Of a stretch of DNA of 64,000 nt, positions 1 through 64,000 are shown one piece after another; positions within the stretch are counted from its first letter, which is position 1, and each line of letters starts with the position of its first letter. The translations under genes were made by a program, and so were the position numbers. Source of the stretch: Pedobacter sp. PF22-3 (GTDB lineage Bacteria > Bacteroidota > Bacteroidia > Sphingobacteriales > Sphingobacteriaceae); the NCBI RefSeq assembly GCF_026239555.1, contig NZ_JAPIVP010000009.1, positions 62,001 to 126,000 of the forward strand, written 5' to 3'. The notes beneath the pieces are model-generated. The model was not told the DNA's origin, did not search any database, and saw only the letters and a list, made by a program, of their open reading frames with translations.

Positions 1-826
1 CTTTGCGCACACCATTCGAATTAATCAACTCATCAATCTGAGAAATTTCCCGGTGAACCTTATTCAAATCAAAATAATAGGGCAAAGTTACATGGCAATC
101 AATATGAAATTCGGGACCATATTGCTGCGTACGTAGATTATGTACATCAATCCAGGGATTATGCCTGTTTTTTTGCAGCACTTCCACTACTTCTTCAACC
201 AGTGTAAAATCGCTTTCATCCATTAAACCGCCTACTGATCCGCGTGTAAGTTTATAACCAGAATAAACAATGTAAAAGCCTACTAAAAAAGAAAGTAAGC
301 TATCCAGCCAAATAATATTTGTTAATTGTATTAGGATTAAGCCAATCACAATTGCGATACTGGTATAAGTATCTGTCAACAGGTGTTCACCATCAGCTTG
401 CAAAGTGATCGAATGCTCCCTTTTACCTATTTTGATTAAGTAGAGGCCTACAATCATATTAATCAACCCGGTAGTGCCAATAATTAACGTTCCGGTTAAT
501 AGCTCGCCCACTGCATGCGGATAAATAAGGTTGTATGATGACTTGAAAATGATTACCACACCCGCAATCAAAATCAATATTCCTTCAACAAAGGCAGAGA
601 AAAACTCAACTTTTCCGTGCCCATAAGGATGATTTTCGTCGCGGGGACGTGTACTCAGGTAAATGCTATAAAAAGCGAAACTACCTGCTATTACGTTTAC
701 AATACTCTCTGCCGCATCGGTTAAGATTGCGTTAGAGCCTGTAATAAAATATGCAACAAACTTAGCCAACATCAGCACCACACTCACTACCAGTGAAATT
801 ATTATTGCTCTCTTTTTTACCGACAC
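1..826 (-). CDS. Cation diffusion facilitator (CDF) metal efflux transporter, C-terminus cut by window edge
   Basis: Reading the minus strand gives an open frame from about 826 to base 1 (275 codons visible). It is an inner-membrane divalent-metal/H+ antiporter of the CDF family. Visible hallmarks are an N-terminal Lys/Arg-rich stretch, hydrophobic segments, a DAAES motif near residue 37, HPYGHG near residues 66-71, and the second metal site HLLTD near 148-152. A cytoplasmic domain begins near residue 205. I chose GTG at 826 because no ATG sits ahead of the conserved first helix; an in-frame TTG at 844 is an alternative. It is divergent from the aminotransferase. The metal (Zn, Fe or Mn) cannot be told from the sequence. 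Confidence 0.9.
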   Translation of the reverse strand, partial: MSVKKRAIIISLVVSVVLMLAKFVAYFITGSNAILTDAAESIVNVIAGSFAFYSIYLSTRPRDENHPYGHGKVEFFSAFVEGILILIAGVVIIFKSSYNLIYPHAVGELLTGTLIIGTTGLINMIVGLYLIKIGKREHSITLQADGEHLLTDTYTSIAIVIGLILIQLTNIIWLDSLLSFLVGFYIVYSGYKLTRGSVGGLMDESDFTLVEEVVEVLQKNRHNPWIDVHNLRTQQYGPEFHIDCHVTLPYYFDLNKVHREISQIDELINSNGVRK

Positions 827-914
827 GAGAATATTTTTTTTCAAAAATACGTTTATCGGATAAATTAAATGAGAAAAACTATGTCTTTTTTAGTGCAGAA
901 TAATATTTGGTTTA

Positions 915-922
915 TATATTTG
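915..922 (+). promoter_or_regulatory. Bacteroidota -7 promoter box TATATTTG
   Basis: TATATTTG matches the TAnnTTTG consensus of the primary sigma factor in Bacteroidota. It ends 18 bases before the ATG at 941. No clear -33 TTTG at canonical spacing was seen. Confidence 0.5.
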
Positions 923-940
923 CGCTCAAAGTAATTAACC

Positions 941-2137
941 ATGAGCACCTTATCTAAAAGAATCAACAGTCTATCAGAATCTGCAACCCTTAAAATGACC
1001 AAACTTGGCCGCGAATTAGCGTCAAAGGGCATTAATATAATCAGTTTAAGTGTTGGTGAACCCGATTTTAATACACCCGATCATGTAAAAAATGCTGCTA
1101 AACAAGCATTAGACGACAATTACACCCGTTATTCGCCAGTTCCGGGTTATCCAGACCTGCGCCAGGCTATTGTAAACAAGCTAAAGACAGAAAACAACCT
1201 GGATTACGATATTTCACAGATCGTTGTTTCAACAGGTGCAAAACAATCTTTATCAAATGTTATCTTAACCTTGATCGATCCGGAGGATGAAGTAATTATA
1301 CCGACACCTTACTGGGTTTCTTATTCGGAGATGGTTACCCTGGCAGAAGGAAAATCTGTTTTTATCGATACAGATATAGAAAGTAATTTCAAAATTACAC
1401 CTGGGCAATTAGAGGCAGCCATTACCCCGAAATCGAAATTATTTATGTTTTCTTCGCCATGTAACCCAACAGGTTCGGTTTATAGTAAAGAAGAACTGGC
1501 TGCTTTAGTAGAGGTTTTCGAAAAACACCCTAATATCTACATTCTTTCTGATGAGATTTACGAGCACATCAACTTCGTTGATAAACATGAATCTATTGCA
1601 CAATTCGACAGCATTAAAGATCGCGTAATCATTGTTAACGGTTTCTCTAAAGCTTTTGCTATGACGGGTTGGAGACTAGGATATATCGCTGCTAATAAAG
1701 AAATTGCAGCCGCTAACGATAAATTGCAGGGACAAACTACTTCTGGTACATGTTCTATTGCGCAAAGAGCTGGAATTGTGGCTTACGAGCAAGGTTTGGC
1801 TAGTGTTTTAAAAATGAAAGAAGCATTTTTACGTCGCAGAGAATTGGTTTACAACCTTTTAAATGAAATCCCAGGTGTAAAAACAAATCTTCCAGACGGG
1901 GCTTTTTACTTTTTCCCTGAAATCAGCTCTTTCTTTGGTAAAAAAGATGCCGACGGAAATGTGATTAAAGATTCCTCAGACCTGGCTTTGTATTTATTAA
2001 ATGTAGGGCACGTAGCAACTGTAGGCGGCGATTCGTTTGGTAACAATAACTACATCCGTTTATCTTATGCAGCATCTGACGAAAGTTTGGTTGAAGCATT
2101 AAGAAGAATTAAAGAAGCTTTAGGCAAATTAGCCTAA
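941..2137 (+). CDS. Pyridoxal-phosphate-dependent class I/II aminotransferase (aspartate aminotransferase-like)
   Basis: This 398-residue protein is full length for the fold-type I aminotransferases (AspC of the thermophile/Rhizobium branch). It transfers amino groups between an amino acid, probably aspartate, and 2-oxoglutarate in the cytoplasm. Visible signatures are NPTG at 175-178, the cofactor-binding Asp in SDEIYE near 204, the Schiff-base Lys237 within SKAFAMTGWRLGY, and a C-terminal YIRLSYA with the substrate-carboxylate Arg. It has its own promoter and is followed by a strong terminator, so it is probably monocistronic. Prephenate or other substrates cannot be excluded. Confidence 0.93.
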   Translation: MSTLSKRINSLSESATLKMTKLGRELASKGINIISLSVGEPDFNTPDHVKNAAKQALDDNYTRYSPVPGYPDLRQAIVNKLKTENNLDYDISQIVVSTGAKQSLSNVILTLIDPEDEVIIPTPYWVSYSEMVTLAEGKSVFIDTDIESNFKITPGQLEAAITPKSKLFMFSSPCNPTGSVYSKEELAALVEVFEKHPNIYILSDEIYEHINFVDKHESIAQFDSIKDRVIIVNGFSKAFAMTGWRLGYIAANKEIAAANDKLQGQTTSGTCSIAQRAGIVAYEQGLASVLKMKEAFLRRRELVYNLLNEIPGVKTNLPDGAFYFFPEISSFFGKKDADGNVIKDSSDLALYLLNVGHVATVGGDSFGNNNYIRLSYAASDESLVEALRRIKEALGKLA

Positions 2138-2181
2138 TCAGTTTTAAGCTGGCTTTTTTCAGTTAACTTCATATAAACAGA

Positions 2182-2217
2182 AACCCCTCTTTAATTAAAA
2201 TTTAGCGAGGGGTTTTA
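2182..2217 (+). terminator. Rho-independent terminator after the aminotransferase
   Basis: AACCCCTC at 2182-2189 pairs with GAGGGGTT at 2207-2214 around an AT-rich loop, followed by TTATTT. It lies 45 bases after the stop codon. Confidence 0.8.
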
Positions 2218-2244
2218 TTTTCTTCGTATCAGCTTTATAGCACA

Positions 2245-2272
2245 GTCGTCGCCCTGAATTTATTTCAGGGTC
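2245..2272. repeat. Short copy of the dispersed CCCTGA...TCAGGG palindromic element
   Basis: The segment carries GTCGTCGCCCTGAA followed by TTTCAGGGTC, a small hairpin. It shares its arms with longer elements at 12653-12766 and 25711-25799. It is intergenic and appears to be a half-length copy. Confidence 0.6.
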
Positions 2273-2286
2273 TTTATTACAGTTTC

Positions 2287-2437
2287 ATGATTTGAAAATG
2301 AAAGCAAGCATTTCATCGCGGGCTTTAGTCCTTCTTTCCGTTACTGGTCCTCGCTCGTAGTCTCGCTGTGGGCTATCCACTGCAATAAGGTTTATGAACC
2401 AAGGACAGTGCAAAGCAAACTAAAAACTGCCAACTGT
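2287..2437 (+). repeat. Dispersed intergenic repeat family A, copy 1
   Basis: The core TCCTTCTTTCCGTTACT (near 2329-2345) is followed by CCTCGCTCGT, TCTCGCTGTGGGC, TATCCACTGCAATAAGG and TTTATGAACC. A second direct copy lies at 2488-2625, and two inverted copies at 9346-9520 and 9591-9710. No open reading frame is conserved between copies. Confidence 0.75.
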
Positions 2438-2487
2438 ATACCCTGGTAGTTGGTATCACATCGACCACATACAGCATCTTTATTTTA

Positions 2488-2625
2488 TTTGGAAATGAAC
2501 GCCATCATTTCATCGGGAACAGTAGTCCTTCTTTCCGTTACTAGTCCTCGCTCGTGGCCTCGCTGTGGGCTATCCACTACAATAAGGTTTATGAACTGAG
2601 GGCAGTGCAAAGCAAACTGCCAAAT
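2488..2625 (+). repeat. Dispersed intergenic repeat family A, copy 2
   Basis: This copy has the same order of blocks as copy 1: ATTTCATCGGG, the core with CTTCTTTCCGTTACTAG, CCTCGCTGTGGGC, TATCCACTACAATAAGG, then CAGTGCAAAGCAAACTGCC. It ends 18 bases before the stop codon of the converging permease gene. Confidence 0.75.
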
Positions 2626-2642
2626 GATTACCGCAAGCTGAA

Positions 2643-3887
2643 TTAACTTCTAATCGCCTCAACAGGGTCTAACCTCGAAGCCGAATAAGCTGGCCAAAAA
2701 CCAGAGATAGTACCGATAATAATGGATATTCCAATACCTAAAGCAATATTATTCAGGCCCAATATAATATGAAAGTCTGTGGCTGCCCCAATGGCCAGAG
2801 CGAGCAGAAAGACGAGTAATAGCCCTAGTAAACCACCTAAAATGCAAAGTGAGATAGATTCGAAAATAAATTGAAGCAATATAAAATAGTTTTTTGCACC
2901 TAACGATTTCTGGATACCAATAATATTGGTCCGTTCCTTAACCGATACAAACATGATATTGGCAATACTAAAACCGCCAACTAAAATAGAGAATCCACCA
3001 ATAACCCAACCGGCAATATTTACCATCTTAAACATCGAGTCTAACTGGTTAGAAATAATGGTGGTTTTATTTAGCGCAAAATCTTCTTCCTTGCCAGGCT
3101 TAATTCTATGGATGGAGCGCATTAACCCTTTCAATTCGCTTTCAACTTCTTCTAAACTCACATCATCCTTACCACGAACGGTAATTTGTGGTCCATAACG
3201 TTCATTTTGGATATCTAAAACACCTTTTGCAAAAGCAATTGGAATATTTACATTTTTATCAAGAGAAGTACCCAACATATCTTCCCCTTCTTTTTTAAAA
3301 ACACCAATCACCGTTAACCTTCTCCCTAAAATCTGTACCTGTTTACCTACTGCTGCATCACCATTAAAAAGTCCATCGGCTACATCAGAACCTAAAATAC
3401 AAACAGGAGATCCGTTTTTACTTTCATTTTCAGTAAAATAACGCCCATCCTCAAGTTCGAAATTCCAGGTCTTATTAAAATCATGCGATGCCGCCCAAAC
3501 CGAAATTCCTTCAACCGAGTTACTTCTATATTTGATAACCCTATCGCTAGCCGATATCTCGAATGTAACGCCCTGAGCATTTTTAATTCGCTCGCGGAGC
3601 GCTTCGAAATCCCGCAACGAAGGCTGAGGGCGGTTCATATATTTCCACCAGGGATAATTATCACCAAAACTCCAGGGCCATTTTTGAATATAAATGGTAT
3701 TTGAGCCAAGTTTATCTACACTGGCCTGCAATTTACCGCGAAAAGTATCTACCGCAGAAAACACAGCTATAATGGTAAAAATACCAATTGTTATAGCCAG
3801 AAGCGACAACATGGTGCGTAATTTATTCTGGCGCAACGCATCAAATGCAAATCGGAAACTCTCGCCTATCAGCCTAAAGATTATCAT
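2643..3887 (-). CDS. MacB/FtsX-type ABC transporter permease
   Basis: This 414-residue inner-membrane protein has the MacB layout. There is one N-terminal transmembrane helix (about 20-42), a large periplasmic MacB_PCD-type domain (about 50-280), and three C-terminal helices (about 290-315, 333-365, 375-405) forming the FtsX domain. The sequence ends in the typical ARLDPVEAIR-like motif (SRLDPVEAIRS). Such permeases work with a LolD/MacB ATPase in lipoprotein or small-molecule export, using mechanical force across the periplasm. A matching ATPase lies at 7397-8155 on the same strand but is not contiguous, so partnership is inference. The gene is divergent from queA. Confidence 0.88.
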   Translation of the reverse strand: MIIFRLIGESFRFAFDALRQNKLRTMLSLLAITIGIFTIIAVFSAVDTFRGKLQASVDKLGSNTIYIQKWPWSFGDNYPWWKYMNRPQPSLRDFEALRERIKNAQGVTFEISASDRVIKYRSNSVEGISVWAASHDFNKTWNFELEDGRYFTENESKNGSPVCILGSDVADGLFNGDAAVGKQVQILGRRLTVIGVFKKEGEDMLGTSLDKNVNIPIAFAKGVLDIQNERYGPQITVRGKDDVSLEEVESELKGLMRSIHRIKPGKEEDFALNKTTIISNQLDSMFKMVNIAGWVIGGFSILVGGFSIANIMFVSVKERTNIIGIQKSLGAKNYFILLQFIFESISLCILGGLLGLLLVFLLALAIGAATDFHIILGLNNIALGIGISIIIGTISGFWPAYSASRLDPVEAIRS

Positions 3888-4058
3888 AATTAAAGGTTAG
3901 ATGCAAAGCCTTTGAAAAGGTTACAGTTTATCTTCAAAACTAGTTAATTTAATATCTATTCATGCATCAGTAGTACTGTATAATTTGATTTAAAATGATC
4001 AAAACATAATGTACACAAATTGCGTTTGATAAAATACGGAAAAGAAAAATTAAATTCG

Positions 4059-4066
4059 TATTTTTG
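4059..4066 (+). promoter_or_regulatory. -7 promoter box TATTTTTG of queA
   Basis: TATTTTTG fits TAnnTTTG and ends 22 bases upstream of the preferred queA ATG at 4089. It lies inside the longer possible upstream extension of the frame, which argues for the 4089 start. Confidence 0.5.
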
Positions 4067-4088
4067 CACCTCAAAAAATTCATCAAGA

Positions 4089-5138
4089 ATGAAATTATCA
4101 CAATTCAAATTCAACTTACCAGAATCGTTAGTAGCCAACAATCCGGCAGAACAACGCGACGAAGCTCGCCTAATGGTTTTACACAAAGACAGCGGTAAAA
4201 TTGAACATAAAATTTTCAAAGACGTTTTAGGTTATTTCGATGACAAAGACGTAATGATATTAAACAATACCAAGGTTTTTCCTGCACGTTTATATGGTAA
4301 TAAAGAAAAAACCGGTGCAACTATCGAGGTTTTCCTATTACGTGAATTAAATAAGGAACTACGTTTGTGGGATGTACTGGTAGATCCGGCACGTAAAATC
4401 CGCGTAGGTAATAAATTATACTTTGGCGACGACGATTTACTGGTTGCCGAGGTTGTAGATAACACTACATCACGTGGTCGTACTATCCGTTTCTTGTTTG
4501 AAGGTACAGATGAAGAATTCAGAAAAAATGTTGAAATTTTAGGTGAAACTCCTCTTCCTAAGTACATTAAACGTAAAGCTACCGCCGAAGATAAGGAACG
4601 TTATCAAACTATTTTCGCTAAACATGAGGGTGCAGTAGCAGCTCCAACTGCCGGTTTACACTTCAGTCGCGAACTAATGAAACGTCTTGAACTTAAAGGT
4701 GTAGAATTTGCAGAAGTAACATTACACGTAGGTTTAGGCACTTTCAGAACAGTTGAGGTTGAAGACTTAACCAAACACAAAATGGATTCTGAGCAGTTTA
4801 TCATCGAACCAAAAGATGCGGGCATTGTAAATAAAGCTATAGAAGAAAAAAGAAAAATCTGTGCCGTAGGAACTACGTCAATGCGCGCTATCGAATCGGC
4901 TGTTTCTGCTAACAGAACATTAAAAGCGGCTAACGACTGGACCAGCAAGTTTATCTTCCCTCCTTACGACTTCAGCATTGCAAATTCTATGATTACCAAT
5001 TTCCACACGCCAGAATCTACTTTATTGATGATGGTAAGTGCATTTGGCGGATATGAAAATGTAATGAACGCATATGAAGTTGCAGTAAAAGAAAAATACA
5101 AATTTTACAGCTATGGCGATGCCATGCTAATTATATAA
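4089..5138 (+). CDS. queA: tRNA preQ1(34) S-adenosylmethionine ribosyltransferase-isomerase QueA
   Basis: QueA transfers and isomerises the ribosyl group of S-adenosylmethionine onto preQ1-modified tRNA to make epoxyqueuosine at the wobble position. The 349-residue product begins [20 protein letters not shown], the conserved family start. It continues with RDEARLMVL, the VFPARLYG segment, [20 protein letters not shown] and the C-terminal [18 protein letters not shown]. The frame is open 23 codons further upstream, but that stretch contains the promoter box and is not family-like. ispD follows in the same direction after a hairpin-rich spacer. Confidence 0.96.
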
Positions 5139-5196
5139 GTTTTGCGGTTGGCGTTTGGCGGTTTAGCGCTAAACGCCATGCCCTAAACGCACAACC
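5139..5196 (+). repeat. Intercistronic imperfect hairpin between queA and ispD
   Basis: The spacer is built from iterations of GCGTTTGGCGG-like units followed by their complement (GCTAAACGCC, CCTAAACGCACAACC). GGTTG near its start pairs with CAACC just before the ispD start. Similar spacers occur at 7325-7396 and 10907-10983. Confidence 0.5.
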
Positions 5197-5862
5197 ATGA
5201 AATACTACGCTATAATTGTAGCAGGCGGTTCTGGAAATCGGATGCAAACAGAAACCCCAAAACAATTTCTATTGCTTAAAAACCTTCCGGTTTTAATGCA
5301 CACCATAAAAGCTTTTGCAGCAAGCGATACACAACCCAAAATTTTATTGGTTTTAAATAAAGATCAACAGGCTTACTGGGCCAGGTTATGTAAAGAATTT
5401 AATTTCCATATCCCACACCAGGTTATTGATGGTGGTACAGAACGTTTTCATTCGGTTAAAAATGCAGTCTATACGATTGAAGAAGATAGTTATGTTGCCA
5501 TACACGATGCCGTTCGTCCGCTGGTTTCGAAAACACTGATTGATAGCTGTTTTACTGAAGCCGCCAAACAGGGAAATGTTATTGCAGCGGTACAATCCAG
5601 CGATAGTGTTCGTTTGCTTAAAAACAGCAAAACATCGGCTTTAAAACGCGATGAAATCTATCTGGTGCAGACCCCACAAACTTTTAACCTTAACATCCTT
5701 AAAGAAGCTTACAAACAGGAATTCAGCCCCTATTTCACAGATGATGCAAGTGTTGTAGAATCTATCGGGTATGAGATCAATATCATTGAAGGAGAAAGAG
5801 CTAATATTAAAATTACCTACCCTATTGATCTCGAGCTGGCGGAATTGTTATTAAAAAATTAA
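5197..5862 (+). CDS. ispD: 2-C-methyl-D-erythritol 4-phosphate cytidylyltransferase IspD
   Basis: IspD couples MEP to CTP, giving CDP-methylerythritol in the non-mevalonate isoprenoid pathway. The 221-residue length is normal. The nucleotide-binding loop AGGSGNRM (9-16) with PKQF (21-24), the GG-TERFHSV segment near 79-87 and HDAVRP at 103-108 are diagnostic, and TDDASVVE lies in the C-terminal part. It lies 58 bases downstream of queA and probably shares its transcript. The stop is followed about 180 bases later by a bidirectional terminator. Confidence 0.96.
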   Translation: MKYYAIIVAGGSGNRMQTETPKQFLLLKNLPVLMHTIKAFAASDTQPKILLVLNKDQQAYWARLCKEFNFHIPHQVIDGGTERFHSVKNAVYTIEEDSYVAIHDAVRPLVSKTLIDSCFTEAAKQGNVIAAVQSSDSVRLLKNSKTSALKRDEIYLVQTPQTFNLNILKEAYKQEFSPYFTDDASVVESIGYEINIIEGERANIKITYPIDLELAELLLKN

Positions 5863-6044
5863 AAGCTTGATTCTGAAATTATAAGTTCTTGCTGACTCGA
5901 TCTAGATTAACAACATTTCTTAAATATCCAGGAGATATTTTTTAACTCACTGTTATAAGCTAATCTTTCCATTAGCGGCAAGCTATTGTCGTACGCCAAG
6001 CTTTAAGAGCACTTACCGAAAGTAATTATATCAGCATTGATATT

Positions 6045-6081
6045 AAAAAAGGAATTCCAAAAATGGAACTCCTTTTTTAAT
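6045..6081. terminator. Bidirectional terminator between ispD and the DUF5670-like gene
   Basis: AAAAAAGGA-A-TTCC (6045-6058) pairs with GGAA-C-TCCTTTTTT (6065-6078) across a short A-rich loop. A-tracts and T-tracts on both sides allow use on either strand. The upstream stretch 5863-6044 shows no convincing gene. Confidence 0.7.
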
Positions 6082-6138
6082 TCATCTATTCAAAGTAATT
6101 CCTACTTCTAAAAGAATGAATGTCGGTGCGATATATTT

Positions 6139-6297
6139 TTACGCTGCCCTGCCAATTACTTTTAATAAGATGGCAATTACTGCGATTACCAATAATACGT
6201 GGATTATATTACCAACATCGCCGAAGCCGTGAAATACAAATCCGATCACCCATAGTATTACCAATACCACTGCGACTAAGTACAATAAATTTCCCAT
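6139..6297 (-). CDS. Lmo0937/DUF5670-like small membrane protein
   Basis: This is a 52-residue protein, too short for standard ORF cut-offs. It starts MGNLLYLVAVVLVILWVIGF and continues through a GFGDVGNIIHVLLVIAVIAILLKVIG stretch. It has two hydrophobic helices separated by a short GFGDVG turn, and the pattern VLWVIGF...IHVLLVIAVI is typical of the Lmo0937-family (DUF5670). The family's function is not established; members are often stress-associated in Bacteroidota (general knowledge). It is flanked by terminators on both sides, so it should be transcribed alone. Confidence 0.85.
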   Translation of the reverse strand: MGNLLYLVAVVLVILWVIGFVFHGFGDVGNIIHVLLVIAVIAILLKVIGRAA

Positions 6298-6422
6298 AGT
6301 GTTAATTTTTTTTTAAGTAATGTTACATTTTTGCATTATTAACACACGGCTTTTAGATTTTGTTTAGAAAATGTAAAGATTTCGCTTATCTTACTGATTT
6401 ACATCATTAAAATAAATAAACA

Positions 6423-6457
6423 AAAAAACCTTCCAGTATTATTGAAAGGTTTTTTAT
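6423..6457. terminator. Terminator between the DUF2795 and DUF5670-like genes
   Basis: AAAAAACCTT (6423-6432) pairs with AAGGTTTTTT (6446-6455) around a 13-base loop. It sits just downstream of the DUF2795 gene stop on the minus strand. Confidence 0.8.
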
Positions 6458-6469
6458 CTGTTTTAAGTT

Positions 6470-6691
6470 CTAGTACTCGTCCTCGTTAAAGAAGAAGTCT
6501 TCTTTGGTTGGGTAATCTGGCCAAATTTCCTCAATGGTTTCATAAGGTTCGCCATCATCTTCCAATGCCTGTAGGTTTTCTATAACTTCTACCGGGGCAC
6601 CAGAACGGATACCGTAATCAATTAATTCGTCTTTAGTTGCAGGCCATGGTGCGTCTTCCAGGTGCGATGCTAGTTCTAATGTCCAATACAT
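6470..6691 (-). CDS. DUF2795 domain-containing protein
   Basis: This is a 73-residue acidic cytoplasmic protein. It begins MYWTLELASHLEDAPWPATK, followed by DELIDYGIRSGAP, VIENLQALEDDGEPYETIEEIWPDYP and a C-terminal cluster of Asp, Glu and Phe. This architecture is the very conserved Bacteroidota version of DUF2795, whose role is unknown. A terminator follows the stop. It is the downstream neighbour of the cobalamin adenosyltransferase on the same strand, 84 bases away; whether they are cotranscribed is unclear. Confidence 0.88.
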   Translation of the reverse strand: MYWTLELASHLEDAPWPATKDELIDYGIRSGAPVEVIENLQALEDDGEPYETIEEIWPDYPTKEDFFFNEDEY

Positions 6692-6775
6692 ATCGTCAAT
6701 TCAATTAAATTCCTGTTCTTATTATTGCGCAAAGTATATTAAAATTTTTGAGCAAAACAAACTTATTTTTCCACT

Positions 6776-7324
6776 TTATACCCTCGGAATCCAAATGTTT
6801 TCTTCCGCATTAAAATATACGGTCAGTTTTCGTGCCAAAACGAATAAATAATCGCTTAAGCGATTCAAATACATGGTTACACGTTCATCTACAAAGCTAT
6901 TTTCTGCAAGCGCTACTGTCAAACGTTCAGCTCTTCTGCAAACGCAGCGTGCAATATGGCAGTATGAAATGACGGTGTTTCCGCCAGGTAAAACAAAATG
7001 TTTCAAAGCAGGCAGCTTTTCGTTCATTAAATCCATTTCCTTTTCCAATAAGGTAATGTCAGCATCATGCAGATCGGGAATCTTCATTTTAGATGTATCA
7101 GGGTCTGCCGCCAGTGATGCACCAATGGTAAATAACCTGTCCTGAATTTCTTTTAGCAATTTTTGGTCCTGCGCCTCAATATCCTGACACATAATTAAAC
7201 CAATGTGCGAATTTAATTCGTCAACAGTACCGTAGGTTTCGATACGTAAATGATATTTAGGTACGCGGGTACCACCTATCAAAGAGGTTTGGCCCTTATC
7301 GCCTGTTTTAGTGTAAATTTTCAT
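6776..7324 (-). CDS. PduO-type cob(I)yrinic acid a,c-diamide / cobalamin adenosyltransferase
   Basis: This enzyme adds the 5'-deoxyadenosyl group of ATP to cob(I)alamin to make coenzyme B12 in the cytoplasm. The 182-residue product starts MKIYTKTGDKGQTSLIGGTR, the ATP-binding N-terminal signature of PduO/MMAB enzymes. It continues with YGTVDELNSHIG, a VCRRAERLTVAL helix with conserved Arg residues, and the C-terminal NRLSDYLFVLAR. No cobalamin biosynthesis genes are nearby, so it probably serves B12 salvage. An intercistronic repeat separates it from the upstream ABC ATPase gene. Confidence 0.94.
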   Translation of the reverse strand: MKIYTKTGDKGQTSLIGGTRVPKYHLRIETYGTVDELNSHIGLIMCQDIEAQDQKLLKEIQDRLFTIGASLAADPDTSKMKIPDLHDADITLLEKEMDLMNEKLPALKHFVLPGGNTVISYCHIARCVCRRAERLTVALAENSFVDERVTMYLNRLSDYLFVLARKLTVYFNAEENIWIPRV

Positions 7325-7396
7325 TTAAAAAGGTTTAGGGTGTAGGGTTGAAGGTTGAGGGTAAAACCTTACGCCATAAACCTTTTACCTTACACC
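7325..7396. repeat. Intercistronic imperfect hairpin between ABC ATPase and adenosyltransferase genes
   Basis: AAAAGGTTTA near 7327 is complementary to TAAACCTTTT near 7378. Inner AAGGTT/AACCTT pairs and GGGTGTAGGG/CCTTACACC-like stretches extend the imperfect stem. Its style and location resemble the spacers at 5139-5196 and 10907-10983. Confidence 0.5.
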
Positions 7397-8155
7397 TCAA
7401 TTAATTTTCTCCCAATCGCTGCCAGTCTCTTTCAATGCCTGCAAACGGGGAGATACATTTTTTATATCTGTATTTAAATAATCATTTTCAATCAAACCAT
7501 CACGCATCCTTACAATGCGGTGGGCATGTTGCGCAATATCTTCCTCATGCGTAACCAGAATGATGGTATTGCCTTTACTATGAATTTCTTCTAACAAACC
7601 CATAATTTCTATTGAAGTTTTGGTATCTAAGTTACCGGTTGGCTCATCGGCTAAGATAATAGAAGGATTATTGATCAAAGCCCGGGCTACAGCTACCCGT
7701 TGGCGCTGACCACCTGATAGTTCATTGGGCTTATGGTCCATACGGTTGCCCAAACCTACATTTTCAAGTGCTTTGGCTGCCCTTGTATCCCTATCTTTTT
7801 TACTTGTTCCGGCGTAAATTAAAGGTAAAGCAACATTATCCAATGATGTAGAACGTGGCAATAAATTAAAAGTTTGAAAAACAAAACCAATTTCTTTATT
7901 ACGAACTTCGGCTAGTGCATCATCACTCATCTGGCTCACATTTGTTCCATTTAAAATATATGTGCCGCTTGATGGTGTATCCAGGCAGCCTAAAATATTC
8001 ATCAGGGTTGATTTACCAGAACCAGAAGGCCCCATCAATGCTACAAATTCGCCTTTATTGATATCTAAAGAAACTGATTTTAAAGCGTGAATCACTTCAG
8101 ATCCAATAACATATTTGCGGCCAATTTCCTTTATAGTGATGAGTGGTTTCTCCAT
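7397..8155 (-). CDS. LolD/MacB-type ABC transporter ATP-binding protein
   Basis: This is a 252-residue cytoplasmic ATPase subunit. It shows Walker [10 protein letters not shown] at 42-50, the Q-loop [10 protein letters not shown] at 91-100, signature LSGGQ at 146-150, Walker [12 protein letters not shown] at 167-177 and the H-loop His203. The [17 protein letters not shown] stretch is typical of the MacB/LolD/FtsE group that energises FtsX-like permeases. A short extra tail follows residue 225. The nearest permease on the same strand is at 2643-3887. That they form one exporter is inference. Confidence 0.93.
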
Positions 8156-8282
8156 GTTTTTTCTTTTTTAGACAATCGAAGCAGGTAAGATGTTACAGCA
8201 GGATTAAAAATTAAGCATACCTGTTAATCTTAAAGATGCTGCATTAATTCGGAAGCTATCGGATCAGCATTATCATACAGCT

Positions 8283-8573
8283 TTATTTTTCAATAATTTT
8301 CGGTACCATAAAAAATTGGTCAGTATGCTTTGCCGCATTTTTTAAACCATCAGCGGTCGTTATTTCCTGATTAACTACATCTTCTCTCCAAACATTTGTC
8401 GATTCATTCATATAAACCAAAGGTTTTACGTTTGAAGTATCCAGTTCGTTCAACTTTTCCATGAAAGATAAAATTTTATTCATTTCAGGGATGAGGATAT
8501 CTACCTGCTTTTCATCAATATGAATTCGGGCCAGATCGGCAATTTTATGGATGGTTTTTGCGTCTAAATTCAT
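8283..8573 (-). CDS. gatC: Asp-tRNA(Asn)/Glu-tRNA(Gln) amidotransferase subunit GatC
   Basis: GatC is the small chaperone-like subunit of the GatCAB complex, which amidates misacylated Glu-tRNA(Gln) or Asp-tRNA(Asn). The 96-residue protein has the family pattern: IHKIADLARI near 9-18, INKILSFMEKLNELDTS-like helix (MNKILSFMEKLNELDTSNV) and PLVYM near 52. The C-terminus carries the FFMVPKII motif. gatA and gatB are not nearby. It starts two bases after the acyltransferase gene, so the pair is likely cotranscribed. Confidence 0.93.
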   Translation of the reverse strand: MNLDAKTIHKIADLARIHIDEKQVDILIPEMNKILSFMEKLNELDTSNVKPLVYMNESTNVWREDVVNQEITTADGLKNAAKHTDQFFMVPKIIEK

Positions 8574-8575
8574 AT

Positions 8576-9301
8576 CTATATCAACTTGCTTTCAATCAAT
8601 TTGTAAACCTTTTCTTTTAAACCATCAGCTTCAACATCGGCCAAAACTGAAGTATTTATAGGTTTGTGGACGTAAATATCGCAAATTCCTGGCTTACTTC
8701 CATATTTTGCGCCATCATCCCAATTAATTCTCCAAACATCGATGATACTTACGGACACCAAAGGGATATTTTTATCAATGGCCAAACGAAACGGTCCATT
8801 TTTAAATTCGCCCAACTTCGGTGGATAATGATCATCAATTTTACCCTCCGGAAAAATGATCAGACTCATTCCTTTCTCCAAGTTCTCTCCAGCTTTTTTA
8901 AATGCTTTAAAAGCAGAAATCTTACTGTCGCGGTTCACAGAAATATCGATGGTTTTAAAAAAAATGCCCAATACAGGATTATTCAATAACTCGTCTTTTC
9001 CCATAAAGTGAAATTTACCATGACCCAAAATGCAAAAAATCATGATATCCAGGTTAGAAGTATGATTAGCACAATAGATATAAGTTTGCTTGTGATCGAG
9101 TTTTTCTTCATATTGATAACGAAAAAAAACACCTGAAAAAAGACTACATAAAAAGCTGTTGGCCTTTCTAAAAAAATTCAGCATACTATAATACTTTTCA
9201 TTACGGGAGGTAACGTAATATAAAGGATAAAACAGCGCGAAAAAAAACAGTATCCAGAATAGAAACCATATCCGGTGTACTTGCCTTAGAAAGTTGATCA
9301 T
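8576..9301 (-). CDS. 1-acyl-sn-glycerol-3-phosphate acyltransferase (PlsC-like)
   Basis: This is a 241-residue inner-membrane enzyme. It transfers a fatty acyl group to lysophosphatidic acid or a related lysolipid in phospholipid synthesis. A membrane anchor spans about 9-30. The catalytic NHxxxxD box is NHTSNLD at 79-85, and the acceptor-phosphate motif FPEG lies at 150-153, with a GPFRLA segment further on. The length and motifs fit PlsC, though other lysophospholipid acyltransferases share them. gatC follows after only two bases. Confidence 0.9.
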   Translation of the reverse strand: MINFLRQVHRIWFLFWILFFFALFYPLYYVTSRNEKYYSMLNFFRKANSFLCSLFSGVFFRYQYEEKLDHKQTYIYCANHTSNLDIMIFCILGHGKFHFMGKDELLNNPVLGIFFKTIDISVNRDSKISAFKAFKKAGENLEKGMSLIIFPEGKIDDHYPPKLGEFKNGPFRLAIDKNIPLVSVSIIDVWRINWDDGAKYGSKPGICDIYVHKPINTSVLADVEADGLKEKVYKLIESKLI

Positions 9302-9345
9302 AGCTATACCAAAAATATAAAATTGTTTGAAATTCCAAACTAAAG

Positions 9346-9520
9346 TTATCAGTTGGCAATTTTTAGTTGGCAGTTACAACGATCTTCGTTCATAGACCTT
9401 TGTTAATAAACCTTATTGCAGTGAAAAGCCTGCAAGCGAGGCACGAGCCAGGACTTGTAACGGAAAGAAGGACTGAGAACTACAATGAAATACTGGCTTT
9501 CATTTCCAAATGAATAGAGA
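9346..9520 (-). repeat. Dispersed intergenic repeat family A, copy 3 (inverted)
   Basis: Relative to copies 1 and 2 it is reversed: AATAAACCTTATTGCAGTG, then GCGAGGCACGAGCCAGGACT, then GTAACGGAAAGAAGGACT, then a TTTCATTTCCAAATGA end. The outer GTTGGCAGTT also matches copy 1's CTGCCAAC. It lies within the 606-base gap between the PlsC-like gene and trpS, which holds no gene I can support. Confidence 0.75.
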
Positions 9521-9590
9521 AATATCACTTTTTTGTAGGTGCGACACCAATCACTAGAATAGAATAATTGCTTTTTTCTCGCAAAAACCG

Positions 9591-9710
9591 TTGTTAATAA
9601 ACCTTATTAAAATGAAAAGCCCGTAAACCCGATTTTTCATCGGGTGCGGACTTGTAATGGAAAGAAGGACTGAAGTTTCCGATGAAAAGCTCCCTTTCAT
9701 TTTCAAATCT
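9591..9710 (-). repeat. Dispersed intergenic repeat family A, copy 4 (inverted, diverged)
   Basis: It contains TTAATAAACCTTATT, AAAAGCCCG, GGACTTGTAATGGAAAGAAGGACT in two overlapping blocks, and CCCTTTCATTTTCAAATC. The middle GCGAGGC block is replaced by a small CCCGATTTTTCATCGGG hairpin. Confidence 0.7.
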
Positions 9711-9907
9711 ATTAAATACTATCCTTGTAGTCGCTGATACACTAACCACTAATGGAACACAGATCTTTCCACTACACTGCGCTACAGTTGAGAGGAAGAT
9801 GGCATAATGGGAACTAATGACCAGACAAGGCCTTCAGAAAAATTCTTAGCATGAAAATTAAACCGATTGCTGGATTGCTTGCATTTTATTTTTAATTTCG
9901 TGGCATT

Positions 9908-10906
9908 ATGAAAGAAACAGTGGTGAGCGGAATCCGCTCAACAGGAAAATTACATTTGGGTAATTATTATGGCGCAGTTAAAAACTTTGTTCAAATGCAG
10001 AACGACTATAACTGTTACTTTTTTATCGCCGATTTACATTCTTTAACTACACACCCTACCCCGGCCGATTTGCACGGAAACATTAAACATGTTTTGGTTG
10101 AATATCTGGCCAGCGGAATAGATCCGGAGAATAGCACTATTTATATACAAAGTGATGTACCTGAAGTTGCAGAGCTATACTTATACCTAAACATGAATGC
10201 CTACATGGGTGAATTAGAGCGCAGTACTTCTTTTAAAGATAAAGTACGTGCCAACCCTGATAACGTAAATGCGGGTTTATTAACCTATCCGGTATTAATG
10301 GCTGCTGATATTTTAATCCACAAGGCTACCAAAGTACCTGTTGGAAAAGACCAGGAGCAGCATTTAGAAATGGCCCGTACTTTTGGAAATCGTTTTAACA
10401 GATTATATCATACAGAGTATTTCCCTGAGCCCTATGCTTTTAGCTATACGGATAAATTGGTTAAAGTGCCAGGCTTAGACGGCAAAGGTAAAATGGGCAA
10501 ATCAGAGGGCGAAGCTAATGCTGTTTACCTGTCTGATGATCCTGAAACTATTCGTAAAAAAGTGATGAGAGCGGTTAGTGACGGTGGTCCGACGGAAGAA
10601 AATCAACCAAAACCCGAAGCAATCCAGAATCTTTTCGATTTAATGAAGGTGGTCTCAAGTGTAGATACGCATCAGCATTTTGATGATCTGTACAATAAAA
10701 TGCAAATCCGTTATGGTGATTTCAAAAAACAACTGGCAGAAGATATGATTATTGCAACTGCACCTATGCGTGAGCGTATCCAGGACATTGCCAAAGATGA
10801 TGCATATTTAAGGCAAGTGGCTAAACATGGTGCTTTAAAGGCTCGTGAAAGTGCACAAAAAACGATCAGAGAGGTTCGTAGTTTAATCGGGTTTAAAAGT
10901 TTTTAA
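9908..10906 (+). CDS. trpS: Tryptophanyl-tRNA synthetase TrpS
   Basis: TrpS is a class Ic aminoacyl-tRNA synthetase that charges tRNA(Trp). The 332-residue length is normal for bacterial TrpS. The HIGH-equivalent is HLGN at 16-19 within GIRSTGKLHLGNYYGA, and the KMSKS-equivalent is KMGKS at 195-199. FIADLHSLTTHP (39-50), YPVLMAADIL (127-136) and VGKDQEQHLEMAR (145-157) are diagnostic. The serine of KMSKS is glycine here, a variation seen in the family. A TAATTTCG just upstream is a weak -7 candidate. A deoxynucleoside kinase gene follows. Confidence 0.96.
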   Translation: MKETVVSGIRSTGKLHLGNYYGAVKNFVQMQNDYNCYFFIADLHSLTTHPTPADLHGNIKHVLVEYLASGIDPENSTIYIQSDVPEVAELYLYLNMNAYMGELERSTSFKDKVRANPDNVNAGLLTYPVLMAADILIHKATKVPVGKDQEQHLEMARTFGNRFNRLYHTEYFPEPYAFSYTDKLVKVPGLDGKGKMGKSEGEANAVYLSDDPETIRKKVMRAVSDGGPTEENQPKPEAIQNLFDLMKVVSSVDTHQHFDDLYNKMQIRYGDFKKQLAEDMIIATAPMRERIQDIAKDDAYLRQVAKHGALKARESAQKTIREVRSLIGFKSF

Positions 10907-10983
10907 TTAATATTGTGATAAGCGCTTTGCGTTTGGCGGAAAAACGCCCATCGCAGCACGCTCACCGCAAAACGCAAAAAAAG
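10907..10983 (+). repeat. Intercistronic GCGTTT/AAACGC hairpin spacer between trpS and the kinase gene
   Basis: The spacer has GCGCTTTGCGTTTGGCGG early and ACCGCAAAACGCAAAA just before the kinase start, which pair imperfectly. It resembles the spacers at 5139-5196 and 7325-7396. Confidence 0.5.
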
Positions 10984-11598
10984 ATGCACATAGCAATTGT
11001 AGGAAATATAGGTGCCGGTAAAACTACCTTAACAGGCTTGTTGGCCAAGAATTATGGATGGGAAGCTTTGTATGAGGCTGTGGACAATAATCCTTACCTG
11101 GAAGATTTTTATAGCGACATGAAACGCTGGAGCTTCAATCTCCAGATTTATTTCCTGAACAGCCGTTTTCAGCAAATTACTGATATTGAAGTAAATAAAC
11201 GGAATGTAATTCAGGATAGAACCATTTATGAGGATGCACATATCTTTGCGGAAAACCTTCATGATATGGCTTTAATGACTACCCGGGATCATGATAATTA
11301 CCGGGCTATCTTCGATAACATTACTTCTTTCATTAAACCACCCGATTTATTGGTTTACCTGCGTGCATCGGTGCCAACCCTGGTTAATAATATCCAACGC
11401 CGTGGCCGTGAGTACGAAGCCGGGATCCGCATCGATTATCTTTCTAAACTGAACGAAAAATACGAAGCCTGGATTAAAGGATATAAACTCGGAAAATTAT
11501 TAATTTTAGATAAGGATAAACTAGATTTCACCAATAACCCTGAAGATTTAGGTACAGTCATCCAGTCTATAGAGGCAGAGATTAACGGGCTGTTTTAA
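10984..11598 (+). CDS. Deoxynucleoside kinase (dCK/dGK family)
   Basis: This is a 204-residue cytoplasmic kinase that phosphorylates deoxynucleosides for dNTP salvage. The P-loop GNIGAGKT spans 7-14. DRTIYED (78-84) corresponds to the ERS/DRS substrate motif, and the LID arginines lie in RRGREYE (139-145). The frame is open 23 codons upstream, but those codons come from the repeat-rich spacer, and MHIAIVGNIGAGKTT is the family start. Substrate specificity (dA, dG or dC) cannot be read from sequence. Confidence 0.9.
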   Translation: MHIAIVGNIGAGKTTLTGLLAKNYGWEALYEAVDNNPYLEDFYSDMKRWSFNLQIYFLNSRFQQITDIEVNKRNVIQDRTIYEDAHIFAENLHDMALMTTRDHDNYRAIFDNITSFIKPPDLLVYLRASVPTLVNNIQRRGREYEAGIRIDYLSKLNEKYEAWIKGYKLGKLLILDKDKLDFTNNPEDLGTVIQSIEAEINGLF

Positions 11599-11661
11599 TC
11601 CTCAGCCCTCAAAGGGGAGTTGAATTGATGATTAACGGTTTAACTATTTAATGCAATAACT

Positions 11662-11865
11662 ATGGAAAAAGATTTCGGGCACGAAAATCCGGAAAATTGG
11701 AAATGGGATACTTTTTATTTCAACAAAAAAGATTCCAGACTAATTGTCCCTAAACGCCTAAAATTGCTGGGATGGACACTTAATTTTGCCCATCCAATTT
11801 CCTACCTTATCATCGCATCCATATTTGTATTTGTTTTTTATCAGTGCTATCGCAACAATGTATGA
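11662..11865 (+). CDS. DUF5808-like small membrane protein
   Basis: This is a 67-residue protein. Its N-terminal half reads NPENWKWDTFYFNKKDSRLIVPKR, then GWTLNFAHP, the pattern I associate with DUF5808. A single transmembrane helix at about 47-63 is followed by a short YRNNV tail. Its stop codon overlaps the kdsB ATG (ATGA), so the two are translationally coupled. A role next to an LPS-sugar gene is only suggested by context. Confidence 0.75.
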   Translation: MEKDFGHENPENWKWDTFYFNKKDSRLIVPKRLKLLGWTLNFAHPISYLIIASIFVFVFYQCYRNNV

Positions 11866-12641
11866 TCGATAAAAATTTAAAGTCTTCTCCTGATGATCTA
11901 CGAGTTATCGGAATTATTCCTGCCCGTTATGCCTCTACCCGCTTTCCGGGGAAACCTTTGGTTGATATTGCTGGAAAAACAATGATTCAGCGCGTATATG
12001 AGCAGGCTTCGAAAGCGAAAAGTTTATCGAAAGTGGTTGTTGCTACAGACGATGAGCGGATTGCCGATGAAGTGACAAGATTTGGTGGTGAATTTGCTTA
12101 TACTGCTGCTCACCACCAAAGCGGAACCGATAGATGTGCTGAGGTTATTGAAACATTAACAGGATACGATATTGTGATCAACATACAGGGAGATGAACCA
12201 TTTATCGAACCTGCACAGATTGAATTGTTGGCCAGCTGCTTTACTGAAGAAAAAGTACAATTGGCAACATTAATCAAATCTATCCAAAGCCAGGAAAGCA
12301 TTTACAATCCAAACAGCCCAAAAGTGGTGATTGATGTAAACGGCCGTGCCATGTATTTTAGCCGCAGTCCGATTCCTTTTATCAGAAATGGCGAACCGGG
12401 TGTATGGGCAGAAAAACACCAGTTTTATCAACATATTGGTATTTACGGTTACCGCACAGAAGCCTTAAAAGCCATAACTAAATTACCGCCTTCGTCTTTA
12501 GAAGTTGCCGAAAGTCTGGAACAATTACGCTGGATTGAAAACGGATTTTATATCCAAACCAAAGTAACTGATTTAGAAACAGTTGCTATAGATACACCAG
12601 AGGATTTATTGAAGTTAAATAACTTATTGGAGGCGGAATGA
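11862..12641 (+). CDS. kdsB: 3-deoxy-manno-octulosonate cytidylyltransferase KdsB
   Basis: KdsB activates Kdo with CTP to CMP-Kdo for the inner core of lipopolysaccharide. The 259-residue product carries IIPARYASTRFPGKPL near 18-33, VVVATDDERI, AAHHQSGTDRCAEV, VINIQGDEPF, and the central KVVIDVNGRAMYFSRSPIPF. I chose the ATG at 11862 over a start 18 bases upstream because it forms an ATGA overlap with the preceding stop and gives normal length. It confirms a Gram-negative envelope. Confidence 0.95.
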   Translation: MIDKNLKSSPDDLRVIGIIPARYASTRFPGKPLVDIAGKTMIQRVYEQASKAKSLSKVVVATDDERIADEVTRFGGEFAYTAAHHQSGTDRCAEVIETLTGYDIVINIQGDEPFIEPAQIELLASCFTEEKVQLATLIKSIQSQESIYNPNSPKVVIDVNGRAMYFSRSPIPFIRNGEPGVWAEKHQFYQHIGIYGYRTEALKAITKLPPSSLEVAESLEQLRWIENGFYIQTKVTDLETVAIDTPEDLLKLNNLLEAE

Positions 12642-12652
12642 GTTTATCAATT

Positions 12653-12766
12653 CCGTCATGCTGAATTTATTTTACAAGTAGCGCTAGCGTTTTCAATTGC
12701 CTTGTAGCTACTGCGTGGTCAGCATCTTTTATGGATAAAGACCCTGAAATAAATTAAGGGTGACGT
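12653..12766. repeat. Dispersed CGTCA...TGACG palindromic element (kdsB to MarR gap)
   Basis: The outer arms are CCGTCATGCTGAA and GGGTGACG, with internal TCAGCATC and ACCCTGAAATAAATT. The same blocks recur at 25711-25799 and, shortened, at 2245-2272. It lies between converging genes and carries no ORF. Confidence 0.65.
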
Positions 12767-12777
12767 ATAGAATGAAA

Positions 12778-13731
12778 CTAATTCAAGGTAAGTTCCATCT
12801 GTATATTGCAGCGTTCATATGGCGTAGGCTTACCTGCCACTTTCTGGAATCCTAGCTTATGGTAAAGATTAATGGCCGGTTTTAAAATGGTATTGCTTTC
12901 CAGGTAAATTTTAGATGCACCTAACGATTTTGCTTTTTCAATAATTGCATTTGCCAACAAAAATCCTACGTTTTTTCCCTGAGCCTTTGGCGATACCGCC
13001 ATTTTGGCTAATTCAAAATCATATTCGCCATCATTCATCTTAATTAGTGCGCAAACGCCTAAAGGCTCACCTTCATAAAGTGCAACCAATATAAAACCTC
13101 CTTTATCTAAAATATAACCCTGAGGATCATCCAAAGCTTTGTAATCAGATTCTTCCATTGTAAAATATTTCGAAATCCACTCTACATTTAACGACCTGAA
13201 TACTTCCTGATATTTCGGAAGATAATCTACAATTTCAACCTTTAAGCTATCTCTTTCTTTTTTCTTTTTTATTACCCTTCTCAATAAGGTTTTTTGCTCC
13301 AGTAAAAATTCCCACTCTCCTATTGCCTCCCAAAGTTTATGCTGCGCTTGTGCCGAAATCTCTTCAATGGCAGCGTTTACATCAATAAGCTGATCTTTTA
13401 TTTCTTCTGAAATTTGTATTCCTTTTTTAGAAAGGCTTACTACATTTCTACGCCCATCCGCTTTGTCTTTACTTTCTTTAACATAACCTTTTTTCAACAT
13501 CTCGCTGATGATTTTACTGACTGAGGGGTGAGAATGGCCAATGGCTTTAGCAAGTTCCGTAATCGTTTTTTCTTGCTCCTTGGCCAAAGCATAAAATACA
13601 GGAAACCATTTGGGTTGCATATCGATATTATACAACTTATAAATCTGCGCTGCATCCTCTGTCACTTTATCTGTTAACATTCTCAACCTGCTTCCGATAG
13701 CTACTTTGCCTGTTTGTTCAAAAAAATCCAT
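12778..13731 (-). CDS. MarR-family regulator fused to a GNAT N-acetyltransferase
   Basis: The 317-residue protein joins two domains. Residues 1-150 form a MarR winged helix, with TELAKAIGHSHPSVSKIISEMLKKGYV around 58-84 as recognition region and DGRRNVVSLSKKG as the wing. Residues about 165-317 are a GNAT acetyltransferase, with LAKMAVSPKAQGKNVGFLLANAI supplying the acetyl-CoA loop and a C-terminal LYHKLGFQKV. Fused MarR-GNAT proteins are a known bifunctional family. The acetylation substrate is unknown. TTACGTAA and GTTACGC lie just upstream and could be an autoregulatory operator. Confidence 0.9.
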   Translation of the reverse strand: MDFFEQTGKVAIGSRLRMLTDKVTEDAAQIYKLYNIDMQPKWFPVFYALAKEQEKTITELAKAIGHSHPSVSKIISEMLKKGYVKESKDKADGRRNVVSLSKKGIQISEEIKDQLIDVNAAIEEISAQAQHKLWEAIGEWEFLLEQKTLLRRVIKKKKERDSLKVEIVDYLPKYQEVFRSLNVEWISKYFTMEESDYKALDDPQGYILDKGGFILVALYEGEPLGVCALIKMNDGEYDFELAKMAVSPKAQGKNVGFLLANAIIEKAKSLGASKIYLESNTILKPAINLYHKLGFQKVAGKPTPYERCNIQMELTLN

Positions 13732-14053
13732 AAAAACATCAATTACGTAATCAGTTACGCAAATATAATAATATTGTTAATATTTATCGCAAATTTTAAT
13801 TACCTGATGCAAATATTAGATTATTTTTGTCTGGTTATGAAAAATAAAACGCTCATATTATATATTCGTTTTGTATGTACATTGTTGCTGTGCACAACAC
13901 GATCCAGCTTATGATTAAGACTAACATGCTCAATTTAGCAGCTAAACTACCTGCAATAGCTGTGCTATGGATATCTATCAGTTATTCATTTTAAATTTAA
14001 AGGATATCATAAAATATGGGCATGACTAAAACATAAAATTTGTAGTTTTGGAT
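13732..14053. other. Divergent intergenic region (322 bases)
   Basis: The left part is the AT-rich promoter region of the MarR-GNAT gene with TTACGTAA/GTTACGC repeats. A TATTTTTG box at 13822-13829 points right and precedes a 25-codon ORF (13837-13914, MKNKTLILYIRF...TTRSSL) that I cannot support as a gene. The remainder shows nothing recognisable. Confidence 0.4.
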
Positions 14054-14596
14054 ATGAGAAATATACTGCTCTTTGTTGCCATCTGTTTATTAGCGCTTGT
14101 AGCTTGCAATTCGAAAGGCAAAAAGGAAAACAATGCGATTGAGTTTGAAAATGTTAACCAAAGTGTGGCCAAATCATTTTCTGATTTAAAAACACTAGAT
14201 ACCTTTAAAATAGAACTTACCGGCAGAAAACCAGAGGAGATGGTATTGAATTTTACAATTAAAAATGCAGGTGGAAAAGAAATATACAACACGAAAATTA
14301 AAGGCACTGAATTGTTGGGCAACACCGATCCAAATGTTGATCTTTCTAAAGAAAAAGACCAGATTATTTTTTTAAAAACCATTGCTGATGATTTTTTTAG
14401 CGACGATAATTTTTTAGAGCCTGCCGTAATGCCGGAAGATAAAGCCGATAAGTATACTCCAGACAAAGCGCTTTACGAAGAATTAAAAAAATCAGGTTTA
14501 AATGGCTTCAAATACCGTCTAGGAAAAGAGAACAACATTTACATTGCCTGGAGCGAAAAAGATCAGAAGGTGAAAATTTATTATAATTGTTGTTAA
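14054..14596 (+). CDS. Hypothetical lipoprotein
   Basis: This is a 180-residue protein that I do not recognise by family. The N-terminus MRNILLFVAICLLALVACNS is a lipoprotein signal with lipobox LVAC and Cys19 as the lipid-modified residue, so it should sit in the envelope. The mature part is charged, with an ISA-type beta pattern and a C-terminal YYNCC. I start at ATG 14054 rather than the TTG two codons upstream. The DinB-like gene follows 24 bases later, so they probably share a transcript. Confidence 0.75.
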   Translation: MRNILLFVAICLLALVACNSKGKKENNAIEFENVNQSVAKSFSDLKTLDTFKIELTGRKPEEMVLNFTIKNAGGKEIYNTKIKGTELLGNTDPNVDLSKEKDQIIFLKTIADDFFSDDNFLEPAVMPEDKADKYTPDKALYEELKKSGLNGFKYRLGKENNIYIAWSEKDQKVKIYYNCC

Positions 14597-14620
14597 TCAA
14601 AAATATTTAAAAGTTTAGCA

Positions 14621-15097
14621 ATGAAAAAATCAGATTTTATTGCAAATCGCTTAAGAGAGATTTTTTTAAATGGCTATTGGATAGCCAATACCAACTATAG
14701 AGATCAGTTAAAAAGCATCAATTGGAAACAGGCTGTTCATCAGGTAGGGGATTTAAACACCATCGCAGCCCTAACCTATCATATCAATTATTATTTAGCC
14801 GGAATTTTAACTGTGTTTAATGGCGGTCTGCTGGAAATAAAAGATCAATATAGTTTTGATCTCCCTCCTATACACTCAGCAGCTGATTGGAATAAATTAG
14901 CTGCAGAATTATTTAATAATGCTTCAGTTTTTGCTATCGCTGTAGAAAATATGAAGGAAGAAAAATTTGACGAGGTATTTGTAAACGAAAAGTATGGCAC
15001 TTACCTACGAAATATAGAAGCTGTAATTGAACACAGTTATTATCATTTAGGCCAGATTGTACTGATTAAAAAATTGATTTTGGCAACAGGGAAATAG
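14621..15097 (+). CDS. DinB-like (DUF1572/DUF664-type) four-helix protein
   Basis: This is a 158-residue cytoplasmic protein. It has conserved His residues in ALTYHINYYLAG (about 50-61) and in HSYYHLGQIVLIKK near the C-terminus, with WKQAVHQVGDLNTIA before the first. This His arrangement is that of DinB/YfiT-like metal-binding four-helix bundles, which include thiol-dependent S-transferases. The exact reaction is unknown. It follows the lipoprotein gene by 24 bases on the same strand. Confidence 0.72.
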   Translation: MKKSDFIANRLREIFLNGYWIANTNYRDQLKSINWKQAVHQVGDLNTIAALTYHINYYLAGILTVFNGGLLEIKDQYSFDLPPIHSAADWNKLAAELFNNASVFAIAVENMKEEKFDEVFVNEKYGTYLRNIEAVIEHSYYHLGQIVLIKKLILATGK

Positions 15098-15236
15098 AAT
15101 GTCAAAACGCTGTGTACTAAGCTTGCTCTCCCCTTTTCGCCCTAAAAAAATATTTTGATATTTATTTTTAAACTAAAAAAATAGTTTTATATTAGAGCAT
15201 TGAACCACGCAAATTATTTAACGTTCCTCAACATAC

Positions 15237-18011
15237 ATGCTCAAGCAACTTTTCTCGGTTTTTATTTTTTCATTACTATTTTTTCCGGCACTGGCACAAA
15301 AAGCAAGCATAAAGGGTGTTGTGGTTGATACCGTTGAGAAAAAAAAATTACAAAACAGCTCTATCCTGCTGATATCAAGCAAAGATTCCGTTTTAGTTAA
15401 AAATACGCGGGCCAGAGCCAATGGCGAATTCGAATTATCGGACTTAAAAAAAGGCAATTATACTTTAGTCATCACCTTCCCTAAAATGGCCGACTATATC
15501 AGAGATATCCGATTGGCAGATTCATCGAAATTTAATTTGGGGCTTATTGCAATGGATAGTAAAGCCACACTTTTGAATGAAGTGACAATTAAGGCACAAA
15601 AACAAGCCATCAGCATGAAAGGCGATACCATAACCTACCAGGCAGATAGTTTTGCAGTAAAACCACATGCCAACCTGCAGGATCTGTTAAGGCGGTTACC
15701 AGGAATCGAGGTTGATAAAAATGGCGCAATAAAAGCAGGAGGAAAAGATGTAAATACTTTATTGGTTGATGGCGAAGAATTTTTTGGCGACGATCCCCTG
15801 CTGGCTTCAAAATACCTGAAGGCCAATGCCGTGAACGAAGTAGAGGTGTATGATAAAAAGAGTAAAAGTGAAGAACTGACGGGTATTAAAGAGGAAGATT
15901 CCAAAGAAAAGGTGATCAACGTGAAGCTGAAGGAGAATGCAAAAAACGGCTACATCAGCACAACGGAAGCGAGCAGCGACCTGAACAAATACCGCAACTT
16001 GGGTGCCATGGCGGGAGTTTATAAGGGGAAGATGAAAGTGGCCGCTTTCGGTTTCAATAACAACATCAGTACCGAATCTAAAGCCAACAATGCCATGAGC
16101 CGCCTGAAGGGTGATGAATATGATGTGATTGAGGTTGGTGATGATGGCAGCACCGTCATGATCAGTTACGGCAATAACGAAGATGAAGATTTCAGAGCGG
16201 GGGGTGGAATCCCGAACATCACTACTTACGGAGGTCACTTCTCAAACAAATGGAAAGATAACAAGGTGGGTATGAAGCTGAATTTTAAAGGTGCTGATAA
16301 CAGTTCTTTTAACGAAAGCACCAGTCGTAATGAATCGTTGATTCCAAATGGCACCACCTTTTTAAGCCAGAGCGCAGGCCGGGAGGAAAACCGTACGACC
16401 GGGCAAAGCCTGCGCGGCAGTGTAGATTTAAAGCTGGATTCGCTATCGACCCTGAAGATTTCTTTCGGTGGACGCCAGCAACGCAATTCAGCCAGCAGTT
16501 TCAGCAATAGCGAAACGAAAAACGGACGAGGTATTATGGTGAATAGTAACCACGAAAATGGCGATGCTAATGGTCAAAGTGATGCTTTTAACGGTAATAT
16601 CGGCTATGTGAAGAAATTCAAAACCAAAGGGCGGATTTTAACGGTAGACCTGCAGCCGGAAAACAACCGGAATAATAACGAACGGAATAGCCTGAATCAG
16701 ACTAATCTCTTTGATTCTACGGGTGTGGCGCTGACTCCCGACCGCCGGAATTACCTGAATGATGACCAGGCTAGTAAAACATCCCTGGCTTCGCGGATCT
16801 CTTATACCGAGCCCCTCAGCAAAAGACTTTCGTTACAGGCGGGATATAGTTTTAAAACGATTCGTTCCAGCAGTAAGCGCTATACGTATAACCAGGACCT
16901 GGGCGGACAAAAGATTGACTCGTTAAGTAACTTTTTCAAATTCAACAATTTCTCCAATGTGGGGAACGCAGTATTACAATATAAAGCTAAAAAATTTACG
17001 TTGCGGGGTGGAACTCAGGCCATTCAAACGACCTTCCACCTGGATGATATCGACCGTAACCGTCAGGTGAGCCGTTCGTATCTCAACTGGGCACCCGAAA
17101 CGAGCCTGAGTTATAAGCTGGGCAGAAGCGGCAGTATTTCGGTAGGTTACAATGGCCGTACAGATCAGCCCGATATTGAGCAGCTGCAGCCTTTAAGACA
17201 GGTGAACAGTCCGCTATACCAGTTAATCGGTAACCCGAATCTGAGGCCATCATTCAACAACAACTTTAACCTGAACATCAATACTTACCAGCAGAAATCT
17301 GAAATTTATGCCTATAGCTACGCGGGATACAACTTCGTACAAAATGCGGTGTCGGCCAGTACAACCGTCGATCAATCTAACAAAACTGTGACCACCTTTG
17401 TCAACCTCAATGGTGGGAAAAGCCTTTATGCCGGAGGAAGTATCGGAAAAAGTTTCAGCAAGATCCACCTGAATACGAATATGGGTTTCAATTATAATTT
17501 TAATCAGGACGTTTCGATCCTGAATAAAGAATTGAATAAAACCAACCGGAGCAGCATGACCTTAAGGCCACGGGTGAGTATCTATCATGATAAGTTCAGC
17601 CTGGAGTACAACGTTTCGCTAAACTTTTCCCGAAGCCGTTCTACTATCGGTACGGTGAATGATGGTAAAAACTTCCGTCATGACCATGAGATTTCAGGAA
17701 ACATCAATCTCCCCTATCATACAGAATTCAATACCTCCATGTCCCTGTCTTACCAGCCCGCCAATGCTTCATTTGCCCGCCCGGTAAACATTGCCATCTG
17801 GAACGCCTATCTGTCTAAAAGGATGCTTAAGGCCGAAGAAATGGAGATCAAGGTTTCAATTTCCGATATCCTGGGCCAAAGGGTTGGCTACAACCGTTAT
17901 GTAAATGGGAACAGCATAGGCGAAAGTACTTACAGCTTTATTCCGAGATACGTGCTGGTAGGTGTGGTTTATAATTTAAACGGCAATTTTGTTAAAAATG
18001 AAAAGAAATAA
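15237..18011 (+). CDS. Outer-membrane beta-barrel protein with carboxypeptidase-regulatory N-domain (OMP_b-brl_3 family)
   Basis: This is a 924-residue protein. A signal peptide (1-20, ending PALAQ) is followed by a carboxypeptidase-regulatory-like beta-sandwich (about 23-95). A plug-like part follows, with DLLRRLPGIEVDKNG, LLVDGEEFFGDDP and NAVNEVEVYDKKS (about 145-205), then a long barrel rich in Asn, Ser and aromatic residues. This is the TonB-receptor-related family found with GLPGLI proteins. The downstream GLPGLI gene overlaps its last 14 bases, supporting a joint role at the outer membrane. The cargo is unknown. Confidence 0.9.
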   Translation: MLKQLFSVFIFSLLFFPALAQKASIKGVVVDTVEKKKLQNSSILLISSKDSVLVKNTRARANGEFELSDLKKGNYTLVITFPKMADYIRDIRLADSSKFNLGLIAMDSKATLLNEVTIKAQKQAISMKGDTITYQADSFAVKPHANLQDLLRRLPGIEVDKNGAIKAGGKDVNTLLVDGEEFFGDDPLLASKYLKANAVNEVEVYDKKSKSEELTGIKEEDSKEKVINVKLKENAKNGYISTTEASSDLNKYRNLGAMAGVYKGKMKVAAFGFNNNISTESKANNAMSRLKGDEYDVIEVGDDGSTVMISYGNNEDEDFRAGGGIPNITTYGGHFSNKWKDNKVGMKLNFKGADNSSFNESTSRNESLIPNGTTFLSQSAGREENRTTGQSLRGSVDLKLDSLSTLKISFGGRQQRNSASSFSNSETKNGRGIMVNSNHENGDANGQSDAFNGNIGYVKKFKTKGRILTVDLQPENNRNNNERNSLNQTNLFDSTGVALTPDRRNYLNDDQASKTSLASRISYTEPLSKRLSLQAGYSFKTIRSSSKRYTYNQDLGGQKIDSLSNFFKFNNFSNVGNAVLQYKAKKFTLRGGTQAIQTTFHLDDIDRNRQVSRSYLNWAPETSLSYKLGRSGSISVGYNGRTDQPDIEQLQPLRQVNSPLYQLIGNPNLRPSFNNNFNLNINTYQQKSEIYAYSYAGYNFVQNAVSASTTVDQSNKTVTTFVNLNGGKSLYAGGSIGKSFSKIHLNTNMGFNYNFNQDVSILNKELNKTNRSSMTLRPRVSIYHDKFSLEYNVSLNFSRSRSTIGTVNDGKNFRHDHEISGNINLPYHTEFNTSMSLSYQPANASFARPVNIAIWNAYLSKRMLKAEEMEIKVSISDILGQRVGYNRYVNGNSIGESTYSFIPRYVLVGVVYNLNGNFVKNEKK

Positions 18012-18771
18012 CATCAGATTTTTTTGCCTGATCTTCAGCATGTGCCTAGGCCTTCAGTTGGCTACCGCTCAAACGGTATTCATCAAAAGTGCTAAAATTA
18101 TTTTTGAGAAAAAGGTGAACATTAAAGAGCAGCTAGCCAATAACCAATGGCTGAATGATGAGGCCAAAGAAAAAATGGGGAAATACCGCACCACGAACTG
18201 GGAATACAGTTTTAATGACAGCACCTCGGTTTACCGGGCTAAAGCAAAGGAAAGTTTAAGTGACAATGCCTTCTTCTTCAGCGCTGACAATACAGATGAG
18301 CTGTTTACAGATTTTGCGAAAAGCAACCGTATGAAAAGAAAAAGTATCATGGGTAATGATTTTATACTGAAGGATAGTATTCCGCGTCTAAAGTGGAAAA
18401 TCACGCACGACCTGCGTAAAATTGCCGGTTACGAATGCAGAAAGGCTATCGCCATGATCAATGATACGGTTACTGTAGTCGCTTTTTATACTGATGAGAT
18501 TTTATTGAAAGGTGGCCCTGAGGGCTTCACCGGTTTACCAGGAATGATATTGGGTTTAGCCATCCCGCGGTACAACACCACATGGTTTGCCACAAAGATA
18601 GAAGCAAAAAATGTCGACATTTTAAACATCACAGCGCCGGCAAAGGGAAAGCGGACTGATACGGAGAAAGATTTTAAAAAAATGATCGACCTTTATACGC
18701 GTTATGATGATAAAAAGAATCCCAGAAAGATAGCAGATATTAAAAAGGAGCTTTATTCATTATTTCTTTAA
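17998..18771 (+). CDS. GLPGLI family protein
   Basis: This is a 257-residue secreted protein. A signal peptide (MKRNNIRFFCLIF...QLATAQ) precedes a beta-rich body. The eponymous motif is GFTGLPGMILGL near 180-191, preceded by AFYTDEILLKGGPEGF. Function of the family is unknown; it is Bacteroidota-specific and commonly encoded after an outer-membrane barrel gene. The ATG at 17998 overlaps the upstream stop (18009-18011), implying translational coupling. The TTG three codons upstream is less likely. Confidence 0.9.
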   Translation: MKRNNIRFFCLIFSMCLGLQLATAQTVFIKSAKIIFEKKVNIKEQLANNQWLNDEAKEKMGKYRTTNWEYSFNDSTSVYRAKAKESLSDNAFFFSADNTDELFTDFAKSNRMKRKSIMGNDFILKDSIPRLKWKITHDLRKIAGYECRKAIAMINDTVTVVAFYTDEILLKGGPEGFTGLPGMILGLAIPRYNTTWFATKIEAKNVDILNITAPAKGKRTDTEKDFKKMIDLYTRYDDKKNPRKIADIKKELYSLFL

Positions 18772-18860
18772 CCGGCATTTTCGCTAAAAGATTCAATATC
18801 AGTGCAATAATACAATTAAAAAATATTCCGTTTCGTATCTGAACGGGCGATAATTTTTCA

Positions 18861-18868
18861 TACCTTTG
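18861..18868 (+). promoter_or_regulatory. -7 promoter box TACCTTTG of pyrG
   Basis: TACCTTTG matches TAnnTTTG and lies 63 bases upstream of the pyrG ATG, leaving a moderate 5' leader. Confidence 0.55.
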
Positions 18869-18925
18869 TATCCCGTACAAAAACAATTAAACAGGCTCAA
18901 AAAGCTTGGTTAATATCACAAATAA

Positions 18926-20548
<1,623 letters not shown>

Positions 20549-20569
20549 AAAGCAGTACATACATAAATA

Positions 20570-22363
20570 ATGGATAGAAATACCTTTACAGGACTGTTCC
20601 TGATTATGATCATTTTGGCAGGATCATTCTACTTTTTGAAGCCTAATGAGGCAGAGATAAAAAAAGCCAAAGAAACAGAACGTCTAGATTCTTTGAAAAA
20701 AGCCGGCATTACACCTGCACAAAAAGATACCACTAAAACGGCAGCAATAGCTAATCCAGCTGTAGATTCTGCAGCCTTAAAAGGTCCTTTTGGTACCGCC
20801 ATAAGTGGTACAGAAGCTAATACGGTTCTGGGAAACGAGAAGTTATTAATCACTTTAAGCAATAAAGGCGGTAAAATTACCTCGGTTGAGGTTAAAGGAC
20901 AGAAAACCTTTACTGGTAAACCACTTATTTTATTTAAGGGTAACGAGAATAAATTTGGCTTAAACCTTAATGCTGCTGGCAAAGTAATTAACACGAACGA
21001 TTTATATTTTACACCGACCAAAACCGGTAATACGGTTACCATGCGTGCCAATTATGGTGCAAATGCTTATGTAGAGTATGTTTACGATTTAAAAGCTGCA
21101 AGCAACAAAGTTAATTTCAACATCAATTTAGTTGGCTTACAGCAGGTTATTGCAGGCAATAGCATCGGGTTAAACTGGCAGACGATTTTATTACAACAAG
21201 AAAAATCGATTGAAAGCGAACACCGTTACTCTGCACCTTACTACAAATATTTAGATGGCGATGTAAACCATTTAAGTGTTTCTAAAGAGGAAAAAGAAGA
21301 ATTATCGAAAGGTAAAATCCAATGGTTCTCTTTCAAACAACACTTTTTCTCAGCCTCTTTAATCTCTAAGCAGGCTTTCGAAAAAGGAAGTTTAGAAGTT
21401 AAAATCCCAACAGCTCCTGGTGAGGTGAAGTTTTATGATGCCAATATGCAATTGCCATATGCACATACCGCAAACCAGGTTTATGAAATGGAGTTTTATT
21501 TTGGTACCAACAAATTCTCTACCTTAAAAGCACAGGGTTATGATTTAGAACAACAGGTTGATATGGGCTACTGGCCCTTAAAATACATTAACCGCTTTAT
21601 TGTATTACCCGTATTTAATTTCTTAAACAGCTTTGGCTGGAACTACGGTTTAATCATTCTGGTATTAACCATTTTGTTAAAAGTTGCGTTATCGCCACTT
21701 ACTTACAAATCATACTTGTCAATGGCTAAAATGCGTGTATTGAAACCAGAAATGGATGAGATTAAAGCTAAAGTAGGCGAAGATAACCCAACATTGGTTC
21801 AACAGGAGTATTTAAAATTATATAAAAAGGCCGGCGTAAACCCACTTGGTGGGTGTTTGCCAATGGTACTACAATTGCCTTTGGTAATGGCCTTCTTTTT
21901 CTTCTTCCCGAACTTATTCGAGTTACGTGGTGAGAGTTTCCTTTGGATGAAAGATTTATCAACCTATGATGAGTTTATCAAATTTGGTGTAAAAATCCCT
22001 TTCATTGGCGATCACTTAAGTTTAATGTGTGTATTGATGACCATCTCTACCTTAATTATGACTTATTTCAATAACCAGGTTTCTGGAGCTACCGGGCAGA
22101 TGAAATACATCGGTTACATTATGCCGATCATTTTCTTAGGGGTATTAAACAGCTATCCTGCCGGATTAAACTATTATTATTTCTTAGCCAACTTAATGAC
22201 TTTCGGACAGCAGTTCCTGATCCGTAAAATGGTTGACGACGAAAAAATCCATGCTTTAATCCAGCAAAACAAAGCCAGACCAGTTGATGAGAAAAAGAAA
22301 AAATCTAAATTCCAACAGCGTTTAGACGATTATATGCGTCAGCAACAACAAGCTAAAAAATAA
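20570..22363 (+). CDS. yidC: Membrane protein insertase YidC
   Basis: YidC inserts and folds inner-membrane proteins with or without SecYEG. The 597-residue protein has a first helix at 6-24, a large periplasmic beta domain (about 75-335), then the conserved core. The core includes the helix LIILVLTILLKVALSPLTYKSYLSM, whose Arg/Lys-containing groove and KAGVNPLGGCLPM loop are typical, and three further helices. The tail is Lys/Gln-rich (residues 570-597), suited to ribosome contact. Cotranscription with pyrG is likely from the 21-base gap. A terminator follows. Confidence 0.97.
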   Translation: MDRNTFTGLFLIMIILAGSFYFLKPNEAEIKKAKETERLDSLKKAGITPAQKDTTKTAAIANPAVDSAALKGPFGTAISGTEANTVLGNEKLLITLSNKGGKITSVEVKGQKTFTGKPLILFKGNENKFGLNLNAAGKVINTNDLYFTPTKTGNTVTMRANYGANAYVEYVYDLKAASNKVNFNINLVGLQQVIAGNSIGLNWQTILLQQEKSIESEHRYSAPYYKYLDGDVNHLSVSKEEKEELSKGKIQWFSFKQHFFSASLISKQAFEKGSLEVKIPTAPGEVKFYDANMQLPYAHTANQVYEMEFYFGTNKFSTLKAQGYDLEQQVDMGYWPLKYINRFIVLPVFNFLNSFGWNYGLIILVLTILLKVALSPLTYKSYLSMAKMRVLKPEMDEIKAKVGEDNPTLVQQEYLKLYKKAGVNPLGGCLPMVLQLPLVMAFFFFFPNLFELRGESFLWMKDLSTYDEFIKFGVKIPFIGDHLSLMCVLMTISTLIMTYFNNQVSGATGQMKYIGYIMPIIFLGVLNSYPAGLNYYYFLANLMTFGQQFLIRKMVDDEKIHALIQQNKARPVDEKKKKSKFQQRLDDYMRQQQQAKK

Positions 22364-22382
22364 CTTAGCCTTTAATGATATG

Positions 22383-22417
22383 AAAACCCTCGATTGCTTA
22401 AGTAGTCGAGGGTTTTT
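22383..22417 (+). terminator. Rho-independent terminator after yidC
   Basis: AAAACCCTCGA (22383-22393) pairs with TCGAGGGTTTT (22406-22416), followed by further T. It lies 20 bases after the yidC stop. Confidence 0.85.
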
Positions 22418-22702
22418 CGTTTTGACCAAAATCTTTATAATTGTAATAACTGTTTATTTGTGATCTTTGAGGACGCAGACCATGGAGATGGACATATGTG
22501 GAGCTAAGAGATTAAAGTGTAAGGCGTTTGGCCTGCTCAGCTTAACTTCGGCCATCCGACCTCTGACTCTCCAGACTAAATCCATTTAACCTCCCCAAAA
22601 ACACCTTTTAATTGTAATATTTGGTATACAAGTTTCTTAATAAGCTAAAAATTTCCAATTTTAGAAGATTAAAATCTCAACCAACAAACTAATTCATTTA
22701 AA
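22418..22702. other. Intergenic region before the S9 peptidase (no gene seen)
   Basis: The region contains a degenerate GTGTAAGGCGTTTGGCCTG / CTTCGGCCATCCGACC stretch, similar in style to the intercistronic hairpins elsewhere. It ends in an AT-rich promoter-like stretch. No coding or RNA gene is supported. Confidence 0.35.
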
Positions 22703-25555
22703 ATGCAAAAGAGACTAACTGTTATTCTGTTTTTCGTTGTCAGCATTGCCTACGCACAAAAGAAGCCTTTAAATCATTCGGTATATGATACCTGGGAATC
22801 AATAGGTACAAAGCAACTATCAAATAATGGTCAATGGGCGATGTACAGCATCTTACAACAAGAAGGTGATGCACAATTATACCTAACGAATATTAAAACA
22901 AATAACAAGATTAATATTCCCAGAGGGATGAATGCGCAATTCAGCAACGATTCCAAATTGGCGGCTTTTAACATCCGTCCGCTCAATAAAGATCTGCGCC
23001 AGGCTAAAATAAAAAAGAAAAAGCCAGATGAATCACCAAAAGATTCGTTGGGGATTGTCAACCTTACCAGTAATGCGGTTATAAAAGTACCAAGAGTAAA
23101 ATCTTTTAAGTTCCCGGAAGATGGTGCTGGAGTATTAGCCTATTTAACTGAAAAGCCTGATACCGCAAAAAAAGCAATAAAACCAGCTGAAAAAAAAGAT
23201 GGTGAAACCGATTTTGCGGATGATGAACCTGCCGGAAAAGCTAAAACAGAAGAAGGAACAGATCTGGTTGTCAAAAATCTGATTACAGGAACAGATAAGA
23301 CCTATAAATTCGTTACCGATTATTATTTCAGTAAAGATGGCAAACAGTTGGTTTTTGCGTGCAGTGGATCTAAAAAAGACAAAATGGCTCCTCAAGGGGT
23401 ATTCTTACTCAACACAGAAAAAGGTATCTTAAAAACACTGATTAAAGGCAAGGGAAATTTCAAAAACTTCACTTTTGATGAGGAAAGCGAACATGTGGCC
23501 TTTGTTGGCGAACAAAGTCCGGAAAAACAGGAAATAAAAGATTACAATATCTATTATAACTCTTTAACAATTGATACAGCGCAGATCCTGGTTGATTTTG
23601 ATATGCCAGGGCTACCTGAAAAATGGTCGGTTAATGGTGATGGTAAAATTACTTTTAGTAAAGACGGTAAGAAATTGTTTTTTGGCATATCTCCTATCAA
23701 AAAGCCAAAAGACACCACTATTGTAGATTTTGAAGTGGCTAAAGTTGATGTCTGGAATTATAAAGACGATTATTTGCAGCCTATGCAGCTTAAAAATGCA
23801 GAAAGAGACAGCAAAAAGAGTTATTTATCGGTAATTGACGTTTACAGTAGCGATCCAAAGGTAATCCCATTAACAGATACCAAATTACCTGATGCCAATA
23901 TCATCGCTGAAGGTGATGCCGCACAGGTTTTGGCCGCTACTGATTATGGGCGGCGGATAGAATCGCAATGGAGTGGTTCAACTTCAAAAGATTACTACCT
24001 GGTTGACACTAAAAATGGCCAGAAGAAGAAAATCATCGAAAACCTTAACGGCTATGCGCTAGCTTCACCAGCAGGAAATTATATCCTTTACTTCGATCGG
24101 AAATTGGGCAGTTGGAATACATACCAAATCGCCACGGGAAAAGTTACCGTTTTAACAGCTGGTTTAACTGAAAAATTTGTTGATGAAGAAAATGATGTAC
24201 CCGATTTACCTTCTGCTTATGGCTTAGCCACCTGGACCGAAGGTGATAAAGCTGTTCTAATCAACGATAAATACGATATCTGGTCGTTCTCACCTGATGG
24301 AAAATCGGCACCTAAAAACATCACTGCCGGTTTTGGAAGAGCGAACAACATCACTTTCCGTTACGAAAACGTACAGCCAGACAGAACAGAAAGAAATACC
24401 AATAAATTTGTTAAAGCAAACGAGTTGGTTTGGTTATCTGCTTTTAATAATCTTACCAAAGAAAATGGTTTTTACCGCACCAATGTAGGTTCTGCTAAAG
24501 CACCTGAGCTGGTTGTAATGGCAAAATTTAAATACGCTAACCTGATAAAAGCTAAAGATGCTGATATTTATATCTATGATAAAGCCAATTATGTAGAATC
24601 GCCTAATGTTTATATCACTACCGATTTCAAAACCGAAACCAAATTAAGCAATACCAATCCTCAACAAAAAGATTATAATTGGGGTACAGCAGAATTGGTG
24701 AAGTGGACTACGCCAAAAGGTTATAAAGCTGAAGGTATTCTATACAAACCAGAAAATTTCGATCCAAATAAGAAATATCCGATGATTGCTTATTTCTACG
24801 AAAAACTAACAGATGGTTTATACACCTACCAGGCGCCTGCTCCTACTCCATCCCGTTTAAATATTTCCTATTTTGTAAGTAATGGCTACCTGGTATTTGC
24901 ACCAGATATCAAGTATGAAACCGGGCATCCAGGAAAATCAGCAGTAGAATATATCAATTCTGGTGTAGAAAACCTGAAGAAAAATAGTTGGGTAGATGGT
25001 AATAAAATTGGTATTCAAGGTCAAAGCTGGGGCGGTTACCAGGTAGCTTACCTCATTACCCAAAATAATATGTATGCTGCTGCCTGGACGGGTGCACCTG
25101 TAGTAAACATGACTTCTGCTTATGGTGGTATCCGTTGGGAAACCGGCATGAACCGTCAGTTCCAGTATGAGAAAACACAAAGCCGCATTGGTGCAACACT
25201 TTGGGAAAAACCAGAACTGTATATCGAAAACTCTCCGTTATTTATGCTTCCAAAGGTAAATACTCCTGTTGTGATTATGGCTAATGATGCAGATGGAGCT
25301 GTGCCTTGGTACCAGGGTATAGAAATGTTTACCGCATTACGCCGTTTAGGTAAACCAGTATGGATGTTAAACTACAATGGTGAAGCGCACAACCTGGTAC
25401 AACGCCAGAACCGTAAGGATATTCAAATCCGTGAACAACAATTTTTCGATTATTATTTAAAAGGTGCAAAAGCACCAGCCTGGATGACCAGTGGAATTCC
25501 GGCTACCGAAAAAGGAAAAACCTGGGGTTTTGAATTAACAGATGATAAACCTTAG
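22703..25555 (+). CDS. S9 family (prolyl oligopeptidase) secreted peptidase
   Basis: This is a 950-residue exported serine peptidase. The signal peptide is MQKRLTVILFFVVSIAYAQ. Residues about 20-650 are the beta-propeller-like gating domain with WD40-type strands and Lys/Asp-rich insertions near 150-180. The C-terminal alpha/beta-hydrolase (about 690-950) has nucleophile Ser775 in GQSWGG, Asp864 in NDADGAVPW and His896 in GEAHNL. The expected activity is cleavage of peptides at the cell surface or periplasm, possibly after proline or as an acylaminoacyl peptidase. It seems monocistronic. Confidence 0.92.
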   Translation: MQKRLTVILFFVVSIAYAQKKPLNHSVYDTWESIGTKQLSNNGQWAMYSILQQEGDAQLYLTNIKTNNKINIPRGMNAQFSNDSKLAAFNIRPLNKDLRQAKIKKKKPDESPKDSLGIVNLTSNAVIKVPRVKSFKFPEDGAGVLAYLTEKPDTAKKAIKPAEKKDGETDFADDEPAGKAKTEEGTDLVVKNLITGTDKTYKFVTDYYFSKDGKQLVFACSGSKKDKMAPQGVFLLNTEKGILKTLIKGKGNFKNFTFDEESEHVAFVGEQSPEKQEIKDYNIYYNSLTIDTAQILVDFDMPGLPEKWSVNGDGKITFSKDGKKLFFGISPIKKPKDTTIVDFEVAKVDVWNYKDDYLQPMQLKNAERDSKKSYLSVIDVYSSDPKVIPLTDTKLPDANIIAEGDAAQVLAATDYGRRIESQWSGSTSKDYYLVDTKNGQKKKIIENLNGYALASPAGNYILYFDRKLGSWNTYQIATGKVTVLTAGLTEKFVDEENDVPDLPSAYGLATWTEGDKAVLINDKYDIWSFSPDGKSAPKNITAGFGRANNITFRYENVQPDRTERNTNKFVKANELVWLSAFNNLTKENGFYRTNVGSAKAPELVVMAKFKYANLIKAKDADIYIYDKANYVESPNVYITTDFKTETKLSNTNPQQKDYNWGTAELVKWTTPKGYKAEGILYKPENFDPNKKYPMIAYFYEKLTDGLYTYQAPAPTPSRLNISYFVSNGYLVFAPDIKYETGHPGKSAVEYINSGVENLKKNSWVDGNKIGIQGQSWGGYQVAYLITQNNMYAAAWTGAPVVNMTSAYGGIRWETGMNRQFQYEKTQSRIGATLWEKPELYIENSPLFMLPKVNTPVVIMANDADGAVPWYQGIEMFTALRRLGKPVWMLNYNGEAHNLVQRQNRKDIQIREQQFFDYYLKGAKAPAWMTSGIPATEKGKTWGFELTDDKP

Positions 25556-25629
25556 TTGGGTTTAGCGGTTAGCGTTATGGGGTTAGCACCGATAATATAA
25601 GCGATAGTTCAAAGCTGACAACCAAATTC

Positions 25630-25677
25630 AAATCCATGGCACAAACAACATGATTGCTTTGTACCATGGATTTTTTT
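25630..25677 (+). terminator. Terminator after the S9 peptidase
   Basis: AAATCCATGG (25630-25639) pairs with CCATGGATTT (25664-25673), followed by a run of T. The stem is extended by CACAAA/TTTGT around a central loop. Confidence 0.75.
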
Positions 25678-25710
25678 GTTGAGGGGTATGATAAGTCTAG
25701 TGTATACTTG

Positions 25711-25799
25711 TGATCGTCACCCTGATCCGATAACTATCGGATTTATTTCAGGGTCTATTCAGCAAAAAAGATGCTGAAACAAGTTCAGCATGACGATCG
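25711..25799. repeat. Dispersed CGTCACCCTGA...GTTCAGCATGACG palindromic element
   Basis: This is the longest copy of the family. It has ATCGTCACCCTGA, an inner GATCCGATAACTATCGGAT hairpin, TTTCAGGGTCTATT, then AGATGCTGAAACAAGTTCAGCATGACGAT (two nested hairpins). The outer ends CGTCA/TGACG are complementary. Related copies are at 12653-12766 and 2245-2272. Confidence 0.75.
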
Positions 25800-25877
25800 T
25801 AAATAGAACAATGATTCTTATGAAATTCGGCTTAAAAAAACTATTTTCACGCATAAAAATAAAATTAAACAACCCTA

Positions 25878-27149
25878 ATGGCATTAAGCAGAATCTGGTC
25901 GGCATTTATTATTGTGGCTATTGTTGTAGCAAGTATTAAATGTTTCTTTTTCGGACACAGCGATATTTTTAACTGGATGGTGATCGGGAAATCATCCGAT
26001 CCTTTAAATCCTTTAAAATTAGATGGTATTATAGAAACCTGCTGGATTGCGGTTGACCTTTGCATTAAATTAGTGGGAACATTGGCTTTATTTATGGGTT
26101 TAATGAGCATTGCAGAAAAAGCAGGCGGTATCCGTTTATTATCCAGAATTATTGGTCCTTTCTTTTCTAAACTTTTTCCCGAAATTCCGAAAGGACACCC
26201 TTCTATGGGGCATATGATCATGAATTTCTCTGCCAATTTATTAGGTTTAGATAATGCGGCCACGCCATTTGGTATCAAAGCGATGGAAAGTTTGCAAGAG
26301 TTAAATCCAAATAAAGACGTAGCCAGCAATTCGCAGATTATGTTTTTATGCCTGCATGCGGCTGGTTTATGTTTAATTCCTGTGAGTGTAATTGCCATCA
26401 GGTCAACTCAGAATGCGCAAGATCCTACCGATATTTTTATCCCCTGCTTAATCGTCACCTTTGTTGGTACCATGGCGGCCATGCTTATTGTATCTTTTAA
26501 ACAAAAAATAAATTTACTGCAACCCGTAATTATTACCTGGGTATTAAGTATCTCAGCAGTTATTGGTTTACTGGTTTGGTATGTAAGTAAGTTAAATGCA
26601 GAAAGTATAAAATCATTTTCTGGTTTACTAAGCGGTGGAATAATTTTATTGATCTTTTTATTGATCGTATTGGGCGCACTATACAAAAAAATAGATGTTT
26701 TTGATGCATTTATTGATGGTGCCAAAGGTGGATTTGAAACTGCTTTAAAAATTATCCCTTATCTGGTTGGTATTTTAGTTGCGGTAAGTATGCTGAGAAC
26801 AAGCGGCACTTTTGATGTGATCATGAGCGGCATTAAAAACATGTTTGTATTTTTTGGAGCCGATACCAAATTTGTTGATGCATTACCAACAGCCTTAATC
26901 AGGCCTTTAAGTGGCGGTGCAGCCCGTGGCATGATGGTGAGCACCATGATTTCTAGCGGTCCAGATTCATTTGCAAGCAAACTTTCCGGGGTTTTTCAAG
27001 GCGCTTCTGATACTACTTTTTATGTGGTAGCGGTTTATTTCGGTGCTGTTGGGATAAAAAACACACGTTATGCCATTGGATCGATGTTATTGGCCGATTT
27101 AGTTGGTGTTTGTACCGCTATAGCACTTAGTTATATGTTTTTTGGATAG
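25878..27149 (+). CDS. SpmA-SpmB-type fused nucleoside-recognition (gate) domain membrane protein
   Basis: This is a 423-residue polytopic inner-membrane protein. The first half resembles spore maturation protein A (MALSRIWSAFIIV..., GLMSIAEKAGG, FSANLLGLDNAATPFGIKAM, FLCLHAAGLCLIPVS). The second half resembles SpmB (GAKGGFETALKIIPYLVGILVAVSMLR, LIRPLSGGAARGMM, SGVFQGASDTTFYVVAVYFGAVGI). Both carry the gate-type domain of nucleoside transporters. In Bacteroidota, which do not sporulate, this fusion is common and its substrate is unknown. It is single-gene by spacing. Confidence 0.9.
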   Translation: MALSRIWSAFIIVAIVVASIKCFFFGHSDIFNWMVIGKSSDPLNPLKLDGIIETCWIAVDLCIKLVGTLALFMGLMSIAEKAGGIRLLSRIIGPFFSKLFPEIPKGHPSMGHMIMNFSANLLGLDNAATPFGIKAMESLQELNPNKDVASNSQIMFLCLHAAGLCLIPVSVIAIRSTQNAQDPTDIFIPCLIVTFVGTMAAMLIVSFKQKINLLQPVIITWVLSISAVIGLLVWYVSKLNAESIKSFSGLLSGGIILLIFLLIVLGALYKKIDVFDAFIDGAKGGFETALKIIPYLVGILVAVSMLRTSGTFDVIMSGIKNMFVFFGADTKFVDALPTALIRPLSGGAARGMMVSTMISSGPDSFASKLSGVFQGASDTTFYVVAVYFGAVGIKNTRYAIGSMLLADLVGVCTAIALSYMFFG

Positions 27150-27157
27150 TTTTTTAA

Positions 27158-27266
27158 CCACAGAGGGCACAAAGGGGATAAAAAAAGTTCACTGAGCTGG
27201 GTTAAAAGTTAGATGATCATGCAAAGATCCCTTTCAGCATTAAATCTGGCGGGGATCTTTGCGTTT
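27158..27266. terminator. Convergent-gene region with ACCACAGAGGGCACA repeat and terminator hairpin
   Basis: After the SpmA/B stop, ACCACAGAGGGCACAAAGG matches a widely dispersed bacterial intergenic repeat type. Further on, GCAAAGATCCC (27221-27231) pairs perfectly with GGGATCTTTGC (27252-27262), a plausible bidirectional terminator between converging genes. Confidence 0.6.
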
Positions 27267-27300
27267 ATAGTGCTTTAATTAAACGAGGTTAAACTTTTTC

Positions 27301-28722
27301 TTAAGGCTTATCCCACCAAACCCGGGTATTTAAATCATCGCCCCCAAGGTAAGGAAAGCCTGCAATCGCCGCTTTATAATTCTCGGTATTGTTAGCCTGT
27401 TCCTGAGTAGGATATCCTTCTCTTCTGGGAATAAGTTTGCCGTTATTATTTGGAGGAGGGGCTAAAAAACTAGGGAAACCTGTTCTGCGCCATTCTGCCC
27501 AACCTTCGTAACCATGCATAAATAAATGAACCCAGCGCTGATTACCAATCTGTTCTAATGCATTTGCAGGATTATAAATTACACTAGCATTTAACTTGTA
27601 TGCTGCTAATCCACTGATATCATTATTATTCCATTGACGGATCGATTGTTCAATGGCCAAATCGTAATTGGTTTTTGCAGTCGCATCTCCTCCGCTTATC
27701 CACCCCCTCTTTGCAGCTTCTGCTAAAGCAAAAAGGGCCTGTGCATAGGTAACCAGATATACCGGCGAATTCTGCTGACGGATTGCTGTCCCCAATAAAG
27801 AATAGTTACCTGGCGTAACTGTAGTAGCTAAACCATAATCTAAACCAACGTAATTTCCCGCGTTATTCTTTGTTGCAAAAACAGGCAACCGTGGATCGTT
27901 TAATGGCAACATAAAATCGACAACAGGTTTACTCACTGCAAACCAGTTTCTACCCAATACAGTAAATGAATTATACCAATAATTCTCCTGGGCGGTAACA
28001 GCTAAATGAGGATAGGCCAAATTGTCAGTATTTGCCGTGATGATACCATTCGTAAAAGCCTTATTAAATTCGGCGCTTCCTGTGTTTGGGTCAACTTTAC
28101 TTAAGCGCAGGGCCATTAACAAATGAATCGTATTACCTAAACGTTTCCATTTCGATACATCTCCACCATAAACAATATCATTTTTTAAATTACCATTAAC
28201 TAATGATGCATTAGCTTCGTCAAGTAAGGTAAAAAGACTGTTGTAGATACTTTGTTGAGTATCGTACTTAGGCGTAAAATTTTCTTTTCCCTTCAAAGCT
28301 TCTGTATAGGGTAAGGGTCCCCAGCGATCTGTTGCATGCCATATAAAGTAAGCCTTTAATATTTTAGCTACAGCAATCTGGTTAGCGATTGGCCCTTCAC
28401 TCGCATCAAGAGCGGTATTGGTAATTACATTCTGTAAATTAATCAATGGCCCCTGGTATAAACCGTAAAAATTAAAATTGGTGGTTACATATCTGGAATT
28501 ATCAGGAAAAGAGGTATTGGATAAATATTGCGGATAGTGGACACCAAATGGAGACGAACTCAACGTTGGTAAAAATTGCTCTGAATTGGCTATTAACTGT
28601 GTGCCCGATGCCTTAGTAGGATTATTTGGATCTGTATTAATGGCACCATTAAATTTGTTGCAACTGCTAAATAAGGTTAAAACCGTTAAGCAGTAATATA
28701 TAGATTCGTGAATTTTTTTCAT
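27301..28722 (-). CDS. SusD/RagB-family nutrient-binding outer-membrane lipoprotein (SusD-like type 2)
   Basis: This is a 473-residue surface lipoprotein that caps the partner SusC transporter and binds its ligand. The lipoprotein signal is MKKIHESIYYCLTVLTLFSSCN with lipobox FSSC. The NTDPNNPTKAS start, the helical repeats with WHATDRWGPLPYTEAL, and the C-terminal QRWVHLFMHGYEGWAEWRRTGFP are typical of the SusD-like type 2 subfamily. That subfamily often serves oligopeptides or unknown ligands rather than starch. It lies 11 bases downstream of its SusC partner. No glycoside hydrolase is nearby. Confidence 0.93.
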   Translation of the reverse strand: MKKIHESIYYCLTVLTLFSSCNKFNGAINTDPNNPTKASGTQLIANSEQFLPTLSSSPFGVHYPQYLSNTSFPDNSRYVTTNFNFYGLYQGPLINLQNVITNTALDASEGPIANQIAVAKILKAYFIWHATDRWGPLPYTEALKGKENFTPKYDTQQSIYNSLFTLLDEANASLVNGNLKNDIVYGGDVSKWKRLGNTIHLLMALRLSKVDPNTGSAEFNKAFTNGIITANTDNLAYPHLAVTAQENYWYNSFTVLGRNWFAVSKPVVDFMLPLNDPRLPVFATKNNAGNYVGLDYGLATTVTPGNYSLLGTAIRQQNSPVYLVTYAQALFALAEAAKRGWISGGDATAKTNYDLAIEQSIRQWNNNDISGLAAYKLNASVIYNPANALEQIGNQRWVHLFMHGYEGWAEWRRTGFPSFLAPPPNNNGKLIPRREGYPTQEQANNTENYKAAIAGFPYLGGDDLNTRVWWDKP

Positions 28723-28733
28723 GGCTTTAAGAT

Positions 28734-31700
28734 TTAAAATTTAACGTTTAAAGTTAAACCGAAAGAACGTACGGTTTGCAATTCCCCTTTTTCAATCCAG
28801 CTAATTGCTGAACTACCTGATGAAAGTTCGGAAGGATCGACACCTTTAGGGGCCCTTTGCCAGATCATTACCGGGTTACGTGCCACAGCAGAAAGTTTAA
28901 TGGCTTTAAATGGTGTTTTGCTTAGAATTTTAGAATCGAAATTATAGCCTAAACTTAACTCACGGATTTTGATATAAGATGCATCATATATCCATTCATC
29001 GTAAAATTTTGTCCCCAGGTTTGTTCTATAATAGGTTCTGGCATCTACGTAGGCCGTAACAGGTTGCCCCGTAACAGAAGATATTCCCGAAACTTTTACA
29101 CCACCTCCATTTGCAATAGGTTCACGAACATTTACACCTTTATCATTAAGTGCAGCCGTAATTTCCGATTGACCAGATTTCGCCGCCAGCATTTGGCTCC
29201 AGCTAAAGAATTTACCGCCACTTTGGAAACTTAGCGCAGCGCCCAGATCGAACTTCCAGATCTTAAAATTATTGGTGATACCGCCCGTATAATTAGGCAC
29301 CACACTTCCAAAATTTACTCCATTTACAGAAATAGGCATATTATCTGCGCCTAAAAGAATTTCGCCAGTTGCAGGGTCGCGTTTATAACCCGGCCCAACT
29401 AAATTTCCGAAAGATTGATTTAGCGAAGAATTTAAAAAAATTGTTTGACTTGAATATACATTCTGATCTAGCTGATAAACATTAATTCCAGGATATAACT
29501 CTTTAATCGTATTTCTGTTTTTGGCATAATTCAGGCTGATATCCCAGGTAAATAATTTTGATTTAACCGGTTGGCCAAATAAGGTGAGCTCTAATCCTTT
29601 ATTCTCAATCAAGCCTGCATTAACCACATAAGTTTCATAGCCACTTGCCCCGGAAACGGATAAATTAATTACCTGGTTTTTATTTCGCTGTTGGTATAAG
29701 GTAAAATCGATTCCAACCCTGTTATTTAAAAACCTTAAATCTACACCAGCCTCATAAGAATTTGCAAAGGAAGGTTTAAGATCGGGATTTTTTAAAATAT
29801 CAGGTACTGTTAAAGAACTGATGGTTCCGCTTGTAGCAGGATATGGGCTACCAAAAGCATAGGTAATAGCGGTTTGAAAAGGATCGAAATCAGAACCGGC
29901 TATGGCATAACTTGCACGCAATTTACCATATGTTAGTAATTTTGATTTGATGAGGTTACTAAACAAAAAGCTTCCTGAAACAGATGGATACCAATAAGAA
30001 TTATTAGCCGTAGGTAAAGCTGATGAGATATCATTACGGATAGAGGCATCCAGAAAATAAGTATCTTTAAAACCAAAGGAACCCATTGCATATATACTTC
30101 TCACCTGCTTTTGGCGTAGATATGAACTGCTGTTTGGCCGATCTACAGAAGCAGCGATGGTGTAAGTATTTGGACTAGACAAACCACCTACAGTACTTTG
30201 TGATGTTTGCGTAAACTTAGTAGTATACAGGTTGGCTCCGGCATTTACATTGATCGAAAAATCATCAATATTTTTATTGAACTGTGCCAAAAACTCGTAA
30301 TTATTATCTATTCCATCTGCTTTGGTTATGGCATAATTATCTAAATTACGGCCACCGAGAGGCTCTTTATGCGTGATATTCTGACTAAACATATCAGAAC
30401 GAACAAAACCACTGATTCTTAATTCAGGCAATACCTGGTAACTTATGTTTACATCACCAAATAAACGGTTGCGGTCATCATTATTCAATACTTCATAGGC
30501 ATCAAAAAATGGGTTGTTCCAATCACTGGGTTTATTATTGGTAATCACTCCGGCTGTATTTGGATTTACGTTCCAGTTTAAAATGGTGCCATCGGCATAG
30601 CGGTAATTTCTAAGGGTATTAATATCTAAATTACGCTGAAACCATTGTACAGCCCCGGTAAAAGAGCCCTGATAACCTTGGGTAGGTCTTTGTCCAGAAT
30701 TATTAGCATAATTTACATTTGCACCTACAGTAAGCTTTTTAGTTAAATCAAAAGTGGTACTTAAGCTTAAGTTATTTCTTTTTAACCAGGTATTTGGAAT
30801 GGTACCTTTTGTATAAGCATTGGTGTAGCCAATTTTGAAAGTAGAATTTTCTGAACCACCGGTAAGAAATATACCATTATTTATGTTTTGGCCTGTTTCA
30901 AAAAAGTCTTTAATGTTATTGGGTTGTGGTTCAAACGGACTTAATTGTCCATATGTTGGATCTTGCGGATAAAAGCTATTAATTTTTCTGATCGGGGTAC
31001 CATCCATTTTTGGTCCCCAGCTTTCGTCATTTCCATTTACATAATTTTGTCCATTGGTAAGTTTAGAAAAAACCTGACTGTTTCCTACTCCATAAATATT
31101 CTGTAAGGGTAAAAAATTGCCAATTTTATCTATAGTGTAGGCAGAACTGACATCAATCTGCATTTTAGCACCCTTGCCTCCTTTTTTAGTGGTAATTAAC
31201 AGCACACCATATTGCCCTCTTATACCATATAGTGCAGACGCAGCTGGTCCTTTTAAAACACTGATCGATTCGATATCATCAGGGTTAACATCCTGAGAAG
31301 TATTCCCATAATCTACACCATTTTCGCTACCACTAAAATTATTCTGTGTAATGGGTGTGCCATCAATCACGATTAAGGGAGAACCACCGCCAGTTAAGGA
31401 ATTTACACTTCGGATCTTAATTTTTTGTGTTCCGCCTAAATTTGCACCTGACGAGCCAGTTACCTGAACACCAGCTACTTTACCCGCCAATGAGCCGATA
31501 ACATTGGTTTCTTTGGTCATGGTTAATGCACCCCCATCAATCTTTTGGGTTGCATAACCAATCGACTTTTCAGATCGTTTAATACCTAAAGCCGTAACCA
31601 CTACATCAGAAAGATCTTTAGCATCGCTTAAAAGTTGAACATCAACACGTGTCCGTTCACCCACAACTACCTCTCGGGTTACAAAACCAATGGACTTAAA

Positions 31701-31910
31701 AATGAGTGTGGCATTATTTGATGCAACGGTAATACTATACGTGCCATCGCCAGTGGTAGAAGACCCTGTTGTACTGCCCTTAACCAGTACACTTACTCCC
31801 GGAATACCAACATTGCTACCATCAGTTACTTTGCCTTTTACAGTTATTTGGGCATAAGAAACGACATAAGATGTTAAAATCCCTAATAATATTAGTAATT
31901 TTTTGTTCAT
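28734..31910 (-). CDS. SusC/RagA-family TonB-linked outer-membrane transporter
   Basis: This is a 1058-residue outer-membrane importer. The signal peptide is MNKKLLILLGILTSYVVSYAQ. A carboxypeptidase-regulatory domain (about 23-100) starts ITVKGKVTDGSNVGIPGVSVLVKG. The plug (about 105-240) includes KDLSDVVVTALGIKRSEKSIGYA, GSPLIVIDGTPI and ISVLKGPAASALYG. A 22-strand barrel fills the rest and ends in a terminal Phe motif (GLTLNVKF). I start at ATG 31910, giving a proper signal peptide; the frame extends 16 codons upstream. It forms a SusC-SusD pair with the next gene. Confidence 0.95.
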   Translation of the reverse strand: MNKKLLILLGILTSYVVSYAQITVKGKVTDGSNVGIPGVSVLVKGSTTGSSTTGDGTYSITVASNNATLIFKSIGFVTREVVVGERTRVDVQLLSDAKDLSDVVVTALGIKRSEKSIGYATQKIDGGALTMTKETNVIGSLAGKVAGVQVTGSSGANLGGTQKIKIRSVNSLTGGGSPLIVIDGTPITQNNFSGSENGVDYGNTSQDVNPDDIESISVLKGPAASALYGIRGQYGVLLITTKKGGKGAKMQIDVSSAYTIDKIGNFLPLQNIYGVGNSQVFSKLTNGQNYVNGNDESWGPKMDGTPIRKINSFYPQDPTYGQLSPFEPQPNNIKDFFETGQNINNGIFLTGGSENSTFKIGYTNAYTKGTIPNTWLKRNNLSLSTTFDLTKKLTVGANVNYANNSGQRPTQGYQGSFTGAVQWFQRNLDINTLRNYRYADGTILNWNVNPNTAGVITNNKPSDWNNPFFDAYEVLNNDDRNRLFGDVNISYQVLPELRISGFVRSDMFSQNITHKEPLGGRNLDNYAITKADGIDNNYEFLAQFNKNIDDFSINVNAGANLYTTKFTQTSQSTVGGLSSPNTYTIAASVDRPNSSSYLRQKQVRSIYAMGSFGFKDTYFLDASIRNDISSALPTANNSYWYPSVSGSFLFSNLIKSKLLTYGKLRASYAIAGSDFDPFQTAITYAFGSPYPATSGTISSLTVPDILKNPDLKPSFANSYEAGVDLRFLNNRVGIDFTLYQQRNKNQVINLSVSGASGYETYVVNAGLIENKGLELTLFGQPVKSKLFTWDISLNYAKNRNTIKELYPGINVYQLDQNVYSSQTIFLNSSLNQSFGNLVGPGYKRDPATGEILLGADNMPISVNGVNFGSVVPNYTGGITNNFKIWKFDLGAALSFQSGGKFFSWSQMLAAKSGQSEITAALNDKGVNVREPIANGGGVKVSGISSVTGQPVTAYVDARTYYRTNLGTKFYDEWIYDASYIKIRELSLGYNFDSKILSKTPFKAIKLSAVARNPVMIWQRAPKGVDPSELSSGSSAISWIEKGELQTVRSFGLTLNVKF

Positions 31911-32031
31911 AATGAAAGATTTAGGTAATTGATTAGTTAAGTTGTTGTTAAAATACACAATTTAACCCAGCAAAATCCATTATGAAATTGATTGAGGAAA
32001 ATATAGAAAATAGAAATAGGGCCTAAAAAAC

Positions 32032-32060
32032 AAAATCCTGTAAATTATTTACAGGATTTT
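32032..32060. terminator. Terminator hairpin downstream of the 79-residue hypothetical gene
   Basis: AAAATCCTGTAAA (32032-32044) pairs perfectly with TTTACAGGATTTT (32048-32060) across a 3-base loop. It can work on either strand. Confidence 0.85.
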
Positions 32061-32087
32061 ATGCTTCAATATTTTTATGATGCGTTA

Positions 32088-32327
32088 CTAGCAGGAGGTT
32101 TGAGGAGATATTCTATTGATGATTTCATCAATTGCGTCAGGATCGATTACGGCATTTTTAGAAGCACACCATTTTTCTGTCTTATTATCTAACCAGATAC
32201 AGAAAGAGTGGTAACCATCTAAAACTACAGCATAGGTTTCATGAAAATCATCTTGAATACGCATGCAAAATCCCTTAAAAATTTTGCCTCTCACGTCAAA
32301 TTGCAGGGTGGAATAATTTTCTAACAT
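32088..32327 (-). CDS. Hypothetical protein (79 aa)
   Basis: I do not recognise the family. The protein has no signal or transmembrane segment. It shows a beta-rich first half (LQFDVRGKIFKGFCMRI, TYAVVLDGYHSFCIWLD) and a short C-terminal helix (DPDAIDEIINRI), with three Cys residues. A terminator lies directly downstream, supporting it as a real single gene. Confidence 0.6.
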   Translation of the reverse strand: MLENYSTLQFDVRGKIFKGFCMRIQDDFHETYAVVLDGYHSFCIWLDNKTEKWCASKNAVIDPDAIDEIINRISPQTSC

Positions 32328-32427
32328 GGCTCATTATATTTTAGGTTAATTTACAACAAAATATAAATGAGAATGTTTCGTTACTTTTAAGGAATTAACA
32401 ATTTATTCTTAAGCGTTGTGAATTAAA

Positions 32428-32868
32428 TTAACCTATGTTTAACATGTTCGAATAACCTTTAGCAATCAAGCGGTTTTTCGATGGCAAAGATATTTCACAT
32501 TGCAAATTTAAAATCGTGCGGCCTCTTTTCACAATCGAGGTTTCTGCAACAACTTCATCGCCCTCATTTGCCGGAGCAAAATAATCGATATAATTATTTA
32601 CGGTGGTATACCTTTCATTTAATCCCATCGTAAAAACCGTCGCACCAATCAGATCATCAATAATGCCTGCTGTTACGCCGCCATGCAAAATCTGATACGG
32701 ATTGGTCATTTCTTTACGGATAGTGTAGTGGCACACCAAGATACCATGCTCTGCTTTAATTAAAACCGGCGCCAGCCAGTTCATAAAGTTAGAGGGCGAA
32801 TCAGTAATTACCTTACCAATTGATTGTCTTAAAAAATGAAGTCGCTGCTCGCTCAAAGAGGCTTCCAT
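32428..32868 (-). CDS. PaaI-type hotdog-fold thioesterase
   Basis: This is a 146-residue cytoplasmic acyl-CoA thioesterase of the PaaI/4HBT group. NPYQILHGGVTAGIIDDLIGAT (about 57-78) contains the HGG catalytic-helix motif with the acidic residue a few positions later. The C-terminal strand GRTILNLQCEI is typical. The substrate cannot be told; PaaI members hydrolyse aryl- or medium-chain acyl-CoA. It appears to stand alone, preceded by the 0.9-kb repeat region. Confidence 0.85.
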   Translation of the reverse strand: MEASLSEQRLHFLRQSIGKVITDSPSNFMNWLAPVLIKAEHGILVCHYTIRKEMTNPYQILHGGVTAGIIDDLIGATVFTMGLNERYTTVNNYIDYFAPANEGDEVVAETSIVKRGRTILNLQCEISLPSKNRLIAKGYSNMLNIG

Positions 32869-32989
32869 AGCTATAAGTGTATAATAATTGATGCTTTAGG
32901 TAAAGATAGGAAAAATGAGGCACAGTCGCTAGAATGAAGGGTTAATAACCTTTATGTGATTATTTACATGAGCAAATACTTTTTACACA

Positions 32990-33680
32990 TTCGGAGCGCA
33001 GGGCTTTGTTTCTAAACCCGATTAAGCGAAATAGCCCGGAGCGTAGCGAGGACTATTAGCGAAAGCGGGACCAATGTATGCTCATTCCCCAAAAACCTTC
33101 ATCTTTAAATTACGAATACGTTAAATTTATTATTTGGAGCGCAAGGCTTGTACAAAACAATATGTTTCTTCCCGTTTTCCGCTTATACGCTTCGCTGCCT
33201 CGTGCCTCGTTGCTGCAGGGTAACGCTGCAACCGGGGCTAAATGGCCAATGCAGCATTTCATTTGTGTGGTTGGCAGGGTGCACAAACCCCTGTTTCTAA
33301 ACCTGATTGAGCGGAATAGCCCGGAGCGCAGCGAGGACTATTAGCGAAAGCGGGACTAGCGCCCGCCAAGGACCACTGTATGCCCATTTCCAAAAACCTT
33401 GACGAATACATTTAATTATTTAAAGCGCAGGGCCAGTACAAAAAACAAAGTTCCCTCCCATTTTCCGCTTATACGCTTCGCTGCCTCGTGCCTCGTTGCT
33501 GCAGGGTAACGCTGCAACCGGGGCTAAATGGCCAATGCAGCATTTCATTTGTGTGGTTGGCAGGGTGCATAAACCCCAGTTCCTAAACCTGATTGAGCGG
33601 AATAGCCCGGAACGTAGCGAGGACTATAAGCGAAAGCAGGACTAGCGCCCTCCAAGAACCACTAACGTTCATTTTCAAAT
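32990..33680. repeat. Tandem intergenic repeat, period about 286 bases, two full copies and one partial
   Basis: Near-identical blocks recur at a 286-base offset. CCGCTTATACGCTTCGCTGC starts at 33179 and 33465, and GATTGAGCGGAATAGCCCGG at 33305 and 33591. A third, partial copy (GATTAAGCGAAATAGCCC near 33020) lies another 285 bases upstream. Each unit has an internal GTTGC...GCAAC hairpin and a CAGCGAGGACTATTAGCGAAAGC stretch (20 bases shown in part). An 88-codon frame in one unit is not conserved. The whole 32869-33779 gap holds no supported gene. Confidence 0.85.
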
Positions 33681-33779
33681 AACCTGCATTCCATTAAAAG
33701 ATTGCTTCCCTGAAGAATTGGGGCAGACTGTGTTTCATCTTCGCAATGATGAAAAAAGATGACCAATAATTTTCTGCTC

Positions 33780-36242
33780 TTAAATTGGAATAATCACTTT
33801 GAAACTTAAGTTCCTACCCATATTGTAAATCCCCGACCGGCCATTGGGCGAGCGATTATAATATTCGAAATATTTCAACCTGTTTAGATTAGACTGATAA
33901 GCAATATTGAAAATATTATCTGCCTGAAGGAAAATATCACAGATGGTTCTCCCTTTTTTTGTTTTTAGCGTTGATCCTATTCCACCATTAATTAAGGTAT
34001 AGCCCGCAGTATAGCTTTCTGTATTGTCTAGCGCATAAAATCTGTCCTGATCGGCGAAAAAGGCTGCATCTATTTTAATATAAGGTTTATCAAAAATGCC
34101 CATAGATTTTTGCGCTGTTGCCTTAATCTCTGTTCTCACTTGCAAAGGCGGAATAAAAGGCAGGTATTTGGCTTCGTTACCCTGCTGATCCAATAGTTCC
34201 CGGTTTTGATTCAATCCTACGGTATAAGCCAAACTATTATTGAAACTTAACCATTTTAAAGCTGTGGGATGCAAATTAATTGAAATTTCTGCACCATATA
34301 ACCTGGCTTTTGATTGTTGGTACTGATAAGTGAGATTTCCGGGAACAATAACCACCGGATTCCCATTGGCATCGGTTAAGCGCGATTGATAAATATAATT
34401 TTGGATATTATTGTTAAACAGTTCTATACTGATATCGGCATCTTTTAAATAGGCAATAATGCCAATATCTTGCTGAAGGTTAAATTCTGGTTTAAATGTT
34501 CTGTTCCCTAAATAAACAATGTGCGCACCCGGATCTAGTCCGTTCGAACCGATTTCTGTAATATTTGGAGCCCTGTAACCTCTTGCAATATTGGCCTTAA
34601 TCAAAAACTTTTCTGAAATATTGTAAGTTAAGCCCAAACTGCCAGATAAACCATAATAGTTTTTATGAAATGATGGAAACTGCAATTTTCCTGTAGGATC
34701 ATTTGCGCTTACTTGCTTATTAAAGCCAGTTTGCACATTGGTACCTACATAAAAATTATCCCAATTGATATTTCTTCTGTCGATCCTGATTCCTCCGGAA
34801 ACATCTATCTTACCCATTGATTTTTTTGCGAAATAAAATGCACCGACATCAAAGAGGTTATAATCAGGAATGGGAAAATCGGTGGCTGCCTTACTCCTGT
34901 TTGCCTGGTACATGCCATTAAGCCCAACAGTACTTTCTATACCTGCAAAATCGGGCAGGTTATATTTAAGATCATAATTAAAGGTGTTCAACACCACGTA
35001 AAGTCCGGCCTGGCTTGCCAAAGTAGGGTGATTATATTCTCTCCTTACACTCTGTTGCCCTCCAATTAAAAGATTTAAATCGCTGGTTCCGAATTTAAAC
35101 TGACTGGTATTGTAAAACCGGTAATGTTGAATGTGTTGATGTAAGGGGTTAATGGTATAGGTATTCAGATCGCTTTCTGTCACAATGGGTCTGTTTTTGA
35201 TATCGTCTCCATCATCCAAAACCTGTTTGGTAAATCTTCTTGATAAAGAATCTCTACTGCCATCAGGAATTTCCATTAAATTATCATAATACGTAATGGC
35301 TGTTTTAGAAAAACCCCAGGTTTTATCTAATCTGGCGCTGGCAGATAAATTGTATTCTCTAAAAGCGGTTCCATAAACCAATCCATCAATTTTATTCCGA
35401 TAATTATGTGCTGTTTTACCCGTTGCTCTAAAGGTATATTTCCAGTCATTTTTAATGTAGGCCAATCCGATCGACGATCCGATCATTCCATTGTTACTCT
35501 GGTAATTTGTTGTAAAATCACCTTTCAATTTTCCATCTTCAAAATTTGGTGTGTAAGGGATCATATTAATTACGCCTGCTAAAGCATCAGAGCCATAGGT
35601 TAAACTTGCAGGGCCTTTTACAACCTCGGCCCTGGTAATGGCGTATTCATCTACCTCAATTCCATGTTCATCGCCCCATTGCTGCCCCTCTTGCCTTAAC
35701 CCATCATACAAAGTTAACACACGGTTATAGCCTAAGCCCCTTATAAAGGGTTTAGAAACATTAGGACCAGTAGTAACTGCGGTAATGCCAGGTACACCTT
35801 TCACAATAGCTTCTATTAAGTTGGTATTTACGTTTTGGTCCATCATTTTTTTAGACAGTACGGCAATGGGCACAGGACTTTTTCGTAACTGCGTGGCACG
35901 GTTTACGCCAGTAATTACCACATCATTTAAATCGGAAGCTAAACTTAATAATTCGGCATTAACCGTTACTGTATCTCCTTTTAGGGCTACCCTCACTTTT
36001 TTGGATTGATAACCAATGCCTGAAAAAAGGAGATCACAATTTTCAAAAGGGATTCCATTTAACTGATATCTACCTGAACTGCTTGATTTTGTTGAAATTT
36101 TAGTCCCCCATACTTTAATGTTGATATTTTCAAGCGGTTCGTTCTTGGAAGTTATTACTCCGCTAATGATTACCTTTTGGGCTATGGCATTTAGGGATAC
36201 AATAAGACAGAAACAATAAATTGATAAGAATTTTGCCAACAT
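33780..36242 (-). CDS. TonB-dependent outer-membrane receptor, probable metal or metal-chelate uptake
   Basis: This is an 820-residue receptor. The signal peptide is MLAKFLSIYCFCLIVSLNAIAQ. A carboxypeptidase-regulatory domain spans about 24-100. The plug (about 115-230) has VVITGVNRATQLRKSPVPIAVL, KPFIRGLGYNRVLTLYDG and EVVKGPASLTYGSDALAGVIN. The barrel ends NLSFKVIIPI. QQWGDEHGIEVDEYA in the plug (about 188-202) is an acidic His-containing loop found in several receptors of this type. The substrate is not determinable, but palindromes upstream resemble metalloregulator operators. Confidence 0.9.
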   Translation of the reverse strand: MLAKFLSIYCFCLIVSLNAIAQKVIISGVITSKNEPLENINIKVWGTKISTKSSSSGRYQLNGIPFENCDLLFSGIGYQSKKVRVALKGDTVTVNAELLSLASDLNDVVITGVNRATQLRKSPVPIAVLSKKMMDQNVNTNLIEAIVKGVPGITAVTTGPNVSKPFIRGLGYNRVLTLYDGLRQEGQQWGDEHGIEVDEYAITRAEVVKGPASLTYGSDALAGVINMIPYTPNFEDGKLKGDFTTNYQSNNGMIGSSIGLAYIKNDWKYTFRATGKTAHNYRNKIDGLVYGTAFREYNLSASARLDKTWGFSKTAITYYDNLMEIPDGSRDSLSRRFTKQVLDDGDDIKNRPIVTESDLNTYTINPLHQHIQHYRFYNTSQFKFGTSDLNLLIGGQQSVRREYNHPTLASQAGLYVVLNTFNYDLKYNLPDFAGIESTVGLNGMYQANRSKAATDFPIPDYNLFDVGAFYFAKKSMGKIDVSGGIRIDRRNINWDNFYVGTNVQTGFNKQVSANDPTGKLQFPSFHKNYYGLSGSLGLTYNISEKFLIKANIARGYRAPNITEIGSNGLDPGAHIVYLGNRTFKPEFNLQQDIGIIAYLKDADISIELFNNNIQNYIYQSRLTDANGNPVVIVPGNLTYQYQQSKARLYGAEISINLHPTALKWLSFNNSLAYTVGLNQNRELLDQQGNEAKYLPFIPPLQVRTEIKATAQKSMGIFDKPYIKIDAAFFADQDRFYALDNTESYTAGYTLINGGIGSTLKTKKGRTICDIFLQADNIFNIAYQSNLNRLKYFEYYNRSPNGRSGIYNMGRNLSFKVIIPI

Positions 36243-36253
36243 AAAATGATTTA

Positions 36254-36318
36254 TCTAAATATAATTTTAGACAAATCTAAATTTTAATTTAAATATATCA
36301 AATAAAATATTTAGACAA
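36254..36318 (-). promoter_or_regulatory. Cluster of TTTAGACAA half-sites with palindrome upstream of the TonB receptor
   Basis: TTTAGACAAATCTAAA at 36266-36281 is a perfect 6+6 palindrome. TCTAAA at 36254-36259 pairs with the same TTTAGA, giving an overlapping second dyad. TTTAGACAA recurs at 36310-36318. The cluster is 12-76 bases upstream of the receptor start and is a candidate operator, in the style of DtxR/MntR-family sites (inference). Confidence 0.5.
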
Positions 36319-36385
36319 TATTTTACACACTTAAAATCAGCTTATTAAGAAACAAAAAAGCGAGTAGAGAAAATGTTAAATGAAT

Positions 36386-36463
36386 TTAAGGCTTAATCTC
36401 AAACGTTAACTTAGCGCCTTCAGCATTAAAGGTAATTGCAGACGTGAATAAAATTACAGTACA
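36386..36463 (-). pseudogene. Possible C-terminal gene remnant
   Basis: On the minus strand a 25-codon stretch ending ITFNAEGAKLTFEIKP and a stop has protein-like composition. It is preceded by an in-frame TGA, and a neighbouring frame reads AFHYPDVL. It may be the decayed end of an enzyme gene. The evidence is weak; it could be chance. Confidence 0.2.
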
Positions 36464-36529
36464 TCAGGATAATGGAAAGCGTTTTAGTTGGGCTTCCGGT
36501 TTCTGTTACGAAACTATTTTGATTTTAAC

Positions 36530-38920
36530 TTATTCATATTTTAATGCATCTACAGCGTTAGCTTTAGCTGCTCGGTACGATCTAAAACTTACAGTAACCA
36601 TTGTTAAAAGCATTGATGCCATCATTGCAAATAAGAATGGCCATACACTTAGAGAAGTGCGATAAGCAAAGCCAGATAGCCATTTATTTGCCAAAATATA
36701 GGCTAAGGGCCAAGCCACGAGGTTTGCTATAAAAACCATTTTAACAAAAGATCCATTAAGCATTTTTATAAGTTCGATAGTGGTAGCACCTAAAACCTTT
36801 CTGATTGCCATTTCGCGTGTACGCTGTATGGCAACGTAAGATATTAATCCAAAAAGGCCAATAAAAGAAATAAACATAATTATAAAGGCAAAAATCTTAA
36901 ACAAAAGTCCCGTAATCCTTTCAGACTCATAATATCCGTTAATATCGTCATCTATAAATTTTGCTGAATACACTTCATCCGGAAAACTATTTTTCCACGT
37001 GGTTTCGATGTTTTTCATCGCATCAACAAGCTGTTTACGATTAAGCTTGACAGCCATACTATAATAGTGCTTTTTCTCCTGATAGAAAACCATGGGCGAA
37101 ATTTTCTCCTGAAGCGATCGGTCATTAAAATCTTTTATTACCCCAACAATTGGCCCTGTTCTTCCATTTTGCGAAATTACTTTGCCCAGCGCAAGCTGAG
37201 CATTCGAAATTCCTATTTTTTTGACAAAGGTCTCGTTGGCGATGTAAGCATTTGCCGTATCACTTTTCACGTAAACCTTACCGGCCACAAACTGAAGTCC
37301 AAACAAATCAAAATAGTGTTCATCGTTTATAGAAAGCCGCACTTCAAAGTCTTTATTCTCACGGCCATCTACATAAAAATTGGTAGTATTCATCAGACCC
37401 GAAAGTGGTGGCCGCATAAAATAACTCTGCATTTCCACACCAGGTATGTGTAACAGTTTTTCTCTGAACATTTGCTGTTTGGTCAGGCTGGCACTATCTC
37501 CTGGAAAATTGATCAGCACAATCGCATCCTTTTTAAAACCAAGGGGTTTTTCCCTTACATATTGCATTTGCCTCACTACTACAACCGTAGCAATTATCAG
37601 CACAATAGTAATGGCAAACTGCACTACAATCAGCACCATGCGAAGGTTAAAATTTCCAGACTTGATGCGCACTTTATTTTTAATGGCTAAAGCAGGACTA
37701 AAACCTGAAATAATCATTGCCGGATAAAATCCTGCAAGAAAGCTTACAGTTAGCACCATAAAAAACAGAAAAACAAGAATTACAGGGCTTGCAAAAAGAG
37801 AAAGATTGAGCTGCCCTTTAAAAAGGCTGGCCAACTGAGGTAATAATAATTCTGAAAATATACAGGCCAACAGCATGGAAATAGTAGCAATTGCAGCAGT
37901 CTCCATTAAAAATTGAAGCACAAGCTGTTTGCGCATTGCGCCCATCACTTTGCGTACGCCTACCTCTTTTGAACGGCTTAGTGACTGAGCCGTGGCCAGA
38001 TTAATAAAGTTAATACATGCTGTGACCATTAAAAAGAGTCCGATAATGGCCAAACTGTATACTTCTTTTTTGGTAATAGCGGTATCAGCAAAATTATTGT
38101 AACGTTCACTAAAATGTACATCAGCTAAAGGCTGTAAGCGACTCTTTTGATTGCCTGCTAATTTTTTCTGTTTTAAGTATTTATTATTTAACCTTTCTAA
38201 CGACTGTTCTAATAATGGCATGGAAGCGCCTTTTTTCAGGAGCACAAAACACTCATTATATGAACTTACCGAATCCCAGTCCTGGTTTTTACTTCCAGTA
38301 AAAGTTGGAAAACTGATCATAATATCCATTGGAATACTGGTATTTTGTGGTAAATCAGCAAATACACCGACAACGGTTAGGGGGATAGAATTCCAGAAAG
38401 TAAAACTTTTACCAATAGCAAGCTGGGCAGAACCAAAAAGGGTTCTGGCAGTTTTTTCAGATAGCACTACAGTATTAGGCTGGGAAAGCGATTGCCCCGC
38501 CTGACCAAAAAGCCATTTTACCGATAATATATCAAACAGATCAGATTCGGTAAAGTATACATCACGAACTGCTTTAAAAAGTTCAGTACCATCATGATTC
38601 TTAACCATCACCACGCCACTATTGCGCGAAATTCTTGCTATTTTCTCTATTCCTTCTAACTCTTGTTTAGCAGCAGGAGCAAACGGTATGGGCACACCTG
38701 CAGAATAATCATCAAAATTATTGTATTTCCAATCGGTTACAAACCTATATATCCGATCTGTATTTTTAAAGTGTTTATCATAACTTAATTGAAACCTGAT
38801 AAATATGAAGATCAAAATGCAACTTGTCATCCCGATAGACAGACCAAGTACGTTAATCAAGGTGTATGATCTGTTCCTAACCAGATTTCTAATAGCAATT
38901 TTCAGGTTTAATCTAAACAT
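36530..38920 (-). CDS. Large FtsX/MacB-type ABC transporter permease (duplicated FtsX domains)
   Basis: This is a 796-residue inner-membrane protein. It has the duplicated layout common in Bacteroidota: N-terminal helix with IAIRNLVRNRSYTLINVLGLSIGMTS, a periplasmic domain (about 45-275), and a three-helix FtsX core (about 285-440) with SRSKEVGVRKVMGA. A second periplasmic domain (about 455-665) precedes a second FtsX core with QRTREMAIRKVLGA. It ends RAAKANAVDALKYE. I start at ATG 38920, but the ATG six codons upstream is possible. No ATPase gene is adjacent. Twin dyads upstream suggest activator control. Confidence 0.9.
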   Translation of the reverse strand: MFRLNLKIAIRNLVRNRSYTLINVLGLSIGMTSCILIFIFIRFQLSYDKHFKNTDRIYRFVTDWKYNNFDDYSAGVPIPFAPAAKQELEGIEKIARISRNSGVVMVKNHDGTELFKAVRDVYFTESDLFDILSVKWLFGQAGQSLSQPNTVVLSEKTARTLFGSAQLAIGKSFTFWNSIPLTVVGVFADLPQNTSIPMDIMISFPTFTGSKNQDWDSVSSYNECFVLLKKGASMPLLEQSLERLNNKYLKQKKLAGNQKSRLQPLADVHFSERYNNFADTAITKKEVYSLAIIGLFLMVTACINFINLATAQSLSRSKEVGVRKVMGAMRKQLVLQFLMETAAIATISMLLACIFSELLLPQLASLFKGQLNLSLFASPVILVFLFFMVLTVSFLAGFYPAMIISGFSPALAIKNKVRIKSGNFNLRMVLIVVQFAITIVLIIATVVVVRQMQYVREKPLGFKKDAIVLINFPGDSASLTKQQMFREKLLHIPGVEMQSYFMRPPLSGLMNTTNFYVDGRENKDFEVRLSINDEHYFDLFGLQFVAGKVYVKSDTANAYIANETFVKKIGISNAQLALGKVISQNGRTGPIVGVIKDFNDRSLQEKISPMVFYQEKKHYYSMAVKLNRKQLVDAMKNIETTWKNSFPDEVYSAKFIDDDINGYYESERITGLLFKIFAFIIMFISFIGLFGLISYVAIQRTREMAIRKVLGATTIELIKMLNGSFVKMVFIANLVAWPLAYILANKWLSGFAYRTSLSVWPFLFAMMASMLLTMVTVSFRSYRAAKANAVDALKYE

Positions 38921-38938
38921 AGACTTAAATTTTGGCAA

Positions 38939-39286
38939 ACAACTCCATTCTTATGCCAAATATAGATATGCGGTTTGAAACGCAGAAAGCGCAAATGAAA
39001 TACAATTACTGTTCAGAAACGAACAATACTGTACGCAAGCGGACAGTAAATTTAATAACTCTATAAACTCTATAAAATGCTTTATAAGCTATATCTATCT
39101 GATTATAAAAGACCTGCAATAATCAAACTAAAATCAGTAGAATTTCATTTAAATTTTTGACGATATATCGCAGTAAACATGGTTATTTATGGCTAATATT
39201 GTCACAGAAAAGTAAATGAAACTATAATACTAAAGGATTGTTGTGCTTTAATAATTTAAACAATATTAATTTTATAATCAGAATAT
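38939..39286. other. Divergent intergenic region between permease and MaoC-like genes
   Basis: This AT-rich 348-base region holds the two tandem dyads at 39010-39045 described separately. Near 39058-39080 the phrase AACTCTATAAACTCTATAAA repeats an 11-base unit. No gene is seen. Confidence 0.4.
39010..39045 (-). promoter_or_regulatory. Two tandem 16-bp dyads, candidate enhancer sites for the permease gene
   Basis: TGTTCAGAAACGAACA (39010-39025) and TGTACGCAAGCGGACA (39030-39045) both fit TGTnC(N6)CGnACA-like symmetry. They are spaced exactly 20 bases centre to centre, two helical turns on the same face. They lie about 90-125 bases upstream of the permease start. I found no convincing -24/-12 promoter between them and the gene. 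Confidence 0.5.
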
Positions 39287-39745
39287 ATGTTGGTGATCAA
39301 TAACTTTGAAGAGTACGAATCATATCTTGGTAAAGAACTAGGTGTTTCGCAATGGCATACTATAGACCAAGGACAGATCAATAAATTTGCTGATGCAACT
39401 TTGGACCATCAATGGATACACACCGATCCAGAAAAGGCTAAAAATGAAGGCCCCTTTAAGGCCACAATTGCACATGGCTATCTAACATTATCCTTAATTC
39501 CTTATTTATGGAAACAGATTGCGGATGTGCGTAATATTAAAATGGAAATTAATTATGGTATTGAGCGTTTTAAATTTGGCCAGGCTGTTTTAGTGGATAA
39601 TGAAGTGCAGCTAAAAGCTAAATTAATGAGTATTAGTAATTTGAGGGGAATAACCAAAGTAACCATCCAGGCTACGCTTGTAATTAAAGACCAACCGAAG
39701 CCAGCTTATGTAGGTGACGTGGTATTTTTATATCATTTTATATAG
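39287..39745 (+). CDS. MaoC-family dehydratase
   Basis: This is a 152-residue hotdog-fold (R)-enoyl-CoA hydratase-like protein. FADATLDHQWIHTDPEKA (about 33-50) contains the catalytic Asp and His of the hydratase-2 motif, and IAHGYLTLSLIPYL follows. Members hydrate enoyl-CoA esters in fatty-acid or polyhydroxyalkanoate metabolism. No pathway genes are nearby, so its role here is open. Confidence 0.88.
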   Translation: MLVINNFEEYESYLGKELGVSQWHTIDQGQINKFADATLDHQWIHTDPEKAKNEGPFKATIAHGYLTLSLIPYLWKQIADVRNIKMEINYGIERFKFGQAVLVDNEVQLKAKLMSISNLRGITKVTIQATLVIKDQPKPAYVGDVVFLYHFI

Positions 39746-39908
39746 ATGCTAAGGTGATCTGGCAAATTGAAGACCATCATTTTTTTATTTTCCTATTAAC
39801 TTAACGCGATAGGCGCCCGATACGGTTTCTTAATTGTTACATTGGTCTGGAAATAATTCGGCTGACCAGGCGTTAATTTAAATAGATAAGATTATTAAAT
39901 ATTGACAT

Positions 39909-40142
39909 ATGGAAAACATCATCACCCCTACCCAATTAATCATCAACCACGCGAATAACGGTAATAAAGCTACTTTAAAAATTGGTAGTAAATTTCAATG
40001 GGATCCTAAACATGCATCAAAAGAAACGCCTTCTTTTGATTCTTTTAAAAGCGAAATCGAAAAATTTTACGAATATAAATTGGTATTTGGTTATGAAGGT
40101 GCTGTTGGTCAGAGTATTTATATGGTAACCGGTGTGAAATAA
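39909..40142 (+). CDS. Hypothetical protein (77 aa)
   Basis: I do not recognise the family. It is a soluble, Lys-rich protein with NKATLKIGSKFQWDPKHASKE and a C-terminal YKLVFGYEGAVGQSIYMVTGVK. There is no signal peptide. A strong terminator lies 98 bases beyond its stop, consistent with a real short transcript. Confidence 0.55.
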   Translation: MENIITPTQLIINHANNGNKATLKIGSKFQWDPKHASKETPSFDSFKSEIEKFYEYKLVFGYEGAVGQSIYMVTGVK

Positions 40143-40239
40143 ACTACATCAATCAGTTCTGAAGTATTATTAAGGATTGACCAGTCCTGATAAAATAGAT
40201 TAGTTCAATGAAAATGTATCGAAATGATGCTTAAAATAT

Positions 40240-40270
40240 AAAAAGCCCGGATATCCATCCGGGCTTTTTT
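40240..40270 (+). terminator. Rho-independent terminator
   Basis: AAAAAGCCCGG (40240-40250) pairs perfectly with CCGGGCTTTTT (40259-40269), followed by T. Confidence 0.88.
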
Positions 40271-40498
40271 ATCAACTAACCTAAACTTATAAATACTAAC
40301 CAAATATTTACATCGCAAAACTAAATATCGATTATTAATGTAGTGTTAAATATTTATGATCTGTTATGGCAACTTGATCCTTAGTCATTACTGAAACCGG
40401 TGCCAGGCTTATTTTTTGTGCCATCAGTATTAATTGTTTATTTCATCCTGATATGCCCGGCCTTTAAGGAAATCAATAATTTGAAAACCTCAAAACGG

Positions 40499-40885
40499 TT
40501 ATTTTGCAGCCCTGGTTGCCTTATCAAATGATAATACCAGGTTCTTTTGGTCAACCTGCTTTAAAGGCACTTCATGTACCTTTTTGCCCAGGCCAGTTGT
40601 AAAATAAACATCAGCTTTGATGGTCTCCCCTTTTTTAACACCATCATCAAATAAAGCAATACCAAAAAGGGTGCTGTCTACTTTTGATGATGCCGTAACG
40701 CTCACTGTACCTAAAGCATACTTACCATTATTCTTCAAGGTAATAACACCCTGTTTATAAGTGTAACTCACTCCTTTCAGCGTTTCCAGGTAGGTTTTAT
40801 TCTTACTGGTGATAGGTTGATAGGTTTGCGCATAGCCTGAAAATCCACAGGCTGCCAGCATTGAAACAAAAATGATTTTTTTCAT
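40499..40885 (-). CDS. Secreted hypothetical protein (128 aa)
   Basis: The protein starts MKKIIFVSMLAACGFSGYAQ, a clear Sec signal peptide cleaved after YAQ. The frame extends 40 codons upstream, but that extension is unlike coding sequence. The mature 108 residues form a beta-rich, Lys-rich domain with ITLKNNGKYALGTVSVTAS, a possible single immunoglobulin-like sandwich. I do not recognise a named family. The product is probably periplasmic or cell-surface. Confidence 0.6.
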   Translation of the reverse strand: MKKIIFVSMLAACGFSGYAQTYQPITSKNKTYLETLKGVSYTYKQGVITLKNNGKYALGTVSVTASSKVDSTLFGIALFDDGVKKGETIKADVYFTTGLGKKVHEVPLKQVDQKNLVLSFDKATRAAK

Positions 40886-41105
40886 GATCTTATAAGAACT
40901 AAACAATAAATAAATATCGCAAAAAAAGCTTGTTAAAAACAAATTTTGATCATGATAAATGAAGGAGTTAAAAACTAAGCAATAAAGATATAAACATACT
41001 GACATTCAGCGCATTTATGGCATTTTGAACTTAATAACAATGAGTTATTTTTATATCATCATCTGCATTGATTTTATACCGTATCGTTTTGGATCAGATC
41101 TGTTT

Positions 41106-41822
41106 CTAAATCAAAACAATTTCCATCACTAAAATCACCAGCGCTGCTATAAATGTATTCAAAAAATTAACCATGTTATTGCCGATAATACCTTTGCGCT
41201 CCAATACAGCGCCCAGTACAGAATCAGTCAGATTACCCACCGTACCTGCAATAATAATAAAGCAAAAATTCATATTCCATCGATATCCCAGGGCATAAAT
41301 AGCAGCGATGATAACACTACCTAAAACACCAATTAACGTTCCTTCCAAACTGATCACACCATCGCTCCCACAACGATCGGGTTTAAAGGAAATGATATTA
41401 AAGAAACGCTTTCCATAAACCATGCCCAGCTCGGATGACAGGGTATCTGCAGTAGCAGCGGCGAAAGCCGCCGCCATTGCCGGAAGCAATAAATAAGTAA
41501 GTGCAGGATAAAATAAAATCACTACAGCTGCAATACCAGCAACCCCGGCATTAGCCAGTACCTGCAGTGCCGTGCGGCCATTTTTAGTTTCCGATATTGC
41601 GGCCGCATCCTGCTTTTTACGCCGCTGCCAGGAAGTAGCCGCAGAACCCAAAATAAAAAATGTAGTCATCATGGCAATGCCTGTATAACCAGTTGCAAAA
41701 TAAATCAAAGAAGCCAATATAGCGCCGGTAAAAGCAGCTATAACAGTCAGCTTTTTCGCCAGGATACTGTAAGCCATGCCAGCCATAATAATGACAGGCA
41801 AAAAGATGACGCTATTGAACAT
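41106..41822 (-). CDS. DUF92 family integral membrane protein
   Basis: This is a 238-residue polytopic protein of the DUF92/TMEM19 family, which includes plant phytyl-phosphate kinase VTE6. Characteristic elements are ATADTLSSELGMVYGKRFF (about 120-140), GSDGVISLEGTLIGVLGS, and the C-terminal GTVGNLTDSVLGAVLERKG, with about six helices. A prenyl-phosphate kinase activity is possible by homology but not shown for bacterial members. Its neighbours give no pathway clue. Confidence 0.85.
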   Translation of the reverse strand: MFNSVIFLPVIIMAGMAYSILAKKLTVIAAFTGAILASLIYFATGYTGIAMMTTFFILGSAATSWQRRKKQDAAAISETKNGRTALQVLANAGVAGIAAVVILFYPALTYLLLPAMAAAFAAATADTLSSELGMVYGKRFFNIISFKPDRCGSDGVISLEGTLIGVLGSVIIAAIYALGYRWNMNFCFIIIAGTVGNLTDSVLGAVLERKGIIGNNMVNFLNTFIAALVILVMEIVLI

Positions 41823-41941
41823 GTGACAAATATATGCGAATGATATGGATGAAAAGCACCAAGCAAGATTTTGGATTTTAAGTGGTCATGAAAATGAACA
41901 GCCATTTATCCAATACATCACCCTAAATTTAACTAAACCCT

Positions 41942-42685
41942 TTAGCAGATGAGCAGCAACCTATACTCCCCATCCTTTTCAATAGGTGCACGATGGATAC
42001 AGGGTAAACACTGTTGATCAGGATGATCTACTGCCAGCCTCCACAAGTGGCCCAACCCCAGTTTTACTGGTACTGCACCTGGCTTAGCCTGATAATGCAG
42101 ATCAAAATAGTTCTCCGTCAAAAAACTTTCAAATTCCTCCTTCGGACCATCATACAGTTCTTTAAGCTGCTGCCGGATCTGTGGTACCAGCACTTTTTGT
42201 TCAGCCTGGTGATTGCCTAAAATTTCACTATCAGCACCATAATACGTACATAAGAATGTATCGGTACCAATGGGCGATCGGTCTACGTGAAAAGAATATA
42301 CATCTGTTGAAATGAAATCCAATTCTTCATCACGCTCGTAACTTTTAATTAAATTCAGCGAGGGTGATGCGCCGGCATCCGTTAATAGCTGAAAATCGCT
42401 CAGAATAATTTCCCTGGCTATATGCCCTTTTTCTGAAAGCTCGAGTGCCTGGAGATCTTCCATTGAAACTTCGGTTAAATTTGCTTTTAATTCGAGTTTA
42501 GATACAATTTCCTTAAAATCGCCCATTAGTGTTCTCTGCCAGCAAGCTGCGTTTACCTCTCCCTTAAAAACAGTATCCATCAGATGAGAAAAAGTAGAAA
42601 CCACCGCCACCTGTGCACGATCCGAAAATTTGTTTTCCATTTTATAAGCCAACCATTTGGTCATCATTCGCCACAAAAATAACAA
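41942..42685 (-). CDS. DUF1826-like domain protein
   Basis: This is a 247-residue soluble protein. It shows the DUF1826 pattern as I know it: NAACWQRTL early, SFHVDRSPIGTDTFLCTYYG in the middle, and a C-terminal CIHRAPIEKDGEYRLLLIC with conserved His and Arg. In other bacteria this family appears in zinc-related gene sets. A second methionine (M16) at 42640 could be the true start. It is on the same strand as the HEAT-repeat gene. Confidence 0.6.
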   Translation of the reverse strand: MLFLWRMMTKWLAYKMENKFSDRAQVAVVSTFSHLMDTVFKGEVNAACWQRTLMGDFKEIVSKLELKANLTEVSMEDLQALELSEKGHIAREIILSDFQLLTDAGASPSLNLIKSYERDEELDFISTDVYSFHVDRSPIGTDTFLCTYYGADSEILGNHQAEQKVLVPQIRQQLKELYDGPKEEFESFLTENYFDLHYQAKPGAVPVKLGLGHLWRLAVDHPDQQCLPCIHRAPIEKDGEYRLLLIC

Positions 42686-42853
42686 ATAGCGCAGACGTTA
42701 ATGAAGATGAGCTTTTTTTATTCATAATAAAGACAATTCGCTTTTTACCTATTGCTTTCAGTTGTAATCGAACAATAATCCTACTCGTGTCTACAGCATG
42801 TTTATATTTTCATCTGAAAATCAATCCAAGTCTTCCCATTCAACAGCTGGAAT

Positions 42854-43456
42854 TCACTTTCCCAGCGCCAGCTGACGGGTAAATGCAACTTTTTTGTCGG
42901 TCAAATCCCAGGTCGAAAGCTCATCCAGTACTTCCTGCTGATGTTTTTTGCTGATATCACGAAGGGCATTGCCAACTGATTTCCTCAGGTATTCACTATC
43001 GTCTGATTTATTTACACTGATCAGCGTAATGGCAATATGCGGATGATCTTTAAAATAAGGGCGGCCCGTCCAGATGCGAAGCCCTTCTGTAATTGCTCTT
43101 TTCACATTCGGATGAGGATCTGAAAGCCATTTTTTAATAACAGGAAGACTCTCACCGTAACCTATAACTTTGCAATATTGATCAAAAGCTTTTGCCAGCA
43201 TTTCCTGCACCCGCCAGTTTTGATCTTCTGCCACCCGTGTCTTTAGGATCTGAAGCGCTTCAGGATGGGTTGGCGAAAGTTCCCCTAAAATATAGGTAGC
43301 CAGCATCCTTACCTGGTAACTGTTGTCGGCAAGAAACTTAAGCGCAAGGTCAAAATGCGGCGTTCCCTGATCTGCCAAAATCTGGTCGCCGGCTGCTATG
43401 ATATGCTTAAAGCCATGTTCAATTTTTTTAATTTGATCAATAATTGATGGTATCAT
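42854..43456 (-). CDS. HEAT-repeat protein of the DNA alkylation repair (AlkD-like) type
   Basis: This is a 200-residue all-helical protein made of about five HEAT-like repeats. The C-terminal SVNKSDDSEYLRKSVGNALRDISKKHQQEV is typical of the DNA-alkylation-repair HEAT family. VRMLATYILGELSPTHPEAL is a canonical repeat near 49-68. Whether it is a glycosylase or only a structural relative is uncertain; the catalytic Asp of AlkD was not identified. Confidence 0.72.
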   Translation of the reverse strand: MIPSIIDQIKKIEHGFKHIIAAGDQILADQGTPHFDLALKFLADNSYQVRMLATYILGELSPTHPEALQILKTRVAEDQNWRVQEMLAKAFDQYCKVIGYGESLPVIKKWLSDPHPNVKRAITEGLRIWTGRPYFKDHPHIAITLISVNKSDDSEYLRKSVGNALRDISKKHQQEVLDELSTWDLTDKKVAFTRQLALGK

Positions 43457-43554
43457 CCTGGTGATATAAGTATCTTTTATTGTTTTACAGTTTCAAACTT
43501 TGACCTGGCACATCTGCAGTTTTATCCAGGTATTACAGTCCGATCTATTGTGCT

Positions 43555-43764
43555 CTAAATATACAATGTTCAATTTATATGGCTTAAATATTGAACAGCA
43601 ATTTATGCAGCTATGATTTTTATCTGATGCATAATTACACTAAAAAAGAATATATGGCTGTGCACTTCGTTCAATAACTCCTCCCCAAGTATCTCGTTAG
43701 GGGTTAATAGCAGCGCAATGTTTCCTGTTCCGGATTCCGAACTGCTAAAAAATAATCTTAACAT
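43555..43764 (-). CDS. Possible small ORF (69 aa), low support
   Basis: In the 385-base gap between the HEAT and DUF421 genes the minus strand has an open frame starting MLRLFFSSSESGTGNIALLL and continuing TPNEILGEELLNEV. The first half is protein-like; the second half is Cys- and aromatic-rich and less convincing. There is no recognised family, signal or clear ribosome-binding site. The rest of 43457-43841 shows nothing. Confidence 0.25.
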
Positions 43765-43841
43765 GGAATATACCAAGCGAGACTTTTAAAATGTAAGATA
43801 CAAGCATTAAGAAATCCTGAGCCGGTTTACCGGTGAAAGTG

Positions 43842-44528
43842 CTATTTAATACGCTTATCGCTAATTGCGGCTACCCATTCCTCTTTGTTACAACGGCTGC
43901 AAGGCTGTTGGCGCACTAAGTGCAAAACTTCTGCACAATGTGTGCAGGCATAAAGTCCGGGTTCAGCAATCACTTTCGATTTCTTATTGTATAGTTTTGG
44001 ATAGATGGGCAAGCCCGGTTTTACCCCTTGATCGTCAAAAAAAAGAAAACTGACCTGGCCGTTGGTTTCGAGCAATGCCGTTCTCACCTGGCCAACATGT
44101 TCAATGCCCTGTACCCTCATTTCAGCAAAAAATTCATCCTGTGCAAAGTTCGCATCTCCTTCTTCACTCATCGTAAACCTGCCATTTTCAACAATATACA
44201 TCGGTATACCTTCCAGGATGTTCTCTACTTTCTGGTACTTGGCCGCAAAAAAAGTAATAATCCTGTAAACCAATAGAATGACAAAAAAAACCAGTACTGA
44301 TGGAATGATGGCCGATTCACCGTTCAACATGGGGTCGCCGGCGGCGCTACCAAGCGCAATAATAATGGCCACCTCGAAGATACTGAGCTGCCGAACGCCT
44401 TTTTTACCGGTAGACCGCAGGAATATCAGTACCAGGGCAAACATAATAACGGTACGCATGCCAATTTCGAACGCAATTGTGAGGTCAAGATCATTTAGAA
44501 ATATGTTTTTCCAGTCGAAGGGAGTCAT
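43842..44528 (-). CDS. DUF421 (YetF/YcaP-like) membrane protein with C-terminal zinc-ribbon extension
   Basis: This is a 228-residue protein. Three N-terminal helices (about 20-37, 50-65, 75-97) are followed by the cytoplasmic DUF421 domain with VENILEGIPMYIVENG (102-116), and DEFFAEMRVQGIEHVGQVRTALLETNGQVSF (split here only by position, 131-161). A tail beyond the usual domain has Cys195, Cys198, Cys210 and Cys213 (CTHC and CSRC), a zinc-ribbon-like knuckle pair. The family's role is unknown, with stress and spore-envelope links elsewhere. Confidence 0.88.
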   Translation of the reverse strand: MTPFDWKNIFLNDLDLTIAFEIGMRTVIMFALVLIFLRSTGKKGVRQLSIFEVAIIIALGSAAGDPMLNGESAIIPSVLVFFVILLVYRIITFFAAKYQKVENILEGIPMYIVENGRFTMSEEGDANFAQDEFFAEMRVQGIEHVGQVRTALLETNGQVSFLFFDDQGVKPGLPIYPKLYNKKSKVIAEPGLYACTHCAEVLHLVRQQPCSRCNKEEWVAAISDKRIK

Positions 44529-45244
44529 AATAATCGATTAAGTTTTAGGTTGGATTTAGTAATGTTTTAATCACTTTTTATACTGGGCACTTTTAAAAAA
44601 TGATCTTATTGAATGTAAAATGTGACGGCCATTAAGCTATCATAACTCAATGGTTATGCACTCTTCCTCTTAACATGAAATGGCCGGAAAGGTTTACGCA
44701 TTGTTATTAAAAGCATTTGAATTTGCAAAAAAACACTTTTAACAATGGATATTTCTAAAAATTGCTTTCATTTCTGTTGAAAATGATGGAAGCCCGGCTT
44801 TAAAATCCCGATCAGATCAGGTTTATTTCTAAACCGATCTGGTGTTATGAATGAATATGATGTTCGTGAAAAGACTTAGCTATAGCTAAGGATTTGGATT
44901 AGGTAATTGAAAAGTTAAAATGGTAGTGAAACAAAATGCATTGGCATAGATGTCACAAACCAAAAGATTCATTCTTATCAACAAGTCCCTTCCGCCCTGC
45001 AACCCAAATAGTTTTGCCGGCCGGGCCAACTAAACCTGACCGGAACGAAGACGAAGCAGAGCATAACAAAGCGAAGAGGTACTGTATTGAGCTATTAATA
45101 CTTTACCTGATTTCCAAAGAGATGCATATCATTCGATTATTAACATATGGAGTCATCTTAATGATTTTTTTGATTCACCTGTTTCTAAGTAAATTTATTC
45201 TGGTTAGTATAAAACCGAATGATAAGTGTTTACGTATGTTTTAA
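44529..45244. other. Long intergenic region (no supported gene)
   Basis: The region contains an imperfect hairpin AGATC-A-GGTTT/AAACC-GATCT (44814-44840) and a perfect 16-bp palindrome CTTAGCTATAGCTAAG (44875-44890). A 102-codon frame at 44936-45244 has an unconvincing N-terminal half; its last 40 residues (from ATG 45122) are hydrophobic (IIRLLTYGVILMIFLIHLFL). It ends abutting the RNA element at 45245. I do not call it a gene. Confidence 0.35.
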
Positions 45245-45337
45245 TGTAGGGGGTGAGAGTCCTACACAGGCGAAAGCTTGAGAGCGTTAATTTAGATTGA
45301 GGGGTTAATTATGGATATAATTAATCCCCTTTTTTTG
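45245..45337 (+). ncRNA. Duplicated structured small RNA candidate, copy 1
   Basis: Hairpin 1 has TGTAGG (45245-45250) paired with CCTACA (45261-45266) around GGGTGAGAGT. Hairpin 2 is CAGGC-GAAA-GCTTG, a GNRA loop. An unpaired GAGAGCGTTAATTTAGATT follows. The 3' end is a terminator, GGGGTTAATTAT...ATAATTAATCCCC, followed by seven T. The conserved upstream blocks are AAAACCG and TTTACGTA, separated by 11 bases. Copy 2 is at 57854-57949. Function unknown. Confidence 0.7.
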
Positions 45338-45582
45338 GTACCGGAACTGGTATACACCAAATAAAAGCCCGGAAATTTTATTTCAGATAGGTTTGCTTTT
45401 ATTAGCGGGTATCTGCCACAGAACTCACTATCTGTATCTCCATAGCATCATATTTGTCCGTATTAATTCAATACGGGTAAAAACCGCACTATTACACCGT
45501 CCAGCCAATAATCAGCACTATTTTTAGCCTTAATTTTAAATTGATCATCGATGTGGGCAAATATTTGGCAGTTCCAGCTTCA

Positions 45583-47190
45583 TCAACGTTCATCTGTAAA
45601 TTTAATTTCCATAATCTTTTGTTCAAACTGCTCCGGAGGCACCAGCGCTTTTGCTTTCATACGGGCTTTGTAGGTATAAACCGTATTTACCGTATAATCC
45701 AATATGCGGGCAATGGTTTCCGTATCAGTTACCCCTAAACGGATAAGCGCAAAAATACGTAGCGATGCGGTAAGCATTTCCCCTTCCTTTAGCTCAATCT
45801 GTTCGTCGGCTCTTAAAAGTGCATTAAATGAAGAAACGAAATTGGGGAAAAGGGTTAAAAAGACACTGTCCAGTGTACCAAACAACTGGATTTTCTCTTT
45901 TTGGATGTGTACATTTCCCAATACCTGGGTGGCATCCTGATATTTTCCTAATTTAATATTGTGCTGCGCTTTTCGTTTTACTTTATCGAGCGTTTCGATG
46001 TAGGAAGAACAGGTTTTAAAGAACAGGCCAATAAGTTCTTCCTTAATCCGTGATGATTCCCATAGCTTGCCATTTACATCTTCAAGTTCTGTATTCTTCT
46101 CTGTAATGATCAGATCGTTCTGTTCAATCCGGATCATCTGTTTGCGGAAAAGCACCAATTGAAAAAGCAAAACTATGGCCACCAGAATAAATAACACAAT
46201 TCCAATCCAAAGCATTTCTTTTTCATGCTGTTTTTCCTCTATCAACCTGCTCGCAATGAGCGGCAGTACCGATTCTATCTGTGCTGCCCTGTTTCTGGTT
46301 CCATAGAAAGCGGCATTACCCAGCGCCTCCTGCATACACACATAAGCATCATCATTCCTGTTCATTTTAAACAATTCCTGCCCCAGTAAAAATATGGCAA
46401 AGGTTTCTTTTGTTGCCGAGCGGATATCGTTGATGGCCGCAAGTGTGAGTAACATTAATTTATCCTTACCTGAATAAGCATGACTAATTCTGGTGGCGAT
46501 AATCGCAATCTGGTGCTCGGATAAATTGTGATTCAATAAATAGCGGTAATAAAATTCTGCATCTGGCTGCTTATTTTGCCCGGAACCCTGCAAAAAAGCA
46601 AGGTTAATGGTTTTTTCAAGCTCACCCGGATCAATCAAACTCCCCGCCTTTTCAAATTCTTTTCGGGCAGCCTTACGGTAGTCTGTGGCATAATATGCAT
46701 CATTATTGTAAGCCGCAATTTCGTCGAAAAGCATGCCACGTAAATTCAGATAGTCATAATGAAATTTACCCGTCCCCCCAAGCGTATCTATTTCAGCAAT
46801 GGTTTCAAAAGCCTCCTTATAAAAGCCAGACTTCACCAAAACTGTTGCCAGTCCCATCTGGCTTTGAATGAGGTATTGTTTATTGTTCAGCTTTTTTGAA
46901 AGCGCAACTAATTTATTGGCGTTTGTAATGGCAGAGTCGAAACGGAAAGAACTATACTCATTAAATAAGGCAGACAACAATCTGTACCGCTCCTGGTACC
47001 GGGGCGTTGTGATGGCCGCAAGCTGGTTACGCAGTCTGGCAATTTTTTCTTCTTTTTGCCTGATATAATTGTTTTCTGTTGAAAGTTCCAACCTAAGCAC
47101 TTTCCATAAACTGTCTGCTTTTGAAGTTTGCGCCTGAACGGGAAAAATGTAAAAAAGCAGAATAATAATCGCAATAATTTTCTTTATCAT
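45583..47190 (-). CDS. DUF6377-type TPR sensor/transcriptional regulator of the adjacent PUL
   Basis: This is a 535-residue protein from ATG 47190, chosen because it starts a signal/anchor sequence MIKKIIAIIILLFYIFPVQAQ (an upstream extension of 33 codons is unlikely). A periplasmic helical TPR-like part (about 25-300) is followed by a transmembrane helix near 330-350 and a coiled-coil linker. The C-terminus is a LuxR-like helix-turn-helix (LGVTDTETIARILDYTVNTVYTYKARMKAKA). DUF6377 proteins often sit beside SusC/D loci as regulators. It is divergent from the GH43 gene, separated by a dyad-rich promoter. Confidence 0.82.
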   Translation of the reverse strand: MIKKIIAIIILLFYIFPVQAQTSKADSLWKVLRLELSTENNYIRQKEEKIARLRNQLAAITTPRYQERYRLLSALFNEYSSFRFDSAITNANKLVALSKKLNNKQYLIQSQMGLATVLVKSGFYKEAFETIAEIDTLGGTGKFHYDYLNLRGMLFDEIAAYNNDAYYATDYRKAARKEFEKAGSLIDPGELEKTINLAFLQGSGQNKQPDAEFYYRYLLNHNLSEHQIAIIATRISHAYSGKDKLMLLTLAAINDIRSATKETFAIFLLGQELFKMNRNDDAYVCMQEALGNAAFYGTRNRAAQIESVLPLIASRLIEEKQHEKEMLWIGIVLFILVAIVLLFQLVLFRKQMIRIEQNDLIITEKNTELEDVNGKLWESSRIKEELIGLFFKTCSSYIETLDKVKRKAQHNIKLGKYQDATQVLGNVHIQKEKIQLFGTLDSVFLTLFPNFVSSFNALLRADEQIELKEGEMLTASLRIFALIRLGVTDTETIARILDYTVNTVYTYKARMKAKALVPPEQFEQKIMEIKFTDER

Positions 47191-47415
47191 CAATAATGCT
47201 GTTGGCCTGCGGCTCGATATATAAACATACAATAAATTATGATTTAAGCTAAATGCTGTTTCCATATCGTGTTTCAAAACCAGTCGCACAGCATTTATCT
47301 CCCCTGAACCCTGAAAAAAAGTCTTGATTTTAAAAGCATTATCAATTCATAAAGCGTTTTATTTCAGTCATTTAAAATCCATCTGGTTTTGATTTACATG
47401 GAAGTGGGTTTCAAA

Positions 47416-47474
47416 TTGAAATGATAGCGTTTTTTGATCGCTACTTTTGGCTAACCAAATAACGATCATTTCAA
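47416..47474 (+). promoter_or_regulatory. GH43 promoter flanked by a perfect 10-bp inverted repeat with nested dyads
   Basis: TACTTTTG (47442-47449) matches the TAnnTTTG -7 box. TTGAAATGAT (47416-47425), overlapping a possible -33 TTG, is the exact inverse of ATCATTTCAA (47465-47474), which lies just before the start codon at 47479. Inside lie TGATCG/CGATCA (47435-47440/47463-47468) and TTTGG-CTAA-CCAAA (47446-47459). These are candidate operators for the divergent regulator. Confidence 0.6.
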
Positions 47475-47478
47475 CTTT

Positions 47479-48582
47479 ATGAGAAACAGATTTTTTATCC
47501 TGATGGCAGTAGGGCTTCCGCTCTTAACCACAGCCTGTCAGAAAACTTCTCAGGGAGATACGGTTCTCACCACACAGGGCACAGCAGTAAAGTATTTTCA
47601 GAATCCATTGCTCAATGGCGATCATGCGGATCCTTTTGTAACCCAGAAAGACGGAAACTATTATTTTTTGTCTACTAAAGGCAACCGTGTAGCCATCGCA
47701 AAAACAAAAGCCATGTCTCAACTCGCTGAAGCTACGGAAACCACGGTTTGGACCCCACCCGAAAATACCGATCACTCAGCCGACCTATGGGCGCCGGAGT
47801 TGCATTTTTTAGCGGGCAAATGGTATATTTATGTTGCCGCAGCACAAAAGGGTGTAGACGATAGTAACCGCATGTTTGTATTGGAAAATGAAAACGCCGA
47901 TCCCACACAGGGTAGCTGGAATTTCAAAGGTAAAATTGCCGATGCGGCAAATGATCAGTGGGCGATAGATGGTTCTGTTGTTACAGTAGGCGGTAAAAAC
48001 TATTTCGTCTGGTCGGGCTGGGAAAATCCAGCAGAGAAATATAAACAATATATTTACCTCGCGCCCATGTCTAATCCCTGGACCATCAGCGGACCGCGAA
48101 TCAAAATCTCCTCACCAACAAACGACTGGGAAAAATGGGAACCCACTTTTCTTGGCGCAGGCGTAAACGAAGGACCGGTTATGCTACAACGCGACGCCAA
48201 CAGCCCCTTATTTATTATTTTCTCGGCCAGCCGTTACAGCAGTGACAATTACTGCCTGGCACAAATCCAGTTGAAAACCGGCAGCGACCCGGCAGTTGCA
48301 GAAAACTGGATCAACAAAAAACAGGTATTTGTAAGGAGTGATAAAAATGCGGTTTACGGGCTCGGGCATAATGGTTTTTTCACCAGTAGCAACAGGGATG
48401 ATAACGGCACGTTGAAAACCGAAAATTGGTTTATCTATCATGCACGCAGTATGCCAAATGATCCTGGTCAGGCCAGAACGACCAGAATGCAGCAACTTTC
48501 CTGGAAGGCAGATGGATCACCCGATTTCGGAACCGCCATCAGTACGGGGATCAAGCTTTCCTGTCCCATCAACGAACAATAG
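47479..48582 (+). CDS. Glycoside hydrolase family 43 lipoprotein
   Basis: This is a 367-residue predicted surface or periplasmic lipoprotein (signal ending LTTAC, Cys20). The five-bladed propeller fold of GH43 is supported by the catalytic base Asp51 in NGDHADPFV, the pKa-tuning Asp164 in WAIDGSV and the acid Glu231 in NEGPVML. ADLWAPELHF (101-110) and GHNGFF are further typical elements. Members act on alpha-L-arabinofuranosides or beta-xylosides; which one cannot be decided here. It heads the presumed operon GH43-SusC-SusD. Confidence 0.92.
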   Translation: MRNRFFILMAVGLPLLTTACQKTSQGDTVLTTQGTAVKYFQNPLLNGDHADPFVTQKDGNYYFLSTKGNRVAIAKTKAMSQLAEATETTVWTPPENTDHSADLWAPELHFLAGKWYIYVAAAQKGVDDSNRMFVLENENADPTQGSWNFKGKIADAANDQWAIDGSVVTVGGKNYFVWSGWENPAEKYKQYIYLAPMSNPWTISGPRIKISSPTNDWEKWEPTFLGAGVNEGPVMLQRDANSPLFIIFSASRYSSDNYCLAQIQLKTGSDPAVAENWINKKQVFVRSDKNAVYGLGHNGFFTSSNRDDNGTLKTENWFIYHARSMPNDPGQARTTRMQQLSWKADGSPDFGTAISTGIKLSCPINEQ

Positions 48583-48775
48583 GCTAATGCATACCATCCG
48601 TTTTGTACTGTGCCGCTAAAGCGGCAAGAGGGATCCGTTTTGTCTTTTTTTTCTAAAACTCACTAACCAGATCTATAATTTATGACACCAAAAAAAGCTG
48701 TGGTCATCCAAAAGACCAAGTCCTATCTGCCACCCAATTTTAAACCAGTAATTGAAAAAAACAACTAAACCAGCT

Positions 48776-51700
48776 ATGAGAAAACTTTTACATGATTATA
48801 AGGGAAGCACTGCTGCCGGAACCCTTGGTTTCCGTACGATGTGCTTCATGATGATCATCTGTTGTTGTTCCGCTGCCCTCGCGCATGCCAACACAGATAA
48901 AAAAACCCGTCCGTACATATTATCTGCTAAAAACCTCCGGAAAGATATTGAAGTAAGGGGAAGTGTAACCGATACCAGCGGAGTCGGCCTGCCGGGCGTA
49001 GTAATAAGCGTAAAAGGCCGCAACGGCTTTGGTACAGTCACAGATGTTAATGGCGGCTACCTGATCAAAGTTCCTGAAGATGCCACGCTGGTATATAGCA
49101 TGGTGGGTTTTATCCGTCAGGAAGTGGCCGTCAGTTCACGCGGATTTATTGCAGTCAAACTGCGCCAGAACCAGGCCATGTTAGAGGATGTGGTTGTAGT
49201 AGGCTATGGCACCCAGCAGAAAAACAATGTTACCGGTGCACTTACTTCCGTTAGTTCGAAAGAACTGCTGCGCACACCAACAGCCAGTTTAACCAACAGC
49301 CTTGCCGGACGTTTACCTGGTCTTTTAACCATACAGAGCAGTGGCGAGCCCGGAGCCGACGGCTCTGCACTCTACATCCGTGGGTTTGGCACCTATCAGG
49401 GCAAAAGCCCCCTCGTGCTGGTTGATGGGATCGAGAACAGTATCGACGGTATTGATGCGAACGATGTAGAAACGGTAAGCGTTTTAAAAGATGCAGCTGC
49501 CACAGCAGTTTACGGTATGAAGGGTGCAAATGGCGTGGTACTGGTTACGACTAAACGGGGAAAAACAGGTAAACCACTTATTTCACTTACCGCACAGACT
49601 TCGCAACAACGCCCGTTCAATATGCCAGAATACCTTGACTCATTTGATGCGCTCACCCTGTTCAGGGAAGCCCTGAACAATGATGGCTTGAATGCTAACC
49701 TCTACACGGATGCCTACCTGAATAAATTCCGCGACCGCAGTAACCCTACTTACCAGTACCTCTATCCAAATGTGAACTGGACAGAAGAACTGATCAAGCC
49801 CTCATCAATGATGAGCCAGGCTAACCTCAATGTCAACGGCGGTTCTTCAACGGCCCGGTACTTTGTATCTATGGCCTATCTAAAACAGGATGGATTGTAC
49901 AAATACGATGATCTGAATGCGTACAACATCAATGCGGTGATGAATAAGTACAATTTCAGAAGCAACATCGATATCGATCTTTTACCTACACTCAAGTTGG
50001 AGCTCAACCTTTCAGACATTGTTCGCGATCGCAACTATCCGACAGAAACGGCAAGCGCCTTCTGGTCTGAAATACGAAATACACCAGCCTATCTTTATCC
50101 TTTAACCAATCCTAACGGTTCGGTATCCGGGCAAAAAGATTCGCCAGCCAATCCTTACGGCCGTTTAACCCAGTTTGGATATGGACGTTTTTTCGAAAAC
50201 ACCTTGAGTTCGATTATCGGGTTTACCCTAAAACTGCCCTTTATTACCGAGGGACTGAGCTTTAGAACACGCTTTGCATACGATGCCCAGAACTTCAGAA
50301 ACATTACCCGGCAACGGAATTATTCTACTTACAGGTTTATTACCAACGAAAACGAAACAGACTTGAGCAAAGGCCGTTACGAAGAGCTGACCACGGGTGA
50401 TGGTTTGCTCGGTTTTAACATTGCTGCGAACGGCAGCCGCAAATCAACCTTTGAGAGTTACCTGAACTACGACCGGACCTTTGCGCAGAAACATGTGGTT
50501 TCGGGTATGCTCCGTTACAACCAATCGCAGAGTTTTTTGGCCACCGCCACTGCTGATGGCGCCATCGCTGCCTTACCCTATAAACAATTGGGCATAGTAG
50601 GTCGGGTTAATTATTCATTCGACAGGCGTTATGTACTGGAATTCGATGCGGGTTATAATGGTTCAGAGAACTTTATGAAAGGGCGGCGTATGGGCTTTTT
50701 CCCGGCAGCGTCTGCCGGCTGGATCATATCCAATGAGCAGTTTATGAAAGATTCTAAATTGGTAAGCCTATTGAAATTAAGGGGTTCTTATGGTATAGTT
50801 GGGGTTGATAACAGTGTTGGGCGTTTTGCGTACCTCAGTACCTGGCAAACCGGGAACGGCAGTGGCTATCGCTTTGGTTTGGCTGCCGATGGAGATGGCT
50901 ACTCCGGCGCACAGGAAAGTGCCACCGGAAATTCATTCCTCACCTGGGAACAGTCCAAAAAAACAAATATTGGTGTAGATTTCGAATTATTTAAAGGGCA
51001 GATCGCTTTTACCGGTGATGTTTTTACCGAAAGGCGCTCGCAGATTCTAACCACGGCAGCCATCATTCCAAATGTAACGGGTGTTCAAAATTTACCAGCA
51101 ATTAATGCCGGTATAGTAGATAACAAGGGCTTTGAAGGAGAAATTACCTTCCGCAAACGCTTCGGCAACCACAACCTGATGTTACGTGGCTCCTATTCGT
51201 ATGCCACCAACCGGATACAGTATGCTGCAGAGCCCACCTATGCCCTGCCATACCGAGGACTAAGAGGTACACAGATCAATGAAGCTTACGGCTTAACCGC
51301 TCTTGGCTTATTTAAAGATGCAGCAGATATCGCAGCAAGTCCTACCCAGCAATTCGGTGCCGTGCGCCCGGGTGATATCAAATACCTTGACCGAAACGGA
51401 GACGGTGTGATCAACAGCCAGGATGAAGGTTACCTGGGCCAGGTAACCACCCCAAAATCAATTTTGGGTTTAACGGTGTCCTATACTTACAAAAACTTTG
51501 ATCTGAATGTGCTTTTTCAGGGTGCTACCGGGGGCAAACTCTGGTTAACCGGTACTTCAGCCTGGGCTTTCGCCAGCAACAGCTCGGTACTGGCCGACTA
51601 TATGGATGGGCGTTGGACCACACAGAATCCTGACCCAAATGCCAAATGGCCACGATTATCTTCGTCCAACAATGTAAATAATAACCAAAACTCCACCTTC

Positions 51701-51928
51701 TGGCTACGGTCATCCAATTATGTACGCCTAAAAAACGTAGAGGTAGGTTACACACTGCCCAAAACCTGGATCAAAAAAATCGGACTCACCAATATCAGGG
51801 CCTTTGCCACCGGATCAAATATTTTTACTTGGTCTGAAATGAAGATTTTCGATCCGGAGCGAACCAATGGCTTTGGAGACTATCCTCAAATGCGCGTAAT
51901 CAACTTAGGAATAAATGCTTCATTGTAA
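48776..51928 (+). CDS. SusC/RagA-family TonB-linked outer-membrane transporter of the PUL
   Basis: This is a 1050-residue importer. I start at ATG 48776; a TTG 24 bases upstream is less likely. The long N-terminal signal region is MRKLLHDYKG...ALAHA. A carboxypeptidase-regulatory domain (about 50-125) includes VRGSVTDTSGVGLPGVVISVKG. The plug (about 135-270) includes LEDVVVVGYGTQQKNNVTGAL, PLVLVDGIENSIDGID and VSVLKDAAATAVYGMKGANG. The barrel ends INLGINASL. The SusD gene starts 5 bases after its stop, indicating a tightly coupled pair. It imports oligosaccharide with energy from TonB-ExbBD. Confidence 0.95.
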   Translation: MRKLLHDYKGSTAAGTLGFRTMCFMMIICCCSAALAHANTDKKTRPYILSAKNLRKDIEVRGSVTDTSGVGLPGVVISVKGRNGFGTVTDVNGGYLIKVPEDATLVYSMVGFIRQEVAVSSRGFIAVKLRQNQAMLEDVVVVGYGTQQKNNVTGALTSVSSKELLRTPTASLTNSLAGRLPGLLTIQSSGEPGADGSALYIRGFGTYQGKSPLVLVDGIENSIDGIDANDVETVSVLKDAAATAVYGMKGANGVVLVTTKRGKTGKPLISLTAQTSQQRPFNMPEYLDSFDALTLFREALNNDGLNANLYTDAYLNKFRDRSNPTYQYLYPNVNWTEELIKPSSMMSQANLNVNGGSSTARYFVSMAYLKQDGLYKYDDLNAYNINAVMNKYNFRSNIDIDLLPTLKLELNLSDIVRDRNYPTETASAFWSEIRNTPAYLYPLTNPNGSVSGQKDSPANPYGRLTQFGYGRFFENTLSSIIGFTLKLPFITEGLSFRTRFAYDAQNFRNITRQRNYSTYRFITNENETDLSKGRYEELTTGDGLLGFNIAANGSRKSTFESYLNYDRTFAQKHVVSGMLRYNQSQSFLATATADGAIAALPYKQLGIVGRVNYSFDRRYVLEFDAGYNGSENFMKGRRMGFFPAASAGWIISNEQFMKDSKLVSLLKLRGSYGIVGVDNSVGRFAYLSTWQTGNGSGYRFGLAADGDGYSGAQESATGNSFLTWEQSKKTNIGVDFELFKGQIAFTGDVFTERRSQILTTAAIIPNVTGVQNLPAINAGIVDNKGFEGEITFRKRFGNHNLMLRGSYSYATNRIQYAAEPTYALPYRGLRGTQINEAYGLTALGLFKDAADIAASPTQQFGAVRPGDIKYLDRNGDGVINSQDEGYLGQVTTPKSILGLTVSYTYKNFDLNVLFQGATGGKLWLTGTSAWAFASNSSVLADYMDGRWTTQNPDPNAKWPRLSSSNNVNNNQNSTFWLRSSNYVRLKNVEVGYTLPKTWIKKIGLTNIRAFATGSNIFTWSEMKIFDPERTNGFGDYPQMRVINLGINASL

Positions 51929-51932
51929 TCTC

Positions 51933-53786
51933 ATGAAAAATATCACCAAGCTGCTCTTGGCAGTACTATTATTCAGCACCACTTCCTGTAAAAAATACCT
52001 GGATGTGGTTCCCGCCGAATACTCGAGCGAAAATGATGTTTATAATAACATCAACCTTACTGAACAGGCACTTGCCCGTTTATATAACGCGCTGCCGAAT
52101 GAGCTAGCCTCACCCCTAACGGCCGCAACAGATGAAACCTACCACCATTGGTTCGATAATGGCGAAGCGATAGATGCCTACAAATATAACCTTGGCGCAT
52201 GGAGCACCAACGACAATCCATACGGTAACTGGTCTGGCAAATACCAGGATATCCGCAGGGCCAATATCTTTATCAAACGCATAGATGCGGTTCCGGTACC
52301 ACTCGATCGGGAAAGCTATTATGCCATCTGGAAACCACGTTACAAAGCCGAGGCCCGCTTTCTTCGTGCCCAGTTTTATTTTGAACTTTTTAAACGCTAT
52401 GGAGCGGTTCCGTTAATCACCAGCTCAAATGATGTAGACCCTGGCAACCTGGAAGATACGCAGGTTGCCCGTAATTCGGTAGATGAGGTGGTAAATTTCA
52501 TCACTTCAGAGTGCGACGAGATTTCAACCGTACTGCCACTCACCCAGGAAGCCGCACAAACCGGCCGCGTTACCAAAGGCGCAGCACTGGCCTTAAAATC
52601 CCGGACTTTATTGTATGCCGCCAGTCCATTGTTTAACGGCAATCCGCTCTACGCCAACATACAAAATAAAGATGGCAAAGTTCTGTTTAGCCGTAGTTAT
52701 GACAAAGAAAAATGGAAAAAGGCCGCAGATGCGGCAAAGGCCGTTATCGATTTAGGCATTTACAAACTGTATGCGCCTTTTCCGGATAATCCGGTACAAA
52801 ATTATGCAGCACAGTTTTATACCCGAGATTATACCGAAACCATCTTTCAGCGCATCCTCGGCAACTCCACTGATATTGATGGTAACTATCTGCCCAATGG
52901 CTCCCCTTTTAAGGGAAATGGAAAACTAACGCCGTTACAGCAGTTTGTTGATGCTTATGAGATGAAAAATGGTTATCCGATTAATCAAACCGGTTCTGGC
53001 TACAGCACTACCGGGGTGTGGAGCGGGCAGCTGTGGGACGGACTGAAATTTCAGACGGTAAGTAATATATCCAACATGTTCAAAGATCGCGACCCCCGGT
53101 TTTATGCCAGTATCTTTTTCCAGTACGATGTATGGCGTTTCGATGCCACCAAGCGCCCGGTAAGGCTGGCCTGGTACGGTGCCGGCAACGGCATTACAGA
53201 TGGTTGGGCAACGGGCAAATCGGGTACCAACCCCTGGGGCTATAATGTCCGCAAGTTTTTATCGCCCGGTTATGATAGAAACGCCAATTCGGGCACAGGG
53301 ACCCGCAACTTTCCAATTTTCCGATTGGCAGAGATGTACCTCAATTATGCAGAAGCCATGAATGAATACCTTGATGCACCAGATCAATCTGTTTATCAAT
53401 ACCTCAACCTGGTACGCGGCCGGGTGGCCATGCCCAACCTGCCCATTCTGCCTGCAGATAATACCAAAGGCGGTATGCGCAACCGGATCCAAAATGAGCG
53501 CCGGGTTGAACTGGCTTTTGAAAGCCAACGGTTCTGGGATGTAAGGCGCTGGTTAATCGCCAAAACAGTAGATAATGCACCAGCGCTGGGCCTCAATGCA
53601 CGCCCTTCAGCAGCCGAACTGAGCAGTACCGGTCTGGATGTATCCAGCGAGGCGGCGGGGGTAGCCGTATTTTACAAAACCGTTACCTTGCAAAACCGCG
53701 TCTTTGCCGATAAACACTATCTCATGCCCATACCACAATCTGAAATTGATAAAGATCCAAACCTGGTTCAAAATTATGGCTGGTAA
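51933..53786 (+). CDS. SusD/RagB-family glycan-binding outer-membrane lipoprotein
   Basis: This is a 617-residue surface lipoprotein with signal MKNITKLLLAVLLFSTTSC (lipid Cys19) followed by KKYLDVVP. The TPR-like helical scaffold is visible in RYKAEARFLRAQFYFELFKRYG and RVTKGAALALKSRTLLYAASPL. The C-terminal FRLAEMYLNYAEAMNEY, NERRVELAFESQRFWDVRRW and HYLMPIPQSEID are typical of the main SusD family. I start at ATG 51933; a start six codons upstream is possible but overlaps susC. It follows its SusC partner directly and precedes a strong terminator. Confidence 0.95.
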   Translation: MKNITKLLLAVLLFSTTSCKKYLDVVPAEYSSENDVYNNINLTEQALARLYNALPNELASPLTAATDETYHHWFDNGEAIDAYKYNLGAWSTNDNPYGNWSGKYQDIRRANIFIKRIDAVPVPLDRESYYAIWKPRYKAEARFLRAQFYFELFKRYGAVPLITSSNDVDPGNLEDTQVARNSVDEVVNFITSECDEISTVLPLTQEAAQTGRVTKGAALALKSRTLLYAASPLFNGNPLYANIQNKDGKVLFSRSYDKEKWKKAADAAKAVIDLGIYKLYAPFPDNPVQNYAAQFYTRDYTETIFQRILGNSTDIDGNYLPNGSPFKGNGKLTPLQQFVDAYEMKNGYPINQTGSGYSTTGVWSGQLWDGLKFQTVSNISNMFKDRDPRFYASIFFQYDVWRFDATKRPVRLAWYGAGNGITDGWATGKSGTNPWGYNVRKFLSPGYDRNANSGTGTRNFPIFRLAEMYLNYAEAMNEYLDAPDQSVYQYLNLVRGRVAMPNLPILPADNTKGGMRNRIQNERRVELAFESQRFWDVRRWLIAKTVDNAPALGLNARPSAAELSSTGLDVSSEAAGVAVFYKTVTLQNRVFADKHYLMPIPQSEIDKDPNLVQNYGW

Positions 53787-53828
53787 ACTGACAAAAACCC
53801 CTAAGGGATAGCCGTTCCAGCAGCTCTC

Positions 53829-53868
53829 CCATGCATGCAGATGGTTCTTCATCTGCATGCATGGTTTT
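53829..53868 (+). terminator. Perfect 15-bp terminator hairpin of the PUL operon
   Basis: CCATGCATGCAGATG (53829-53843) pairs exactly with CATCTGCATGCATGG (53850-53864) across GTTCTT, followed by TTTT. It lies 42 bases beyond the SusD stop. Confidence 0.85.
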
Positions 53869-54199
53869 ATGGTTTCGGATATCCATCATGTCAGATACAT
53901 TACCCTCCAATAACTTTAGGCAATGTGCATGTAACCTTCCTGAATTTCGACGCCTGCCAGAAGAAAAATATCCTCCGCTACGCAGTATTCTTCGGGTTTT
54001 GAAAAGCGCGTTACGTTTACTGTCTTATATTTCTAAAAACATCCGGAATTCTTTTGTAATTTGCGCTGATCCCGTTCATTATTCATGGTGATAGCTGCCC
54101 AAAATCATGGCAGAATTTACATTATTCAGGTGTTTTTCTGGCGAACTGGTTTTGCAGTAAAGCTGTTTTGAGTTGCATCATTGTTAATTTCAATTATTG
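53869..54199. other. Intergenic region upstream of the Crp/Fnr gene (no gene seen)
   Basis: The region is less GC-rich than the PUL and holds TTTTGTAATTTG near 54053, a poor -7 match. An 86-codon frame spanning the PUL terminator is judged spurious. Confidence 0.35.
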
Positions 54200-54778
54200 A
54201 TGTTCGATATTTTAATAAAACATATTCGTCAGAAGGTTGATTTGGGCCAACAGGATCTGATCTTGCTGAAAACTTTTTTTACCCCCAAAAAGCTGAACCG
54301 GAAAGCGTTTTTATTGCGTGAAGGGGAAATCTGCAATCATCTCGCTTTTGTAAGCAGTGGAATCCTAAAATCATTTACCAGTGATGAAAAAGCGCAGGAA
54401 CGAATTAATCTTTTTGCATTTGAAGGCTGGTGGATTTCTGATTTTAACAGCTTTATCAACCGGGAAAAAGCCCTGCTGAATATCAGCGCCATTGAAAATG
54501 CTGAATTGCTGCTGATCAGTTTTGATGATTATGAAGCATTAACACTTCAAATTCCATTAATGGACCGCTATTTCAGAATCCTGTATCAAAACAGCCTGGT
54601 TACCAAAGATCGCCGGCTCATGATTTCAAATAAGTCTACTGCAATGGAAAAGTACCTGTCACTCGTACACCATAATCCTGATATGGTGAAAAGAATTCCA
54701 CATACCCTTATTGCCTCCTATTTAGGATTAAGTCCGGAAACGGTGAGCAGGATCAGAAAAAAGCTGTTATTTCAATAA
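54200..54778 (+). CDS. Crp/Fnr family transcriptional regulator
   Basis: This is a 192-residue cytoplasmic regulator. An N-terminal cyclic-nucleotide-binding-type beta-roll (about 15-110) contains REGEICNHLAFVSSGILKSF. A dimerisation helix follows, then a compact C-terminal HTH with LIASYLGLSPETVSRIRKKL (about 170-189). It ends right after the HTH, as in the short Bacteroidota members of this family. No Fe-S cysteine cluster of the FNR kind is visible. A TTGA-N6-TCAA dyad lies just downstream, at the promoter of the next gene, a likely target. Confidence 0.9.
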   Translation: MFDILIKHIRQKVDLGQQDLILLKTFFTPKKLNRKAFLLREGEICNHLAFVSSGILKSFTSDEKAQERINLFAFEGWWISDFNSFINREKALLNISAIENAELLLISFDDYEALTLQIPLMDRYFRILYQNSLVTKDRRLMISNKSTAMEKYLSLVHHNPDMVKRIPHTLIASYLGLSPETVSRIRKKLLFQ

Positions 54779-54797
54779 TCCCTTAATTTATGTTATC

Positions 54798-54848
54798 AAA
54801 TACTTGATCTCGGTCAAGTATTTTACCATCGGTTCGTGCTTACTTTTG
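54798..54848 (+). promoter_or_regulatory. Crp/Fnr-like dyad and -7 box of the PRISE gene promoter
   Basis: AAATACTTGA (54798-54807) and TCAAGTATTT (54814-54823) form a perfect inverted repeat with inner TTGA-N6-TCAA. The TACTTTTG -7 box is at 54841-54848. The dyad centre is about 43 bases upstream of the presumed start of transcription, the usual place for class II Crp-type activation. The hairpin plus TTTT could instead be a terminator for the regulator gene. Confidence 0.6.
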
Positions 54849-54879
54849 TGCTGTTCTTACAAGTTAAAAAAAGGCATTT

Positions 54880-55950
54880 ATGATGAAAAATAGTGCATTG
54901 GTTGTGGGTTCAACCGGAATTACAGGAAGCAATCTGGTTGAAGAATTAATTGCACAAAACTGGACTACTTTTGGTTTGGCAAGAAACCATAACAGGCCAG
55001 TTGAAGGGCTAAAACCTATCAAAGCAGACCTGCTTGATGAAGAAAGTTTAGCTGTTGCGTTAAAGGATGTTTCTCCTACGCACGTTTTTTTTACCACCTG
55101 GATGCGGAAAGCTAATGAACAAGAAAACATCATCGTTAACATTACCATGGTAAGCAATCTGCTCAATGCATTATCTCCTAAAAAGTCAGTCCGCCATGTA
55201 GCATTGGTTACCGGTTTAAAACACTATTTAGGCCCTTTTGAAGCCTATGCGAAGGAAGGAATATTACCTGAAACCCCAGTAAGGGAAGAACATCCCAGGT
55301 TAGCCTACCCCAATTTCTATTATGCTCAGGAAGATGCCGTGTATGAAGCGGCAAACAGAGATCACTTTACCTGGAGCATTCACCGGCCGCATACCGTTAT
55401 CGGCTACGCCATCGGCAACCTGATGAACATGGGAATTACCTTAGCGGTTTATGCAAGCATCTGCAAAGAAACAGGTGCAAAGTTCACATGGCCTGGTTCA
55501 GCAGCCCAGTGGAATGGGTTATCAGATGTTACTGATGCTAAAATACTGGCCAAACAGCTCATTTGGGCTTCTACTACAGAAAATGCTAAAAATCAGGCTT
55601 TCAACATCACCAATGGCGATGTCTTCAGGTGGAAATGGTTATGGAACAAAATTGCAGACTACTTCGGAATTGAAGCCGACGGTTACAATGGCTCCATCAG
55701 GCCGCTTGAAAAAGAAATGGAAAATAAACAGGAAATCTGGAACCAGATCACACATCAACATGGACTGAAAGAATCCAGCCTTGATCGGTTAAGTTCTGCC
55801 TGGCATACGGATCTCGATCTGGGCAGGCCGCTGGAAGTGATGACCGATATGTCTAAAAGCAGGAAATACGGCTTTAATGCTTTCGAAAGCACAGCAGATT
55901 CTTTTTTCAGCTTATTCCAGAAATTGAAACAGGAAAAGATCATTCCTTAA
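54880..55950 (+). CDS. SDR-family oxidoreductase of the PRISE type (progesterone 5-beta-reductase/iridoid synthase-like)
   Basis: This is a 356-residue NADPH-dependent enone reductase-like protein. The Rossmann loop GSTGITGSN is at 10-18. The body includes VALVTGLKHYLGPFEAYAK, with the Lys of the active-site LKHY, and NFYYAQED near 145-151 with the catalytic Tyr. FTWSIHRPHTVIGYAIGNLMNMG is the typical PRISE segment. Members reduce activated C=C bonds; physiological bacterial substrates are unknown. The upstream regulator and promoter dyad suggest inducible expression. Confidence 0.88.
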   Translation: MMKNSALVVGSTGITGSNLVEELIAQNWTTFGLARNHNRPVEGLKPIKADLLDEESLAVALKDVSPTHVFFTTWMRKANEQENIIVNITMVSNLLNALSPKKSVRHVALVTGLKHYLGPFEAYAKEGILPETPVREEHPRLAYPNFYYAQEDAVYEAANRDHFTWSIHRPHTVIGYAIGNLMNMGITLAVYASICKETGAKFTWPGSAAQWNGLSDVTDAKILAKQLIWASTTENAKNQAFNITNGDVFRWKWLWNKIADYFGIEADGYNGSIRPLEKEMENKQEIWNQITHQHGLKESSLDRLSSAWHTDLDLGRPLEVMTDMSKSRKYGFNAFESTADSFFSLFQKLKQEKIIP

Positions 55951-56268
55951 ATTACAGCATAACATCATCATAAAGCCATACCAATTTGTAGAGATTTATA
56001 TTTTTACGGATAAAACCCAGTACATGATCATTAAGCGACTAATATCTACATTAAATAACTGAAAAGATGGCCAGAATGGATTAAAACCAGTGGTTAATAA
56101 GCAGAACCATAAGCAAGGAAGGCCATAAAGTTCGTTTGGGTTTCGAATACACCGCCCAAACTTATTCATCCTTAATTAAAACCGTACAATTCTCTGGTTT
56201 TATATAAATTGATTGCTATATCTGTATATCTTTACCATTCATTACCCTTACCTAATCCATCATTCTAA
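55951..56268. other. Intergenic region between PRISE and serine hydrolase genes (318 bases)
   Basis: The region is AT-rich. TATCTTTA just upstream of 56245 resembles a -7 box with one mismatch (TAnnTTTG). I see no gene, RNA or repeat in it. Confidence 0.35.
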
Positions 56269-57738
56269 ATGAAGCATTTTTTGAAGTTTTTTTTAGCAGT
56301 TTCCCTCACACTTTCATGTACCTTTTCCGCTTTCGCTCAAACAGACAGCATCGATGTATTTATTCAGCATCAGATGCAAAAACGCAGGATTCCAGGACTC
56401 AATCTGGCCATTGTGAGACATGGTAAAATCATCAAAACAGGCTATTATGGAATTGCCAATATCCAGGATTCTATTGCGGTAAACCCAAAAACAGTATTTA
56501 CCATTAACTCCATCACAAAGGCTTTTGTAGGCGTTGCCATTCTGCAACTTGTGGAAGAAGGAAAATTAAAGCTTGATCTACCGATTTCAAATTACCTGAC
56601 AGATATTCCCGAAACCTGGAAAACCGTGAAAGTACAGCAACTGTTATCTCATACTTCAGGAATTCCTGATCTTGTGGATGAAGAGGAAGCGGTGATGATT
56701 GCTGATAATTTTGACCTGTCGTTGAAAAAGGTTTTAACAATGCCCAATGATTTTGCTACAGGTTCAGCATTCCGTTATAATCAAACGAATTACTATCTGC
56801 TCGGTCTTATCATCAATAAACTCAGCGGAATTACCTTCCAGCAGTATATTACCAAAAACCAGCTGGAAAAGGTAGGCATGCCGCTCACCATTCAATCAGG
56901 ATTCGGCGCAACAAAGGAGCTCGTACCAAATGCAGCCAGCCAATACCAATTCGCTAAAGGCAAGCTTAATAATATGTTCTTTTCTTTTCCTGCGCCATTA
57001 CAAACAGCGGCTGGCATGAGCGCTACAGCCAGTGAATTGGCCAAGTGGGTTATTGCGCTGCAAAACATGGTTTTGTTAAAGCAAAAATCAAGTTTAGAAG
57101 CACTTTGGAAACCAGATATCCTCAACAATGGAAAAACGTCCGGTTTTAGCGGACTTCTTAATGGTTATGCTGCAGGGTGGCCTATTATTGTTAGAAATGA
57201 ACACCCCGCAGTGGCTCCTGTAGGTGGTGGAAGGTCTGCTGTATTTGTTTACCCAAAGGATGATCTTTCCATTATCATATTAACCAATTTATCAGGCGGC
57301 ACGCCAGATGGATTTATAGATGAACTGGCAGGATTGTTTATACCAGATATGAAGGCTGCTAATGGCTTCGGCATGTCTCCTTCTGCTAAGTCTTTGAAAC
57401 TGACTTTGGATAAGAATGGCTACAAAAATGTGGATGAGACCATTAAAAAGCTGAAAGCTAAAAATAAGAATTTTATCCTTACAGAGACTGAAGTGAATGA
57501 TTGGGGATATAAATTGGTAGCACAGAAAAGACTGAAAGATGCCTTAGAATTGTTTAAGCTAAATGTGTCTTTATATCCATCCAGTTCAAATGCTTACGAC
57601 AGTTTGGGCGAAACCTATGCGGAGTTGGAAATGTATGATTTAGCCCTTACAAACTATGAAAAGGCATTTAAGCTAAATCCAAAGAACAAAAGTGCCGAAG
57701 TAATTATTGCTAAGCTAAAAGAGTTGTTAAAAAAATAG
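56269..57738 (+). CDS. Serine hydrolase (class C beta-lactamase fold) with C-terminal TPR
   Basis: This is a 489-residue exported enzyme. The signal peptide MKHFLKFFLAVSLTLSCTFSAFAQ leads to the hydrolase domain. The nucleophile Ser81 and Lys84 lie in SITK (81-84). FRYNQTNYYLLG (168-179) holds the Tyr170 of the usual YxN motif, with Gln where Asn is common. VGGGRSAVFVYP near 323-334 stands for the KTG box. A TPR-like helix-turn-helix (NAYDSLGETYAELEMYDLALTNYEKAFKLNPKN, split at 443-475) ends the protein. It could be a peptidase or esterase rather than a beta-lactamase. Confidence 0.88.
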   Translation: MKHFLKFFLAVSLTLSCTFSAFAQTDSIDVFIQHQMQKRRIPGLNLAIVRHGKIIKTGYYGIANIQDSIAVNPKTVFTINSITKAFVGVAILQLVEEGKLKLDLPISNYLTDIPETWKTVKVQQLLSHTSGIPDLVDEEEAVMIADNFDLSLKKVLTMPNDFATGSAFRYNQTNYYLLGLIINKLSGITFQQYITKNQLEKVGMPLTIQSGFGATKELVPNAASQYQFAKGKLNNMFFSFPAPLQTAAGMSATASELAKWVIALQNMVLLKQKSSLEALWKPDILNNGKTSGFSGLLNGYAAGWPIIVRNEHPAVAPVGGGRSAVFVYPKDDLSIIILTNLSGGTPDGFIDELAGLFIPDMKAANGFGMSPSAKSLKLTLDKNGYKNVDETIKKLKAKNKNFILTETEVNDWGYKLVAQKRLKDALELFKLNVSLYPSSSNAYDSLGETYAELEMYDLALTNYEKAFKLNPKNKSAEVIIAKLKELLKK

Positions 57739-57853
57739 TTTTAACAAAGGTTTTACCAGCAAAATCAAATGGATCAATATGATTCCAACATTTTTTAAGA
57801 AATTTATGGGTATGGAAAAAACCGCCTAATCAATTTTTACGTACTGTTTAATA

Positions 57854-57949
57854 TGTAGGGGGTGAGAGTCCTACATCTAGCGAAAGCTTGAGAGCGTTAA
57901 TTTAGATTTGAGGGGCTGTAATCATGGATTTGATTAACCCATTTTTTTT
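57854..57949 (+). ncRNA. Duplicated structured small RNA candidate, copy 2
   Basis: Copy 2 of the element at 45245-45337. TGTAGG (57854-57859) pairs with CCTACA (57870-57875) around the same GGGTGAGAGT loop. AGC-GAAA-GCT follows, then the unchanged GAGAGCGTTAATTTAGATT. The terminator stem has a changed sequence (GGGGCTGTAATC / GATTAACCC), yet still pairs, then T-tract. AAAACCG, 11 bases and TTTACGTA precede it, as in copy 1. It stands 115 bases after the serine hydrolase stop. Confidence 0.7.
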
Positions 57950-58231
57950 ATAGTTTAAAAGTAGCTTGTATACGCAAGCTATAGCTTCTACTTCACACAA
58001 CTTAGAGAGTTGCATTCTTATCAATTTAAGAAATATATCGCAAAAAGATATCAACCTGAGCTTAGTATATGAGTATTTGCTTGCAATTTATCAAGTATGA
58101 GAAGTATCAACTACAGATATCGGATCTCGCGCATGCGGGAATCTTAAAGCCATCGCAATAAGATTATTCATAAGTGCTTGCTTTTATATAGTGTTATTCA
58201 TCAGCAATTTGTGGCTGGCTTTGGTGCTGGC

Positions 58232-58269
58232 TAAAAAAAAAATAACAGTCAGCATAAACGGACTGTTAT
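58232..58269 (-). terminator. Terminator for the amidohydrolase gene
   Basis: ATAACAGTC (58242-58250) pairs with GACTGTTAT (58261-58269). On the minus strand the hairpin is followed by a T-tract (A-run at 58233-58241 on the plus strand). It lies about 100 bases downstream of the gene's stop. The stretch 57950-58231 shows no gene. Confidence 0.7.
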
Positions 58270-58370
58270 CCAAAATCAGCGGTTAAAACCATCGTTAAGT
58301 TCTGGCGCTTATAACCCTGCAAACTTAAGATCAATCTGCAAGAGGAATATAAAACATGTGCAGTTTACAC

Positions 58371-60245
58371 CTAGCTGCCGGGATAAACCTTTATCCCGCC
58401 CACCCAGGTTTCCAGCACTTTGATATTCCGCATATTCATGCTGCAATCTTTACGGGTCATAATAATCGGATCCTGTTCCAGAATTACGAAATCGGCAAAT
58501 TTTCCTTCCTCAAGGCTTCCGGCCCAGCCATCGGCGTAACACTGCCAGGCTGCATCATAGGTAACAGCCTTTAGTGCCTGCTCATTGGTAAGCTGTTCTT
58601 CGGTGTTCAGCACATTTAATGGCCACGTATTTTCGCTCGCCTCCATTACACGGGTAATAGCTTGTTCCATCATCCTTAACGGACCAAGTGGGGTAACCGT
58701 GTGGTCGCTATGAAGGGAAATGCGCAGCTTTTTAGCCGCCGATGCACAGCGGTCAAGAGAAAATACCTTAGGGTCGTTGTGTTCTGGTAAATGCTGCCCT
58801 TCGAATATAACTTTTTCAAATACATCTCCCCAATACCCTACATGGCCAATTAAAAAACTGGGCGAAATATTTAATGTTTCCATTTCATCTATGCCATTTT
58901 GCTCCAGAAGTGAACAGTGCTCAATCCGGTTGCGCAGTTTAGGCCCCTTATATTTCGCTAATGCGCTACTAAAGGCTGCAATGGTATCTGTTACGGCCAA
59001 ATTTCCATTTGCATGGATCATAATAGGCCAGCCTTTTTCCAATATTACCTCGTCAACTACCTTTTGATATGCTTCGGTATTTTTAAAGTTAAATATACCA
59101 CAGGAATGATCCTTTTCGAGTATTATTGAGTACGGTTCAGACTGGTATCCGGTTAGTCCTTGATTAGACCCATCCGATACAATTTTCACATGGCCCAGGT
59201 ACAGGTCCAAATAACTGCCGGGCTGGCGGTAAGGTGGTAAAGCTTGCGCATCCTTAAATGTTTCGCAGTACAGCGCTCCGCCCAAACGTACAGATAACGG
59301 TCTGGCCTCCAGGTATTTTTCAAGATAGGGAACATACATATGGTTAATTAATGCATCGTACATCGAGGTTACCCCTCTCGAGTTAGCCTGCCGGAAAAAG
59401 GCATCCATATTTTCTACAATATCAAGTGACTTTGTCGCAATTGCATCCTTAAAGGTATTTACAGCTGGCATCATCATGGGTTCCTCTTCCAGTAAGCCAT
59501 GTGTATGGGCAATATAATCATCAGCGCTGGTATAGCCGTGCATGGCTGGCTTCCCTTTCTGGCTATTGTAAATTTCCCGAAGGGCGGCAGAATTGGCGTA
59601 GATGGTATGGCCTGATGCACTCATAATGATGATCGGTTTATCCATGCTTACGCTATCGAGATATGCATTATCAATCTGCGTAAAGTTTTTTCCGCTTTGC
59701 GGCTGAATAAGTGCAGGGTCGAGTCCGGTAGCCAGTAACACACTGTCTGAAGATGTAGAAAGGGCTGAAGACAAGGTTGCTGATATCCACTCCTTTGTAT
59801 AAACTTTTCTCAAATCCTGTCCTTCAAAAGGGCTTACGTCTATCCATGAAGCCATCATGCCCGAAAATACGGTATGAACATGGGGTTCAAACATTCCAGG
59901 GATCAGGGTATGGGTATCATCCAGCAAAATGCTTTGATAAGCATTGTTATATCTGGCATCCATTTCCGCTTTTACATGAGCATACGAACCGCTTGCAATG
60001 ATATAACCCTCGGCAATACCGATCGATTCAACTCTGCCTGCATCCCCGTTTACCATAGGCCTGATTGTTCCGCCCGAATAGAGAATTGCTTTGGGAGAGG
60101 CTGCAAGAGGCTTACTTTTTGGTAAATGGGCAGTCAGCTTCTCAATATGTTCCTTACTGAAAAGCTCATGCTTTAAAATTTCAACTATCGGGTTTTTGCA
60201 GCCGCATGTGCAACCGTGTGTATGGTGATCATCTGTTTTTCTCAT
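58371..60245 (-). CDS. Amidohydrolase family 3 (YtcJ-like) metallo-dependent hydrolase
   Basis: This is a 624-residue cytoplasmic enzyme of the metal-dependent amidohydrolase superfamily. The metal ligands start with His122-x-His124 in EPHVHTVFSG. IMIHANGNLAVTDT supplies a later His, and SLHSDHTVTPLGPLRMMEQAITRV is typical of YtcJ-like members. The C-terminal FADFVILEQDP is the usual end of the small beta-domain. An unusual N-terminus carries a His/Cys cluster (HHTHGCTCGC, 7-16) that could bind metal. The substrate is unknown. The lipase gene upstream is 36 bases away on the same strand. Confidence 0.88.
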   Translation of the reverse strand: MRKTDDHHTHGCTCGCKNPIVEILKHELFSKEHIEKLTAHLPKSKPLAASPKAILYSGGTIRPMVNGDAGRVESIGIAEGYIIASGSYAHVKAEMDARYNNAYQSILLDDTHTLIPGMFEPHVHTVFSGMMASWIDVSPFEGQDLRKVYTKEWISATLSSALSTSSDSVLLATGLDPALIQPQSGKNFTQIDNAYLDSVSMDKPIIIMSASGHTIYANSAALREIYNSQKGKPAMHGYTSADDYIAHTHGLLEEEPMMMPAVNTFKDAIATKSLDIVENMDAFFRQANSRGVTSMYDALINHMYVPYLEKYLEARPLSVRLGGALYCETFKDAQALPPYRQPGSYLDLYLGHVKIVSDGSNQGLTGYQSEPYSIILEKDHSCGIFNFKNTEAYQKVVDEVILEKGWPIMIHANGNLAVTDTIAAFSSALAKYKGPKLRNRIEHCSLLEQNGIDEMETLNISPSFLIGHVGYWGDVFEKVIFEGQHLPEHNDPKVFSLDRCASAAKKLRISLHSDHTVTPLGPLRMMEQAITRVMEASENTWPLNVLNTEEQLTNEQALKAVTYDAAWQCYADGWAGSLEEGKFADFVILEQDPIIMTRKDCSMNMRNIKVLETWVGGIKVYPGS

Positions 60246-60281
60246 GATTAAGGAGATATAATTTCTGATTTTTAATCTTTA

Positions 60282-61634
60282 TTACCATTTTTTCCGCTCT
60301 TCTTCCAGCCCTGTCCCATCCACTGAAGTAGCATAGGATACTATCCAGGCCAGAATTTGCTCAATAATTCTAATGATCATGTCTAACTCGGTAACGGCTT
60401 TGACGTGAGGAACCAGCTTTTTATGTGGTTTATAAACTGGTTGTGGCAACGGCTGCGGCAAAATGAGGCCTTTTACAGCTGGACTGTCCTGTTGTGCCGG
60501 TATGCCCGAATAAAGGCTAACGTGCTGAAGAAAGAGTTGGGTAATATAATCTTTCATTGTATCGGGCGGGGTGCTCAATTTATCCGAATGTTGTAGTGTT
60601 CCGGGTAGCGATTGATTCTGTATTCTGGTATAGCTCGCGCCTGATGTGGCCGCCCTTTTAATCACCAGTCGCTGGAGCGTGTCAAGCGTCTTCTTCGTTA
60701 GCAAATTGGTGGATTGACCGTAGATCTGAGCAATTTCCTGCAGGTCCAATTCGTCCCAGGCATGTGGCACAACATCAAGGGTATTCCAGTGCATGGTATT
60801 CCAGCTCTGGTAATCACCGGTCTGTGCAACCCATCCTTCGGGAAGCGCTGGGAATGTTTTATTAAACAAACTGGCAAATGCACTTTCACCAGGTGTAGGG
60901 CCGGCTGTAGGATAAACCAATGATGTACCAAATGCACCCAGCTTATTTTGCTGTTTTAAATAAAGTGCAAGCGTTGGGGAAAGTGCACCCGCCAGGCTAT
61001 GTCCGCAAAATACGATTGCGCTTTGCTTACCGGGATTTAAACTGGCAATAAATGCTTCAAGTGTGGTATTGGGCGATACAGCCTTTGGGGGGCTAACAAG
61101 CCCGAGCACTAATTTAATGCCTGTTGCAGTGCCATTGGAAATGTAGGGATCAGTGCCGTTATAGGCCGATGGTGAGAACGTTGCCGGATTATAGCTTGAC
61201 CAGTTTACCACTTCAGCCACCGAAAAATCCTCCGTTTCCCAGTCGTAAAGCGATGCCGGGTTAGTTGCCGCTACTGCTACAACATAAGTTGGCAAAGTTG
61301 GGCCACCTGGGTAGGCAACGGCATCACACTGAGCAACATATAGGGCATTATCAGCAACGCCGGTAGCTTTTCCATGTTGATCCTGCTCCTCAATAAGTGC
61401 AGGTCCCCATACCAATTTCCAGCTGCCCAGTGTTGCCGTCGCCAACGGGTCAGCTACCGAAGGCGCCGTTTGCCCCATTACTTCAACAGGTGGAACACCG
61501 TTCAGATAAAAAGATAAGTCATACTGCAACTGCAGTTGTAAGGCATCGGCAGTGCCTTTGTAGCCCCCGGCCCGGTTAGCGATGCAGGCCAGGCCAAAAA
61601 CCTGTTGATAAGCATCAAAAGATGGGTTTTCCAT
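60282..61634 (-). CDS. Lipase family (class 3-like) alpha/beta-hydrolase
   Basis: This is a 450-residue protein. The nucleophile elbow VFCGHSLAGALSP (208-220) with Ser213 in GHSLAG is the class 3 lipase signature, and YVVAVAATNPASLYDWETEDF lies in the preceding core. No signal peptide is seen at the N-terminus (MENPSFDAYQ), so it is cytoplasmic or exported by another route. A C-terminal Pro-rich linker (about 390-415) leads to a helical tail. It precedes the amidohydrolase gene on the same strand and may be cotranscribed. Confidence 0.85.
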   Translation of the reverse strand: MENPSFDAYQQVFGLACIANRAGGYKGTADALQLQLQYDLSFYLNGVPPVEVMGQTAPSVADPLATATLGSWKLVWGPALIEEQDQHGKATGVADNALYVAQCDAVAYPGGPTLPTYVVAVAATNPASLYDWETEDFSVAEVVNWSSYNPATFSPSAYNGTDPYISNGTATGIKLVLGLVSPPKAVSPNTTLEAFIASLNPGKQSAIVFCGHSLAGALSPTLALYLKQQNKLGAFGTSLVYPTAGPTPGESAFASLFNKTFPALPEGWVAQTGDYQSWNTMHWNTLDVVPHAWDELDLQEIAQIYGQSTNLLTKKTLDTLQRLVIKRAATSGASYTRIQNQSLPGTLQHSDKLSTPPDTMKDYITQLFLQHVSLYSGIPAQQDSPAVKGLILPQPLPQPVYKPHKKLVPHVKAVTELDMIIRIIEQILAWIVSYATSVDGTGLEEERKKW

Positions 61635-61967
61635 AAGTTTAATGATTTGATAGATTAAATTGTGAACATTAACACAGTACGATATAAACTAAAGCTTTTG
61701 CGCTGGTAACTGGTATAAAGGTCACCTGACTGTGATCTGAATTAGAGGCGGACATGAACTGAGTTGAAAGCGTTACTGATGAAGTAAATTTACAATTTTA
61801 AGGAATATATAAAAACAGTTAATCATACATATTTAAAAATACTTAAATATCAGTATGTAATTTTAAGACTACAACGAATACATCAACCTGCTTATCTGGG
61901 TAATTATTCAATTTAAAAATTTTCATCCTGGTACCATGTAACAGCCCTGGTTATAAAACTTTATGTT
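61635..61967. other. Divergent intergenic region before the propeller protein (no gene seen)
   Basis: The region is AT-rich, particularly at 61780-61920. It holds the divergent promoters of the lipase gene and the propeller/MBG protein gene. No structured repeat or RNA gene is seen. Confidence 0.35.
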
Positions 61968-61975
61968 TACCTTTG
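61968..61975 (+). promoter_or_regulatory. -7 promoter box TACCTTTG of the propeller protein gene
   Basis: TACCTTTG fits the TAnnTTTG consensus and ends 28 bases before the ATG at 62004. Confidence 0.55.
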
Positions 61976-62003
61976 TCCCTTTGAAACAACACTTTACCGT
62001 CTA

Positions 62004-64000
62004 ATGACAACTCTCAACCGATTGATTTATATTGTATTTTTCTCTTTATTCTTCTGCAACGTAATAGCCCAGACCAATCAGACAGTTGTTAACGGCGAAG
62101 CTACTGCACCAGTAATATTTCCACAGGGCTGTACTTACAGGTGGACGTGCGATAGGCTATCCATCGGTCTTGCCTCCAGTGGTACAGGTAACATCCCTTC
62201 ATTTACGGCTGTTAATAACAGCGCTTCAGCAGTTAACGCTACCATCATAGCTACACCGGTAACAGCCGATTATGCCTACATTCCAAACGCCGGTTCGAAT
62301 AATGTTTCGGTGATCAATCTTTCGACCAATAGAGTAGAAAAAACAATAGCGGTGGGCAACACGCCGAATACTGCTTGTGTTAATCCCAGTGGCAGTGAGG
62401 TTTATATATGCAATGCCGAGGCTAACAGCATTTCGGTCATCAGCACAATCAGCAATACGGTAGTTGCCAACATTGCCGTGGGCCGGACGCCGATAGGTAT
62501 AGTCTTTAGCCAAGATGGTAGCAGGGCCTATGTGACCAATGTCAACGCATACAACATCTCTAACGCCAATACCGTTTCGGTTATCAATACCCTTACCAGA
62601 ATGGTTATTGCCACCATACCTACGGATGAAAACCCGAGAGAAGTGATCATAAGTCCGGACGGAAAATTTCTTTATGTATCGATGGGATACTACAACGGCT
62701 TGGTTCAGGTATATGATACTTCGACAAACCGGTTTGTGAAGGAATATGAAACGAGGGGTGATGCTCCCGGACAGATGATATTCAGCAGGGACAACAAAAA
62801 ACTTTATGTCGTTAATAGTTATTCCAACAGCCTCACGATTCTGAGTTTAACAGGTGATCCCTCAGTTTACATTCCGTTAGGCAGGCTGCCCATAGGCGCG
62901 GTGATGGGTGCAGATGGCAAGCACCTGTATGTCACAAATACCAGCGACAATAACATAATGATTCTCGATTTAACAACAAACGCTGTAGTTGGCCTTATCC
63001 CTACAGGCCTCTCTCCATGCGGGATCTCCATCACCCCCGACGGTCAAAAACTACTGGTAGGCAGCGCCATCGATAAGGTCTCTGTGTTTGATACAGGAAC
63101 CAATTTATTGGTGACCAACATCACCGCTGGAAGCCAGCCTTATGCGATGGGCAATCCCATAAAAGCCGGTAGCAATGCAGGCTGTTCCCCAAAAACCTTC
63201 ACCATCACGGTCAATCCGAGCGGGCCGGTTATCAATAGTAACGGAACTCCGGGTGCTCAAAACACTATATACGGCGAGGCATCTGCATCTTCAAGCTTTA
63301 CCATTAGTGGCTCAGGCCTTACCCAGGGTATTACAATCAGTGCCCCAGCGGGTTTTGAGATCAGCCTGAACAATCTTTCCTTTAGCCAGACGCTTACCAT
63401 TAACGGCACCGGCAACATAGCCCCCAAAATAGTATATGTCAGGCTCAGCGCATCATCTCCTGCAGGATCTTACAGTGGAAATATTACCTTAAGCAGTACA
63501 GGGGCAACCAGCATCAATGTTCCGATAACTGTTAGCCAGATTGTTCCGGCACCTCTCAATATCACAACAGCAAACCAGATCAAAACCTATGGCTCGGTAC
63601 TTACGGGTAATACAGGTTACACAGCCTTTACGGCCACCGGGCTAAAAAATGGCGAACGCATAGGCAGTGTTACCATCGCGTACGGCAATGGAGCGGCAGC
63701 AGTAGCGGCGGTAGCTAGCTATAATAATCAAATCGGCCTTTCCGGTGCAACAGGCGGTACGTTCTCGCCTGCAAATTATCAGGTAAGTTACCAGACCGCA
63801 GATATTACCGTGGCCAGGGCGCCGCTTACTATCACCGCCCAAACCCTGACCAAGTTATATGGAACAATACTAACCGATGGCCCCCTGGCATCTGGATTTA
63901 CCGTTACGGGACTGAAAAACGGTGAGATGATTAGTAATGTCAGTTTAATTTATGGCAGTGGTGCTGCACAGGGTGCAGCCGTAGGGATTTATGCGGGCGC
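62004..64000 (+). CDS. Secreted YVTN beta-propeller protein with MBG-type repeats, C-terminus beyond window
   Basis: The frame is open from ATG 62004 to the right edge (665 codons seen). A signal peptide MTTLNRLIYIVFFSLFFCNV...AQ precedes an N-terminal beta domain. From about residue 85 to 390 there are YVTN-family propeller repeats of the kind YIPNAGSNNVSVINLSTN and LYVTNTSDNNIMILDLTTN. A bridging domain contains SFTISGSGLTQGITISAPAG (about 430-450). MBG-type repeats (starting near 515 and 608) with IKTYGSVLTG and LTKLYGTILTDG follow. Such proteins are large surface adhesins or binding proteins, typically sorted by a type IX signal at the C-terminus, which is not visible here. Confidence 0.85.
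   Translation, partial: MTTLNRLIYIVFFSLFFCNVIAQTNQTVVNGEATAPVIFPQGCTYRWTCDRLSIGLASSGTGNIPSFTAVNNSASAVNATIIATPVTADYAYIPNAGSNNVSVINLSTNRVEKTIAVGNTPNTACVNPSGSEVYICNAEANSISVISTISNTVVANIAVGRTPIGIVFSQDGSRAYVTNVNAYNISNANTVSVINTLTRMVIATIPTDENPREVIISPDGKFLYVSMGYYNGLVQVYDTSTNRFVKEYETRGDAPGQMIFSRDNKKLYVVNSYSNSLTILSLTGDPSVYIPLGRLPIGAVMGADGKHLYVTNTSDNNIMILDLTTNAVVGLIPTGLSPCGISITPDGQKLLVGSAIDKVSVFDTGTNLLVTNITAGSQPYAMGNPIKAGSNAGCSPKTFTITVNPSGPVINSNGTPGAQNTIYGEASASSSFTISGSGLTQGITISAPAGFEISLNNLSFSQTLTINGTGNIAPKIVYVRLSASSPAGSYSGNITLSSTGATSINVPITVSQIVPAPLNITTANQIKTYGSVLTGNTGYTAFTATGLKNGERIGSVTIAYGNGAAAVAAVASYNNQIGLSGATGGTFSPANYQVSYQTADITVARAPLTITAQTLTKLYGTILTDGPLASGFTVTGLKNGEMISNVSLIYGSGAAQGAAVGIYAG

Follow-up and report, generated by a model that had tools for sequence, protein, structure and literature searches.

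The question raised by this locus is what is encoded by a short element that occurs twice in the window (the whole 64,000-nucleotide stretch of Pedobacter sp. PF22-3 DNA that was analysed), at 45245-45337 and 57854-57949 on the plus strand. Reading of the window sequence bore out both copies, which belong to an apparently undescribed family of small RNA genes, multi-copy in the soil bacteria of the genus Pedobacter and near-identical over the first 15-18 letters. The parts of the two copies are as follows.

45211..45236, plus strand: copy 1, ECF-type promoter-like pair of AAAACCG (-35) and TTTACGTA (-10, CGT box), predicted from sequence rather than mapped
45245..45266, plus strand: copy 1, hairpin P1 with loop GGTGAGAG (fold; covariation across 14 long-form rows)
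45267..45280, plus strand: copy 1, hairpin P2 with a GAAA loop, its final base being the first G of the core (fold, covariation)
45280..45297, plus strand: copy 1, core GAGAGCGTTAATTTAGAT (pattern matches)
45300..45336, plus strand: copy 1, intrinsic terminator P3, 12 pairs by scan, with T-run (fold, terminator scan)
57818..57843, plus strand: copy 2, putative promoter-like pair AAAACCG / TTTACGTA, spaced as in copy 1
57853..57876, plus strand: copy 2, hairpin P1 with loop GGTGAGAG (alignment, covariation, fold)
57877..57890, plus strand: copy 2, hairpin P2 with a GAAA loop and one mismatched pair (pairs from the alignment; the single-sequence fold picks otherwise)
57890..57907, plus strand: copy 2, core GAGAGCGTTAATTTAGAT (pattern matches)
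57912..57949, plus strand: copy 2, terminator region, an interrupted stem and then 8 T (no terminator by scan; weak fold)

The preliminary description of this DNA was accurate as to most of the sequence that the copies share. The 22-base 5' block TGTAGGGGGTGAGAGTCCTACA and the GAAA-loop hairpin region are identical in both, as is the block through GAGAGCGTTAATTTAGATT, which by count spans 29 bases rather than the 28 reported, and AAAACCG and TTTACGTA lie 11 bases apart in each copy (45211-45217/45229-45236 and 57818-57824/57836-57843). The box pair of copy 1 follows the 'AAC...CGT' layout of ECF-type host copies, but with one base more between the boxes. The statement that both copies end in an intrinsic terminator holds for copy 1, with its 12-pair stem, and fails for copy 2, in which the stem is interrupted and the scan reports none; the terminator of copy 2 is possibly in decay, and the fold of the whole copy is no better than shuffled (z -0.33, with 72/200 shuffles equally good). 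The 18-mer core has exactly two exact matches in the window, and at up to three mismatches shuffled sequences gave a mean of 0.06 matches, with 0/100 shuffles reaching two.

Beyond the view of the preliminary description, 13-15 copies are present genome-wide, the majority lacking the 5' hairpins. With up to one mismatch allowed, the block GAGAGCGTTAATTTAGAT has 13 matches in the source genome, and 15 places by another count. At the same tolerance the core is present in 62/62 sampled Pedobacter genomes (median 8 per genome), and at up to two mismatches in 60/60, with 541 matches in total, the pattern in reverse giving 26; copy number ranges from 2 to 17 per Pedobacter genome (median 8, n=60 genomes). 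Elsewhere in the order the core was found at up to one mismatch in 15 of 89 other genomes, one of which (L054) was counted as chance, and sister genera yielded a single match each, while outside Sphingobacteriaceae matches did not exceed control level in 240 genomes that may not include Bacteroides. Nearly all copies (201/202) fall outside called ORFs. Among 23 loci picked via a neighbouring protein, 18 contain the core; this syntenic copy has been kept across genera with its first 8 bases invariant, and its promoter and terminator drift.

What the copies have in common is the 15-18-nt core and a terminator, the 5' hairpins marking a sub-form. In the basic form, whose length up to the T-run is 50-67 nt counted from the beginning of the core (median 55), the single-stranded 5' end GAGAGCGUUAAUUUAGAU is directly followed by an intrinsic terminator; the rarer long form, to which both window copies belong, has two additional 5' hairpins, the first of which shows GGUGAGAG in its loop. 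Relatives do contain additional copies whose stems covary, a point on which the preliminary description had made its reading depend: across 14 long-form rows, P1/P2 covariation scored 0.438 vs 0.217, with 0/500 shuffles reaching the observed score. A terminator follows the core in 168/170 non-redundant host copies, as against 28/202 and 62/202 in controls, and the stems differ among copies yet still pair, the core alone being common to them. Covariation in the terminator of the syntenic locus is mixed, with the score (0.172 vs 0.137; 7/500 shuffles) and the cells changed on both sides (7 vs 3.4; 8/500) standing out, and paired percentage (140/500), both-side-changed pairs (252/500) and further pair types (450/500) within shuffle range; a further alignment, made from 14 Pedobacter rows, was left out of this count. 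A model, R1, built from 40 of 77 diverse copies (60 listed) and not used for searching, contains zero base pairs because unlike terminators fail to align.

Promoter-like sequence, either ECF-type (CGT box) or sigma-ABfr, precedes 129 of the 170 host copies, the other 41 showing neither type by the test used. CG[TC] stands at -13 or -12 in 96/99 copies classed as ECF-type (2.4% at control positions), and a sigma-ABfr -7 box is found in 31/170 host and 9/32 phage copies (1.7% at control positions), ending 4-5 nt before the core in 37 of the 40 copies that have it. Judging from these box positions, the 5' end of the RNA probably coincides with the core's first G or lies a single base away from it. 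When 1.6 Mb was searched with an ECF-type promoter matrix, 42 matches were obtained, one of them an element copy, and no sigma factor gene was recognised among them; the pattern GTAACCTT-N14-18-GTAWAAG gave 11 matches in 11 sister-genus genomes, 7 of them being the sRNA itself, and 4 when reversed. The element combines its own promoter-like sequence, its own terminator and conservation outside ORFs, the generic hallmarks of an independent sRNA gene.

The existence of a family with a conserved core, a common structure and recurrent promoter-like boxes is established at the level of sequence, and the earlier suggestion of a regulatory sRNA family is supported by the counts of promoter-like sequences and terminators given above. 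The reading that we favour, with a probability of roughly 0.6, is that the element represents a multi-copy family of independently transcribed regulatory sRNAs, shared by Pedobacter and its sister genera and acting in trans with the 5' core as seed. By analogy with the Bacteroides sRNAs FopS and GibS, the single-stranded core would pair with a restricted number of mRNAs, perhaps with help from the one RRM protein that the genome encodes, and the ECF-type promoter suggests induction under envelope or nutrient stress.

FopS, a family of paralogous sRNAs, and GibS are known from Bacteroides thetaiotaomicron, and are reported to show a conserved single-stranded 5' end with a Rho-independent terminator, 12-15 copies per genome, a shared R1 seed, translational repression of susC through base-pairing close to its start codon, binding by the RRM_1 protein RbpB and, according to the authors, a deposited Rfam model (PMC11697453, PMC7366714). 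FopS has the same layout as the Pedobacter element, and its function has been tested (PMC11697453). The likeness extends to the conserved single-stranded 5' end followed by a terminator (168/170 copies, and folds of both forms), to multiple copies within a genus and to the one RRM_1 gene in the genome; it is one of layout. The Pedobacter family differs in its mostly ECF-type promoters, where the Bacteroides sRNAs have sigma-ABfr promoters, and in the two extra hairpins of its long forms. In three Rfam scans, which covered the window plus 20 loci, no family matched at threshold and one sub-threshold overlap appeared, with a copy of Rfam that may not include FopS; a match to a known family, which the preliminary description had named as a refutation of its reading, accordingly did not occur at threshold. 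In Flavobacterium psychrophilum, Rfp11 is described as a putative regulatory RNA under a CGT-box (SM6, ECF-type) promoter (PMC9723704); by that description it shares promoter type and a Bacteroidetes host with our element and belongs to another family. Pedo-repair RNA (RF01715) is an RNA motif of Pedobacter (PMC2864571). Its covariance model found no match in the window or the 20 loci, three of which come from Pedobacter sp. BAL39. The sigma-E dependent sRNAs RybB and MicA of enterobacteria likewise combine an envelope-stress promoter, a conserved 5' seed and a terminator; their sequence is unrelated to that of the Pedobacter element, for which an outer-membrane target could not be demonstrated.

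A search for targets gave little. Duplex energies at start regions were the same as for shuffled seeds, and among susC starts (30 of the genome's 56) 6/30 fell below -11 kcal/mol, no clear excess over the 10% for shuffled seeds with a spread of 7%. A control preserving the AT/GC pattern left a weak enrichment upstream of starts, and ACGCTCTC preceded ATG 464 times vs 327 for the reversed pattern, the 464 including antisense reads of the elements themselves. The best single match lies 12 nt before a susD, inside the coding sequence of a susC C-terminus, and such a match at the SusC/SusD junction is not general in the 30 of 56 susC genes covered. In 23S rRNA the longest exact complement is 6 nt, with pairing energy no better than shuffles; the assembly yielded no 16S sequence. 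Overall, the signal for base-pairing at start codons was weak or absent.

These results lend some weight to a different reading, in which the GAGAG core binds an RNA-binding protein and the copies serve as sponge or ligand instead of pairing with mRNA, much as CsrB and RsmZ titrate proteins. For a seed, 15-18 nt is a long stretch of invariance, long-form RNAs carry GAGAG twice, once in the P1 loop and again where the core begins, and one RRM protein is available; against this, each short-form RNA offers one site, the protein partner is hypothetical, and in distant genera the syntenic core accepts other bases at positions 9, 13, 14 and 16-18, so that we regard titration as possible but unlikely. 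That the element serves the gene downstream as a leader or attenuator was rejected: with neighbouring ORFs called mechanically at 90 aa or more, the next one is on the same strand in 67/192 copies and on the opposite strand in 125/192, which, together with the location of the copies outside ORFs, counts against it.

That the element acts in cis, as terminator or 3' end for the genes upstream of it and with no function of its own, is very improbable, even if 131/202 copies follow a same-strand called ORF, which in 53 ends 40-60 nt before the core, and certain stems, AGAAAAAGC...GCTTTTTCT among them, would function in either orientation; termination requires neither a conserved 5' core nor promoter-like boxes immediately ahead of it, 59/202 copies follow an opposite-strand ORF, and three microviruses keep the core despite differing hairpins. 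Transposition of a REP- or MITE-like repeat would account for copies that are many, scattered and in places clustered, but is scarcely credible for a set in which 202/222 copies are non-redundant at 80% identity, only the core is common, stems differ yet pair and a syntenic copy is retained across genera; inspection of the neighbour clusters by eye brought up neither transposases nor target-site duplications.

By our impression of the literature, regulation by sRNAs has seen little study among Bacteroidetes other than Bacteroides. The family described here, putatively of trans-acting sRNAs, is present in all Pedobacter genomes sampled; one copy keeps its locus across genera, the promoter appears to be ECF-type and the 5' end is nearly invariant. 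Because FopS has the same layout with no sequence kinship shown, the family may help to find phylum-wide rules for sRNAs.

Some Pedobacter viruses also appear to carry the sRNA gene, the exact block being present in 31 viral contigs, which raises the question of why a virus of 4.5-5.6 kb, the genome size of the microviruses among them, would encode a host sRNA. Tentatively, unrelated phages, including minimal ssDNA microviruses, might carry a copy of the host sRNA to switch the host regulon during infection, for example by shutting off envelope proteins or occupying an RNA-binding protein, with the 5' end defined in different ways: by a sigma-ABfr promoter, by processing at the 3' end of a tRNA or by a hairpin lying upstream. 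The three microviruses have a sigma-ABfr promoter ahead of the block, and the core has been retained while their capsid proteins diverged to 62-63% identity.

The two elements of the window are members of a multicopy family built around a conserved block (the core) that begins with G and is followed by a terminator hairpin (P3); long-form members carry two further hairpins, P1 and P2, before the core. The window elements are situated as follows, copy 2 lying behind a serine hydrolase as the preliminary description had placed it:

45245-45337, plus strand: copy 1, followed by the 3' end of a convergent DUF6377 gene (weak TPR-like match)
57854-57949, plus strand: copy 2, between an upstream beta-lactamase-family serine hydrolase with TPRs and a convergent amidohydrolase

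The core (18-mer GAGAGCGTTAATTTAGAT) is exact in both copies and occurs nowhere else in the window, in agreement with the earlier count of two. The whole genome (5.63 Mb) holds 12 exact occurrences of it, one with a single mismatch, and two with two mismatches; the reversed pattern has zero occurrences. Further copies were recovered from all genus genomes of both draws, namely 60/60 in one draw at ≤2 mismatches (541 matches, 2-17 per genome, median 8; reversed pattern, 26) and 62/62 among 151 genomes drawn at order level (≤1 mismatch), where 15 of the 89 other genomes also matched, once apiece (control matches, 3). One of these 15, at locus L054, is without a terminator and is taken as chance; 11 of the remaining 14 are exact, a figure that leaves out genomes G093, G164, and G186. 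In the same draw, genus g2 gave zero matches and genus g3 the L054 match only. In a phylum draw (247 genomes), all of the matches outside the family (20/240 genomes) had two mismatches and were not above the reversed pattern. When exact-core loci were sought in named genomes (at least 119 stretches found), 75 of the 80 matches listed bore a Pedobacter title, and the other names among the matches listed were Desertivirga, Arcticibacter, a Sphingobacteriaceae MAG, and Flavobacteriaceae bacterium PS02338. The record bearing the last title holds exact copies (L110, L142) and is possibly a mislabelled Sphingobacteriaceae genome. Clusters of 2-3 copies within about 0.5-2.2 kb occur at L009-L011, L115, and L122, and at L018 a second copy, GAGAGCGTTAATTTAAGGG plus its own hairpin, lies 166 bases past the first and differs in the last three core bases.

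For anatomical comparison, 222 copies were taken at ≤1 mismatch (202 non-redundant: 170 host, 32 phage); as these were selected by their core, its invariance within the set is uninformative. The flanks are informative, with C or T just before the core (position -1) in 96% of the collected copies. A single-hairpin terminator was detected in 168/170 host and 26/32 phage copies, compared with 28/202 for upstream sequence and 62/202 for shuffled downstream sequence; the stem begins 0-1 nt past the core in 155 of the 168 host terminators, and 50-67 nt (median 55) separate the core start from the T-run in host copies. The two host copies failing the test are L054 and L088, the latter having a good stem and a poor T-run. 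Conservation was also read at the syntenic locus, where 61 family genomes were searched with the protein encoded upstream and the sequence past its stop codon was inspected. Among the best 23 loci (3 in the genus), the core is present in 18 and absent in 4 (L341, L356-L358), and at the remaining one, L349, the end of the gene could not be located. The 18 cores are identical in bases 1-8 (GAGAGCGT) and vary at positions 9, 13, 14, and 16-18, chiefly in the most distant genera; their terminators differ, and GTAACCTT-like boxes and GTAWAAG recur upstream of many, not all, of them.

P1 with loop GGTGAGAG is present in 14 host copies, including two in the window and four in the own genome; one more copy, L148, has a broken P1. 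As judged by an alignment of 14 rows (12 host, 2 phage), P1 and P2 covary: paired cells (89.3% vs 78.6% in shuffles), cells changed on both sides (25 vs 8.4), and the covariation score (0.438 vs 0.217; slid versions at most 0.101) were each matched by 0/500 shuffles, and pairs changed on both sides (6 vs 3.8) by 17/500, with no excess of further pair types over shuffles (11 vs 12.7). The fold of copy 1 is P1-P2-core-P3 (z -3.3). For copy 2 this fold was not obtained (z -0.33) and the terminator scan was not passed, so that this copy may be decaying; the earlier statement that both copies end in an intrinsic terminator is not fully confirmed for copy 2.

By promoter class, 99 of the 170 host copies are ECF-type, 25 TAnnTTTR, and 46 other. 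Membership of the ECF-type class rests on a CG-type motif within the last 18 bases; what is informative is the motif's fixed position, at -13 or -12 in 96/99 copies, together with an AA-rich AAC/AAT box 19 bases upstream of it. The AAAACCG and TTTACGTA motifs noted earlier are, by reading, compatible with this -35/-10 pair, with one base more between the boxes. For Flavobacterium psychrophilum, a CGT -10 box is regarded by the authors of one study as the mark of ECF promoters, and one such promoter is assigned in their list to the putative sRNA Rfp11 (PMC9723704). The sigma-ABfr -7 box, located at -12 to -5 according to the same study (PMC9723704), was found by a positional test in 31/170 host and 9/32 phage copies vs 34/2020 control positions, ending 4-5 nt upstream of the core in 28/31 and 9/9, respectively; this spacing, taken with the published position, predicts a start site at the core's first G or the preceding base. 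Neither box is present in 41 host copies.

Comparison with Rfam returned zero family matches at threshold; the sole overlapping sub-threshold match (E up to 10), at L090 to the trpB motif RF04312 (28.4 bits vs a cut-off of 59, E 6.6), is taken as chance. No description of this family was recognised among the open-access papers listed (mostly titles and abstracts), and the letters of the core gave zero results there. Another Pedobacter motif, Pedo-repair (PMC2864571), does not match the elements. The nearest known system is FopS/GibS, which comprises 12-15 copies with a single-stranded 5' seed, a terminator, and a phage copy, is bound by the RRM protein RbpB, and represses susC translation (PMC11697453; PMC7366714). 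By analogy, the Pedobacter elements are most readily viewed as putative trans-acting base-pairing sRNAs. The own genome encodes one RRM_1 protein. Pairing energy at 1129 gene starts (about 1.66 Mb of this genome) showed no excess, nor was a significant one seen at the susC genes examined, 30 of the 56 in the genome. A second test, whose control preserves the AT/GC pattern, gave a weak excess upstream of starts, with 36 8-mers vs 18.7 at -25 to -1 (7/100 controls as high) and 9 9-mers vs 3.8 at -50 to -26 (2/100 controls), 36 bins having been looked at. Given these absent or weak excesses, protein titration by the RNA is retained as the main rival to the favoured base-pairing role.

Nearly all copies (201/202) avoid called ORFs, and in 125/192 the ORF called next lies on the opposite strand. 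The neighbours that recur, with proteins named by reading, are on the upstream side a lipoprotein gene whose product ends in FPSELGCYE, a ComF-like gene, and rpiA, and on the downstream side glyA, glmS, or a GAF-sensor gene. At L283:6563 (plus strand), a gene that by eye resembles one for an ECF sigma factor is preceded by an exact 10-nt complement of the core, about 29 nt upstream of the gene start. A 16S rRNA gene was not found in the own assembly (G000), and the 23S gene is present on contig C30.

The exact 18-mer also occurs in 31 IMG/VR contigs, whose presumptive hosts are taken from the core alone; 5/7 tested neighbour fragments match phage families (head maturation protease, terminase, portal, tape measure, and microvirus replication protein). 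Three microvirus contigs, L193, L200, and L379 (= L212), come from one metagenome and hence are not independent samples; the lengths among them are 4460, 4987, and 5599 bases. Their core is placed between the capsid and replication genes, right behind TATATTTGCTC plus two bases, and is followed by hairpins that differ among all three, that of L379 preceding a poor T-run. With the L200 capsid protein, two of the capsid proteins share 62 and 63% identity and annotated microvirus capsids ~40%; a related fourth contig, L380, offers no more than a look-alike with two mismatches, in a different setting. In L193, L200, and L379, core and hairpin stand immediately upstream of the replication gene and downstream of a sigma-ABfr box, and a working terminator would make this gene dependent on read-through. 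In phage contig L204 (2802-2893), a tRNA-Met ends at the base just before the core, an arrangement that suggests a tRNA-sRNA tandem transcript and in which tRNA 3' processing would yield the same 5' end. A hairpin precedes the core in 15/32 phage copies, ending 9-10 nt from it in 12 of them and 1 nt in 3, vs 6/170 host copies and 3/202 shuffles; in the dsDNA phage contigs L188, L197, L198, L205-L211, and L217, a GC-rich hairpin lies 9-10 nt upstream, with a T/G-rich spacer.
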